NCBI GenBank assembly: GCA_030248215.1
Contig: JASANG010002044.1
Coordinates: forward strand, 38,546-102,545
Origin: Enoplolaimus lenunculus
Lineage: Eukaryota > Nematoda > Enoplea > Enoplida > Thoracostomopsidae
Reading direction: 5' to 3'
DNA: 64,000 nucleotides
The notes beneath the pieces are model-generated. The model was not told where the DNA came from and made no database searches. It worked only from the letters and a program-made list of their open reading frames with translations. Position 1 is the stretch's first letter. Every line of letters begins with the position of its first letter. Positions 1 to 64,000 of this stretch are shown here, piece by piece. The position numbers and the translations under genes were made by a program.

Positions 1-666
1 AGGTATATAAAACTTGAAACCTGTCAGCTATGAGAATTGATTGGCTGTACGATATATTTGAGAATATTTCGCAAAATGTATGAAATATTAGCGAGGAAAT
101 AAGATTGGTTTATCAACTCAACTGCAACGGCGTCGAATCTATAACAGTTCGCGCCGGACAACTTGTCTTGTCATCCAACAGTATCCTAAAGACTATGAAT
201 TAATATATAAGCATAAAAACCTAAGCGTAATCCTAAGCCTAAGCACAATGATCGACGGCTGACGAATTGTCGAGTCAATGAAATTTCAAATTACAAGTTG
301 TTGGTCGACGAGTTGTCGGGCGACGAATTTTGTTCTGTAGCACTCACTATGTGTGGCGTTTAAGTGGTATAAAATAGTCACAATATTTTTGTTCGCATCT
401 TTGTGAGTTTATTGCTATGTTTGCACTTGAGATTCTTTGACCGTACTAATATTGTTTAATTATTTACGATTATACAGATGTCGTATATATGGGTTTTCTT
501 GGCACCATTTGAGTCGCTTATCAATTTAGAAATTTATTATTTTGCTCTACCATTTTAAGCCACATTTTTTGAAATTTATGGTATTTTTAAGGTATTAAAA
601 CAAAATATACTTCAGCTTATTTATGAAATTTAGAATGCAACCGGTTTGTTAAAATCATAATTGTTT

Positions 667-906
667 GGGGTGCGCTATAATCCACGTCCGGCGTCGTCCG
701 GCGCAATGCGTCATCCGTACGGCGCCGTCCGTCACCGTTCGTACCATACGTTATCGTACGTGAGTTATTTGCGTACGATACCGCACGTTCACGGACGGCT
801 TCGTACGGGTGATGCACGGTGATGACGGACAGTGCCGTACGGGTGACGGACGGCGCCGGACCCGTGATGAATGGCGCCGGACGTCAACAAAAGTATAGCG
901 CAACCC
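667..906. mobile_element. GC-rich MITE made of CCGTACGG-like repeats
   Basis: Ends are inverted (GGGTGCGCTATA..ACGTCCGGCG at the left; the inverse of GGGTTGCGCTATA..ACGTCCGGCG at the right). The 200-bp interior is strongly GC-rich against an AT-rich background and is built from short CGTACGG/CCGTC/GGCGCCG motifs on both strands. No convincing target duplication. Confidence 0.6.
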
Positions 907-1073
907 TTGCACGTCCGGTTTGCAGTTCCGTGTTGCTTCTCCATAGCAAGGAGGAACAAAGGAACGGATCGGCCTTTTATGTGAAAATGTTGCCATTTCA
1001 CTTTTAGTCCCGTTTGTGAGGCCAGACTAAGTACTGTATATGCGGCCTTTTTTTGCCTCCGTTAGCATGTTAG

Positions 1074-1458
1074 TAGGGTGCAACCGGAATTCCAATTCCG
1101 GTTCCGGCATTTTTTCACGTTCCGGTTCCGGTAAATTTTTACCGGATTTAAAAATTCCGGTGTTATAATTTGGCCGTTTTCTTAACTTTGCTAATTTTTA
1201 AGAATCTCTTTTGAAAGCCACTTGTACTTCGAATATAAGCCATTGATGGTGGATTTCACTTCAGTCGACGCCGAAAATCTAAAATACAACAAATATAATA
1301 AATACCTATGTTCGACTAAGGTTATTTCACAAATAATAGAGCAAAAAATACGATTAATATGAAATTTTTGGTGAAATGCATTTTTCATTTTCCGGTTCCG
1401 GTAAAATTTTCAAATTCCGGTTCCGGTTCCGGTAAATTGTAATTCCGGTTGCGCCCTG
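1074..1458. mobile_element. hAT-like MITE, YAGGGTGCAACCGGAATT termini
   Basis: 385 bp with termini TAGGGTGCAACCGGAATT and the inverse of CAGGGCGCAACCGGAATT. It is flanked by a perfect 8-bp duplication CATGTTAG (1066-1073 and 1459-1466). The subterminal parts are arrays of CCGGTTCCGG/ATTCCGG. Related copies lie at about 9897-10256 and 55563-55911, with fragments at 51418-51512 and 61382-61430. Confidence 0.85.
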
Positions 1459-1688
1459 CATGTTAGGCCTGCCTTCGGGCCGGTTTGCAGCATTTGTCCT
1501 CTCATCATAAGCAGGATCCAAAAAATTTTGACGGGGAAGGGATGCGACTGGCAAATATTATGGATCGCGAAAATTGTAAGGTAAGGAGTGACCTTATCAT
1601 TTTATCGCCAAAAAATGTTCTGAGGACGAAAAATGGTTTGGTAGGGAGGGAGGGACCTTACCAATTTATCACACGAAACCGTTGCGGC

Positions 1689-2883
1689 AAGTCTCGGTAT
1701 TTGCCAGGTCTTGGTCTCGCGTTTTTTTGAGTCTCGGACCCTAAAATTGACCGAGCCCGACGCTTTTCATCGCCGGTCTCGGTAGTCAGGTCTCGGTGTC
1801 AATTTTTTAACCGAGGTCGGACTCGGTAGTCAGGTCTGGGTGTCAATTTTTTAACCGAGGTCGGACTCGGTAGTCAGGTCTGGGTGTCAATTTTTTAACC
1901 GAGGTCGGACTCGGTAGTCAGGTCTGGGTGTCAATTTTTTAACCGAGGTCGGACTCGGTAGTCAGGTCTGGGTGTCAATTTTTTAACCGAGGTCGGACTC
2001 GGTAGTCAGGTCTGGGTGTCAATTTTTTAACCGAGGTCGGACTAGGTAGTCAGGTCTGGGTGTCAATTTTTTTAACCGAGGTCGGACTCGGTAGTCAGGT
2101 CTGGGTGTCAATTTTTTAACCGAGGTCGGACTCGGTAGTCAGGTCTGGGTGTCAATTTTTTAACCGAGGTCGGACTCGGTAGTCAGGTCTGGGTGTCAAT
2201 TTTTTAACCGAGGTCGGACTCGGTAGTCAGGTCTGGGTGTCAATTTTTTAACCGAGGTCGGACTCGGTAGTCAGGTCTGGGTGTCAATTTTTTAACCGAG
2301 GTCGGACTCGGTAGTCAGGTCTGGGTGTCAATTTTTTAACCGAGGTCGGACTCGGTAGTCAGGTCTGGGTGTCAATTTTTTAACCGAGGTCGGACTCGGT
2401 AGTCAGGTCTGGGTGTCGGTTGTTAACCGAGGTCGGACTCGGTAGTCAGGTCTGGGTGTCAATTTTTTAACCGAGGTCGGACTCGGTAGTCAGGTCTGGG
2501 TGTCAATTTTTTAACCGAGGTCGGACTCGGTAGTCAGGTCTGGGTGTCAATTTTTTAACCGAGGTCGGACTCGGTAGTCAGGTCTCGGTGTCGGTTGTTA
2601 ACCGAGGTCGGACTCTGTAGTCAGGTCTGGGTGTCAATTTTTTAACCGAGGTCGGACTCGGTAGTCAGGTCTGGGTGTCAATTTTTTAACCGAGGTCGGA
2701 CTCGGTAGTCAGGTCTCGGTGTCGGTTGTTAACCGAGGTCGGACTCTGTAGTCAGGTCTGGGTGTCAATTTTTTAACCGAGGTCGGACTCGGTAGTCAGG
2801 TCTGGGTGTCAATTTTTTAACCGAGGTCGGACTCGGTAGTCAGGTCTCGGTGTCGGTTGTTAACCTGAGACCGCCCATCCCTG
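1689..2883. repeat. 44-bp minisatellite (about 24 units) inside an element
   Basis: From about 1780 to 2865 a 44-bp unit (starting GGTCTGGGTGTCAATTTTTT and containing GGTCGGACTCGGTAGTCA) repeats about 24 times with very few changes. A second unit type with GGTGTCGGTTGTTAACC occurs near 2412, 2590, 2722 and 2855. In the distal part it alternates as one variant per three units, a higher-order repeat of about 132 bp. The outer sequence ends GAGACCGCCCATCCCTG; the same end occurs alone at about 43,744-43,766, which suggests the array grew inside a mobile element. Confidence 0.85.
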
Positions 2884-3285
2884 ATTGTAAGATAAAGGAC
2901 AAATTTGTACCTAAATTCAACATCGACGTGATACAAATATTTCAAAACCGTTTCTATACTGTTATATCTACAGTGATTCGTCTAATTTTAGCTTATCCTA
3001 TATATCATCATAGTGCATTAGTAATTTAGTTTTCGGTGATTCTAATAGTTCTAACGTTAGCTTTTTAGTTAGTTGCACATACTATATTTTTGTTTTGCTT
3101 GAATTTTTCCAAAGTAGGGGCGGTATATGGTTTTTGATTTTAAACCGTTTAGTAAAACGCTATATTGTTGCTTATGAACAGTTAGCTGTGAGTCTGCTGT
3201 GAACGAAATGGTGTGACTAATTCAGGTTGATGAACGCGTTTGGCTTGAAATCAAATCTGGTTCGAAATTTAGTATTGTGTTTAGG

Positions 3286-3713
3286 TTAGGGATGTGCCGA
3301 GTGCCGATACCACAATTTTTGCCGATGCCGATACCGATGCCGATTCGTATTTTGAAATTTTGCCGTTGCCGAACTGATGCCGATTCCAACTTTTGCACAC
3401 CATGCTTTTTAAGCAGATAGGATACTAGATTACATCATTGTATGAAGATTTAAACCCTAACCATCGTAAAGATTACAATTTAAGACGAACAGTTCATTTT
3501 AATTAATTTTTTCAAATACAAACGCAAGAAAGATATCCGTTTTCGTGATCGGACACACTGATTTGCGCCCAAAAATGAAATTGATAGCATTCAAACTGAC
3601 TGTTATGTGCAAAAAGTATCCGCAAGGAATCGGCAATTTTTATGCAGTGCCGATGCCGATGCTCACGAAAACTGCCGATTATTACCGATGCCGATTGATC
3701 GGCACTTCTCTAG
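3286..3713. mobile_element. GCCGAT-rich MITE
   Basis: Inverted ends TAGGGATGTGCCGA and the inverse of CTAGAGAAGTGCCGAT, each followed by GCCGATACCGATGCCGAT-like arrays; AT-rich centre. A diverged relative may start at about 20,812 (AGGGATGTGCCAAT). Confidence 0.65.
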
Positions 3714-4083
3714 TTTTTAGGTTTCCTCTTGCAATTTGAAATAGTTGCTGAGTTGAGTCATATTAAGTAAATTTTATTAAACCAACTGTTCATATGGATC
3801 TAGCAGTTTTTGATCGAGTGGGTTATTTTTAGTGATTTTGTAAAAGGGGTTAACGCTTGAAACTATAGCGTCCTACCTTATTATATAGCCTAATATAGAA
3901 AACAATACATTAGATACGTATATTGTCGTCCTTAAAGTCTTCAAATGCCTTCAGGTTCAAAAAGGTCTAGAAACCATTTTTGATAAACGCTACACATATA
4001 TATGTGAGAATAACTGGGGTGGTAGTTGTAGGTTTCGTTGACGAGTAAGTATCTCTTGTGTAGTTTTGTTGTTGTTGTTTTAG

Positions 4084-7000
4084 CGAAGCGATCTGGCGAC
4101 TATTATATGTTCGAAGATGTTCATCCTGAAGATACAAAAATTGATGAACATCCGGCGGAAGGAGACGACGACGCCGGAAATGGCACGCGATCCTCGTTAA
4201 CTATGAAGCCGCGCACTGGAATTGCGCCGGAAGTTGGGACTAACGTTGACGATAACGTTGCTGATCCTTTACAGGTAAGTGTTCACACATAGATATATTT
4301 TATATATATCTATATATCTATATATAGATATATAGATATATACCTATATATGTATATATATCAAAATATTGAAAACCTACATAAATGCTGAAAATAAAAA
4401 CACAGTTGCTCGCAAAATTGTCCTGAAATTTAAATAAAATGCTCCAAATGTAAAAGTCGCTGCGAAATTTTGGAGCGAAATTTTTGAAAAAGTTCCAGTT
4501 GATTACTTTGGGGATGTTTTTATTCGTATAGAACTCCAGGTTATTACAAACGAATACTTTAGCTTGTTGTAAGTTTATAAGTACATGGATACGTATCTGC
4601 TGATATTGGTGTCGAAGTTTGTTTGACCTAGCGGCCAATATATAGAACAGGGGCGGAACAGTATTATAAGCATATTCCTAAGCCTAAACCTAAGCCTAAG
4701 CGTAAGAATGAGAATATTCCTAATTCTAAGCCTAAGCCTAAGACTAAGCCAAGCAAAAAAGATTAGTCGTAAGCATTAGCTTACTCTATTGCTGTCCCAC
4801 AGAAAATCGTTCCGCCACTGATCGTTACATGAGCCAACCTAGCACAAAAGCATGACGGCGTAGCTTTCTTTGTACTTTTAGTGAACCAACATTTTATATT
4901 AAGTTTGCATTTTTTTATATTTCAGCTGATATCGGCAACAATTGATCAAGATTTTGATTTGGATCGAGCTCAACAGCAACTTGACGTAAGTTTACCCGTC
5001 TTTAGAACCATAGTTTGCCCTCGTGAATTAATTTAAAAATTTAAGACCTGCCGTGAAAATGTTACATGTTATTTAATTCATGTTCGGATTCGAATACAAC
5101 TACAAGCATATACAACAAGTACTGACAGCTGAAGCTTTTCTGTCTCTTGTCTTTGTTAAAAACCTGTGTTGGCGATTCGGTAACCGCAGCCAAGGCGGGT
5201 TTAGACAGATTGGTCTTGAGACCGCATACAAGATCGAAAACAGGGAGGAGATGGGCGTAATGTGAGTGACTAGAGTCACCCATCTCCCTGAACCAGGGTG
5301 GTACCGAATTCATAATTTGGCCGAATCTGAATCTGAATCCGATGCTAATTTGCCGAATCCGAATCCGATGCTAATTTGCCGAATCTGAAACCGAATCCGA
5401 ATCTTGCATCTTGGAAATTGCTGTTTATAATTTTTTTCACAACATCAACGCAATGCCAGCCGCATAACTGGTAAACTGGTAAACGTTAATATTTTTCGTG
5501 CCTGACCTCAGTTCTGAGATTTGTGACTTGAACGAAAAATATTGATTTGCAACAAATTATTCAAAATTTTTATTACTTAAAAATGAAAAAACATATTGCC
5601 GAATATGGATTCGGTTTTATCACAACCGAATCCGATTCCGAATTCGAACCAGAATTTTTTGCCGAATCGCAATCCGAACCAGGCACAAATTCTAACTGAG
5701 TTTAAGATTCTGTAACTACTCCACAATATACCTAAGGTTATTATCTTTTGAAATATGCTGGAGCCGCCACTGAAATAGCACAGTGCAAATAATATGAATT
5801 TCGCCATTAAGACAAGATTGGGGCTTCTGATATTTCGAATTTTACTTATCTATATTATCTGGGGGTTCGCTTATGAGGAGCTTATCAAAAGCCACCCCCA
5901 CTTAATCAATCAGTTCCACTCTCTCAAGCTCGATCATACGTCTTATATATTTCTGCCGTAAATGGTTGTTTTCAATTATGTGCTTATTTGTATGTGTAAC
6001 TAAACACTGGCTAGTGCAACTGACGTTTTATTGAAAATTTTGCAACCCCCACTCAGTAATTTCCTCCCGGTTGCAAACCGGGGCCCCCGGGCGATGCTCC
6101 CGCTCCGCCGCAACGCAGCGAATACCCTACCCAGCATATAAAATATATTGAGCTTTGGTTTTGGTTAGCAGCGGATCCACTGTCTTGCATTTCAAAAGTG
6201 CGAGTTATCGATTTATTTTGGGTAAATTTTTTTCAGGAAACGGGAGCTGATGGTCCGGATGCCAAAGGTGAGTGTGAATTGGTTACAATATTTGCAATGT
6301 TAATAAAGCCAGCTCGCTCCCCACACATAATTCGGAAATCGTTTCAACTAACAGACTCATTATTCGTCGGTTAGTTCAAACGGTGTCCAATTTATGCGTG
6401 GGGGCGTGATATTTTATTAACGTTTGATTGCGTTCAACCATGGAAAAACTTACCTGGTGTACGTTTGAACTGTTTAGATGACGATGCCAAACCTGCACCT
6501 GGAGGCAAATTAGGCTCACTATTCCGGTGGGTATGGAGCTTTATTGAACGATTACTGAGTATGTTTATACGGACGTTTAATCGTTGGTCGCGAAACTATC
6601 GCTGGGTCGCGTATATGCTCAACAAAGAAAAGAAAAAGATCAAAGATGAAATTGATCAGGTGAGCGGAAGCAGCGTGAAACCCTCGTTGGCAGCATTTTG
6701 AAGCGGGTTTTTTTGTTGGATTTTTGTATTTGGGAGTTTGTTTAATTTTAGGGGGTTTTTTGAAGAACGGTATGAAAAGCGTTGTATTTTAGCCAACCAA
6801 CTACTGACATTGGAAGCTTCAAAATGTTAATAAGGTTATTTTGCTAATAAATTTCGTTTATAATGAGTTTCTCTATGTTAAATTCTTGTTGCGAAAATTC
6901 TGCTTCGGTGTTTTAATTCTTTGATCAAGATTTTGCCTGAAAATTCTGTACGATAACATAATTTTGGATGGACGCCCTTGCTTTTGGGGATGCAATTTTT

Positions 7001-7342
7001 GTGTCATTTTAAGCAAGGTACCGTGATGAATAAATAGAATGACTCGTTTCTCATATAATATTAGCTTCCATGGTTTAATTTTGTTGGCATCTTGATGTTT
7101 ATACTCTAATCTTACATTTAGGGAACTACACCACGGGATCCAGATGCAATAACAGCAGATACGGAAGGCGATCGTAATAGAGCTGGAGCCGGAGGTACCG
7201 AACCAGGACAAACTGGCAGTTACACTACAGCGGTTGAAATGACCAGGTCTACAACGTCAGCCATTGGAGGGCAGCAACAAGTCAGCTTTGTTGATTCGGT
7301 CCATTCTGGCGTGCGCAGGGTGTCACAGGCCGAAATTAAAAA
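4084..7342 (+). CDS. pezo-1: Piezo exons a-e: cytosolic linker region
   Basis: Five exons give about 228 residues. The first carries [13 protein letters not shown], a conserved block downstream of the Piezo beam, followed by an acidic low-complexity tail. Exon 6478-6659 encodes an amphipathic segment, basic at its end ([13 protein letters not shown]), comparable to the stretch before the disordered linker in vertebrate Piezo. Exon 7122-7342 is rich in Gly, Thr, Ser and Gln and probably disordered. Exon 6237-6267 is only 31 nt, a micro-exon supported by phase (ends phase 1, next begins with two bases of the codon). The first exon starts mid-codon (two bases), so at least one upstream exon must exist. 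Confidence 0.85.
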
Positions 7343-10300
7343 GTAAGATAACAGGAGTCTTAAAAATTAAGGTGGGCTTGGCTTGAAAAGCAAGATGGAT
7401 CAGGTTATAAAGTAAGATGAGTATGGTGAAAGATGGGCTAGGTTTTAGTTTAAAGCGTTGTTCTCGGTCGTGGAGGGGGTAATCGATTTGATTGCGATAC
7501 TATTATTCAGATATGGTAAGAGCTCGCGTTGCAAGCAAAAATTCAGAAACTAAGACGTTTGGGCTCAGAAGTAAGATTGATGACTTAAGCAGCAAGACGC
7601 GTTGTGTTTAATTGCTGCAAACTCAACTGGCACATGTGCTGAGTTTAATATCTCGTCCGCTTTAACTTTTGACGATTTTCCCCTCGGAAAATTGTGTAGC
7701 ATTGGGGTTAACGTTTGACAAATTTCAAAATTGCCACTCGTTAACCATACGTTACCACTGGTTTTAACCTAAGCTTAACACGTGTCACAATAGACAAAAA
7801 ACTTTAGATTAGGCGTTATGGGTTTTGGAGGCAACAGTATATGAATTTGCGTACAGTTGTAGTAGTTTTTCGTTTTTGTGATTGTACTTTATAGCAGTCA
7901 ACGTGGACGTAATATTAACAGCAAAACAGTAAAACGCTGAATTTAGACAAGTGTTTACTATCGTGTCGGATTAAGTTGTTTTATTTGTTTACGTGAAATT
8001 ATAAACAAAAAATTATCTCCAACTATGGCCAATTTGGGGTGTCGTAAGCGTTTCAAGTGTGTTTACATTTTTGTATTTTTTTCAGGCTCAAAGATGAAGT
8101 GGAGGCGTCGTCGCTTGAAAGTATTACGTTTGTTCGATTCGTAAAAGCAACATGGTATTTGGTCATATCGCGTACTGAACTGGTTTGTTATTTGTTCATT
8201 GTGCTCAACCAAATGTTCAACGCGTCAATTTTGTCATTGATACTGCCGTTGCTGACGTTTTGCTGGGGTACGCTGTTCTCGCCACGGCCTCCGAAAGCGT
8301 TTTGGTTGACGTGTATCACATATTTGGAGGTACGTCGTGGCGTTTATTTAAGGATAGGTCTAGTAGATAGTTATCCGAAGAGTTGAACGATTTGTAATTT
8401 TGAAGAAAAGGCATTGAAAATAATATTTCTCGGCAACCACTAATGTTTGGAATTTTTGATTCAACGTATGGGGTCTCATACAGTGGTGAAAATTACTCAA
8501 TTTCTTATATAGCTTAACTTTCCAAAGGTAGCGATATACACAGTTACTTCCATATCTGTAGATGCTGAACCGCGTGAATTTCTCACCAGCTGTGAATGGC
8601 CATTATATTTTTACTGTATTTGATCAATCCAAAGTAGCATCAAAAATGTGACAAACTGCTACAACCCAGTGGACGACATAAGTCCATTTTTGGAATGGCT
8701 ATCAGCCGCTTCAATGAGTGGATATTGTGAGCTTAATTTTCCTTAGAAAGGATTGGAAAGTTTAGAATCTGGATTCATAACAAGTGGTTTAAAGAAGAAA
8801 GCATTTGGACTGTGTTTGTGATTTTAGGCGTTGATTGTGGTCAAATTTATATTTCAATTTCAATTTTTTCCATGGAACGCAAACCAAGATCCGAGTCCAT
8901 TTTTCGCTCCGAGAATTATTGGGATTTCGTTGAAAGATTCGTTTGCGACTTGGGATATCGTTTTGTTGGTTGTGTTGTTTTTTCATCGATATATGCTTCG
9001 GGTAAATGTGTATATAGGTGCATTTTGGCGTTTTGTTAGGATTGGGTTAGAGTTCGCGGAGGCTGTCACCGCTGTTCTTTTGTTTCTGTTTTACCATGGG
9101 TTGCAAATTATCGACCTAAACAAAATGATGCCTGGCGCTATTTCTGATGTTTTGTTGTACTTATTGTCTTAATTTTTCAGTTGATATAGTTATAGATAAT
9201 GGGGTACAGTATTGTTGTGGTTAGAAATTTGTTAGCGAGAATGGGAAGCGCTACTGTAACATTGTTTTGTAAACTTGCTGCTTCAAGGTATCTGAATGAT
9301 TGTTTTTAGATCTTTTAGCATTAATCTTCCTATTTCTAGACACTGGGACTATGGCATTCGGCGGAAGGTAATGTCTCAGAAGAAAGTGAATCTAGAGAAA
9401 TAAAAGATTCAACTGTTGACCCAGTAAGTCATAAATCGTTTTGTAACTATCCTTAGTTATTACGTTTGGATCAAAACCTTTTCTTAATTCCCGGATCTTG
9501 TTTGAGTATGCAGTCAGACTATCACATAAGTTTATATTACTTCCATGGGCGTAACCAGGATTTTGGCAACGAGGTTGCGTTGTGTAAAATTCCGAGCGGG
9601 TTTCTTGTATTACCAATTGAAAAAGTCCCGAAAGACACTTGGAACAAAATGGCAAATGGGAGTTTGATCCCCAAACCCCACCGGTTCTGTTCTTTATCAC
9701 ATCTGGAGTTTGAGATATTTGGAATTTACTTTTTGCAGTGGGTTTTTTTGGTTTGGAAGGGTCAATAACATAGCGTTCTAAGTTAGTTTCATATGTTTTT
9801 GAAACACAAGATACAGCTGTTTAGGGTCATGTACACACTCAACATTTTGGTATCGTGTCGGCCGGTCATACGAATTATATATTAAATGCGTTGTAGTGTG
9901 CAACAGGAATTCGGTTCCGGCATTTTTAACGTTCCGGTTCCGGTAAATTTTTACCGGAATTAAAAATTCCGGTATTAAAATTTGGTCGGTAAAAATTAAG
10001 ATTACTAAGAAATGACGATAAAAACTAAACAGATTTCATTAGTATCGTATGCAAGCCTTGATTGCCGAAAATAAGCCATCAAACGTAGATTTCGCTTCCG
10101 TGGAGTATGAAAATCTAAAATACAGCAGATTAAGTGAATACCTATCTCCAACTAGGGTTATTTCACCAATAATATTGCAAAAAAATAAAATTAATTTTCC
10201 GGTGGCATGTATTTTAATTCCGGTTCCGGCAAACTGTAATTCCGGTTGCACTCTGTCGTATATTATATAAATTTTCCAAAACGTTGGGAGCGACCGTGGC

Positions 10301-13300
10301 TCTTTGGCTATTCCAATGGCTTTGTTGATATACTGTACTCTGGAACTTTACGGTATTAGTATTCTATTTTCAGGAACAACTACGCCTTGACGTGATTAAT
10401 GAATCTGGTGAAAACACTGCTAATCGGCCTAGCACATCGGATCATGAAGGCACGCGTGACAGAAGCGAGGCAGGAGCAGATGATAGTTCTGGTAAGTTAA
10501 TGGTTTGGTAATTTTATTTGTTTTTGTTCAATTATTGAAGTTTATGTCTTGCTTTACAGTATTTGCAACTCAGCTTACGAAATTTTAAAGATTGGTAAGC
10601 AAGGTTTTTAATATCCCCCGAGAGAAAAAGGAAAGTGATGTGATATTATTTTGGTTCATAACAGCTTAACTACTTATCGTGTTATGGTTTCAGGAGGCCA
10701 AATTTTAGAAGTCAAAGAAGTGCCTCCGGAAAACTCCGGGGCCGGTGGTTATTGTTCTGGTGTCGTACCGTTTTTCCGCGGTTTGTTACATCCCAACCGA
10801 TGGTACTTGCAAGATTTGTACGCATCGATGTTTTTCTGCGATTTTATTTGTTTTCTCATTCTTGTGTTTGGATACGCTGAATTTGGAGTGAGTTTAAAAT
10901 TATGTTTTGCTTTTTTGCAATTATCACGAAGCGTGGGTGCATATTCATTAAGGTTTATGGTAGCTAATGGCTGAGAGAATTTTAATAGCGACAGTTGATT
11001 TTTATTGATATAGAAGAACGGTGTAGTTTAAGTCGAGACAATTATTACACAATTATTAGGGTATGGTATGTACGAACGTAAACGTGATCGTATTTAATTC
11101 AAAATATAGTAAAAAAATTGCAGAATTAACTATTTCAGTTTGTAGAGTTATGTCAAATGATTGCTTGGAGTAACGGTTGATAATGATTGTTTGTTTTGAT
11201 TTCATAGTGAGTTGTCTTAATGTTTCAGACGGCACAAGGTACTGATGGTGACGTAATGAATATTATTTCGGATAACAAGGTTGGTTAATATGGATTGTTG
11301 TAATTTTTCTAAAGTATAAATTCTGCGTGTCCAATTATACATGTCTTAAAGGAAAAAATCATTTTTCTTAATGCAACAAAACAGAGAATTAATTTTGTTC
11401 CTTGATTTTAAAAAGTTCCCGTTTCAGAGAGTCCCATTAAAGTTGAAGTTCTGTTATAAAGTCCACAACCAAGATTGCGTAAAACTGTCCGTTATGTATG
11501 AGGCGTAGGTTTAAGTTTGCTAATTATTTTGTTTGGGTACTCGTGTTATTTAGTATGTGGATATTTTTTGTTTTTGTTTTAGGTTCCATTGCCGTTTATT
11601 CTAATGTTGCTGGCACAGTTCGCGCTCATCGTTGTTGACCGTGCACTGTATTTACGTCATTCACAGCTCGGAAAAGTCATCTATCAGTACTTCTTGATTG
11701 TTCTCGTTCACGTTTGGTTGTTTTTTGTACTTCCAGCGATCACTGAACAGTAGGTTTCAGTTTCGTAATATCTTTAAAGTACAGAAATTTATGCCCAGTT
11801 AGGCTTGGGATTTTTGAAATGTTAGAACCCTTTTTTACGCTCGGTAGAAAGTAATGACCACCACATGGGCGTATTAAAATATTATTCAACTATGTGAAAC
11901 TCCGAGCTTAAACTACGAGATGGGCGTATTAAAATATTATTCAGCTATGTGAAACTCCGAGCTTAAACTCAGAGCAAAGCTCGGAGTTTTTTTGAAGCGT
12001 TTATGTTTTGTGCTCAAGGGTCGAAAGGTGGGTGGAATCACTGATCAGATTTTGATGAACACTGATGTTTATTATATGTACATATTTCAGGGAATTTTCG
12101 AAGAATTTACCAGCAAAACTGTGGTATTTTACAAAATGTATATATTTCCTGCTGTCCGCTTGGCAAATCAAATCTGGTTATCCAACGCGAATTTTGGGCA
12201 ACTTTTTGACTAAAAGCTACGGTATTGTTAGTATGGTTGCGTTCAAAGTGTGAGTTTGATTTGTGTCGTATTTAAGTTTTTAGCAACAGTATTGAGCAGG
12301 GTTTAACAGGAATTACTTTTCTGGCCCGAATTCCTGCAAAATTTAATTGTTGTTCCTGTTTTTGCATTCAATGAATCAGGAACACTAATGTTTGCTGTTT
12401 TGTGGCAAATTATAACATTTAAATATTGCAAACTCTGTCTGTGGAAAATTGCCATTTCGACATGAGTGTTTTTACAATTACTTCAATTTTGTCGATAAAC
12501 TGCGGATTGCAGCGAGTACCATTGAACAGTATTGCAGCGAGTGCCATTGAACAGTATTGCAGCGCAACTCCTTACTGTGTTGTTATTATTATTTAATCCG
12601 TCAGATTTATGGCGATACCGTTTTTGTTCGAACTGCGTACGATTATGGACTGGATATGGACCGATACGTGTATGTCATTTTTTGACTGGTTCAAAATGGA
12701 AAATATTTACGCATGGGCGTATTCGACAAAGTGTGGCCGAAAAATGGAAAAGGTAGATTTTCTTAACTTTAACCCTTTTAATATAGAAACATTAATAAAT
12801 TGTAGATACAAATTTGATTTTCATTTCAATGGCATGAAGCAGGATGCATTGTTGGTTTGGTGTATAATAATTTATGTTTGTAGCGAAGGTACAGCGCAAA
12901 AATAGCGGTGGTAGACGCGGACAAGGCTCCAATTCAAATTTATTTTGTCTGATAGACGTGCTGCCTTAACGAATGATCGGTAACAATTTGTGGCCAATGT
13001 AAAGAACAGGGGCGGAACAGTATTATAAGCTTATTCGTAAGCCTAAGCATAAGCCTACACCTAAGCGTAAGAATGAGTTTACTCCTAAGCCTAAGCCTGA
13101 GCCAAGCAAAATAAATTAGTCTAAAGCTTGAGCTTATTATGTTGTAGTCCCACAGAAAAACGTCCCGTCACTGATCTTTACATGGGCCCAATTTGTGTAT
13201 TGTGTTTTCCTAGGAAACATTTTAGTCGTGTTTCGGTATCAGACAGACCCAGCCAATCAAAATTTCTGGATCAATACGGCAGTATTTTTTGAACAGTAAT

Positions 13301-16300
13301 TGGAAATCATTTTTAAACGCAAAACACGTTTCCATTTTTTTACAAAACGAAGTCCGTACTGTGCATTAAAATTATTGATTATGGAGTGATGTTGTTTGAC
13401 TGAGAAGCTGACTGCTAGAATAATGGGTATTTTTTCAGGATATGCCATTCCCAGTTGGTTTGAGTCGTGGACTTGCAGTCAAATATGGAATGGGTTTTAC
13501 CATTTTGTTGTTTATCATCATTGTTCTGTGGCTACCGCTGCTCCTGTTTTCGCTCGTCAACACGCTGGGCATTCGAAAATTACCGGTGTCGGCAACGCTT
13601 TCGGTCGAGATTGAAGGATATCCGGTAATGAGAGTTTATAGTTGGCAGTATGTTTTCGGGCAAAGTTTTTGGGGTAGGCCGCTAGTATCCGTACTCTCAA
13701 ATAATGGTTTTCGTTGATAACTAACTGTCGGTTTATAAAACATTTTACCCAAAAGATTGTTAACCTAGGCTTCAATTTGGAAGCTTTGATTAATGCGGCG
13801 TTCCCAATATAAAATTTACCATTGCCGCAAACACGATACATCTAATTTTCGTGTTATTCTGGTTGTACACATATAAATATGTGTGTCTTGAAATTTTTGT
13901 ACCGTTAAGGTATGGCTAAGGCTTTTCTCATTTTATGGCAAATCTGGGAATCTGAGGAAGATTAAGGAAACAATTGTAGTATTGTTTGTTAGAGGCCTAA
14001 ATAGAAGTTTGTGACGCATGGTGATAAGAATTATGTTAACCTTTAGGAGTTAGCAAACGAATAACCAAGTGTACTGTTTAGTGCTGTTGCAGTCTCCGTT
14101 ACTGTTAAGTGCTGTTGCTGTCTTGGAAACGTGGATGTTCTCTGCTGGCAATTGTGTAGTATGCCCAATTATTGGTCTTTTAAATGTCTATTAATTTTTA
14201 AGCCATTTTACACCGCCACTGCTCAAGCATCATGGCTGACAAGTTTAACTCAAGACGAGTACAACTTTTACAGCGGAACTGTGTTTAGCCGTAGTCGGGT
14301 TAGTTTTTACTGGTGTTCACTGTGATTTTGTATTTAATTTTGTGATTGTCGCATTAGTACTTAAACGTTGACAGTTTAATGATTGCCCCAGAGTTAAAAG
14401 TTGAAAGCAAACTTATTTCGTGTGACTATTCCTGGCGTATTCCTTTAGGTTTTGTAGAAATTTGATAATACAAAAATATGATTGACGTTACTGTTACTGG
14501 AACCAAGAGTGGATAATCGCTATGTAACTAGAGTGGGCAACTGGGCAGATTCTGGTAGCAAAAAATGTACCGGCATGCGTTGCGTTGTCGCCCTACCCCC
14601 CTTCTTTGTTTAGACGGGGGTACAACCGGTGCCAACCATGTCACCTTACGTATGCGGCGTCAAACATGGTCCCGTTATAGCTTAATTTAAGTGGTACATT
14701 TTGTAACACGCAGAACCCCAAGAGTTGCACACGCATGTACCATGCACTCTTGCTAGAACTAAGCAAGGTCTTGTATACTTTGCCGTACAGTTAAGGTTAA
14801 AGATTAGGAAGAAGGTTTAGGTATAGAAAAGATTTGCTTAAACGTAAAACTAAGCTTGAGTCTCACCCTACGTCTCGGCATATATTTAGTAAAAAATGTA
14901 TGTGATAGAAAATGAATGCCTAAACATGAGACATGAACCAACGAGTAAATGCTAGTAAGAGTGTACACGAGACGTGACTGAATTATTTAGAAGAATGCCC
15001 TTAGCTATCTTTAAAGCATTGTTGTACAATGTTTGCATTCAATTTGCGCTTTATTTGTGTCACATTGTAGAGTGCACTTGCATACATTCGTGAGTACAGC
15101 GCAGACGACGTGGTACGCGCTCAGTTTAACTCGGACAGTTTTAATTCGTGGATGATTTCGCCTCCAATGATCGAACAACTCGCGATTGATTTGCGAAACG
15201 GATCTAAAAGTTTGAATCTCAAAATCGCTTGGGATTTTATGAGGTAAGTGGAATTCTGTTGATGCGGAACGTAGTTGTCTTCAAGAAAATAAAATATGCA
15301 TTCTGCTATTGTTAAATGTTGACTTATATATTGTCTTATGTCTGAAATTGAGTCGGTGAGTTGGCTTTGCGTGTGGGTTGCAATTATTTACCCACGCCTC
15401 CATGTTATTCGTTTCACAACTTTATCCGCAAGCACATAATATTGAAGTATTTTTCTAATGAATTGTCTCTCGTGCATAGCTTTTTTTGTTGTGTTATTTT
15501 TCAGTATAAAGTGTTTCCTGGTTTAATTGTCATTAATTCCAGTGTTTCTACTGCTTTCTCTGCTCATTGTTTAAGACATTTTTGTTGGTTTCAGGGAAGG
15601 CAGTGCAAAAAAGCCACCGGTTCATACGGGAGACGAGCGAAAGATAGTGCTAAAGCATCGTGATCCTGTCCGTGAACAGCTGGGAAGAGCAATTGACAAT
15701 CCAAATAGCAACACTTCGGTGTAAGTTGGCTAAGTGTTACAAAACATATCTGGTTGTTGTAGGGAGGGTTGTAAGTTGCGATGAATCGAAGCATAGGCAT
15801 CATAAACAACGTATATTTTCAAGTTTTGCTCTATCGGTGTAAATCTCAAGTAGCGGTATCGATACGCAAATATCGGTATTTTACAGCGTCGGTTCAGCAT
15901 TAGGTTAAGCAATCAATAACACTGTAATCGTAAAATTGATTCTCTGCGATTCTTGTTGCAACTTTGTGGCAGCAATGTAACCTGTTCTGCGGGTTTAGAC
16001 TAAATTTATATTCATGGACCTAATAATTGGCTGCAAAACAAAAACTACTTTATGCTTAGATGTTTCAAATGCTGCGATTTTCTTTGTCTATGTTTAGGTT
16101 TTTATTATTGCTTGCAAATTTTGTAGGGACGTTTTGGTGAATAGGTTGTTTATTTTTTGGTATCTTTATATAATAATGTATTTACAGTTTTGCCGAGCCT
16201 AGTTTTCTCATGCGGTATATGGTGTTAACAGTGTTGTTTGATTTTGTGTATTTTAGTGCAATTCCAAAGTTTTATTTCCCGTTTGTTGATGTTCCACCTA

Positions 16301-17930
16301 CTGGCAGTGCTTCTGCGGCACGTGTTCTACAAATTGGTAATTTTGTTAAGCAATATTTTAGCCACATTTCAAGGTTTTAAAAATCCTAAAATGAAAACAC
16401 GTCAGTAGTTATTTTGTTGCAATTATTATTGCTTGGGAAATATGAACAGTTTTCATTATTTACAGCAAGGTGCAGAACGGAACTGGCGGAACTAGAAATT
16501 TTGTAAACTGCACGGATAATTTGTATTGACAAATATAATGTTCATTTACGGTGACTACTATTGGCTGGCAACAGTAATTTTCAAAAAGTCATTTTTAATT
16601 CTGTACAGCTAAACTACAATCAATGGATAAGTTAACTCATTGGAATTTTTATGCAACGTATCACAACGAGTAAGATTAAAAATTAAAATCTAAAATTAAT
16701 TTAAGTCAACAAGTTATTGGTTATTGTACGTGCGTATGTACATAATTATTGTTTTTTGCAAAATTTAAACACGTTTAATAATTGCAGCGGCATGCGAAGA
16801 AGTTCGTGGACGAAGCTGTCTTGCAAACGATGATTCTGGTTATATCGATGCTAAATTGGCTCTACGATCAGACGCAGCGAACGTTTGGTGGGAGATGAAC
16901 ATTTTGGCACCGCCTTGGCTTCAGGGTAAAACCCCTGTGCAGCCGATAAACGATGAAGACGTCCAGAACAGTCTTGTCGCCGCAACTGGTGCTAGTCCAT
17001 CCGAACAAGATGTTCTAGCAACTATTGCGACTGTGGCAGACGATTACGTTGAAGAGCCGTTGTATTTTGTCGCGTTTGTGTCGAAAGTGTTCCCGTCTGC
17101 GCTTGATAGTGTAATCAGTGGAGGGTAAGAAGCAGGAAATTAATGGTTTTGTTGGACTTTGAAAGGCGTTTTTAAATAATAATTTTTATAAGCTTATGTT
17201 TTAACAAAAATTAACTATCGTGTTCTAAAATCGATTACAATAGCCAAGAGTTAATACTCTCCGACCGTTGTAGTTATAAAGAAGGCGTGCTTAAAAGCTT
17301 TTTCATTCACCCTCGTTAGCATCAGTAGCAAAGTAAGTTGCAGAAAGTTACACTTTATCTTAGTAGTATGCACGTTTTCACAGTAAAATATTAAGCTTGT
17401 AGATTGATGGTGCTTCCGTAGCATAGGCCAAAACAATAGGCATCCTTCTTATAGCAGTGGGTCAAAATTGGTGTTTGTATGATTTAGTTCAAAAGCTAAG
17501 ATATATGTGAGGTCGGCTACAGCATGCATAACATAATCCGATAACAATTTGCGCACAATTTAACGAATAGACATAAGTAAGATTTCAGTCAACCAACCAA
17601 TATCATTTAACTTTAGAAAATGTTTTTATTATTTTTATTTATTTTTATTATTTGTATTTCTGAGGCGTTTTTTTCAGCATCATCGGTGTCTACGTGTTGG
17701 TTGTACTTGCAGTCGGGCGTATGATCCGAGGTGTTGTAACTGGCGATTTGGGTTCTATTATGTTTGACGAAGTACCGAATATCGACTACGTTCTAGCGTT
17801 GTGCCTCGACATTTTCTTGGTTCGCGAAGCAGCAGATTTTGTTCTCGAAATTGAATTGTTCGCGAAATTGTTGTTTTTGTTCCGGTCTCCGGCGACACTG
17901 ATCGAAATGACCCGGCCTAAACAGGATTAG
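4084..17930 (+). CDS. pezo-1: Piezo mechanosensitive cation channel, C-terminal 21 exons (partial gene)
   Basis: Piezo proteins are trimeric plasma-membrane channels opened by membrane tension. Exons read: 4084-4274, 4926-4985, 6237-6267, 6478-6659, 7122-7342, 8086-8329, 8828-9001, 9340-9423, 10374-10491, 10694-10887, 11229-11279, 11583-11749, 12091-12249, 12605-12752, 13439-13624, 14203-14298, 15071-15243, 15595-15720, 16257-16336, 16788-17124, 17678-17930 (TAG). Every junction is AG/GT and the phases close; with one base from a missing upstream exon the total is 1,092 codons. Diagnostic matches include the PF-x2-E-x6-W motif ([12 protein letters not shown]), the stretch [19 protein letters not shown] in the cap and a C-terminal DIFLVRE. 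Animal Piezo proteins are usually 2,100-2,900 residues, so roughly the N-terminal half is absent. I found no Piezo-like exon in 1-4083. Introns are 200-1,250 bp and full of small repeats. The identity is secure; individual splice sites are inferred by eye. Confidence 0.95.
4633..4835. mobile_element. Telomere-repeat-bearing MITE, copy 1 (Piezo intron)
   Basis: Element of 203 bp starting GGCCAATATATAGAACAGGG and ending with an inverted GGGGCGGAAC-type terminus. Its interior is made of CCTAAGCCTAAGC-like (GCCTAA/TTAGGC) units. Flanks GACCTAGC (4625-4632) and AACCTAGC (4836-4843) are a 7/8 matching 8-bp target duplication. Confidence 0.82.
5310..5695. mobile_element. GAATCCGAATC-rich MITE-like element
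   Basis: Left arrays of GCCGAATCCGAATCCGATG and right arrays of the inverted kind (GATTCGG, AACCGAATCCGATTCCG) flank an AT-rich centre, so the ends can fold back. Located in a Piezo intron. Exact ends and target duplication not determined. Confidence 0.5.
8086..10491 (+). CDS. pezo-1: Piezo exons f-i: transmembrane helical unit and following linker
   Basis: Exons 8086-8329 and 8828-9001 encode a hydrophobic unit with [35 protein letters not shown] and FQFQFFPWN, all recognisable blocks of a Piezo four-helix transmembrane unit. Exons 9340-9423 and 10374-10491 are hydrophilic, rich in Glu, Ser and Asp, and correspond to the variable cytosolic linker before the last helical unit. This linker is far shorter than in vertebrate Piezo1. 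The intron 9424-10373 holds a CCGGT-type MITE (about 9897-10256). Confidence 0.88.
9897..10256. mobile_element. hAT-like CCGGT MITE, second copy (Piezo intron)
   Basis: Begins TAGTGTGCAACAGGAATT and ends with the inverse of CAGAGTGCAACCGGAATT. It shares the internal AAAATCTAAAATACAGCAGA and TATTTCACCAATAATATTGC regions with the 55.6-kb copy. Target duplication not clear. Confidence 0.7.
10694..12752 (+). CDS. pezo-1: Piezo exons j-n: last helical unit and anchor
   Basis: The exons encode [20 protein letters not shown], then a 51-nt linker exon, then [19 protein letters not shown], a long hydrophobic helix, and the highly conserved [20 protein letters not shown]. The 12605-12752 exon contains [15 protein letters not shown], the family motif PF-x2-E-x6-W at the anchor that links blade to pore. 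Exon 11583-11749 reads into a TAG if not spliced. Using the donor two bases earlier (CA, then gtaggt) restores the frame to the next exon, which begins with G. Confidence 0.9.
11863..11974. repeat. Two-copy 56-bp tandem duplication (Piezo intron)
   Basis: A block beginning ATGGGCGTATTAAAATATTA and ending CTCCGAGCTTAAACT occurs twice back to back with three differences, about 200 bp before the exon at 12091. Confidence 0.75.
12297..12570. mobile_element. CAGGGTTTAACAGGAATT element plus 26-bp tandem repeat (Piezo intron)
   Basis: The left end and interior resemble the MITE in ARGLU1 intron 1 (44071-44363). The expected right end is replaced by 2.3 copies of a 26-bp unit (ATTGCAGCGAGTACCATTGA followed by ACAGT) from 12508 to 12568, 36 bp before the next exon. 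Confidence 0.55.
12992..13188. mobile_element. Telomere-repeat-bearing MITE, copy 2 (Piezo intron)
   Basis: 197 bp, termini GGCCAATGTAAAGAACAGGG and the inverse of GGCCCATGTAAAGATCA. It has perfect 8-bp duplications CAATTTGT at 12984-12991 and 13189-13196 and internal CCTAAGCCTAAGC arrays. This is the copy that best defines the family boundaries. Confidence 0.88.
13439..17930 (+). CDS. pezo-1: Piezo exons o-u: outer helix, extracellular cap, inner helix, C-terminal domain
   Basis: Exon 13439-13624 holds the outer pore helix ([19 protein letters not shown]). Exons 14203-17124 form the extracellular cap; SPPMIEQL and WWEMNI line up with conserved cap positions. The last exon begins with the inner pore-lining helix ([17 protein letters not shown]) followed by [12 protein letters not shown] and [10 protein letters not shown], the intracellular C-terminal domain, ending KQD-stop at 17928-17930. 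Candidate polyadenylation signals AATAAA lie at 18566 and 18664. This is the complete ion-conducting module. Confidence 0.93.
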
Positions 17931-20290
17931 AGTTGGATACGAGACACTATCGCTTAGGTAAGAATGCTTGGTTCTGGCGGAAGAAGTTGGAAACTGACCT
18001 CTATAATGCTTAGAGTTGCGCTATAATTGTGGTAAAATATCGCACTGCTTTTGGTATGTGGAGCCGTCCTGTGCGGCACGGCAATTTGCGTGCGGTGCCG
18101 AACAACGCCAAATTAGCATCGAGCGATAGTAAGGATTAGACTGCAACCCTAACTGTTGCCATAAGATTACGTCTTTTCTTGCAGTTTTTTCAGTGAGAAA
18201 AAGTAAGGTTTGTATGTGTGCTGTGATGTTAATTTGGTGGTCTGTTTTGCGTTGGTGGTAGTTTCAAATTTGAAATTTGTTGACATTCTCCGTATGAATA
18301 GAATAAGACCCGTCGAGGAAAACATATTGCATTGTTAGGAATTTTAGTTGGGTTAATTACTATTTTATGCGCTAAACCGTTTCAGGTTTCAGATACTATA
18401 TGGCAGCGAGGTAAACTTGTGTAAGCTCCTGGCTTCGGCTGTGGTATTTCTTAAACGCGATTGTACTTTCGTAAACTTAAGTTCAAATAGATCTCTTATA
18501 AGCTGAATTAGACTCCATAAATGTCAATTATTCCTAATTGTAGTGCATAAATGACTCCAGAACCAAATAAAGTTGAGTTCGAAACTTTAAAGCATACTTA
18601 AGTTTTCAAAGTACATTCCTTAGTATAACCTTGCAGTATCGCTCAAGCTATTGACACAACACAAATAAAACGTTTATTTCAACGGATTGTTGCAATACCG
18701 GATATATATCAGTAACGAATGGCGGTGGAGGGCGGGTTAAAAATAAATAACAGTTTGTACCCGAATAACAAGACGGGGTACCCTCTGGAGAGGCCAAATA
18801 AATATCAGCCCCCCCATCGGGTCACTACCGTATATTTTTGTTTGTTTGAATTCTGGAGTTGTCATTGTGTATTGTGCTCTCTGTTTGTGGTTTGCAATTT
18901 TTTTTTATTTTATTTTCATGGCAAATGGAGAATTCAAAATACATTTTGGCTTGGTTTTGATCAAAGTTGAAATAAAGCGTTTCAATTTTGGCTAAAACGA
19001 CTTACCTACAAACTATATTCTGGATTAACCGGTTTCGCTTCATAACCAACATTTCTGTGTTAAGAAAAAAAGAGGTTTAAGCCTAAGAAAGACGTGGTTT
19101 GAACGACGTACATTCAAAAAATTATGCGCTCGTCTCGTAATATTTCTGTACTGTTAAATGGTTATTTTTGTTAATTTTTGGCTTGTAGTCTATTTTACTG
19201 AAAATGGCAAAATTTGTCGCCAAACATGGCATATTTAGCGTAAAATATTAAACTCTTTGCATAAATTGGTATTTTGCGTTTCTAATTTTTTTAATTTTTT
19301 GACTCAGAAAGTTTGATTTTGTGGAATTTTGAAATTTGTGATTTGTTCAGCAGACGAGAAGGGCTGTAGGTGATCCTTTGTTTTCTAATATAAATAATAT
19401 TTAGCTTGATATTAGAATATTTTCCGTATATCATGTCTTCGTATGTGGTCGGTAAAGTCTGAGCTGTTGTTAATTTTCGTCTTATATGTTTTCTTGACAT
19501 AATTATCAATGTTCCTTTTTATTTTAACATTGAGTTTTTTTAGAAAAATGTTATAAATTAAATTCTTTGACCTGCCGGAAATATGGTGCAAGCTGTTGTG
19601 CAAGAACTTTTGTCTTGAGATGCAATTGCAGACTCGGTGTTTCTATCGTACGGTAGTGCGAAAAGTATTTAGGGAAATTTAGATAAATTTTAGTTAAGTA
19701 ATAGCGCTTGGGATAAAATCTTTACAGGCGTTTGGACGGTTGTAAATTTTCGTTATTTTTGTGTAAATTTCGGTGTAAAATTAAAATATTTCTTATTGTT
19801 TTGGGATTGGAGTTGTTTAGACCCGTACAATGGTTATCTTCAGTAGCTTTTGGTCATATATATTTTCGTTCTATTTATTTGTTGTACGGTTAAGTTATTA
19901 TTTTGTATGTATTGTTTGTTTACGGTATTAACAAAAAGGATGTTTACGTGCTTTTTCTAAGCTTTTTATCTTTTTATTCTAGGCCGGTCTTGTTCGAAGG
20001 TTTGTGTACTTTTGGATAGTTTATAAAGCACTATTTTCTTATTTTGAAATTGTTTTCCTATAAATTTTTTTCTTTATTCCTAAGCTAGTATTTCGAAAGT
20101 ATGTATACAGTAACGACCTGAATAGGGGTTTCCTGTTTTGAGTCCTACTCAATAGGATTCCGTATCCCTAATTAGAGTCGGTTCGGAGATAGAGTGCATA
20201 TAAGTGGAGTCCATAATCGAGAGCAGGGCTGCTAAACATTCAGTCCCTTCATATTCGGCTAACTACAATATATAATGTAAAAACTAACCG
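17931..20290. other. Piezo 3' flank and gene-free DNA
   Basis: Contains the likely 3' UTR with AATAAA at 18566-18571 and 18664-18669. Beyond about 18,700 it is AT-rich single-copy-looking DNA. Short open frames here have no coding character, and I see no conserved gene. Confidence 0.5.
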
Positions 20291-20293
20291 CTG

Positions 20294-20544
20294 CCCTGTA
20301 AATTTCAGTGAGTTAGTTTTAACTCAGAATGAGTTAAAAACTCAGTCTGAGTTACGACTATCAGAACTGAGAATTTTGAGTTGATTCAAGTCATTCTGAG
20401 TCAATTAATCAGCTCACCCAGAGTCAATTTAGCTCACAGTGAAAATCAACTCAACTCATAGTGAGTTAATGTTTACTGATGCTAATTCCGAGATAACCAA
20501 GTTGCTGACTGAATTGATTAATCAACTTATTTAAATTTACAGTG
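20294..20544. mobile_element. AACTC/GAGTT-rich MITE, copy 1
   Basis: Begins CCTGTAAATTTCAGTGAGTT and ends AAATTTACAGTG. The interior is a set of palindromic AACTCAGAATGAGTT-type words on both strands. Copies 2 and 3 are at 22529-22808 and 25972-26223. Confidence 0.7.
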
Positions 20545-21674
20545 TCTGGTCCGTCTGTTTTGAACAAAAGATTTCATTTTTAGATTTAGAGTTTATTTTA
20601 GGTATTTGTATTTACATTGACCGATTATTATTTATCTTTGAAACACCCGATATATATTGTGCTGTACCATTATTTACCTCTTTGTTACTGTATTAAACGC
20701 AACTTCTGTATAGTTAGATCTTTTGAGTGCTTAAAACAGCCTGCTGCGAAAGGGATTTGTCTCGGCCAAGATACGCCTGGCCTAGTTTAGTGCCAAAAAT
20801 TGCAAACCAGGGATGTGCCAATTAATCAGCATCGGCAATATGGGCATTTTTCAGAGTAGCGCAATCGGCACTGCGAAAGAATTACCGATTGTTTGTCGAT
20901 ACTTTTTACATTTCAGCAGTGAGTGCTACGAATTTCATATGTCAGTGTATATCAGTGCGTCTGGTCAGGAAACTTAAGTCTTGCGTTTAGATTTGAAAAA
21001 TAATGGAATGGACCCTTGTCAAGACTGTAACCGGTGAAGGTCAGAATTTAAGCCCTGGCGTTTATAACAATGTAATCCTGTAAGTATATGCATCTAATCG
21101 AATATGCATCCTGTATTAAAATTGGGATCGTTATCGGCAAAATTTGAAATTAAGAGTGTATCGGAAAGAATTTTAGTATTGCAACGTCACTACTCTAAGC
21201 CAAAACGTAAGCTCCGTTCGGAATGTGCACAATGACAGTGGTGTAACTTTTGCACGGAAAGTGGCCCATATGAAATCACGGACAGACGACCGTTTTTCCT
21301 CGGGACTGCAATACAGTAAGCTAAAGCTTTTATATGCTTGTTCTTACGCTTAGGTTTAGGCTTACGAATATGCATATGCTGGTGTCACAGTCTTGCATAC
21401 ATTTGCCCGATATGTTGAAAAACCAATGGCACAACCAGATGTAGCGGTTTTTGTTTCAATCGGTTAGGGTGGGGGCGCCCCAAATGGGTGGTATGGGGGT
21501 GGCTGCTCCGGTCCTGATGAGACGATATAGAAGATACCTATTTAGAAATTTTTGTAGCCAAGAAAAAGCAGCCTAATCTATAAGGTTTTAAAACACTACG
21601 TGGAACCAGCCCTAAAAATAAAATCTTTGTTACGCCTCATGCAGCTTCTTCTTAAGATCCGGCTCAAGCTACGG

Positions 21675-21865
21675 GGTCCATGTTAAGATCAGGGGCGGAA
21701 CGTTTTTCTGCGGAACTAGAAAAGAGTAAGCTTTAGACTAATTTTTCGCTTGGCTTAGGCTTAGGCTTAAGAATAAACACATTCTTGCTTAGGCTTAGGC
21801 TTAGGGCTAGGCTTAGAAATATATATGCTTGTAATACAGTTCCGCCCCGGTTCTTTACATTGGCC
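21675..21865. mobile_element. Telomere-repeat-bearing MITE, copy 3
   Basis: About 191 bp in inverse orientation to copies 1 and 2, with GCTTAGGCTTAGGCTTA-type arrays inside. Flanks AGCTACGG (21667-21674) and AGCTATGG (21866-21873) match at 7 of 8 positions. Confidence 0.82.
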
Positions 21866-22528
21866 AGCTATGGTGGTAGCTTTGCCGAAGCGTTCTGCTG
21901 TTTTTGCAACCAGATTTTTCATAATATCCAAAAGCGATATTTTTAAGACTATTTGTATATATGTATGTTTAATATTGGCTATATTCCAACATAAAAATTT
22001 CAACAGTATTTGAACAGAGGACGTGGCATACATTTTACAGATTTTATTATAATTCAACATGCTTCCGGAAGTCAAAAATAACTGTGCCGCTAGTCAACTC
22101 ATTTTGCCGGCGACCGAGTTTAAGCAACATTGGTACTATCAAGAGTGGAGGATCTTAAACGAGAGTGTGCAACTAAATGGGTGGTGCATAGTACAAAATG
22201 TATATACCAGTACGCGTTGCGTTTTCGCCTTAATCACCCCCTTATGGGAATGCAACGTATTTATAATGTTTACTGAAAATTTTGACCCCCCAAGTAAGGG
22301 GGGAAGGCCAAAAATGCAACGTGTGCCGGGCATATTCTTTGTTACACAGAATGTGCCCAGTTGCATACTCTTGTTAAGAGTATCATGCACTCTTGGTACT
22401 ATTGAGTTTGCTAATTTTAACTATAATCTGCAGTGTTACAAAGAATTTGTTTTTAACTTTAGTTATTGAAAAATCTAGGCATTCAAAGCTTGCAAAATTA
22501 TTTATAGTATTTACTTAAAAACTATAAG

Positions 22529-22808
22529 CACTGTAAATTTCAGCGAGTTGATTTTAACTCAGAATGAGTTGAATCACTCAGTCTGAGTTAGGACTATCAG
22601 AACTCACAATTCTGAGTTGATTCACCTCATTCTGATTTAGTTAAGAAACTCACCCGGAGTCAAATCAACTCAACTCACAGTGAGAATCAAATCAAAGGAA
22701 CGTGAGTTAATGTCTACTGTTATTAACTCAAAATAACTAACTTTCCGTCTGAGTTGATTAATTAACTCATTGGAATTAACAGTGAGCGAACTCACTGAAA
22801 GGTAACAG
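22529..22808. mobile_element. AACTC/GAGTT-rich MITE, copy 2
   Basis: Begins CACTGTAAATTTCAGCGAGT. The right terminus is blurred (AACTCACTGAAAGGTAACAG). Same internal palindromic words as copy 1. Confidence 0.65.
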
Positions 22809-23224
22809 TTTCCTATTGATTCGAACTCAAAATAGAGACCACGGACGCTTATGGCGTCACCTTCTTATTCGGATTCGTTAAAGTAAGTTAGTTACACTGC
22901 AGAAGATCCGGAACTACCGACAAATGCTACCGGAGCCAGAGGTCGAATATCTTTTACCAGCACCAGATATTCGCGGGGGAAAGACTATTTGAAGCGAACA
23001 CCAAATTCAGATATACACAGCCAAACCTTTTTCCAATTCATTTGCCGCTCAGCAGTCGATTGCTGAGCGGAGAGTCCAAACCACAAGTGAAAAATCCCGG
23101 AGCTGGAGGGAAACAAAATATGCCAGAGCCGAAGCTGAAGCCAGAGATGTCGCGAAATTTAGTGCCTTCCAAGCAATTTTTAGATCAACAAGTTTCCAGT
23201 GCACTCAACAACGGAGCATCAAAT

Positions 23225-23300
23225 TCACGTATCGATGTTCTAACCAAAACTACGATGTACCATAGTACAACTTGATTTTGGGCACAATCTTTTACGTTAC
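23225..23300 (-). pseudogene. Decayed duplicate of the 23404-24037 exon 3' end
   Basis: The DNA around 23,225-23,295 repeats, with substitutions and small insertions, the last codons and 3' flank of the exon ending at 23404. The shared parts include an ATTGTGCC..AAAATCAAGTTGTAC block and the following ACGTGAATTT. The copy's frame breaks soon after the shared block. It looks like a small tandem duplication that degenerated. Confidence 0.4.
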
Positions 23301-23403
23301 CGCTTCTGTTCTACCCTGACTGAAACCAGCTTTAGTTTTGTACTTCCTCGTCTGAATCCTTGGTGCCTACCAGCCAATATTCCGACCAAACACAACCCAA
23401 AAT

Positions 23404-24037
23404 TCACGTATCGGCTAAAACTTTGACGTACAACTTGATTTTAGGCACAATTTTCTCGTCGTTCGCATTATTTACTTGCTCGTTGTTGGTAACTTTTCTC
23501 GTTATTGCACTATTTTGACTCGAATCAACTCGATCTGTCTCATGTGTCGTTGAAGTTTCATTCGATTCAATTACAATCCAATCCATTGCAGCTCGTTTTT
23601 CGTCGAAAATTTGTGCCACATAGCGTCTGCGTACAATTTGACACTTTACGATACTGCCTTCATAGTAGACCAGTGTTACTTCCATGCGTCGTTTCAAATG
23701 TGATGTTGCGATTGGAAACAGTGTTGTATACGCGGTAATAATGAAATTGATTCGTCGAGAGTCTGAGTAGAGCTTTGGCGATATTCCAACTCCAAAAAAT
23801 ACTGACGGATCAGCTGTTTGGTTATGAATTCGAGTGTCGAGCATTAATACGTCACCAGGTGCCAGATTGTCTGATGGGAAATTTGGATTCAAATTGTAAC
23901 TGCCTTCCAGTGTGTACGACGCCGGCAGACGCAGTTGTTGACGTGTGATTGGGATCATATTCAAGTAGCAGTAGTATGGTATGATGTGGATTTTGATACG
24001 GAATTCGAAACAGTCGTCGACACACAGGTTAAGGCAT
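23404..24037 (-). CDS. Unidentified terminal exon (about 210 residues)
   Basis: On the minus strand an acceptor (tttatttccag) ends at 24038 and opens a frame to a TGA at 23404-23406. The frame begins with one base of a split codon (phase 2 donor needed), so it is an exon of a spliced gene rather than a free-standing one. The protein is moderately beta-rich: LAPGDVLMLDTRIHNQ, INFIITAYTTLFPIATSH, MEVTLVYYEG, then a polar Ser/Thr/Asn-rich tail and KIVPKIKLYVKVLADT. No family is recognised. It could be the 3' end of the nuclease-helicase gene upstream on the same strand, but the phase of that gene's second exon (phase 1) does not fit directly. An intermediate exon would be required, or it is a separate gene. 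Confidence 0.5.
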
Positions 24038-24283
24038 CTGGAAATAAAGTTAAAATGAAACTGATTCATTGTGATTGACGAATAGAGCGTTGAAAAGCGA
24101 AGAGGAATCCTATTCTTGTGCGTGGACTCTCGCTAGGAGTCACATTCAACGCCATTATTCACATTGGCACAAAAAAATCCTAATCGCTGTTATGGTTGCA
24201 ACGCCTCCCTGTTTAATTTTCCTTTAACCAGCCAAAAAATTATTGAAAACATTTGAAGATTCGAACGTTTACAAATTTTTTTG

Positions 24284-24412
24284 GCCCATATCCCGGATTT
24301 AAGCTTGAGCCTTAGCCTAAGCCTTAATAAACAAAATATTAATCTAAAGTTTAAGCTTACTCTTGCAGACCCGCAAGAAAACGTTCCGTCACTTGATTTT
24401 TACATGCGCCCT
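24284..24412. mobile_element. Truncated telomere-repeat-bearing MITE fragments
   Basis: Starts GGCCCATATC and ends near TTTTTACATGCGCC with one short CCTAAGCC block inside; no clear target duplication. Comparable decayed fragments lie near 180-250, 21262-21393, 34245-34330 and 62290-62405. Confidence 0.5.
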
Positions 24413-24552
24413 ACCTTGAAATTGAAGTTGCAGTTGCAAGTTCACCCAAATGATAATCGTTAACAAATTTGGCAAGTTGCCAAGTTTTCATATCTGTCGA
24501 CAACAGCTGAAGAGTGTAGTGAAACAAATATTTGCACAGATTCACGTCGGTA

Positions 24553-25597
24553 TTTTCTAAAATAATTTCAAATTTTAAAAAACTTTAAATTACACTTTAA
24601 TACTAAAATATTAATTAATTTCAAATTTTAAAAAAACTTTAAATTACACTTTAATACTACAATATTAATTAATTTCAAATTTTAAAAAAACTTTAAATTA
24701 CACTTTAATACTAAAATATTAATTAATTTTAAATTTTAAAAAAACTTTAAATTACACTTTAATACTAAAATATTAATTAATTTCAAATTTTAAAAAAACT
24801 TTAAATTACACTTTAATACTAAAATATTAATTAATTTCAAATTTTAAAAAACTTTAAATTACACTTTAATACTAAAATATTAATTAATTTCAAATTTTAA
24901 AAAACTTTAAATTACACTTTAATACTAAAATATTAATTAATTTCAAATTTTAAAAAACTTTAAATTACACTTTAATACTAAAATATTAATTTGAAATTTG
25001 AAAAAAACTTTAAATTACACTTTAATACTAAAATATTAATTAATTTCAAATTTTAAAAAACTTTAAATTACACTTTAATACTAAAATATTAATTTGAAAT
25101 TTGAAAAAAACTTTAAATTACACTTTAATACTAAAATATTAATTTCAAATTTTAAAAACTTTAAATTACACTTTAATACTAAAATATTAATTAATTTCAA
25201 ATTTTAAAAAAACTTTAAATTACACTTTAATACTAAAATATTAATTAATTTCAAATTTTAAAAAACTTTAAATTACACTTTAATACTAAAATATTAATTA
25301 ATTTCAAATTTTAAAAAAACTTTAAATTATACTTTAATACTAAAATATTAATTAATTTCAAATTTCAAAAAACTTTAAATTACACTTTAATACTAAAATA
25401 TTAATTTGAAATTTGAAAAAAACTTTAAATTACACTTTAATACTAAAATATTAATTAATTTCAAATTTTAAAAAACTTTAAATTACACTTTAATACTAAA
25501 ATATTAATTTGAAATTTGAAAAAAACTTTAAATTACACTTTAATACTAAAATATTAATTTCAAATTTTAAAAACTTTAAATTACACTTTAATACTGT
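24553..25597. repeat. 54-bp AT-rich satellite, about 20 units
   Basis: The unit (AATTAATTTCAAATTTTAAA followed by AAAACTTTAAATTACACTTT and AATACTAAAATATT) repeats with near identity. A variant with AATTTGAAATTTGAAAAAAA starts at about 24988, 25091, 25403 and 25506. The two 103-bp-spaced pairs lie 415 bp apart, so a block of about eight units was itself duplicated. Only A, T and a single AC/ACAC position break the AT run. Confidence 0.9.
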
Positions 25598-25971
25598 TTG
25601 TATTAAGAACGCTGAATAGTACGATAACCTAAACCCTATAGTCAGAGAAAGCAGACTGATGACACGCAAATTATTCAAAAATCAGTTAAACCTTAAAAAT
25701 CTGCTTTAGTCTGATATGTTTCCTTACGAATTGTTATTCTCATTTAGAAACGATTAACTAATTGTTCGTTTTGGTTTTTTGTCTAAGTATTAATTATTTT
25801 GCGAGCTTGAATTTTTAGTTTTTGCATCTGGTATCATGATGTTAGAACACAACATTAGTTGCGTCAATCTGGGCTGATTTGATTCATGATATTTTAGGGA
25901 GACAAGATGACAAACGAAGGGTAGAAGAACTGAATGCTGGGACATTAAAGCACAGAATTGGAAGACACATA

Positions 25972-26223
25972 CACGGTAAATTTCAATGAGTTGATTAATC
26001 AATTCAGCTAGCGAGTTGGTTATTTCTGTGCTAATAACAGTAAACTTAAACTCACTCTGAGTTGCGTTGATTATCACTCTGAGTTGATTTGACTCTGGGT
26101 GAGTTGAGTAATTAACTCAGAATGAATTTAATCAACTCAAAATTCTGAGTTCTGATAGTCCTAACTCAGACTGAGTGATTCAACTCATTCTGAGTTAAAA
26201 TTAACTCACTGAAATTTACAGTG
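25972..26223. mobile_element. AACTC/GAGTT-rich MITE, copy 3, TA duplication
   Basis: Inverse orientation to copies 1 and 2; ends CACGGTAAATTTCAATGAG and the inverse of CACTGTAAATTTCAGTGAG. TA dinucleotides flank both sides (25970-25971 and 26224-26225), compatible with Tc1/mariner-type mobilisation. Confidence 0.7.
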
Positions 26224-26268
26224 TAATAACGCCAGAACACATGTCAATTGGGCAAAACAATATTAATT

Positions 26269-26632
26269 CGTGGGTGTGTAAACGGATAGTAAAAATAACG
26301 GAAGAGGAAACGGATAGCGATCAAAATAATGGAAACGGTAATAGTGATTAAAATAACAGAACCGGAAACAGAACACGCTTTTTACACTTTTAAAGACAAA
26401 AATAGCGGATGCGTCGAAATGTTTAAGATTCTGGATGACTTTCGTAATGTTTTTTATTTGAATTGCAACAATTACAACATTTCTGTGAGGAAAAGTTAAC
26501 AGATATATCGTGATTTATATATAACGTAAATTTTGAGCGTAAAAAATAGCAAAATTTCCATTATTTCTATAACGGGAACGGAAACCGAAACCGATTTTTA
26601 TCGAAAACCGAAACAGATATTCGGATACACTC
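26269..26632. mobile_element. GGGTGTAAACGGATA-family MITE
   Basis: Begins GTGTGTAAACGGATAG and ends CGGATACACTCT, with AACGGAAACCGAAACCG-type subterminal repeats. Relatives lie at 30880-31447, 36958-37460 and 38766-39295. Confidence 0.6.
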
Positions 26633-26699
26633 TGAATAATCCCAATCAGTAAATCCAGTCAACACCGTCCGCAATCAACCATACTTGGTAATGTTTTAC

Positions 26700-26990
26700 C
26701 TTCAGCATCGCATAAATCAAACACAGCGCAACAACTTTCGTTTCGCAGATTGTTCCGCGCGTTCAGGACAACACTGACTCGCCACGTAATCCCAGGGAAT
26801 TTCGGGTGTTGGACTTTGCGGATTTCGATATTTTTTCGCTTTTGAGTTGCGGTTGCGAGTTGTCGAGTAAAATTTGGAATTCGGATGATTTCGTCGATCG
26901 CGAGAAATTGATCTGCATCAACTATGGGATCAACTGTAGTTGTAGGCAACTGTAGGGCAAAAGCATTTTCTGATTTGTTATCGGATTGCG
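26700..26990 (-). CDS. Internal exon, probable second exon of the nuclease-helicase gene
   Basis: An acceptor (catatatttcag) precedes 26990 and a donor (gtaaaa) follows 26700. The open frame of about 97 codons includes VDADQFLAIDEIIRIPNF and ITWRVSVVLNARNNLRN and ends at DAEG. It starts with two bases of a codon. The upstream long frame has a donor (TAC G|gtaact) at 27275/27274, only eight bases before its stop. Joining G+CG gives an uninterrupted frame across the junction. I therefore propose this exon extends the 1,091-codon frame by about 97 codons. The function of the segment is not recognised. Confidence 0.5.
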
Positions 26991-27266
26991 CTGAAATATA
27001 TGAGTATCTCAGAAGTCGGAATCAGAGACCAAAGTGGGTCTGCGTTTTAGCCGCGGAAATATAATAGCTATAGAAGCTTGACGCTCGAGTCTGATTGGCT
27101 GTCCTGTCTTGTGAAAATTTTGTACTGCGTATACAAGTAGTAAAGTTTCAAATGCGTACACAATTTGCACTTAATTTGCTCATAGTCTAGTTTATTCGGA
27201 AACAGACTAACGAATGAAAAATCTCCAAACTACAAACAGTATTTTTGTCCGTCAGAAAATCTTATA

Positions 27267-30200
27267 TCAGTTACCGTAGTTTTCAGCACCTGTACGCTCA
27301 ACAATCGCATTTTCGCCTTCGACTACGCCACCGTCATTAATCACTATTCCAGGAATCGCACGAAGTTTTTCGATAAGCGTTCGAAATCGCGATAAATCTT
27401 GCTGAGAATGTGCAAAATTGCAATTACACTGCGGTTGCATTTCAAACGCACCGCATATCAGCCACGATACTGCGTATTGGGATCGTCCGAAAATAATATC
27501 CGACGCACGATCAGCCCACATCGATCCAAAATCAACGAAAATACAAACTGAAAATTCGAGACCGGCAAGTATTTCAGCGTGTTGTGTTTTTGAACAAACG
27601 TTCAATGGACTGCGGGTGGAATTTTTGTCTTGAGTGGACGCTCCAGGGTCACACGCGTTGCCAGAAATATCACGGTAATCGTTTCCGCTATTGTCAAAAT
27701 AAACGTGTTTGATCTGTTTTTCGGCATTTAAAATATCTGTCCTAGGATCATGAATCATTGCATCTGTGCTCTGAAAATTGTTCGACAACTGCGATGTGGC
27801 GTTTTCTTGGTCTGGCTCAAGCAAGCGGGTAACAGGTACCCCACGCGCCCGCAAAAACTCAACCAGTAACTCGATATAAATCGTCGGCATATCAGAGTAC
27901 AGCAGTATTTCATGTCCAGGTATAAATTGTAGCCAATATCGCAATTCTCGTTCCGCTGCCGCAAAAATGGAGCTGGCTGAAATTTCTTGACGCTGTTGAA
28001 TGACAACTATTCTTGAGCGAGCGCCATAAATCGGATATCGTTTGCAGTCTTGAGAAATATCGCTGCTATCCATAGTTTCAACTGCGCGCCGTAACAACGA
28101 AACCGTTGGAGTACTTCGCATCGACCACGACAAATAAGCAACTCGAGCTCGCATAATGCTTACAACCCCGTCAATCATGATACGTTCAGTGGCTTGGAAA
28201 CGAGCTGCCAAAGATACCGCACACCATATTCTGGTATTCCGGTTGCGGAACAGAACCGGGACGTGACCACGTGAGCCCATTGTCATTTGATCCAAATCTA
28301 ACAATTCATCGATGAATATCCAAACTGAGCCAGATACACCTTTGCCGTCTTCGCTGTCTTCTTGGTCGAATAGCTTCGATTTTTCGTGTTTGACACAAAA
28401 ATTGTTCGTTCGCTCCCAGTCCCAGTACTCGACAAACGGCCGTTCGGCGCCACAAAAAACTGCCGCTATTGCTGGCTGGACTAGTGTTGATATCATGTTA
28501 TTCGTACTCAACCAGACAATTGTAGGCCGTTGGCGACGGTGCCGTAATCCGTCGAGCGACCGCGATGGCCGTGATCCATTGTTTGCGCCAAAATCGACGA
28601 AACCGCTAGAATTGTTACCGTCATCGTTGATTTTGGCGCCAAAGCTGCTAGCTATCTCATCCATAGCGTTGTTTTTGGTGTCGCTGTCGGAATTGGCGCC
28701 AAAATCGCTAGCTATGGCGTCAGCAATGGCTCGCATTGCGCGTATCAGCAATATTAATGTTTTGCCAGTACCATAACGACCAACGATGACCAAACGCGGC
28801 TCGGTGGATTCCAGGGCGCCTTGCTGTTCGGCGGTGACGTAGGCAAAATAGCGTGACGCAAATGTTCGTATCGGTGGTGACAGTGAAGACACTGAAATGG
28901 AACGGAATGAGTCAGTTGAGAACAGCGAGTCAATTTGATTAATATCAGCTTGATATCCGGTTTGACTTGAACAGTTCCGGTTTGCCGTCAGTTCTGGAAG
29001 CGTCACGGACAAACCCAAGTGTTTCACATTGTTATCTGTAACATCAGTTGGAAATTTTGCATCTGACGGCAAACTACTCGATACTGTATCGTGTAAATTC
29101 TTAGCGATCCTTACAGCTTTATACGGTTCTTCGTCGCAGTCAAACGAGCTTGAATAAGGCTGTACGCTTCCGTTGTGCTGAAGATTTTTCAGTTTCGCCG
29201 GTTTCGCATGCGGTTGTTGCTTTCGAAACCGTTTCAAATAAGGTTGCCGATGTACGATGGTCATGATTTGTTTCCAAACAGCACGTCGGCATAGTTTTGC
29301 TGGATTGAAACAGTAGGAGTTGTTGCCGCTGGCGACTGGAGTGACTGCCGTGTTTACTAGACTGATGTGCCGCTTTTGACAAATTGAACGATCACAATAT
29401 TTTAATTTTTGAAACGCATGAATACCAGCTAACAACTGAAAAGTGACTGTGGAAAAATTGGCTAAATTTCCTACGTTTTGTACGGTTGAATTAGGATCAC
29501 TTAAAGCAGCATTGACACTTTTCCAAAATACGCCGTAGTCAGCGTTGAACACGCAACCAAGTCGAGACAGCTCAGCTGTTATAATTACGGTATTATGTTT
29601 TTTGTCAAAGGTTCCGCTTGATTTGACCGGCTTGACTTGAGGCTTCGAGGCTTCGAGTCCAGATTGCGGTATGGTGGAGTCTTTGACTACCAGAAGTACA
29701 GGGATGATAACAAAGTCGGCACGCGGTACATCGTGAGACGCTGCGCGCTCAGCAATTGTTGATGCAAATTTTGAACAGGTCGAAATAGCGTTTACTGCAG
29801 ATTGCAGTTGACAGAGTGCTTTCTTAAAATATTTCACCGACGGACAATATTTAACTTCGACTGGAACAAACGTTATCGAGCTGGAATCGTTGAAAAATAA
29901 CAGTAGAAAATCGATTTCCAATTCGCCAGAATCGCAAACCGTTGCGCTAGCGGCTCCATGGCCGAACGTCTCAGTTGTTTCAATACCGTCTGACCTATCC
30001 AGGTGAGCAATATCTGCCAGCGAAATGGTTGTGCTTGAGCCGTATTTAAAATTATGAAACATAACCACACCATCAGTGGTTTGGAACATTTTTGGAGACA
30101 TTTCACCGTTGACCTTGCAGTCTTCCGTTATTTGGTTCGTCTCTACAGGCAACCGTTTGCCAGTTTCTCTAAAATCAGGTAAATAATCACCTTCCTGGCT

Positions 30201-30542
30201 CTTTTTTGAACATTGTGAACGTTTCACTGGTGGATTGTTTTGAAAATTAGATCGTCTGTCTTTTAACGCGTCTACTATCGCATGATAAACATGCTGTTCT
30301 ATTTGGTTACCGCTATAGTCGCGTGAATTACCAATTTCACCGCCTGCGATCTCGTATTTTTCAATCATATCCAACGACGGAAAACAAGACGGCACAAAAT
30401 GAGGCGGAAATACGGCGTACGAACACGTTTGTGACTGGAAATTGGAAACATAGCCAGGACTAAGTAAATCTTGAAGGCATGCGTCTATAAACGTCAGGAA
30501 GTCTTTTATGGAAGTTATCTCTGTCAGGATTAAATTCGACAT
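27267..30542 (-). CDS. Large protein with PD-(D/E)XK nuclease-like and SF1 helicase-like domains
   Basis: An unbroken 1,091-codon frame, by far the longest in a window where other genes have exons of 30-340 nt. Residues about 82-230 carry E82, then ELEID (208-211) and VPVEVKY (226-232), fitting the E, D, E-x-K arrangement of PD-(D/E)XK/NERD-type nucleases. Residues 565-1030 fit superfamily-1 helicase motifs: a Q-motif-like TAEQQGAL (570-577), Walker A VGRYGTGKT (587-595), Walker B IFIDE (742-746), WSMRST (806-811) in the place of the YRS motif, GLEF (994-997) for motif V and YAVSWLI (1023-1029) for motif VI. Between motifs I and Ia sits an Asn/Asp/Ser-rich insert with three FGA(N/K) repeats. 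The start Met (30540-30542) is the first in frame. The role is unknown; DNA or RNA processing, possibly defence-related, is inference from domain types only. The true 3' end is probably spliced (see 26700-26990). Confidence 0.75.
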   Translation of the reverse strand: MSNLILTEITSIKDFLTFIDACLQDLLSPGYVSNFQSQTCSYAVFPPHFVPSCFPSLDMIEKYEIAGGEIGNSRDYSGNQIEQHVYHAIVDALKDRRSNFQNNPPVKRSQCSKKSQEGDYLPDFRETGKRLPVETNQITEDCKVNGEMSPKMFQTTDGVVMFHNFKYGSSTTISLADIAHLDRSDGIETTETFGHGAASATVCDSGELEIDFLLLFFNDSSSITFVPVEVKYCPSVKYFKKALCQLQSAVNAISTCSKFASTIAERAASHDVPRADFVIIPVLLVVKDSTIPQSGLEASKPQVKPVKSSGTFDKKHNTVIITAELSRLGCVFNADYGVFWKSVNAALSDPNSTVQNVGNLANFSTVTFQLLAGIHAFQKLKYCDRSICQKRHISLVNTAVTPVASGNNSYCFNPAKLCRRAVWKQIMTIVHRQPYLKRFRKQQPHAKPAKLKNLQHNGSVQPYSSSFDCDEEPYKAVRIAKNLHDTVSSSLPSDAKFPTDVTDNNVKHLGLSVTLPELTANRNCSSQTGYQADINQIDSLFSTDSFRSISVSSLSPPIRTFASRYFAYVTAEQQGALESTEPRLVIVGRYGTGKTLILLIRAMRAIADAIASDFGANSDSDTKNNAMDEIASSFGAKINDDGNNSSGFVDFGANNGSRPSRSLDGLRHRRQRPTIVWLSTNNMISTLVQPAIAAVFCGAERPFVEYWDWERTNNFCVKHEKSKLFDQEDSEDGKGVSGSVWIFIDELLDLDQMTMGSRGHVPVLFRNRNTRIWCAVSLAARFQATERIMIDGVVSIMRARVAYLSWSMRSTPTVSLLRRAVETMDSSDISQDCKRYPIYGARSRIVVIQQRQEISASSIFAAAERELRYWLQFIPGHEILLYSDMPTIYIELLVEFLRARGVPVTRLLEPDQENATSQLSNNFQSTDAMIHDPRTDILNAEKQIKHVYFDNSGNDYRDISGNACDPGASTQDKNSTRSPLNVCSKTQHAEILAGLEFSVCIFVDFGSMWADRASDIIFGRSQYAVSWLICGAFEMQPQCNCNFAHSQQDLSRFRTLIEKLRAIPGIVINDGGVVEGENAIVERTGAENYGN

Positions 30543-30671
30543 TTTAAACTACAAAAGTTGCAGCGGTCTATAAGCTGATTAACGTTTAATCGATAAAAAA
30601 TTATGTCGTAGTTCATGGATTGGTAAAATGTCTAAAATGTTGTCAGTACAGTGCTAATACCATGGGTGCTA

Positions 30672-30871
30672 CACTGCAAAAAATGGTGAGTCAAATTGAC
30701 TTTCTCCGAAATAGGCTTTTTCTGACTACACAACCTGAGTCAAAATTCGACTCCGCCAGAATCAAATTCGACTCAATTTGACACTGGCGGGGTCGAATTT
30801 TGACTCAGTTTTTGTAGTCAGGAAAAGCCTATTTCGGAGAGAGTCAATTTGACTCACCATTATTTGCAGTG
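30672..30871. mobile_element. Near-perfect hairpin MITE, TA target duplication, copy 1
   Basis: The 200-bp element is almost entirely an inverted repeat: arms of about 90 bp beginning CACTGCAAAAAATGGTGAGT, sharing GACTACACAA/TTTTTGTAGTC and CCGAAATAGGC, and a short centre. It is flanked by TA on both sides. A second copy is at 63549-63745. It lies 130 bp upstream of the start of the nuclease-helicase frame. Confidence 0.88.
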
Positions 30872-30879
30872 TACTCAAT

Positions 30880-31447
30880 ATCCGTTTCGGGGTAAAAATC
30901 GGTAAAAGGTTTCGTTTCTGTTATATGAATGACGGGAATTATGTTATTTTTACGTTCATAGTTGTAAATTTACATAGCTCATTTTTCATTATACAGATAT
31001 GTTGCGATTGTTCGATTCAAAATAAAAATAGCGAAATTTATCCTAAAATTTTAGCGCATTCGCTACGTTTTTATTAACTCTTTAGAAAACCCCATAAATA
31101 TTTGCATACCTCAATTGCACATATTTTTAGAACCATAAATATTTTTTAAATTTCTTATGCTGTTGTGCTAGCTTAACTAGTAGCTGCCGACTGGTAACCT
31201 CTTATACGTTTCCATTTCCGGTAACTAATCACTGCCTGCTTTTAACCATTTCCATTCAGTTTTTCATTACAGATATATACGCTGCAACTGTTTGACCAAA
31301 ACAAAAATGACAGAAATTGGACCAAAATATAAACTTTTGAGGGCAACCGGCATTGTTTTTAATTTTAGAAAGCCGAGTGAATATTTATTCTGATAACTAC
31401 CTGTGTCTATTTCCGTTATTTTTCCTATATATTCGTTTACACCCTGC
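30880..31447. mobile_element. GGGTGTAAACG-family element
   Basis: From AATATCCGTTTCGGGGTAAA to TATTCGTTTACACCCTG. The interior has CGGTAACT and CCGTTATTTTTCC subterminal motifs and AT-rich sequence shared with the 38.8-kb copy. Its left border abuts the hairpin MITE. Confidence 0.5.
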
Positions 31448-31587
31448 TAGCTTCAGACCTACCATTGTTTGACAGCCGAATATACAAATTGTGACGTTTG
31501 CAGTAAGGAAAAGTGGTTTACCTACAAAGCAAAAACTGTTTATCTTGTGATTCAAACTTTGAAAGTAGTGTTGTTTAAACCAGATAC

Positions 31588-33165
31588 TGGCGGGGTTTCT
31601 GAAATCTTACTTAATTATTTACTAAGTTATACTGAAGTAATTAGTTAAGTCACCGACTTAAGTAATTACTTAACTTTTTGAGCAAAAACAAACGCCTATG
31701 TGAGCTATTGTCATAACAAGGAAGTAATTGTTTTGCTTTATAAGCAGACTCCATGAGTCTACAGTTTCAATTAAACCTGGGCTAGTATGCCCTGTGAGAA
31801 GTTCGTGATTTAGACTTAAGCCCTGTATCCTGTATCGCCTGTATAGTTCTTTACCTCGATGTATGCTTATCGCTCTGATTTAGTAAACGCGGCCGGTAAA
31901 TAAATGTTTATTAAAAATCCCAACCCGAAACCCGTATGACACTAAATATTCAATATTCAATACCAGCAAATTACAGGTTATGCAATTTAACTGGCAACCC
32001 GAGCCGGAATCCTTAAAGCCGACGTCTGAATCTGGTTTAATCCAGCCACTGGCTTTACCGTACCCAATACTTTTGCCGTTTTCGAGAATCCGTGCAATTC
32101 TAACCCCGTTAGAATTACACCCTGTAAAACCGTGTACTCTAACCCCGTTAGAGTTACACCAAATTTCCGACCAATCTAACCCCGTTAGATTTGGCCAAGC
32201 CGTTGTAGAATAATAAATCTAACCCCGTTAGATTTATTAGACTACTTTTCCCAGGTTCTCCGGTTTATCCAAGTTCCCCTTTTAGCACATAACACCAGTA
32301 TTCTATACTGGGTAAACCTGCGCCCTGCGCAACGCCGATTACCTCCGAAACACCGTGGTTTCCTTCACATCCTATGCCACCGTGACTATTCTTACACGAA
32401 TTCAATTCAACCTTACTTACCAAGAAACTTCCGCCTTTAACCAAGATACGCCAACACAATTCACAAAACTATAGGTAATATATGCACACTTAACGCAGAA
32501 ATTAGACGACCGATTTGACTAGCTCCAAAAAACCAAACTGATTCCGGTCCTGGCTACCCTTCCTGCATCTCGACCTCATTTGCATTTCTGCCGACACCCA
32601 CAATTGGGTGTCCGCGTTGCGGTTGAGGTCCAGAGCCACACACCCGGTTTTACAACAACAACAACAATAATGCCGGAGACACACACAATACTAAAGCACC
32701 ATTTTGGTGCTGAGATAGCCTAGCTATGTCCTTAGTCGCAAAATAGGCCAAAACTAAATGCAGCATTAATCAACGAATACTAAATGGCCACGCAGGGCCC
32801 AGGTAAGTTTACATTGCGGACACAGCCGCCATAGCATAGATTTACCAGTTTTTACGCCTTGTAGCCACGCCTAAGCCTAACTTAAGTTCTAAGAGAGACT
32901 AGGTGGAGCCAGGGACTCCCTTAAGGTGTGGTTTTGATATAGGGTTTTATTTTATATTTTAGTTTTAGTTTGAAATAGGTTTAAGTGTGGCACAGCCACC
33001 TACATGCCCGAACGGTTAGTTCGTAATATATCAAATTTAGTCAGCGACTTAAGTATTTACACTAAGTACGCTTTTAAAAACGAGATAATTTTTAAGTAAT
33101 TACTTAGCACGCACTTAAGTACTAACTTGTACTTAAGTAGGGTTTTGGAAACCCAGCCAATGTGT
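31588..33165. mobile_element. 1.6-kb element with GGCTGGGTTTC termini and ACTTAAGTA arrays
   Basis: The left end GGCGGGGTTTCTGAAATCTT and the inverse right end GGCTGGGTTTCCAAAACCCT are both followed by repeated ACTTAAGTAATTACTTAA-like words. A fragment of the same terminus is at about 57,636. The interior is GC-richer than the surroundings, carries the covarying hairpin cluster (32087-32240) and contains no convincing coding frame. Confidence 0.55.
32087..32240. repeat. Four tandem covarying hairpins with core TCTAAC-CCC-GTTAGA
   Basis: The interrupted palindrome TCTAAC-CCC-GTTAGA occurs four times, with core starts at about 32099, 32138, 32175 and 32218. The flanks differ between copies but stay complementary: ATTCTAAC/GTTAGAAT, ACTCTAAC/GTTAGAGT, AATCTAAC/GTTAGATT and TAATAAATCTAAC/GTTAGATTTATTA. 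Arms extend 12-13 bp, with a one-base bulge in copies 2 and 3. No coding frame explains the pattern. Confidence 0.8.
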
Positions 33166-33200
33166 ACTTCTATCGGTTTATGGGCAGGCTTGCATCCATA

Positions 33201-33397
33201 ATCCCATGTAAATATCAGGACCGAAACGTTTTGCTGTCTCAGGGGACTGCAATAGAGCAAGCTTAAGTAAGCTTTATTGACAAATTTTTTGCTTAGGCTA
33301 ATATAGATACAGGCAATCTCATTCGTACGCTTAGGCTCAGGCTTAAACTTAGCAATATATCTGTACTACTGTTACGACTCTGTTCTATACATTGGCC
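33201..33397. mobile_element. Telomere-repeat-bearing MITE, copy 4
   Basis: About 197 bp, more diverged at its left terminus. Flanks CATCCATA (33193-33200) and CATCCGTA (33398-33405) match at 7 of 8 positions. The interior has CTTAGGCT units. Confidence 0.7.
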
Positions 33398-33818
33398 CAT
33401 CCGTAATAAAAACAAACATGTTCCGATGTACTTAATTGCGCAAATTTTGAAAAAATTTCAGTGAACAAAAATCTTTAGAGACAAGAACGTCAGTAACTGT
33501 ATTGTAGTCGAATTCTTTTGCTATTTTACACGTATGTGCACAGAAATGCAGAATATTTGCTATATATGCATATTTAGATATATACAACGAAATTTAAAAA
33601 CTATTGTATTGTGTTATAAAAACTGGTAGTACAGTTCAAGCGGAGATGAAAACCGGAACCGGAGGTCAACAACAAATTCAGCAGGCGTCGAAATTGACTG
33701 TGAAGCGAAATTACATTAAACATGGCGTGGAATTTGAAAATTTCTCACAAAAACCTGTTAAGTAAAATTAAAAATTTGTTTTAGCAATTTTGAGAAGTCT
33801 CGGTATCTATTAAAGCTG

Positions 33819-34057
33819 GTCCATGTACAAAGATCAAGGGGCGGAACGTTTTTCTGTGGTACTAGAAAAGAGTAAGCTTAAGCTTTAGACTATTTTTTGC
33901 TTGGCTTAGGTTTAGGCTGAGGAATATGCTCATTCTTACGCTTAGGCGTAGGCTTATGCTTAGGCTTAGGAAAATGCTCATTCTTACGCTTTGTCTTAGG
34001 CTTAGGCTTAGGAATATGCTCATAATACTGTTCCGCCCATGCTCTTTACATTGGACC
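33819..34057. mobile_element. Telomere-repeat-bearing MITE, copy 5
   Basis: About 239 bp, the longest copy, because the internal TTAGGC block plus the spacer AATATGCTCATTCTTACG is repeated three times. Flanks TAAAGCTG (33811-33818) and TAAAGCTT (34058-34065) match at 7 of 8. Confidence 0.75.
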
Positions 34058-34999
34058 TAAAGCTTTTACTGAATTAAAATTGTAAACGAACTTAGTAAAC
34101 CGTCATAAACTTTGTGAAAAGCAAGAAAAAATTCATGCATTCAAATTGCCGAAACCATCGGTAAAAAATCTACAAGAGCCTGAGATCGATTTTCTGCTGG
34201 AGCCAGAGACCGACATCTGGGAAATTTATGTAAAAAATATTGAAAAATGGCCAATGTGTAGATGAAGGCTGCAACAGTGTAAAGCATATTCCGAAGCCTA
34301 TGCGTAAGCCCATGCCAAAGCTTCAACGCAAGAATAGACAAATAGGTGCAACATTATTTGTATTGGGCTTCAAACCAGATAATAGACTAATTTTAGGTTT
34401 TTGAGCCAATTTTACTTTCTACATCTTTATTAAACACTGATAAACAACCGACAGATCTGAATCGTCGTGCAAGTTAGTGGGATGTAAAAACAATCACGTA
34501 AACACATTTAATCTGCGCGATAAGAGCGCAAAGACTAAACTGTTGGAAGTATTTATTGTTGAAAAATTTTATAATATAAATCTCACTGCTGCCAAGTAAA
34601 ATTATAAGCAATCAAAAAATGACACCAAAACTTAATACAGAGTAGCAGAAAACGAGATTCAGAGGCGCCATAACCAAAACTCAGCACATACGCGGAAAGT
34701 CGCAGTTTTCACTTCATAATTAACCCACGTTTGCACCTGAACGTCTTAACCCCTTGTAGTAGATTGACGGGAGAGTAAGCTTGAACAATAAAGCAGGTAC
34801 GCCCACTAATGCTATAAGTGTAGTATTTAGAGCTGATATCGCTGCTGGGAAAAAATTATAACACTGTCAATAGATCACACAGGACATGTATGTACATTAC
34901 TTAAAACGGTAAACTGGCTCAGAAACTACGACTTCAATCTTGTAGGCTTGAGTTCAGCAAAAAAAAATTGCTAACAGGATTTGTAGTTTGATTGTTATA

Positions 35000-35296
35000 C
35001 AGTGGCGGATCCAGCAAGTTCTGACAGGGGGACGTACTGGCAAATGTTATGAGACGCAAAAATTGCAAGGTAGAGACGTTATCATTTTATCACCAAAAAA
35101 GTTTTCTGAGGGCGAATAATTGTAAGGTAGGCACCTAACGATTTTATCACAAAAAAATCTGCGGGAAAAATTGTTTTTAACAAAATAATTTCTGAGGGTA
35201 AAAATTGTAAGGTAGGAGGGACCTTACCATTTTAACACAAAGAGATTTCTGATGGAGGTGTACGCCTCCCCGCCCTTCCTCTGGATCTACTAGTGT
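35000..35296. mobile_element. CAGTGGCGGATCCA-type (hAT-like) MITE
   Basis: Begins CAGTGGCGGATCCAGCAAG. The right end reads CTCTGGATCTACTAGTG (weak inverse). The interior has repeated AAATTGTAAGGTAGG and ATTTTATCACCAAAAAA blocks. A truncated relative is at 1498-1680. Confidence 0.6.
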
Positions 35297-35979
35297 TAAT
35301 ACATGTATTTATCAGAAGTTCAGTGCAAAATCAACTAAGGTGTACCGGATATCTGTTTCCGTTTGCGTTTCCGGTAAAATTCAATGTTCATTTTTGTTAT
35401 AGAAATAACGGAAATTGTTTTATTTCTACCAGAGCTGCATGCTACCTGTCGGTGCCCTCGAGTAAACGCGGTCCGGCTACGAAATGTTTTACGCGGGCAT
35501 ACCTGCTGGTACAGCATTTCAAAGCGCTGCTAAATTTGTTAATCTTTAGCCACATAAAATTTTCATAGAATCAAAGTCAAACCGAATCAACTAAATTTCA
35601 CTGGCCAACGCAAGTATTTATTAGTCAGCAGCAATCTTCTAAACCGAATATCCAGCACTAAATTGAAGCAGTTGCATGGTAAAAATCTATTTTTAGAATT
35701 GTATGTTTACGCTCATAGCAATCAGCTTGTGAGTAGAGTACTTCCCTTAGTGCAACAAGTTAAAACAACCGCTTGATGAACAAAAATTAAGGTTTGGCAA
35801 CACAAAAAACGAAAAATCGCGTTTCGGATATCCGAAATAGAAAACTTAATTTCGGATATCCGCATAAATATCCGGCAAGAATTGTCATATATCCGGATAT
35901 GAAAAAATATCCGATGCCACCACTAGTGTATATTGCAAAATCCAGCAAATCAGCGCTCCGGTGTCGTGCTGCTTCAGCT

Positions 35980-36620
35980 GCTATACTGCAACGGCTGGTT
36001 TCATTCCAACAATTGTTTTCACTCCATACTGGTTATGACTGGTTTCACCCAAACAGTTGGTTTCACTCCGATAGTTACTTTTATTCCAACGGTTGATTGG
36101 TTTCATTCATAACAGTTTGGCTTCACCCCACAATTGGTTTCGCGATTGCCTTCAAAGTCAACGGTTGGTTTTACCTCAAACGCTGGTTTCACCAATAATT
36201 GGTCTCACTCCAACGAACTGGTTTCACCAACGATTGGTTTCATTTATACTTTTGGTTTTATTACAACGATTGGTTTTACCCTAAACGGTTGGCTTCACTA
36301 CAACGGTAGCTTTCACTCCGATGGTTGGTTTCACTACAACGGTTAGCATACTCCAGCGATTGGTTGTTTCCCCAACGGTTGCTTTCGACACTTCATCGGT
36401 TAATTTCACCCCAGTGATTGGTTTCTCCTAAACGGTTGGCTGCACTCCAACGTTAGTTTCAACCCAACAACGATTGGTTTCATCCCAACGGTTGGCTTCA
36501 CTCCACCGGTTGACTCCACCTTAAAGGATGGGTTTCACTACAACAGTTGATTTCATTACAGCGATTTGTTCCATGGCGACGGTTAGTTTCGCTCCAACGG
36601 TTGCTTTCACACCAAAGTGT
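35980..36620. repeat. Degenerate minisatellite, GGTTTCACTCCAACGGTT-like units
   Basis: About 600 bp of an imperfect 18-24-bp unit built around GGTTTCAC and CCAACGGTTG. It gives several Trp/Phe/His-rich open frames by chance in two plus-strand frames. Period and sequence are too degenerate to count units reliably. Confidence 0.75.
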
Positions 36621-36957
36621 AACCGGAGGTGGAAAATACCGGTGCCAAAGTCACCAAAACTTGGCAAAGCCGAGGGTGAAACCGGATGTGAGGCAAAATT
36701 AAAGTTTTAATATGGTACTTAACCCCTTCTCACATTGAGTTACCTTAAGGCAACTCAGCGCAGTCACTCCAGTCGCTGGAGTCCGAATCCTAGCATAAAA
36801 GTAGGTTTCAAAGGAAATATAAAATATTCATGTGAGAAAGGGTTAATTTATTTTAGCAAACATTTGTAATGTGTTGTTAAATCGTTTGCATTTACGCTTA
36901 TTTTTTTTTACAAATTCTCGGCAATTCTTTCCCCAAAATTGTGCCAAATTTGCAGAC

Positions 36958-37460
36958 TGGGTGTAAACGAAACGGATATTGAAGTATAAAGCTTCAAAGA
37001 TGTTTATTTACTGCCAACAAAATTCAGACGTGCAAATGTTCAAGATTTTAACAAATTTCGCAAGAAGCATATCTGTAATGAAAAACTACGAGATACAAAC
37101 ATGATTTATAACTATACACAAAAAAGTATTTCTGAATTTAATCAGAAAAGTATTTTCTGTGGCAAATCTGGCAAGTTTTTCTGATATTTAACACAATTTT
37201 TCAAAAAATATCTGGAAAACGTTTATTTTCAGACTTTATTTCAAAACTTTTTTGAAAAATTTTCTGTTATAACAGAAATAATTTTCAAGTGTGCCTTGCT
37301 AAATTATGTTTCTTATGCAAGAAACTTTTTCTTAAATATCAAAAATATTATTTTTGAGTGTAATTTCGGACGTAAACCCACACAATTTCCGTTATTTCTA
37401 TAACGGAAACAAACCGATTTTTACCGCAAACGGATATCTGGTTCTCTGTGTAAAGTTATA
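36958..37460. mobile_element. GGGTGTAAACGAAACGGATA-family MITE
   Basis: Begins GGGTGTAAACGAAACGGATA and ends CGGATATCTGGTTCTCTGTG, with TTCCGTTATTTCTATAACGG near the right end. It is a sister of the element at 38766-39295. Confidence 0.6.
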
Positions 37461-37523
37461 CAAAATTTGGCCCATGTAAACCTCGCTGCCGTCCCAAAAT
37501 TCCACGATCTCATCGCAATAATT

Positions 37524-37757
37524 GGAGGTTTGGTCGAATTTGGGATTTTGGTATGTGGTCGAAGGTAGGATTTTGGGATATGGTCGAAGGTGCGGGATTT
37601 TGGGATATGGTCGGTGGGATTTTGGGATATGGTCGAAGGTGGGATTTTGGGATATGGTCGAAGGTGGGATTTCGGGATATGATCGAAGGAAGGTGGGATC
37701 TTGGGATTTCGAGATATAGTTGACGGTGGAATTTCAGAATATAGTCGAAGGTGGGGT
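37524..37757. repeat. 25-bp tandem repeat, GGTGGGATTTTGGGATATGG units
   Basis: About eight imperfect copies of a unit reading TCGAAGGTGGGATTTTGGGA and then TATGG. The same unit reappears singly near 37,890-37,925. It borders the telomere-like tract. Confidence 0.8.
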
Positions 37758-37764
37758 GCTCCCT

Positions 37765-38390
37765 AAAAAACCTAGGCCTAAATCTAAGATCAAGCATAAG
37801 CCTACAGTTTAGTCCAAGGATCATTTAAGATCTAATCTATGCTTAAATCAAAGCCTCCTCATAAAGCCTAAGTCTAAACTCAAGCGCAATGAGATCGGGA
37901 TTTCCGGATATGGTCGAAGGTGGGATGCTCCTGAAGTCTAAGCTTAAGCCTAAACCCAAGCCAAAACCTATGATATAGCTCACGAACCGTTTAGGATCTA
38001 ATCTAGGTTTAGCGTTTTTAAAGCCTAAACCTATGCCATTTACGGTCTATACCCAAACAAAGACTAATTCTGCTCCAAAAGCCTAAGCCTATGATTTTAG
38101 CCTGCGGGTCATTTAAGATTTAATCTATGTTCTACAAAGTGTATTTCTTAAGCCTCGGCCTAAACCTAAGCTTTAGACATAGCCTAAAGTCGATGCCTAA
38201 GCCTTTAAGCTAAGGCACCCCTAAAGTTTATGTATATCTCAAGCTTTACGCCACGCCTAATTCTCACCTAAGCCGGAACCTTGCGTAATCGCAAGCCAAG
38301 ATTGAACCTAGCCAATTCCTAGACGTAATCTTGAGCCAAAGGATTGTGTAGTCCTAAACCTAAAGCCCAAGCCAAACGAATGCTTGCATA
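37765..38390. repeat. Degenerate interstitial telomere-like tract (CCTAAG/CCTAAA units)
   Basis: About 600 bp dominated by imperfect CCTAAGCCTAAAC-like units, with AAGCCTAAGTCTAAAC variants, in both dense and loose arrangement. It is much longer than the arrays in the MITE family and has no obvious terminal repeats. It directly abuts the 25-bp repeat array at 37524-37757. Confidence 0.65.
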
Positions 38391-38765
38391 AAGAATTCTG
38401 TTGAAATCACAAAATCCGACCACGAACAAGAGGTATCAATGTTATAGCTGAGACGGTGGGATTTTCGGACGGCAGTCACGAATACAAACGTCCGAATTTA
38501 GAACATTTTTGAAGCTCAGTCGAGTTGTTCGTTTCAAAATCTTGCAGTATTCTGGAAACAAATTAATCTAGAACATCGAAATATGCTTGTTTTCGTTTAT
38601 CTAAACCAAAGTTAAAACTTTTCAAAACGTGATCTGCTCGAACGTTTAAACATAAATAGTTTACTGTCCACAATATGATTCATAACTCAGGACGATTTGA
38701 GACGCTAACGTCCTTTGATGCTTTTCCAGGTTTCATCAAACGACAGTTATGGTCTAGTTACTATC

Positions 38766-39295
38766 AGGGTGTAAAATGGATATGTTTCCGTTCTCGGTAA
38801 AAAGCGGTATCCGTTTCCGTGGGCAATGTAAAGAACACGGACGAAACGGTATTATAAACATATTCTTAAGCCGAAGCGTAACAATAAGCATATTCCTAAG
38901 CATAAACCTAGTCAAGCAAAAAATAGTCTAAAGCTTAAACTTACTCTATTCTAGTCCCACAGGTAAACGTTCCGCCCCTGATCTTTACATGGGCCGTTTC
39001 CGTTATAGAAATACCGGAAATACCGTAATTTTACGCTTAATACTAGTTATAAATCACGCGTATATCTCGCAATTCTTCATTACACATATGCTGCACTATT
39101 GTTCAAAATGAAATAAAAATTTACGAAATTCATAAAAATTTCGGTGCATTGGCCATTTTTTCTTTAAAACTTTAATAAGCACGGTGAATATTGGCACCCT
39201 GAATTGTGTTGCAGAAAAACAAGACATCTCAGAAGCGTTTATACGTCAATATCCGTTTTCCGTTTCTACAACACGTTTACACCCTGGTTACTATA
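38766..39295. mobile_element. GGGTGTAAAA/CGTTTACACCC MITE carrying a nested telomere-repeat MITE
   Basis: Termini CAGGGTGTAAAATGGATATG and the inverse CGTTTACACCCTG, with CCGTTTCCG subterminal motifs. It is interrupted at 38821-38995 by copy 6 of the telomere-bearing family with a perfect GTTTCCGT duplication. Confidence 0.75.
38821..38995. mobile_element. Telomere-repeat-bearing MITE, copy 6, nested in another MITE
   Basis: 175 bp with perfect 8-bp duplications GTTTCCGT at 38813-38820 and 38996-39003. The duplicated site is internal to a GGGTGTAAA-type element (38766-39295), giving the order of insertion. Confidence 0.85.
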
Positions 39296-39299
39296 CTGT

Positions 39300-40747
39300 T
39301 AATAGGGATATGAAACATATCTTACGTTGCTCAATCGCTGAGCAATTTTAGTCCAGTTCAATATAAAACCCGTCTTTTACATTATTAAACTACGAAATCA
39401 TTTTTATAAAATGTCATACGTATTTTACTGAAGACTTCATTTTACAACTTAACAAACTAATTTGAAGAGTAAATTTCGCCGAACTAAAACAACGAGTTAT
39501 CTAAACATTGTGTTTCCCAATCAACCATCGCTTAACGTCAGCTAATTTGACAACGCCGCATGTTTCACAATCTCTGCTCGTAACAAAAATCACTTTAAGG
39601 TACCAGCAAATCTAAGATCAATTCACATTACAATACACAAAAATAAGTATCGTGGTAAATATCAGAATGGTTACGTTTCGTCTTTTCTTTCAAACTAAAC
39701 TTAAAATACAGAATATTTAGTAAAACTACACCGCATTTCCTGCGTCTTTGTTAATTGAGCGAAGCGAAACCAGCAACGAGCGGCCCCCCCGAACTAAAAA
39801 ATTATATTAAAATTAAAATAATAAAAAAAAAAAAATATAATATATATTATAAGTAAAAATTTATTTTATAAATTATTTTATTATTTTTTATGTGATTTAA
39901 TAAATTTAACAATCTATAAAAATCAAAAATCAAAATTTAAAATTACCTATTTCTATTAATTTTTTTTTTTTTTTCTTCTTCCCTTCTCTCTTTAATCCCA
40001 CCACTTGAGTTAATGTTTTGAGTGGGTCACAGAACGAATATTGTTATCTGTTTCGGTACATTTAAAGTTATAAACCAGCTCCACCTCATCAACCGTGATG
40101 CAGTACGACGTACGCAACTTTTACAATGGTTTTGCGAAAAATGATCATTGTTAAAATTCAATTTAATTAAAATAGGAATTTTGTCAACGGCGCATCAAGA
40201 AGTGTCCTAGGGCAGGCCTGACACTCCGTCCGCATGCCAAAAGTGGGAGAACGTTATTTAAACTATATAAGTGCTAACAAAGCTCATTAGCAGTGCCAAT
40301 ACAACGGAACCTCACGCTGTTCTCCAGTCTGATAAAAAATATGAAGTAAACATGTTGACTATATTAAAATAATTATTGATCGAAATTCGAAACTTTTAAA
40401 AACTCGAGGCAAAACTAAACACTTATCCCGTTCCAAACACGAAGCACAACCAACACGCACTAAAAATACACTGCACTTGTGTGTCATAAAACCGGCTGAA
40501 AAATGGCACACCGGCTTATGAACACAAAAGTGTCTTGTTAATTAAACCTGATCTCATTTGCACTGAACATCAAGTAAGCAAACAATCTCATACGAAGATC
40601 AATTCTTCCAATGTCACCTATTGCTGACAATGAACCAAACATCTTTAAGCATTAAAACGCTGGTACAACATATGCTGCACTCTCACTTAAACATTCGGAG
40701 ACGTGTTTTTCTTGTTAGTTTCATATTTTGACATCCCTCTAGATTCA
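39300..40747. other. ARGLU1 3' flank, no gene seen
   Basis: Apart from the AT-rich tract, this stretch shows no repeat family or coding frame that I can support. It should contain the ARGLU1 3' UTR (minus strand), but I could not pick a polyadenylation signal with confidence. Confidence 0.4.
39790..39975. other. Extremely AT-rich tract
   Basis: About 180 bp of almost pure A+T with poly-A and poly-T runs (AAAAAAAAAAAAATATAATA; a T run at about 39,958-39,974), abruptly bordered by GAGCGGCCCCCCCGAAC on the left and a pyrimidine tract on the right. Low-complexity satellite, a mitochondrial insertion or an assembly join are all possible. I see no tRNA or coding signal in it. Confidence 0.45.
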
Positions 40748-43700
40748 CTACCGTGCGAGTTTAAATGACATTTTCGGTCGATTAGATCCACCTTTGTTCA
40801 AAATTACTGACTGTTCCTCGCGTTTCATTTTTTCTTTTTCACGTTTCAACACATTCCGCTCCTCTTCAAGTTTTCGCTTTTCTTCTAACATTTGAAGGCG
40901 CTCTTCGTCCTGTAATATACTATATGCTCAGGAACACGCATTATCTAATAAGTAAGCGCAAACTGGGGGGCGCTATGTTTAAACGGCTAAAACACCTATA
41001 TAGTTGCCTCGGTCCGGAGCCTAAGGCTCCGGTACTAACCGGGACCAAAGGATATCTGTAAAAAATAGAGTCAACCGAAGGGCCGCGCGGAACACACCCG
41101 GCCCCTCTTCAAACAAAAACATTTCAAAAAAAAAAAAAAAAAAAAAACACAAAAAAAAACAAAAAAAAAAACAAAAAAAAAGCAAGTGGACAATAGCGTG
41201 AAAAAGTTTGTTATTTTGTTGAAATATGTACTTAAATAAACTCTGGACCATCCATCTTGATTTTGGGGAAAAACCCTTTCCAAACATTGTACTAGATTAA
41301 AGATTCCTATCATCGAAACCAGTTTGTATTTGTTTTATACACATTAACTTCGTATGCATGATTCCGTTTGGAACTGCTAAAATTAATGCAACCCATACAC
41401 CGTCGGACAGACCTATATCACAAATTACACCCATTTTTCTTATTGTGGAGGGAAAGGAGCGTTGCGCATCTAAGCAAAATTTTTGTTCTACAGTATCAAA
41501 AAGATTCTATGCTACCTTGCCCCTTCCATTAACAATTAATGGGCGCGGTACTCACCAACTTCCGTTGGGATTCTTCGAGTTGACGTTGCTTTTCTTCCAA
41601 ATGGGCTTCCGTCTTCTGTCTCCGTTCATTTTCGTCAAACTATAGAAAAATTAAATTCCGAGCAATTAACCAATTTCTACTACATTCCCGGCATAAAATA
41701 TTCCGTCTATATTACTCAATAATCCGAGTTCGTCTAAAGCTATTGTAACGCTAAGACTTAGACTTTTCCAACCAGACCAATTTTCCAGATTTTACATTAC
41801 TACCCCTGAACCTAGACTATTTTTTCTCCGCTTACAGCTTTCTTTTCAATCGCTGCCACTTCTTCCTTATACTTGAATTCCAATTCTGTTCGAATATCGC
41901 GTTCTACGTCAATTCTGGCTGCAGCCACACGTCGCTGAATTTCAGATTCAACTTCAATGGAACGTTTTCTAATTTCTTCGTCCAATACTGCAGAGATCAT
42001 TTCTTCGAGTTTACGAGATGTGTCCGGACCGAGGATGTCGACTTCGAGATCCCGAATTTTCCTGTTACAAACCGAGTATATGATAAAAGACCACTGCTTG
42101 TATCGAAATGACTTGATTACTCAAATGTATTTTTTGTGATCAAACGTTCACACATATAATATAACACAAGCGAGAAAAATATAGCTAGCGAAAGCTACAA
42201 AACATCACTACGTAGGTACTTGTATTATCAACAGTAACGTTAATAGGTATATATTTAGCGCGTGCAATTGTGGACATCTAACGGCTGAAAGGAAATGCTT
42301 TCCAATTTCTAATGATATTGTAGTATTTGGAAACAAGTTGAACATAGGTATTTTCTACTGCGAAATACGCGTCATAATGACTAAATGCATATGCCAGTGG
42401 CTTTCGACCGGATATTAAAAATTTTACCAGATGTCTGTGATCGACCGGATATTAATTTCACACCGGATACTGGAACAGGAGCCGGATAGTGAATTCCTTG
42501 CACCCTGGTTAAAGGTAAGCCGTGATGTACTAACAAGATATAGGATCTACATTTGTACACTACTCAAAAAATGGAGACGGAAAGTATTTTACCAGATGCT
42601 GGGATCGACCGGATATTAATTTCCAAAATACTGTAACAGGGGATAGTGAATTTTGCACCGGAACCGGATGTTAACAAGATATAGGATCTACATTTGTACA
42701 CTACTGAAAGTATTTGGGTCGTGCCAAAATATGTATTTATGGATTTAAGATTAATTTTTGGTTTGGATTTTTCATTCCATATCAGTGTCCACTCAAGAAT
42801 TGCACGGAACTGCAATCGCTTCAAAATATCTAGTATTTTGACGTGCAGACAACAGTTTTACGTAGCACTAGAAAAGCATCAAATCTTTTGCGACAAATGC
42901 GAAGAACAGTTGTTTTATGCAAAAACAGATTGATGTGCTACACGGTCGGCGAAAAAAGCACCCTATTTTAAATTTTTTTGTACCAATAAAATTTCTTTAA
43001 AGCGCTATATGTTACAATGGACTAACCGCACTCACTTGGTCTTTTTTCGTTCTTTCTTCATTAACTTCTCAACTTCATTCTCTGAACCGCTCTCAATACT
43101 ACTGACACTACTTGCGCTAGCTTCACGTCTCCTGAAATTACATCGATTTAATTGGAAAGCACAAAGATTTGACTGAGAATACAAAAAATTATTCCATGAA
43201 ATTTCAATATAAAATATTACGTGCTATTAGATTCTTGTCATAAAATTCTTTATGAAAAAAACTACGTACGTATGCAGAAATACTTCAAGCAGTTTTTCTA
43301 ATTCAGAGCTATAGTGTTGTTATTGCTGCCGTGCGAACCGAAGACTGGAAAATTTTTTAACATAGCGTGACGTTATGAACGCGGAAGACCCATCATTTTT
43401 AAACGATGCCTTAAGTTTTGAACGCGAAAATGCAACTATTTGTGCTTTGTAACAATATAAATCAAACCAGTGTTTTGGGTTTCCTTTCAAAAATAGAATT
43501 TTGGGTAACTGGTGGGGTCATTCTGTTTATCAAATCGCTGTACAACCAGGTCAGGGTGCTCCACAATCGTTCGCTGACTGTGTTGGTAGGAGAAATGCGC
43601 AAGTATTTCCGGGCCAAAGCTGCGATTTGAGGAAAATTTTTGTGATTGTTTATCGCTTTTTCATCTCTTTGATCTGTGTTTGCAAATCATCGAGACTAAA

Positions 43701-44515
43701 AAAGCGAGACCGAGACCAGCCAAATCCCGAGACCTGCCGAATTCGAGACTGAAACCGCCCATCCCTGGTCATCAATAATATGGCGACCTCATGCAGAATA
43801 TACCTACTAATCACATGGTACACTACTATTAGGATATTTGGGGTGTCAGCGGTTCAGACCATGCGCCCCCCCTCCCAGAAACAATTACTGACAGATAGCT
43901 AAACGCGCCAAATCTAGTGTAGCATGCATCCAAACTATTTTGTAGCCCTGTCTATTCCTCAGCTTAAGAGATGAGAACGAACACAATACGGTGCTGTGCA
44001 ATTGCGAGCCACGACACTCCCGCTTGAAACGCAGGCATGCTTTTTTGAAGCCATGCCATTAGGCTGTTACCAGAGTTCAACGGGAATTCCTGTTGCGGCC
44101 GGAACGCAATTTCTACGGTTTTGTTTCAAATTGTTCGTAATCATTCAAATATTCGAAATTTGTCTTTGAAAAATTGTTATTTCAAAATGAGTGTTGTTGT
44201 TATTTGTTCAATCTTGTTAATTAACTGTTTCTGACGTGTATTGTTTCAAATTCCGCTTCCTGTTCCTATTCCGGCTCCTACAACGAAATTCAGTTCTTGT
44301 TCCGGGTCCTGCAAAGAAGTTCAATTCCTGTTCCGGCAAAATTTAGTTCCTGTTGGAACCCTGGCTGTTGCTTACTTTTTATGTCGTTCTCTTGAATGTC
44401 GACGGGGTTTGCGCTCACGACTTCGTGATCGCTGTCTTGAGCCGCGCCTTTTTCGGATAACTCGTGCTCCACTGCGATCTCGGTCCCTGTCACGACTTCT
44501 ACTACGCGAACCCAT
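40748..44515 (-). CDS. ARGLU1: ARGLU1, arginine/glutamate-rich protein 1 (complete, 5 exons)
   Basis: ARGLU1 is a nuclear splicing and transcription co-regulator with an N-terminal RS-like region and a C-terminal Glu/Arg coiled coil. Exons (minus): 44515-44376, 43131-43036, 42061-41836, 41639-41556, 40909-40748 (TAG). They total 708 nt and encode 235 residues; the human protein is 273. All junctions are GT-AG and the phases close. Exon 1 begins MGSRSRSRDRDRDRSG and is Arg/Ser-rich. Exon 2 is Ser/Glu then Lys-rich. Exons 3-5 form the coiled coil (for example EVESEIQRRVAAARIDVERD). The last exon ends EEQSVILNKGGSNRPKMSF, close to the invariant ARGLU1 tail. The start context (AAAATGG) is good. 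Intron 1 contains a MITE starting at intron base +13, and the 5' flank carries a 134-bp tandem duplication. Confidence 0.93.
42400..42710. repeat. Partial tandem duplication in ARGLU1 intron 2 (CCGGATATTAA element)
   Basis: A block with GATCGACCGGATATTAATTT, GCCGGATAGTGAATT and ACAAGATATAGGATCTACAT followed by TTGTACACTACT occurs twice about 142 bp apart. Related CCGGATA fragments are in the pyrophosphatase introns (46275-46400, 50870-50940). Confidence 0.65.
44071..44363. mobile_element. hAT-like MITE at the 5' edge of ARGLU1 intron 1
   Basis: 293 bp from CAGAGTTCAACGGGAATT to the inverse of CAGGGTTCCAACAGGAAC, flanked by GCTGTTAC (44063-44070) and GCTGTTGC (44364-44371), an 8-bp duplication with one change. 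On the gene strand it begins at intron base +13, and the duplicated target covers +5 to +12 of the intron, leaving the GTAAG donor intact. Confidence 0.85.
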
Positions 44516-44576
44516 TTTCAAACGTTTGTTGTCTTCAACTCAATTTACACAGGACAGGCTAAAAGAATTCATTAAG

Positions 44577-44842
44577 TGGTGTTTATAAGTGAATACATAT
44601 TTAATGTTGTCGGTTATACTATGCACTATCAGAGGTTCAACAGAACCAAATTTGACCAAGCAAGCTTAATATCCTGCATATAGCGAAAAAGAAAAATTTC
44701 AAAAGATAGCGGTGTTTATAAGTGAATAACATATTTAATGTTATCGGTTACATTTTGTATTATCCGAGGTTCAACAGAACCAAGTTTGACCAAACAAAGC
44801 TTAATATCCTGCACATACACCGAAAATTTTCAAAAGATGACT
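44577..44842. repeat. 134-bp tandem duplication upstream of ARGLU1
   Basis: Two adjacent copies of a block beginning GGTGTTTATAAGTGAATA, containing GAGGTTCAACAGAACCAA and CTTAATATCCTGCA, start about 44,579 and 44,713. They begin some 60 bp upstream of the ARGLU1 start codon, so they overlap its 5' UTR or promoter. Confidence 0.8.
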
Positions 44843-45607
44843 TGCACGTATTCAAAGCCTTATTCAAATTAAGTCAATAATAATGCTGTAATCCAACAGT
44901 CAAAAAATTGGTAAATATTAAGAAACGGACAACACCGCACATCATTAGCTACGAAATTAGATAATGGAAGGGTTGTAGAAACATGACTTAAGTCATGGTA
45001 AAACCTTCCTCAAATGCGTATAGCACTGATCAAAATTAGTAATAAGTTTACAACATGACGAGCTCCTGAAGTTCCACATCAAAAAACTGGCACTGTAGTT
45101 AAGTCAAATCAAGTCAGTAAAAGCACTGCCTTTGGAATCTCACAATTCACTGGTTCATAAGTTCAACTAGAGATTGTTGCTACACATATTTCATTGAAAT
45201 TACAAAATCCCAAAAACCGATAGCAAAAAAAGCTATCAATTGGCTCAAATCAGAGATATTTAACACATATTTAAGCTTTCGCGCTTAAACTGTTACGGAA
45301 GTGTAAGTAATTTTAACGCTATGCAAACCGGCTCGAAAACGAGATAAGGTAGGTCAAATACTAGATCGCACAAAGCATTTTTTCAGTGCACACGCATCTT
45401 GATTAATAACGCATGAATTATTTGGAAATTGAATTTGTGACAGTTTGCCAAGTTTTACAATGTTGTTAAAAAATTTGTGGTAATTAAATGATATTCATGA
45501 ACTAGCTTTTAATGTGCGTTATTTCCAATGCTAGGTGGGTATTGAGGATTCGAACATTCGGAATTCTGAAACGTTTGATGTATAAAGCTTCAAGTAGTGG
45601 TGTAACC

Positions 45608-48600
45608 ATGAATAATGTCAGAGTTGTTGAAAGTGGCAGTCCATACTCATTGGATTATAGAATTTTTTATGGTTAGTGAGTTATCTTGTTATCTTTTTTT
45701 TAATACCTAGGGAATTTCTATGTTTGGGTTTCGCTATATTGTCAGCCGTGGGTCAGTTGCTTCGATTACCATGTTCTTCATAAAAAATCCCTGTTTATCG
45801 GAAGTGAATGTTCTGTGCGGCATTCGCGTCGACTCCGCATAATGGCGGATTTACGTATATACCACCTTAGCCAGATATTGTGAAATATCGGATTTGCCTA
45901 TCAGAACCAGAATTACGGTTGTACCTAAATCATAACCACTTGCTTTCTTTATCCTCGTCTGTAAGCATGCAATATGCGTTTTATTTCAGAAAGTGAAACA
46001 GGTGTGCCGATCTCACCATGGCATGATATTCCAATTTATGCTGATGAATCGCAGAGGATTTACAATATGGTGTGCGAGATTCCAAGGTGGACAAACGCTA
46101 AGATGGAGGTAAGTTTAGTAGCATATGAGAGCCGGTTCGATCTAATTTGTGCAGAAGTTTTTTGGTTAATTACTAATATATAAAAAATTCTCCGTTGAAA
46201 TTGTGGTTGTTATGTGTACGTAACGTCCATGTTTTTGACGACCTTGATCTTAAATAGATGTGTGTCTACGCACAGGGTTTGACCGGATAGTAATTTACCA
46301 CTTTTACTTCGTGACTTGCCCGTTCAATTGCAGCAACATGTTACGTAAATACGGTCTCCTGATGCTGATTTTTTGCCTGATAGTAAACCGGAGCCGGAAA
46401 TCCGGTCGGAATCTCTCTACGCACCATGTGTATAATTTCAGATTGCTACAGCGGAAAGATTAAATCCAATCAAACAGGATATCAAAAAAGGCGCGTTACG
46501 TTTTGTAAACAACGTTTTTCCGCATAAGGGATACATTTGGAATTATGGAGCTATCCCTCAGGTCGGTTTTTGATTATACATGTTACTTCAAATACAAATG
46601 TAACCACCTATCTTTAACGTCGGTATATATGTGATAATAGGTCAAACCATGGCGGCAATAAAGTTCGGATTCGGCAAAAATTTACGGTTCAAATTCGTTT
46701 GTGAAAAGGCATAATTTAACAATTGTGAAAAAGCCGAATACTGATTTAATAGAAGGCTCAAATCCCCTCAAGTGATTATTTTATTACGACACCAACGGAT
46801 AACAAAAATGCGCAGAAGAATTTTTAACTGGGGGGTCCTGGGGGGCAGGCTTAAAATTTTGCAAACCGACTTTTTGGACCATTTTTTCATTCTAGACCGT
46901 GTTTCCAACTCAACGTAAGATTACTCATCGCTCAACATGACAAAAATTTCTCGCAAACGCTAATAACAATAATTTTAACTAATATTACGTATATACTGAC
47001 AACTTAACCAGAAGTTGAAAGAAGCACAATTATATAAAATATAGATAATCTATAATTGAAACTGTGATTAATATATATTTTGTATATTAGTCACAGCTTC
47101 AATTTATAATAAGGCTCAGGCGGGTTGAACTTGCTGCTGCAAGGTACTTTCGAATGCTGTATGCCCTGAAACGTCTTTATATAATTGTGGTTTTTCAGTT
47201 CATTATTGAATTGTAATAGTTACTACGGGTATTTGTAACGCTATTAAAAATTATGAGTACTCAGCGTAACATAAAATCATATTTTGCCGAATGTCCGCCT
47301 CAAAAGAAGTCCAGGTCTTTACGTTTTAACATTGAAAATTTTTGACCTAGAAAAGTCGGCGAAGGTACGGAATATCGACCCCCCTGGGATTTCATTAAAA
47401 ACCACCCTATCCGACATAGTTTTATCCGCTGAGTTCAAAAATGCCATCCACATCTCTGCACATCGTCCGGTTCTTTAGTTATGGCAACCGGAATTTCCGC
47501 CTATTTAATACACACAATACACAATACTGAACACACTTAATTGTACATATGTATATGTACAGCACATAGCTGTAGTATATCTACAGAAAATCAATTGTTT
47601 TTTGTGGTTAGCTATTGGCTTGATCGGTTAAACGTTTGGTTTTCCGAACCTTTAGCACCTGTTGGGTCAAGGGATCGATTCCATCCTGAGAATAAGTTTT
47701 TCTCAATTTTTTCTTTATTTTAAGATTTATAGCCTGATATTGCAATAAAAAGATAAAATATCAATTTCAAACGATTCCAATTAAAAAAATGAAGTATATG
47801 TTTCATGATTTCTTTGACGTTTCCAATGAAAAGAACAATAGCTTTTCAATTGTTTTCAATGGTGATCAGGACCATGATAGATTTGGCACTATTTCTGTTC
47901 ACTTAACTAATAATTGTTTTTTCACGCGCTATCCCGAGGTTTTCCGAATCGAAACCATGGACGATTTGTATTTGATTTTACTTGACACAAGGTCTGTTAT
48001 CGCGATGCTTGCCGAAATTGACGTGCTAAAGCAACGCACTTGCTGTCGGGTTCGCTCAAGAATCCGAGAATCTGAAGTAAATTTGGTTTTTTGCGCAATT
48101 TGGGTTTAGAGTTACAATTTTGGCGGTATATAATGTTGTCTACTGTTAGAAGTTCGTACGGAATCTCGCTCGCTCCGCTCGCAATGTTATTTAATTACTG
48201 TTCTCTGGCGATTCACGGTTGCTATCAGAGGTGACATTCGTTACATGAGTAGCCCAAGCGATAAAATACGAAATGCGAAACTTCCCCACGAGGGTTGATG
48301 CCTGAAACCTCTATATTTTAGGAATTTAAGGATGGTTACGTCTGGCGTTGTCCACAGTGTCGCTCGCGAGCTTCTGTACATTCAGCATCTGTGTTTGAAA
48401 ATTCGAACCTTAGCTTAGACAATTTGCTACTCATTTTATTCTACTGGTCGCATAAAACTCCTGTGTGCAATGCGTCTAGTTTGTCCGGAATTCGAAAAGC
48501 TACGCTCATTCAGTAGTACAACAGATTCAGGAAACTTTGCAGTACGGAGCTACTGAATTCGTCTGATCTTTTTCGATTTGGCGGTGCGGGTGTTATCGTA

Positions 48601-51508
48601 CAAGTAGACGAGAGTGTTGTGGCTCGTAGAAAATACCAACGTGGAAGACTAGTGCCATGTCAATGTGTCCTAGGCATTTATGACACAACCCAGTGTCGCG
48701 GTTTCATTCATCTTGTGGACCGTAGGGACGCACAGACACTTATTCGTATTATTCAAAACTTCGTGTTACCAGGCACAACTATTTGGACAGATGAGTGGGC
48801 CGCATACAGAGGACTTGGTAATCTTCTCGGTGTCAACCCGCCGTATATTCACCAAACAGCTAACCACTCACGCAATTTTGTCCATCCCACAACAGGAACG
48901 TGCACAAATGCAGTTGAAAGCTACTGGAGCCGCATGAAAAGATTAACGCGATACACCGGTTGCAGAGAAATGATACCTAATCTTTGTGATGAATTTATGT
49001 GGAGATAACGATTTGGACAAAGGGGAATTGGACCCTGGCGTAATATGTTATTGTGCTTAGCGTGCTATGCGTAATGATATCTTGGCGTTTGAAATTGATA
49101 TTTTATCTTTTTATTGCAATATAAGGCGACAAATCTTAAAATAAAGAAAAAATTGAGAAAAACTTATTCTCAGGATGGAATCGATCCCTTGACCCAACAG
49201 GTGCTAAAGGTTCGGAAAACCAAACGTTTAACCGATCATGCCAATAGGTAACCACAAAAAACAATTGATTTTCCGTAGATATACTACAGCTATGTGCTGT
49301 GCATATACATATGTACAGTTAAGTGCGTTCAGTATTGTGTATTGTGTGTATTAAATAGGCGTAAATTACGGTTGCCATAACTAAAGAACCGGACGTCGTG
49401 CAGAGATGCGGATGGCATTTTTGAACTCAGCGGATAAAACTATGTCGGATAGGGTGGTGTTTAAGGAAATCCTAGGGGGTCGATATTCCGTACCTTTGCC
49501 GAAAATTCTTGGGGGGGGCAGCAAAAAATTTGCTGGGGGACGGCCGAAAATTCGCCGGGGGGCCTTTCCTGGGGGCGGCAAAATTTTCGCCGGGGAAAAA
49601 ATGAAAATTTCGGAAAGTGCTGGGCCCCCCCGCTGTGGAGAAGCCAGTATCTATTCGGTCACTTGTAATGTGAAATCCACTCTATTCTGGGTTAAAAAGC
49701 TATCAAATAAACATATATACTTTCAAGGCAACTATATCTTACTGCTTTCAAATAGAAATACGCTTTAATTGAAGATATTACACTATTAATCTGGCTTCTC
49801 CACAGCGGGGAGGGCCAGCACTTTTCGAAATGTTCATTTTCCCCCCGGCGAAAATTTTGCCGCCCCCAGGAAAGGCACCCCGGCGAATTTTTGGCCGCCC
49901 CCCAACAAAATGCCCCCCAGCAAATTTTTTTGCTGGGGGCCTTCAGGACTTTTCTAGGTCAAAAGTTTTCAATGTTAAAACGTAAAGATCTGAACTTCTT
50001 TAGAGGCGGACATTCGCAAAATATGAGTTTATATTACGCTGAGTACTCATAATTTTTAATAGCGTTACAAATACCCGTAGTAACTAATACAATTCAGTAA
50101 TGAACTGAAAAAGCACAATTATATAAAGACCGTTTCAGGGCATACAGCATTCGAAAGTACCTTGCAGCAGCAAGTTCAACCCGCCTGAGCCTTATTATAA
50201 ATTGAAGCTGTGACTAATATACAAAATATATATTAATCACAGTTTCAATTATAGATTATCTATATTTTATATAATTGTGCTTCTTTCAACTTCTGGTTAA
50301 GTTGTCAGTATATACGTAATATTAGTTAAAATTATTGTTATTAGCGTTTGCGAGAAATTTTTGTCATGTTGAGCGATGAGTAATCTTACGTTGAGTTGGA
50401 AACACGGTCTAGAATGAAAAAATGGTCCAAAATGTCGGTTTGGAAAATTCTAAGCCTGCCCCCCAGGATCCCCCAGATCATCTGGGGGGGCACTAAAACT
50501 GCCCCCCAGGAAACTCCTGGGGGGCCCCCAGGAAACACCCCCGGCGGAAATGCTCAAGCTGTGGGGAAGCCAGTTAATATCGCTTCGCTTGAACATTGAT
50601 TGCAATGTTAGTGTGTTTATTGTAGACATGGGAAAATCCGAAGCATGTTGACCCCGATACTGGTGCGGTTGGCGACAACGATCCTATTGATATTTGTGAA
50701 GTTGGCCATAGGGTAAATTATGCGTATATGATTAGCACTCATCACATGCATGTACGTTGTTCTATGAATGACAAAGGGTTCGGTGCTTTAAGCGGAAAAC
50801 GGAACATTATATATTTGTTTGCGCCACTCTACGTATCCGCTTTGGTCCTGTATCCAAACCTTCTGTCCTGGTACGACCGGATATTTGTTTTTCGGAACCG
50901 GATAGCGAATGTTTTACCGGAACCGGATTATAGCATCTAAATTTTTCAATCGCACAATAGTATGTGTTTCACTGAATTAGAATTAATTATGAATTTGAAT
51001 TTTTCATTTTTACTGCATTGTATGAATACTTGCCCGGATCCATATCCCTTGGTATGTGTATAACAGCGACCCTCACTTCCCAGAGGACTTTTCTACGTTT
51101 TATATATACTTACGTATACACTTGTGCTAGGTTTTACTAACAACGCGCGCAAATGTATGAATAATATGAGTAAGACAATGTTACGTATCAGGAACAAGGC
51201 AGTGTTTCATTTGCTACTGATTTTGACAAATTTCCTACAAAATGTCAGAATTTAACCAGATGCATAATGAACTCCTGGCTGGTTGGTTAATTTTCTAATT
51301 CCGGTTTCCATACGGCGCATTGTTTCTATTTTAGATTTGCGAACGCGGAGAAATTATTCAAGTGAAAGTACTTGGAACGCTTGCCCTCATTGATGAAGGT
51401 TGGTTACTTTTGTGCTTCGACGAAGGTTGTTTCACAAATAATAGAGCAAAAAATACGATTAAAATGAAATTTTTGGTGAAATGCAGTTTTACTTTCCGGT
51501 CCCGGTAA

Positions 51509-51596
<88 letters not shown>

Positions 51597-54500
51597 ATTT
51601 ACGGTGTCTGTTGGCAGGCAACAATTTTCAAAAAGGTCGTATGATCAAATTGGCAGTGATTTTTGGTTCTATAAAGCTGAACTATAATAAATTATTGATA
51701 ACTTAACTCATCGAAAGCAATTTAATAGATAAATAATGCAGAATTTGTATTTGACATATCCATACAACATATCACAACAAGTATGCCTAAAATTAGAATG
51801 TGGAAATTCCGATTCCGATTATACCCTGATATGTAAGCATTAGAAGACTAAGAGTGCAAAGCGGAGCTGGATTATACCGGAATCGGAACAGCAAATTTAT
51901 AACGGAATCGGAACTACAAATTTTGTGACTGCGGATAATTTGTATTAAGAGGTATAATATTGAATTAGGGTGTCTGTTGGCTGGCAACAATTCTCAAAAA
52001 CGTCGCATGAACAAATTGGCAACCATTTTTTGGTTATGTAAAGCTAAACTACAATCGTTTATTGATAAGTTAAGTCGTCGAAACAATTTACTAGATAAAT
52101 GATGCAGAATATTTATGCAACGTATCACAACAAGTAGGTCTAAAATTAAAATGTCAAAACTGATTGAAAGTGGAATGGGGACTCTGGTTGCACCCTGCCT
52201 TAACTGTATTGCATGGTTTCAACGGGCACAAAATTTTGCCATAACAGAAATTAAGCTTTTTTGCCGGAACCTGATTTTCAAATAATTTTCATCATCAAAA
52301 TACCGTTTTACTCTTTAGTAAACCCGTTAACAACGTGCCTTAAGAGAGTTTTAATTGCGACTCGTTAACCCTACCATATCACAAATTTTCAATGTAACCC
52401 TACCCTAACACTTAACAGGACACCGACAGCACCATGGTGTAAAATGGAACTGGATTATACCGGAATCCGAACAACAAATTATACCGGAATCGGAACAACA
52501 AATTATACCGGAATCGGAACAACAAATTATACCGGAATTGTAATCGGAAGTGGAAATAGAAATTTAGTGACTGTACGGATAGTTTGTATTGACAAATATC
52601 ATGTTGATTAAGGGTGATTGTTGGCTTACAACAATTTTCAAAAAGGTTGCATGAACAACTTGGCGATGATTTTTGGTTCTCTTAAAGCTAATCTAAAATC
52701 AATTAATTGATAAGTTAACTTATCGAAAGCAATTTAATAGAAAAACAATACAGAAATTTTATGCAACGTATCACAAGTAAAATTAAAATTAAAATTTCAA
52801 AATTACGATTCCAATTGATTGTGCCATAGAGTCGGAATCGGGATCGGAACTTGTTTTGAATTTGAATTCTAATCGGAATCGAAATTCCGGTTGCACCCTG
52901 CACAACACATATACCAGTCGTAGTAGAACTACAAGTATTGATTGAAGCTCGAACACATGTAAGCAGTTAAGCAAATATGCAAATTAGTTATTAGCTAACT
53001 AATCATTTATTGGTTTTGGAGGTTTGTGAACAATTTATTCAGATTCCTCACACTCAAAAACCCTAAAGTAACTCGAATAATTTGAGAAATAATTTAAAAA
53101 GCCATTATTTAGGCTTATCAATTAAGCAAATATGCAAATTAGCTATTGGCTAACTATTTGATAATTGTTTTTGAATGTTTGTAGACAATTTATTCAGATT
53201 CCTCGCACCCAAAAACCCATTATTGCTGAAATTAGTTTGCTTGTAACCCTAATAATTAGTGAAATATTGCAAAAACACCTAATTTAGGCATATCAATTCT
53301 GCTTATATGCAAATTATACATTAGCTAACTACTCAATTATCGGTTTTAGACGTCTGTCTTGTTTAGCTCGCTCCGCTTATGTGTTTCTGATATTTGATGA
53401 CCTCTGTCGATTATTACCCGCCCAAACTTAGCCGATCACTCAGACAAAAAATCAGTTTTCCATTTTCCGGAAAAAATCGAAAAAATCCATTTTTCAGGTA
53501 ATAATTTTGTTCCGGAAAAACAACCCTGCTTACTAGTACTGTTTTTAGTTATGTATGTATTGAAATGCGATTTTTTTTAGTATTGTAGGCAATCATTGAG
53601 AAAACTGGTATGCTTATTAACGATTTGGTTTGTTGGGGACAAAAGTATGGCACTGGCACAAATTCGAAGTTGGGATTGAAAGCAAAATTTCACTGCTAGC
53701 TATTTTATGGGAACTTTCCAGGGCGCCAAATAGAACTGAACTTAATCGTAATCGATATTGAGATCGGAATCGGAACTTTGTACCAGAATTGGAAGCAGCA
53801 TTCGTTTTGAATCGAAATTCAACATCTTCCTTCATTGTAGTTTTTTCTTTGTTCTAGGCGAAACTGACTGGAAGCTTATTGCAATCAATATTCGAGATCC
53901 CATGGCTGCTCAATTAAACGGTATATATATTAGAGATGTTCCGGGCCAAATTTTACCCGGGGTCTCGGTATCTGGGTCAGCAAAATACACGAAATTTCAA
54001 GTTTTATGTATTTTTTGCGCAAGCATGTACCTGGAAGTACGGTACCGTTTTTATCATATCGCATCATGCGACATTTTGTTGATACTCCCATGTGAAGTTA
54101 GTGTTGATGCATTTGTTATTTGCCATATCGCGTCACTCGACATTTTGCCTATAGTAATGTAATAAACTTGGAGGCCTGGGAGAATTTTTCGGCTCTGTAA
54201 AGCTAAACTACTATCGAGGCTTAAGAATGTAATAGGCAGATACCTTGGGATACTGAGTGTAAATAAGTAAAGGTGTACAACAAAAATGGCAGAACGGATC
54301 GTGTTTCGGTGAGCGAAAACGCCATTGAGAATCTCTAGCTTGTTTATTCACTTAACCCATATGAGTGTACGAGAGTGGTGGCTTGAAAGTTTGAATACTA
54401 GGCCACCGATTACACAATTATACTAGGAGATTGCTAATGGCAGGCACTACTATTTTCTTCAGATAAATCTTCAGCATCCTAAGAACGCCATGGCGCAGTT

Positions 54501-57500
54501 GGAATATAATAGAATTCGGAAACTAAGATCTTTCATTGTGTTAGCTCAGTAGCCAGACTTGGTCGGCAGAACTGTTTACGGTATCGATCAGAAAGTTAGT
54601 AAGATCTTCTGCTTCGCAGATTGTAATGCTAATTCCAGAACAATGATCATCACTTCACATAATTTGCATTGCTTTTGGTTATCGCAGTTTGCTGTGTTGA
54701 CTGCATCGGAATCGGAACAACAAATTTATACCGCAATGTAATCGGAATCGGAACTAGAAATTTTATGACTGTACGGATTATTGTATTGACTTGACAAATA
54801 TAATGTTGATTGAGGGTATGTGTCGGCTGCCAACAATTTTCGAAACGGTCGCATGAACAAATTGGTGATGATTTTTGTTTCTGTAAAGCTAAACTATCAA
54901 TTATTGATAAGTCAACTCAACGAAAGCAATTCAATAGATAAATAATACAGAATTTTTATGAATGTAATCCGCTCCAATGCTAATTGAAAAAGGTTGCTAA
55001 AGCCGCTTCACAAGCAATGGGAACTGAAAAGTTCACGTGTTACAATATTATAAATTTCTAATCAGAATCAGAACTAATTGTGAATCTAATTTTAACCGAA
55101 ATCGTCATTCTGTTTCAACATGTTTCCCCACCCGTAGTTACTGCAAAGGCCCCCACTTCGCACAGCGCGTGACTAAATTCGACAGAATACAAATAAAATA
55201 AAAAACGACCGCCAACCAAAGTGAATGTACTGCCGATGTACATGTTCACATACCAAAACATTGCTGCTGTGTAAACTTCTTTTCTAAACACTACAACAGC
55301 ACTGCAGTAACTTTCTACACATGTCTATGCAAAATGTCCCGCTGCACAACTTAGCCAGAATCCGAACGCAGCACTGTAAGTTTTTTACATTACTATACGC
55401 AAAATGTCATGTGACGCGATATAGAAAATAGTAGACGCATTAACAGTAACTTCACATCATGGGAGTATCAAAAGTCGCGTGACGCGATATGATAAAAAAG
55501 TATCGTGCTCCCAGGCACATGCTCAAGCAAAACGTACATACGTAAAATTTGAAGTTTATATCAGCGTGCAACCGGAATTACAATTTACCGGAAGCAACAT
55601 TTGAAAATATCACCACAACTGGAAAGTGAAAAACATGCCCGAAAACTTATTTTTATTTTCTTTTTTTGCTATATTATTGGTGAAATAACTTTAGTTGAAT
55701 AAGTATTCACCTAATCTGCTGTATTTTAGATTTTCATTATCCACGAAAGCAAAATCCATCTTCGATGGTTTATTTTCGGTGACTGTTAAGTTTAAGAAAT
55801 CTGTTTTATTTTTATCGTCATTTTTAGTAAATGTTTAATTTCCACCTATGATTTACCGAAGCCGGAAGGTCAAAAACGCGGGAAAAGGAATTCCGGTTGG
55901 ACCCACCCTGAATATTATGTGTAACGAAATCTGTAATGCACTCGAGCTGTTGATTTTGGTAAATTTCTTTTTTGTTAAGGCACCTCTGTTCTTATATCAG
56001 TAAGATGTGACCTAAATAAATCTCGGTACATTTTCTGACTTTTGCATTCTGCCAAGTATTTAAGTTGCTACACAGTAAAAGCTATGTGTTGAATGATTTG
56101 AATTGTATTTCGTTTAAGACATCACCGATGTCGACAAGCTTATGCCTGGTTACTTAAAGGTAAAGTGTTTTGAACAATCCTGTATATACGATACTATATT
56201 TCATGTATATACTATATTATATTTCCTTGGCGAAGCTTTGCGCTAAAACTTAATATTAATGTGAATGAAACATTCTGCTTCTGTGTCTGTAAATTCTGTA
56301 TGCCAATCGACTCGACATTTAACTTACTGGACTGACTATTTAAGAAGTTGTATTGTATAATTATTCAAGTCCATGCATAAATGGCAGATGCATACATAGT
56401 TGACTAATGTCCAGTGTTAAGCCGTGACTAAGCGTATAAATCTTATATTTTTAGTATATGCCTGAACCCATCTATTTCCGTTGGATAGCTTATGTTTTAT
56501 TTCAGGCTACTCACGAGTGGTTCAGATTTTACAAAGTTCCTACCGGAAAACCCGAAAATCAATTTGCGTTCAATGGACAATATAAGAACAAGGTTGAGGT
56601 TTCTTCAATTTAACACTGTAGTAAATTGTTGTTTGTGGTATGCTGAAATTGTTACTTGCTGTATTAATTCTTCTTTCGTTCTAAGTCATGGATATGTATA
56701 ATATATCACTTTAACGTTGTGGCTAAAATGAGCAAAATTTATAGATCACGCACGAGTAACAATGTAACTGGATAAGTATGATAGTTTTACAGGAGTACGC
56801 GGAAAGAGTAATAGACCAAACGCATGATTTTTGGACGGAAAACATTGGAGCAGTAGATTCGGGAGATCTAGATTGGTATGTTTTATCTTTATTTTAGGGA
56901 TGTGGGTAATAACGGCACTTTTCGCGAGTATTTCTGTTGCACCGTCAATGATTGGTGTAGTTTGATATGCTTGCTTTAACTACCGTCCCAAGCAAAAATA
57001 CAGGTATTGAAGCTTTCAATATGATTATTTTGTCCAATTTTACAGGAGTAACGTATCGATTGAAGGCTCACCGCACAAAATTACACTCGAAGCTGCTCAA
57101 TTAGCCACTCAAGTGAAATTGCCGCATGGCCCTGATCATCCGGTTGATTCACAAGGTTTGCTTTTTTGTAATCCGTTTGCATAGGACAGAAACGGATACT
57201 AAATTTACGAGTTACGGGAAGCTGAAATTGACTTATTTACCGGAATCGGATGTTAACACTAAACTAAATTAATATTTAATTACATGTTCTGTACTGTTCA
57301 AAATGCTCGAATAATTGTTTTTCGTGGAATACTTTGGAGAGCGCAGCGCTCCAATTATATCGCTTGACTGAGTACGCAGTACTGCACCACAGCGAACCAA
57401 ACGGAACTAGTTTCTTTCGGAAGTGGAATTGGAACAGCAAATTTATATTGAATTCATATCGGAATCGGAACTATAAATTTTCCGCTTGTAGAGTTGATCC

Positions 57501-57917
57501 AGGGCCATAATTCGTAACAGAACTGGCGCCGGTACAAACAGTTAAATGGATATTCGTGCACAAATGTATTGTGAAACGTTTTTGTCGAAAAATGAAACGT
57601 TCATTTGAAACAATGTTTGCTATATTCGGTATTGGCTGGGTTTCCGAAATCTTATTTTAGTTATTTTACTTCGCCAGTCTACGTTCAAAACTCCAGTCCG
57701 ATTCCTATTGAGGTTCTTATCGAAATCGGAATTTGTTTTGAATCGAAACTACATATAATTAGAATCGAAACTCCGTGTACATTCAGGCGCAGTGCTTAGA
57801 TGATGTTGTTTATGCTTGCTATGCTATGTTAGAATCTGCGATTGGTGATACGCTGTATGTCTCGCATAAAATATTTTGTTCATTTTAGTGGATAAATGGC
57901 ATTTTGTGGTTACATAG
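45608..57917 (+). CDS. PPA1: Soluble inorganic pyrophosphatase (complete, 11 exons)
   Basis: This cytosolic family I enzyme hydrolyses pyrophosphate to two phosphates with Mg2+. Exons: 45608-45671, 45990-46108, 46442-46561, 50626-50712, 51335-51398, 53858-53920, 56119-56159, 56506-56592, 56793-56875, 57046-57155, 57889-57917. They total 867 nt, or 288 residues; the human protein is 289. Family blocks are clear: [37 protein letters not shown], the signature GDNDPIDIC with its three catalytic Asp residues, [21 protein letters not shown], and the C-terminal VDKWHFVVT. Exon 10 would otherwise read into a TAG. The donor after 57155 plus the acceptor at 57888 restores the conserved VDKW end. Start context aaccATG. 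AATAAA at 58701 may be the polyadenylation signal. Intron 3 (4.06 kb) holds the Merlin nest; intron 5 (2.46 kb) holds a TA run and several MITEs. Confidence 0.96.
47358..49500 (+). mobile_element. Merlin-type (IS1016/ISXO2-like) DNA transposon with ~415-bp terminal inverted repeats
   Basis: The 2,143-bp element starts GGCGAAGGTACGGAATATCG and ends with the inverse of GGCAAAGGTACGGAATATCG. The inverted repeats run about 415 bp (47358-47773 and 49087-49500), mismatching at scattered positions. It is flanked by GAAAAGTC (47350-47357) and GAAAATTC (49501-49508), an 8-bp target duplication with one later change, as expected for Merlin (8-9 bp). The pre-insertion sequence can be read in the sister MITE at 58943-59754, where ...GAAAAGTCC... 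is continuous in the opposite orientation. Between the repeats lies a two-exon transposase. The element sits in intron 3 of the pyrophosphatase gene, on the same strand. Confidence 0.88.
47789..49008 (+). pseudogene. Merlin/ISXO2-like DDE transposase, one in-frame stop
   Basis: Exon 1 is 47789-48076 (96 codons); a 245-bp intron has gtaaat and atattttag borders; exon 2 is 48322-49008. Phase is 0 across the junction. The product would be about 324 residues. Exon 2 opens with a zinc-ribbon half (WRCPQC). The catalytic core follows: VQVDES (first Asp), [12 protein letters not shown] (second Asp), then [20 protein letters not shown] with WSRMKR (third acidic residue), typical of IS1016/ISXO2 and eukaryotic Merlin transposases. 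The only break is TAG at 48514-48516 just before YNRFRK, where relatives usually have Trp, so a single TGG to TAG change explains it. If the stop is real this copy is dead, although recently so. Confidence 0.85.
49791..50573. mobile_element. Complete MITE, CTGGCTTCTCCACAGC termini, 5-bp TTAAT duplication
   Basis: The 783-bp non-autonomous element begins CTGGCTTCTCCACAGC and ends with its inverse (one change). It is flanked by TTAAT at 49786-49790 and 50574-50578. Subterminal regions have alternating G-run/C-run and CAGCAAAA/AAATTTGC motifs; the interior is AT-rich. It lies 143 bp from the disrupted copy and in inverse orientation to it, so the two together make a large foldback in pyrophosphatase intron 3. 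Confidence 0.82.
51418..51840. repeat. Chimera of two MITE halves joined by an 80-bp (TA)n run
   Basis: 51418-51512 matches the CCGGT MITE at 1313-1410 almost base for base. A pure AT/TA dinucleotide run follows (about 51,513-51,594), and then a half-copy of the GGAATCGGAA-type element (TGATTTACGGTGTCTGTTGG). It lies in pyrophosphatase intron 5, 20 bp after exon 5. Confidence 0.8.
51838..52197. mobile_element. GGAATCGGAA-type (hAT-like) MITE, pyrophosphatase intron 5
   Basis: The right end is GGTTGCACCCTG. The interior has TATACCGGAATCGGAACAGC, TGTCTGTTGGCTGGCAACAA and TTATGCAACGTATCACAACA, shared with copies at 52435-52905, 54700-54990, 60658-60955 and a fragment at 16455-16690 in a Piezo intron. 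Confidence 0.65.
52435..52905. mobile_element. GGAATCGGAA-type MITE with four 24-bp repeats
   Basis: The left part contains about four tandem copies of TATACCGGAATCGGAACAAC+AAAT (52455-52540). The right end is GGTTGCACCCTG. It is the most expanded copy of this family in the window. Confidence 0.65.
55563..55911. mobile_element. hAT-like CCGGT MITE, third copy (pyrophosphatase intron)
   Basis: Starts GCGTGCAACCGGAATTAC and ends near GGAATTCCGGTTGGACCC. Its interior matches the inverse of the 9.9-kb copy. Confidence 0.65.
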
Positions 57918-58942
57918 AACACGGTTGATAACTGCGAAACAATGTGAAGGATACCTCTTGTCTCTTCATGCCTGTTATCACACTTTTACGGGGCGTGTTA
58001 TTATATTTGTTTATTCAAGGCGCGCCATAAAGTTAAAAAGTTTATTAGCTTTACATAAGTGGTTGATTGATGTAGACAAAGAGAATTCAAATTTCTGCAG
58101 AGTAAGTAATTTTTTATAATATAGATGGACTAAAAATTGGAGCAGTAAGTAAGTAAGTAGTCGAACAATATATACTTACAGCTGGTAGGTTTACTTTAAT
58201 TTTTTGTACGTTTATAAAGTGTATAGAAATTATTCCAAATGCGCCGGGATTTCTAATTAATCATGTATTTTGCAAGTTAGCAGCATACTATATATGTTAT
58301 TTGTTATTGTTGCGTAGGTATAGATCATAGTTTTTTTTGTTAAATAGGGCGTTTTGACCCACTTGTATTTTAAAAACCCCAGCGAAATTAAAAACCCCCA
58401 CCAAGACTTCCAAATGTGTTTTTATAGAGCGGAGAATTTTACTGAATTTCAAACTCAAACTCAGACTAATATTTTTGCTACCTGGGTTGCGTTGCGTCCA
58501 TCATTCTTTAAAGTCGCAAATGTCAACCCCTTAAGGATTCCAACCAAGTGCTCGGCTGGGTGGGTTTTATTATCACCACTTGGCTATAAGACCTCAACGC
58601 TAGAGTCTGAGGGGCTCTCATGTTTTGTGGAGATTTTGTGCTGCGGAAATACGTTTCTCGGTTTGCTTGTACGCAGTTTGTAAATAGTGGCTCAACACAT
58701 AATAAATATACTCTAGCGGAAAAGGGTCTTATTTTAAAACACTCGCTTCATGATTAAGAGTAAGAACTGGCCCTATGGGAAAGTTGTCAGCAGGTGTTCA
58801 GCCAACCGGATGGGTATAATGGGCAGTCACAAAATATAGCTAATAATTCAAAAAGACCACAGGCCACTATTTCGCTTAGCACAGTAGGTATGACACATAC
58901 GTACGTAGTTATATTCCGTTTCAAACGTATCGGAAAAGCCAC

Positions 58943-59754
58943 CTGGCTTCTCCACAGCGGGGGCCCCCAGCATTTTTCGAAATTTTCATTTTCCCCCGGC
59001 GAAAATTTTGCCGCCCCCAGGAAAGGCCCCCCGGCGAATTTTCGACCCCCCCCCCCAGCAAAGTGCCCCCCAGCAAATTTTTTTGCTGGGGCCCCCCAGG
59101 ACTTTTCTAGGTCAAAAATTTTCAATGTTAAAACGTAAAGACCTGGACTTCTTTTGAGGCGGACATTCGGCAAAATATGATTTTGAATTACGCTGAGTAC
59201 TCATAATTTTTAATAGCGTTACAAATACCCGTAGTAACTAATACAATTCAATAATGAACTGAAAAAGCACAATTATATAAAGACCGTTTCAGGGCATACA
59301 GCATTCAAAAGTACCTTGCAGCAGCAAGTTCAACCCGCCTGAGCCTTATGATAAATTGAAGCTGTGACTAATATACAAAATATATATATTAATCACAGTT
59401 TCAATTATAGATTATCTATATTTTATATAATTGTGCTTCTTTCAACTTCTGGTTAACTTGTCAGTATATACGTAATATTAATTAGTTAAAATTATTGTTA
59501 TAGCGTTTGCGAGAAATTTTTGTCATGTTGAACGATGAGTAATCTTACGTTGAGTTGGAAACACGGTCTAGAATGAAAAAAATGGTCCAAAAAGTCGGTT
59601 TGCAAAATTTTAAGCCTGCCCCCCAGGACCCCAAGATCATCTGGGGGCCCCCAGGAAAACTGCCCCCCAGCAAAATCAGCTGCCCCCCAGGAAACTCCTG
59701 GGGGCCCACAGGAAACGCCCCCCGGCAGAAATTTTCAAGCTGTGGAGAAGCCAG
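58943..59754. mobile_element. Complete MITE of the same family, 5-bp GCCAC duplication
   Basis: This 812-bp element has the same termini and is flanked by GCCAC at 58938-58942 and 59755-59759. It is the cleanest reference copy of the family in the window and preserves the uninterrupted site where Merlin inserted in the 46828-49647 copy. It lies about 1 kb downstream of the pyrophosphatase gene. Confidence 0.85.
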
Positions 59755-59759
59755 GCCAC

Positions 59760-60640
59760 GGTGAAAAAACCCTGGTATAAATAATGATGATTTAAGTGTA
59801 TATATAGCTGAGTTAGTTTTTGTTGCCGTACACAATCGCCGATTTTACTCGTTTTATATAAGGTAACATTTTGTTATAACGTTAGCTAATTTGTAAATCA
59901 CTAGGTATGTAGCAAAAAATCAAGATAATGCCGCATATATATTCTCTTCCAGATACTTTGCGTAAAATTACTTATTCTTTGCTAACCTAATGTCTGTGTT
60001 ATGCAAGAACACTAATTTTTGGTGTAGTAATGATGCGTTTTGTGCAATGAAATCGTAATCGTGATGTTCTTGTTGTTATTGTTTGCAACGAATGTTGTTT
60101 TGGTGTTAGCTAGATTTCAATTTTTTTTGTATTGAAGTATTTCCCGATGTACATACGGCGAAAGTATAGCTAGATTGTTTGTTCTAGGCCACACTATATA
60201 AATGTTCCAATAACGGGTAAACGTATGAATGGTATAAGCACACATATAGCGTTATATTAAGCCAGAGTTTTCGTTTTAACAACAACTGACATACAGTAGT
60301 CGCCAGATTTTGAACTACGCGTGTACATTTTCGTGCATATTTCTACAGATGGTGACTGGTGGCCGTATTTATACATAAAAGTTGTTTTGCGACGGTACTC
60401 GAGTACTAGTATGCTGTTAGTAGTTCAATGTTATTTGATGGGTTGTAGTATAAATTAATATGATGGCTGTAATACAGGATATCCGGTATAGCAAAATAGC
60501 ACTAATTCAAAATTGTGAAAAATGTAGTTATATTGTCATTATTTTATGTCGTGAAGGATCATGAGTTTCGTTAGATTTGAAGTTTGGAAAGACGACCTGC
60601 GACGAATTCGAAACTATGGTTTCGGGTCGAACGAATAATT
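59760..60640. other. Gene-free stretch
   Basis: AT-rich DNA between two MITEs with no conserved frame, repeat array or RNA gene recognised. The same is true of 62,410-63,540 and of 57,920-58,780 beyond the pyrophosphatase 3' UTR. Confidence 0.4.
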
Positions 60641-60657
60641 TGCATCAGGCTGTGCAT

Positions 60658-60955
60658 CAGGGTACAGTATCAATCGGAATCGGAATTTCCTCAATTTAAT
60701 TTTAGGCCTACTTGTTGTGATATGTTGCATAGAAATTCTGCATTATTTGTCTATTAAATTATTTTCGATGAGTTAACTTATCAATAATCGATTAAAAATG
60801 ATTGTCAATTTGTTCATGCGACGATTTTTGAGAATTGTTGCCGGCCAACAGACACCCTAAATCAATATTATACTTAATACAAATTATCCATATAGTCACA
60901 AAACTTATAGTTAAGATTCCGATTCCGGTATAATCCAGTTCCGCTTTGCACCCTG
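60658..60955. mobile_element. GGAATCGGAA-type MITE, complete, 8-bp duplication
   Basis: 298 bp from CAGGGTACAGTATC to the inverse of CAGGGTGCAAAGCGG, flanked by perfect CTGTGCAT (60650-60657 and 60956-60963). An 8-bp duplication with CAG-start termini fits hAT transposons. Confidence 0.85.
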
Positions 60956-61671
60956 CTGTGCATATTTGTTTTAGCATGTGAAACGCCTGGTTCATTGCCA
61001 AAATCGTAGGACTTATTGTTTTTGATATTGCGTTTAAACAATAAATGATAGGCGATGCTTTGTGGCACTAGCATAAATAGTAGAGTCATTGAAATTCAGC
61101 TGGGTAAACACACTCGAACAATTAATATATTAAAAATTGGGACGCAGGTAGTGACTGATTGAGCCAGGCCTATTTCCTTTAAAATACCCAAATTCGATCT
61201 ATGAAGCATAAATTATTGCTTAGGTATCAGAGATCAATTGAGAAATGCACAACTTTTCCTTGACAAACTGGAGAATAAATGAAAGATTTGTAAAAGGTTC
61301 AGCCTATAGAAAAATCAACCGTAGGGCACATCGAGATAGGTCCTTTCTTTTATGTTTCTCTACATAAGCGAAATATATATCAGGGTGCAACCGGAATTAC
61401 AATTTACCGGAACCGGAATTACCTTAAAGTCTTGTTCATTACGTATTTCAACCATCGGGAATTATTGAATTAACAATATATACCGAACTTTCGCAACTCC
61501 TGCAAAGCGTTTTGCAACACTAGTAAGTGTAATCAACGTCAGCTGCAGCTATATCTGTATCTCTAATAAATATGCATTTTATAAACTTTCAATTGATGTG
61601 TGCAACACTCTTCTGTTTTAGTTGGATTATCGATCGACTGTGTTTATTGCAGTACAGATTGTTTGTGTTAA

Positions 61672-62008
61672 CCAGGGTACAACCGGTGGTGAAAAATACC
61701 GTAACAGGAGGTCAAACAAAATCTGCTTATAAAACTCATGCATTCGAACCTTCCAATTTTATGTATTGTGATCGTGCCTCATATTTGAAAAATCTTAGTC
61801 AAAATTTTGCTATTTCGTCACGGAAAAAATGGGCCGATCAGGGACGACACCGGCTAACGCATAGTTCATCTATACCCTTTCGAAGCAACGTTTATTCTTT
61901 ACAGAAGGGCGTCATATCTGATAATTCCGGAATTTTCGCAGTGGGTGTGTGCTTTCCCGAAAGATCGGGGTAAAGCATTCTACAAACTTTAGCGGTTGTA
62001 CCCTATCA
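61672..62008. mobile_element. GGGTACAACCGGT MITE-like element
   Basis: Left end AGGGTACAACCGGTGGTG and inverted right end GCGGTTGTACCCTA. The interior gives a chance 133-codon open frame with no recognisable domain. Confidence 0.5.
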
Positions 62009-62158
62009 TTAATACAGTACGTAAACAAGTTTTATTCAGTAAATTTAAGGTCGTTTATTAGCTAGCGTAATATGTGGCAGGGGGTTAAATGTGTAGTGCT
62101 TGCAATTAAATTGACCGTGCTGCATCACAATTTAACACTACTACATAGCAGATAGCTG

Positions 62159-62216
62159 AACATATAGGTTAAAGACTACAAAAACGAACATATAGGTTAA
62201 AGACTACAAAAACAAA
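62159..62216. repeat. Two-copy 28-bp tandem repeat
   Basis: GAACATATAGGTTAAAGACT followed by ACAAAAAC occurs twice in succession. Confidence 0.85.
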
Positions 62217-63548
62217 AATTTTGTTTCGTTGTGGTTTTTTGTAGACAAAAATTGCAGGCCATTTCTTGAACGGAAAATGTTACTTTTATGGGCGTAACAG
62301 TAGATTAAAGCGTATTCTTACGTCTAGCCTAAGCGTAGCAAAACTGCGTTCCTAAGCCTAAACGTAAGCAAAAAATCTATTAATCTAAAATCTAAACCTA
62401 CTGTGCATAGCCATTAACTAGCCAGAGGTATTGGCTGGCCATAGTAACTGCTTGACACAGAAAAAGCTGAAAAATTTGACATTTAATTTTTTAATCATTT
62501 ATTTAGATTTCGATTCCAAAGCTTTTTGTTGCCTACTCTTATCATCATGGTCAATGTTAAGATTGAATCAATATAAATATTTTTTGATAATAAAGGAAAT
62601 AGTAATGGAATTGGATTAACTCATCTCGGATTTTCTCACCGATTAAGAAGTGTTTTGAAAAGTAAAAAGTTTTTAGTTAAATTCAATATAAAGGAAGTTA
62701 GGTTAATTTTCGTTTGTTTGTGATAGCTATACTAGTTGTGCCGACAGTTTCAGAATGGGTAAAGGAGTCATTGCCGCAAAATTTCAGAAATATATACCTA
62801 AAACCCCTATACTGCTACGCCCTTGTTTATTGTATATATAAAAATTTATATCTACATAACAGGTCTGGTTTGTCATCGCTGCACCTCTGTTGTTTTGTCC
62901 TTTGACAGCCCTATGGTTCTTAGCGTAACTCGGGCCATAAGCATATGGAATACTACTGAACTTATTCTTTCGTTTAATGTATATTTCAAAACGAGGTCGT
63001 TTCTTATTGAATTACTGAGTTACATTTTTGACTTAATGGTTTGTTTTGAAAGTTACTGATAAAGCTTTGTGACATAAACCGAGCTAGTAAAACATCTAAG
63101 CACTGTGAAATTACACAATTATATTGAACGCAGAAAAACTAACGGCAAGTGGTCAGTAACAGTAAAATAGAATGCCGCGTGGTAAATAATCTTTAACCAC
63201 TTCATTAATGAAAATTGAAATCCTATATGAATTGTTTAGAATGTCAAAATCCAGAATATGTATATAGTAGCTGGAAAACGTATCATAAGTTAGTTATGGA
63301 TTAGGCAATACACTCTCTACAATTTTAGAAAAATATATTACGATGACAATTCCTCTAAGTTTTCGAATATTTTTCAATACCTCCGGTAAAAAATGCCGGA
63401 TTTATTACCGGAACTCGACAGTTCAAAATACCACATTTCCCTACTGGACCCGAAATTTCCGCTGTACCCTGGAAAGTATATATTTAAAAATGGGAAATTT
63501 GGCATTGTTCAGGGTAAGCCGTGAGAACTCAACTCAATGAAATTTCTA

Positions 63549-63745
63549 TACTGCAAAAAATGGTGAGTCAAATTGACTCTCTCCGAAATAGGCTTTTTCT
63601 GACTACACAACCCGAGTCAAAATTCGACTCCGCCAGAGTCAAATTCGACTGTTTGACCCTGGACGGAGTCGAATTTTGACTCAGTTTGTGTAGTCAGGAA
63701 AAGCCTATTTCGGAGAGTCAATTTGACTCACTATTTTTTGTAGTG
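63549..63745. mobile_element. Near-perfect hairpin MITE, TA target duplication, copy 2
   Basis: Over 90 percent identical by eye to the 30672-30871 copy, with termini TACTGCAAAAAATGGTGAGT and the inverse of CACTACAAAAAATAGTGAGT, bounded by TA. Confidence 0.85.
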
Positions 63746-64000
63746 TATAAGCTCCCATAAATTCTGCACGTGTGGCAACTGCACTCTAAAATTTAACCCA
63801 ATTACCAGTTTATTCAGCGATCTGCTACATTTACAGCTACAATACAAAAGAATGCATCTCCAGCGTTTATCATGTAATACACCTACAGAACCAAGTAACA
63901 AACTACTAAAAAATCGCATCACGAAATTTTAGAAACGTACAAACAGGGTGCTAAGGGTACCACCCGGATAAGCGAGCATCTCTGTCCCATTTCTATACAC

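Follow-up and report, generated by a model that had tools for sequence, protein, structure and literature searches.

A predicted four-exon gene for a nuclease-like and SF1-helicase-like fusion protein in the nematode Enoplolaimus lenunculus

Described nuclease-helicase systems and the nematode locus

A PD-(D/E)XK nuclease is combined with an SF1 helicase within one protein or complex in Dna2 and in AddAB/RecBCD, and GajB, the UvrD-like helicase of Gabija defence, works with a separate nuclease, GajA. In the bacterial NERD-UvrD proteins and the DRT-associated NERD-helicases (PADLOC C3a187 and RTasNERD-Hel) a nuclease-like domain is followed by a UvrD-like helicase in a single chain, and the pattern E...D...E-x-K is common to the Shedu SduA, PDC-S01 and Cas4-type nucleases. 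In Hachiman HamAB the helicase acts as the sensor and controls the nuclease, which is the effector, and the two are separate proteins (PMC12278908).

The stretch of E. lenunculus DNA that we analysed (64 kb, hereafter the window) carries on its minus strand an open reading frame of 1,091 codons (27267-30542). We think it somewhat better than an even chance that this frame opens a four-exon gene encoding a PD-(D/E)XK-like nuclease, a UvrD-like SF1 helicase module and a conserved tail, which would work as a helicase-coupled nuclease. The proposed pairing of domains is that of Dna2 and AddAB/RecBCD, but Pfam and PDB searches give no match to their families. The proposed order of domains is that of the NERD-helicase proteins, but the NERD domain itself (PF08378) is found neither in Pfam scans nor in a six-frame search of the genome at E up to 10, and the tail is absent from those profiles so far as the matches show.

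The profile support is weak and relies mostly on pieces excised by hand from C901, a diverged open copy of the gene on another contig of the same genome with 34% identity to the window protein (412/1220 aligned positions). Its NTPase piece obtains its best helicase-family score against GajB (1.2e-6), over approximately 50 residues around the Q motif and Walker A, and weaker PADLOC matches to RTasNERD-Hel (0.0031) and NERD+UvrD (0.019). The window protein differs from GajB in that its nuclease is fused and of PD-(D/E)XK type, and the GajA models do not match the 1,091-aa protein. The nuclease piece of C901 weakly matches PDC-S01 (0.0013) and Cas4b (0.023) in PADLOC and SduA_C (0.077) in Pfam, nucleases whose partners are different, whereas the corresponding piece of the window protein matches no family in either collection. 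The likeness to Hachiman is a functional analogy only, with two proteins there against one chain here and no sequence match obtained.

Relatives of the gene outside its own genome were not found in the collections searched, which were mainly prokaryotic, viral and metagenomic. The whole 1,091-aa protein matches no family in Pfam, NCBIfam, PADLOC or PHROGs, and among the best 7989, 7998 and 7993 homologue candidates scored, each of which must share 5-residue words with the query, none falls under E 0.1, 1 and 10 respectively. A tblastn search of plasmids gives nothing at E up to 1, viral contigs give no pattern match, and for the query piece A3 none of 53 pattern matches in genome contigs is confirmed. 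The C901 pieces searched against plasmids and phages reach at best E 0.09 (8 records), 3 (2 records) and 0.3 (76 records), which we take as noise; one matched record is without helicase annotation. Rfam has no match within the window, and we found no description of such a nematode nuclease-helicase family in the open-licence literature searched. The earlier note had recognised no named animal family, and this stands, with eukaryotes covered by Pfam and PDB.

Nuclease-like and helicase-like regions

All of the motif residues that had been named from the sequence are at the positions given. The nuclease-like strings are GNQIEQ at 78-83 (with E82), GELEIDF at 206-212 (D211) and VPVEVK at 226-231 (E229 and K231), which contain the core acidic residues and the E-x-K of PD-(D/E)XK nucleases. 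These residues are kept in C901 and in a further copy, C1002, and the motifs GNQxE, E-I-D-F and VPxEVK are common to the window and C901. In the helicase-like region, the strings TAEQQ (570-574), IFIDE (742-746, with IDE at 744-746), LSWSMRS (804-810), AGLEF (993-997) and GRSQY (1019-1023) accompany the Walker A motif, and the window and C901 have TxEQxxALEST, GxYGxGKT, IDE, QxTMGSR, LSWxxRS, YGARSRI, LAGLE and RSxYAxSW in common. The Q motif, Walker A and DE Walker B expected of a UvrD-like SF1 protein are present and conserved, and in C901 the motif IV- and VI-like strings keep their arginines while motif V keeps GLE. The UvrD-type motif III is GDxxQ, and none is recognised in the window protein. 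The layout proposed in the earlier note is supported in part, by residues kept at 34% identity and by weak profile matches that agree with it, but its full set of SF1 motifs is not confirmed.

The helicase profile matches span mainly the Q motif and Walker A, and no profile match extends over the second half of the region (motifs III-VI). UvrD (PF00580) matches at 0.035 and 0.023, both below the curated cut-off. The DEAD profile matches 3 of the 6 alignment members (best 3.1e-4), and exceeds its cut-off of 26 bits for the C901 NTPase piece only (5.2e-6, 26.7 bits). Comparison with E. coli references by hhalign does not tell SF1 helicases apart from a DEAD-box protein, with probabilities of 9.5, 6.2 and 18.3% for UvrD, Rep and HelD against 16.7% for RhlB. 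The best matches to PDB sequences are PcrA (0.74 and 1.6), ORC4 (0.6) and PhoH (0.75). A single-sequence AlphaFold2 model of residues 56-300 has a mean pLDDT of 32.3, too poor for reading the fold, and the other single-sequence structure model is unusable at 31.9.

A gene structure that is right could be paired with an enzyme reading that is wrong: next to an inactive nuclease-like domain the protein could hold a degenerate helicase or a P-loop NTPase of some other type, e.g., STAND- or AAA-like, and act as a sensor or scaffold. The Pfam models nSTAND, ORC-CDC6, PhoH and IstB match the C901 piece only somewhat worse than the helicases do, in NCBIfam the C901 pieces match no UvrD model, only unrelated families of P-loop proteins at 0.006 or worse, and the missing motif III and the long low-complexity inserts point the same way. 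However, the top scores go to the GajB/UvrD and DEAD models, and both the conserved motif IV to VI residues and the D, E-x-K set speak against this alternative. We regard it as possible but unlikely.

For the preferred nuclease-helicase reading, the motifs suggest the chemistry of both enzymes, and coupling between them is our conjecture. The helicase module would bind a nucleic-acid end or single strand and move along it with ATP, and this movement would feed or unlock the fused nuclease, as in systems of the Hachiman HamAB or AddAB/NERD-UvrD kind, while the tail would recruit a target or partner. That the protein takes part in the defence or repair of nucleic acids is equally conjectural. 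A bolder proposal, which we consider rather unlikely, is an undescribed animal family whose members would join a PD-(D/E)XK nuclease to an SF1 helicase and a beta-rich adaptor tail, and would break down nucleic acid that is foreign or damaged, as a one-protein equivalent of the nuclease-helicase defences of bacteria. The defence genes of nematodes are known to evolve fast, and if the proposal were true, the fast divergence, copying and decay of the loci would fit an arms race. Confirmed expression and activity would reveal an animal family of fused nuclease-helicases missed by standard annotation, with a bearing on the extent to which animals repeat the defence logic of bacteria.

Gene structure, copies and origin

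The single 3.3-kb frame claimed earlier is real. The longest stop-to-stop frame in the window has 1093 codons, the next ones 242, 163, 161 and 146, and in 200 sequences simulated with a first-order Markov model of the local 5.3 kb the longest frame had a mean of 132 codons and never exceeded 195. It does not constitute a near-intronless gene, however: comparing copies within the same 296 Mb genome makes it the first of at least four predicted exons, in a gene modelled with four that runs from 30542 to 23404 on the minus strand and encodes approximately 1,444 aa (Table 1). The relative C901 has five predicted exons, with one intron inside the stretch that is a single exon in the window.

Table 1. 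Predicted features of the gene in the window; slashes mark exon-intron junctions.
Feature	Position	Strand	Remarks
Exon A, 3,268 nt	27275..30542	-	Start ATG, N-terminal region, nuclease-like domain, linker, helicase-like domain; colinear with C901 exons A1+A2
PD-(D/E)XK-like nuclease region, residues 56-290	29673..30377	-	E82, D211, E229-x-K231; poorly conserved insert ~101-200
SF1-helicase-like region, residues 556-1065	27348..28877	-	Q motif, I, II, IV, V, VI-like; inserts ~613-672, ~906-985
Walker A GRYGTGKT, residues 588-595	28758..28781	-	GPYGSGKT in C901
Intron 1, phase 1	26991..27274	-	GTAACT...TTTCAG
Exon B, 291 nt	26700..26990	-	First part of conserved C-terminal tail; relatives C262 3.4e-9, C1002 7.2e-9, C901 3.5e-7
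Intron 2, phase 1	24557..26699	-	3' part occupied by AT-rich 54-bp tandem array
Exon B2, 142 nt	24415..24556	-	TTTTAG/.../GTAGGG; relatives C901 2.7e-15, C262 2.8e-13
Intron 3, phase 2	24038..24414	-	Predicted gene model
Exon C, 634 nt	23404..24037	-	With stop codon; relatives C901 8.4e-39, C262 6.8e-29

The preferred donor of exon A is ACTACG/GTAACTGA at 27275, and the alternative donor ACAG/GTGCTG at 27290 is likewise in phase 1. One open frame runs through the four exons to a single stop. The intron phases are 1, 1 and 2 in the window and also in C901, with agreement at every shared junction; exons B, B2 and C have the same strand, order and phase in both, and exon C has an identical length. 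The boundaries of exons B and B2 in a further copy, C262, are those of the window. Aligned between the window and C901, exons B+B2+C score 562, and none of 200 shuffles scores above 53. The conserved tail that they encode, of approximately 330 aa, seems rich in beta structure and may serve as an adaptor; no PDB sequence matches it. A MATH domain (PF00917) seemed convincing for these exons by its consensus, but we do not claim it, with no profile or PDB-sequence match.

The gene is present at only three or four places in the genome: the window, C901, and the near-identical pair C262 and C1002, which look decayed. In the helicase part dN/dS is 0.34 across 495 codons (dS 2.06), and exon A is under purifying selection. 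The locus is best read as a member of a small orphan family, with no fewer than three loci, in which nuclease and helicase are fused and followed by a conserved tail.

It is improbable that exons B, B2 and C make up a gene of their own, located downstream of an intronless one for the nuclease-helicase and duplicated together with it. The frame of exon A has its own stop at 27267, and conservation between the window and C901 drops after PGIV, to 22.6% identity over residues 1066-1116. But exon B starts only 277 nt beyond that stop, and its stop-to-stop frame has no Met ahead of the conserved block and so does not readily make a gene by itself. Furthermore, phase-1 donors of exon A read into phase-1 acceptors of exon B in both copies, and the order A-B-B2-C is common to the window, C901 and C262.

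A mobile-element gene, i.e., an element-encoded helicase-nuclease, is very improbable. Likeness among C901, C262 and C1002 is 97-98% in exons A1-A2, compared with 57% between C901 and C262 in exon C, so the A1-A2 segment was copied or converted, and the region is crowded with repeats. Yet the gene has introns and few carriers, the DNA similarity of the window copy to the others is confined to dispersed repeats, and a palindrome upstream is a dispersed repeat in its own right (40/40 scored places matching). Least probable of all is a recent horizontal acquisition or retroposition, for which the 3.27-kb exon, the bacterial style of the layout and the intron in the C901 counterpart region, which the window copy could have lost, might speak, but against which stand three predicted introns of conserved phase where a retrogene would have none, a GC3 of 0.417 (third codon positions that are not GC-rich) and collections that yielded no bacterial or viral relative. 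With these observations and the few places that carry the gene, the horizontal, retroposed or mobile origin suggested at first is not borne out. The pitfall was to take a giant exon for an intronless foreign gene, and the copies within the genome correct it by showing an ordinary spliced one. Within exon A, the sole strong candidate for a cryptic in-frame intron (codons 118 to 228) was rejected because it would remove D211, which C901 keeps.

Gene structure of the giant frame

A frame of 1,091 codons was confirmed at 27267-30542, on the minus strand. This is far beyond chance, since the next-longest stop-to-stop frame within the window has 242 codons and itself belongs to the same gene as a further exon, and none of 200 Markov simulations of the local sequence gave a frame longer than 195 codons. 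The earlier note had proposed a near-intronless gene, which is not borne out: two frames that lie downstream in the same orientation, 26662-27021 and 23407-24132, likewise have counterparts next to the paralogues, and four predicted exons join in phase, as do those of the copy on another contig, C901. Specifically, the exons form one frame (phases 1, 1, 2) with a single final stop, giving a product of 1,444 aa. The predicted C901 gene has five exons (phases 0, 1, 1, 2), and the last exon is 634 nt in both. Given the joined exons and the matching structure of the paralogue, the giant frame is the first exon of a predicted spliced gene. That the downstream frames form a separate gene is argued against by exon B, where no Met precedes the conserved block.

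The extra C901 intron, which splits exon A into A1 and A2, is phase 0 (ATG/GTAAGT...TTTTAG/AAG) and lies within a linker that is continuous in the window. There are two candidate donors for window exon A, 27275 or 27290, both phase 1. The figure of about 150 nt given earlier for neighbouring exons is in line with the median of 161 bp reported for Romanomermis culicivorax (PMC3890508).

An AT-rich 54-bp tandem array (24563-25595, about 20 copies) occupies the 3' portion of intron 2. On the gene's strand its units contain a splice-acceptor-like string, AATATTTTAG (found 19 times when up to 2 mismatches are allowed), and extend almost to the predicted acceptor at 24557, stopping a few bases short of it.

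Predicted exons and other annotated features of the window
Feature	Position	Strand	Details
Exon A	30542-27275	minus	consensus-like splice sites, joined frame
Exon B	26990-26700	minus	consensus-like splice sites, joined frame
Exon B2	24556-24415	minus	fourth block, found between the two downstream frames
Exon C	24037-23404	minus	carries final stop
ISXO2-like (IS1595) transposase domain	48517-49005	+	E 6.5e-18
Exon-like frame, Arginine and glutamate-rich 1 (ARGLU)	41815-42120	minus	E 8.5e-7, above cut-off
44-bp tandem array	1774-2854		24.6 copies, 96% matches

Paralogues and selection

Searching the genome (296 Mb, 3,185 contigs) with the window protein returned 18 matching pieces, in the window itself and on contigs C262, C901 and C1002; a repeat search with C901 exon A2 found the same four places and none besides. 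At the DNA level the window copy shares only dispersed repeats with the other three, whereas C262 matches C1002 at about 98%. The C901 copy is open along its whole length and encodes 1,305 aa before a single stop. In C1002 the frame is interrupted by a TAA, and the helicase exon ends abruptly in unrelated sequence; the C262 locus begins at the contig end, with exon A1 in broken frames, an extra partial copy of exon A2 and an exon C acceptor lacking AG.

C901 and C262 have 4.5 kb in common at 97%, and their exons A1-A2 (L009, the C262 locus, 4501-4908; L010, the C901 locus) are about 97% identical. Exon C is only 57% identical between them, a sign that the A1-A2 segment has a history of copying or conversion distinct from that of the 3' exons, by segmental copying or gene conversion among paralogues.

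Of 1,220 positions aligned between the window protein and that of C901, 412 are identical, with a peak of 50.9% at residues 556-612 (Q motif and Walker A) and minima at 261-340 (18.6%) and 906-985 (18.8%). The tail (exons B, B2 and C) retains 38.0% at 1117-1250 and 38.7% at 1251-1400, and the tail exons align with a score of 562 against a maximum of 53 in 200 shuffles. The helicase part has a dN/dS of 0.34 (495 codons) at a dS already of 2.06, and dS is saturated in the nuclease part; recent copies give 0.55 (15 synonymous, 32 nonsynonymous changes) and 0.50 (10 and 18). By these ratios, exon A has been under purifying selection, looser among recent copies.

Domain assignment and possible function

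Every residue named in the earlier note is present, including E82, D211 and E229-x-K231, but helicase motif III is not recognisable. Profile scans of the whole window protein (Pfam, NCBIfam, PADLOC, PHROGs) matched no family. In a six-row alignment, DEAD was matched by three of six members (best 3.1e-4) and UvrD by two (0.034), the window protein matching neither. Inserts were excised by hand before piecewise searches, in which the helicase matches span mainly the Q motif and Walker A: UvrD (0.035) for the window; for C901, DEAD (5.2e-6, 26.7 bits against a cut-off of 26) and ResIII (2.2e-4) in Pfam, and GajB (1.2e-6), typeIV_DinG (6.5e-5), RTasNERD-Hel (0.0031) and NERD+UvrD (0.019) in PADLOC. 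The C901 nuclease piece matched PDC-S01 (0.0013), Cas4b (0.023) and SduA_C (0.077); the window piece matched nothing in Pfam or PADLOC. Against a helicase-nuclease reading, NCBIfam gave only unspecific P-loop matches, hhalign did not discriminate between SF1 helicases and a DEAD-box protein, and the structure models were worthless. A P-loop NTPase is near certain, its identity as an SF1 helicase likely, and a PD-(D/E)XK nuclease somewhat better than an even prospect. The tail may resemble a MATH domain, a likeness that neither profile nor PDB-sequence searches supported.

Searches for relatives in bacteria, viruses and plasmids found none; since the collections searched are mainly prokaryotic, viral and metagenomic, relatives may exist in other animals. 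A nuclease joined to an SF1 helicase is a known architecture, and among the families searched here none is a spliced animal form of it that ends in such a tail, which makes the form new to them.

Retention of the arginines and of the D/E-x-K set suggests that the enzyme is active. By analogy with helicase-controlled nucleases such as Hachiman, as outlined in PMC12278908, the helicase part would bind at a gap in a nucleic acid or at its end, and movement powered by ATP would supply the nuclease with substrate or set it free. That the loci have been copied, have diverged and have decayed suits a defence gene; a role in repair is equally possible.

Other features of the window

The nematode telomere unit is TTAGGC, and (TTAGGC)6 has 5,446 overlapping matches in the assembly (2,431 forward, 3,015 reverse; 0 for a reversed-pattern control), which makes a nematode source probable; arrays of this kind in the window are degenerate only. 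The frame at 50626-50937 contains a string that we take to be inorganic-pyrophosphatase-like, and Pfam gave no match to it at 0.1. A near-perfect palindrome at 30670-30873 (99-nt arms, 92%) lies upstream of the ATG, with 128 nt between them, and is a fold-back repeat dispersed through the genome, with 40 of 40 scored candidates, from 4279 at first look, matching.
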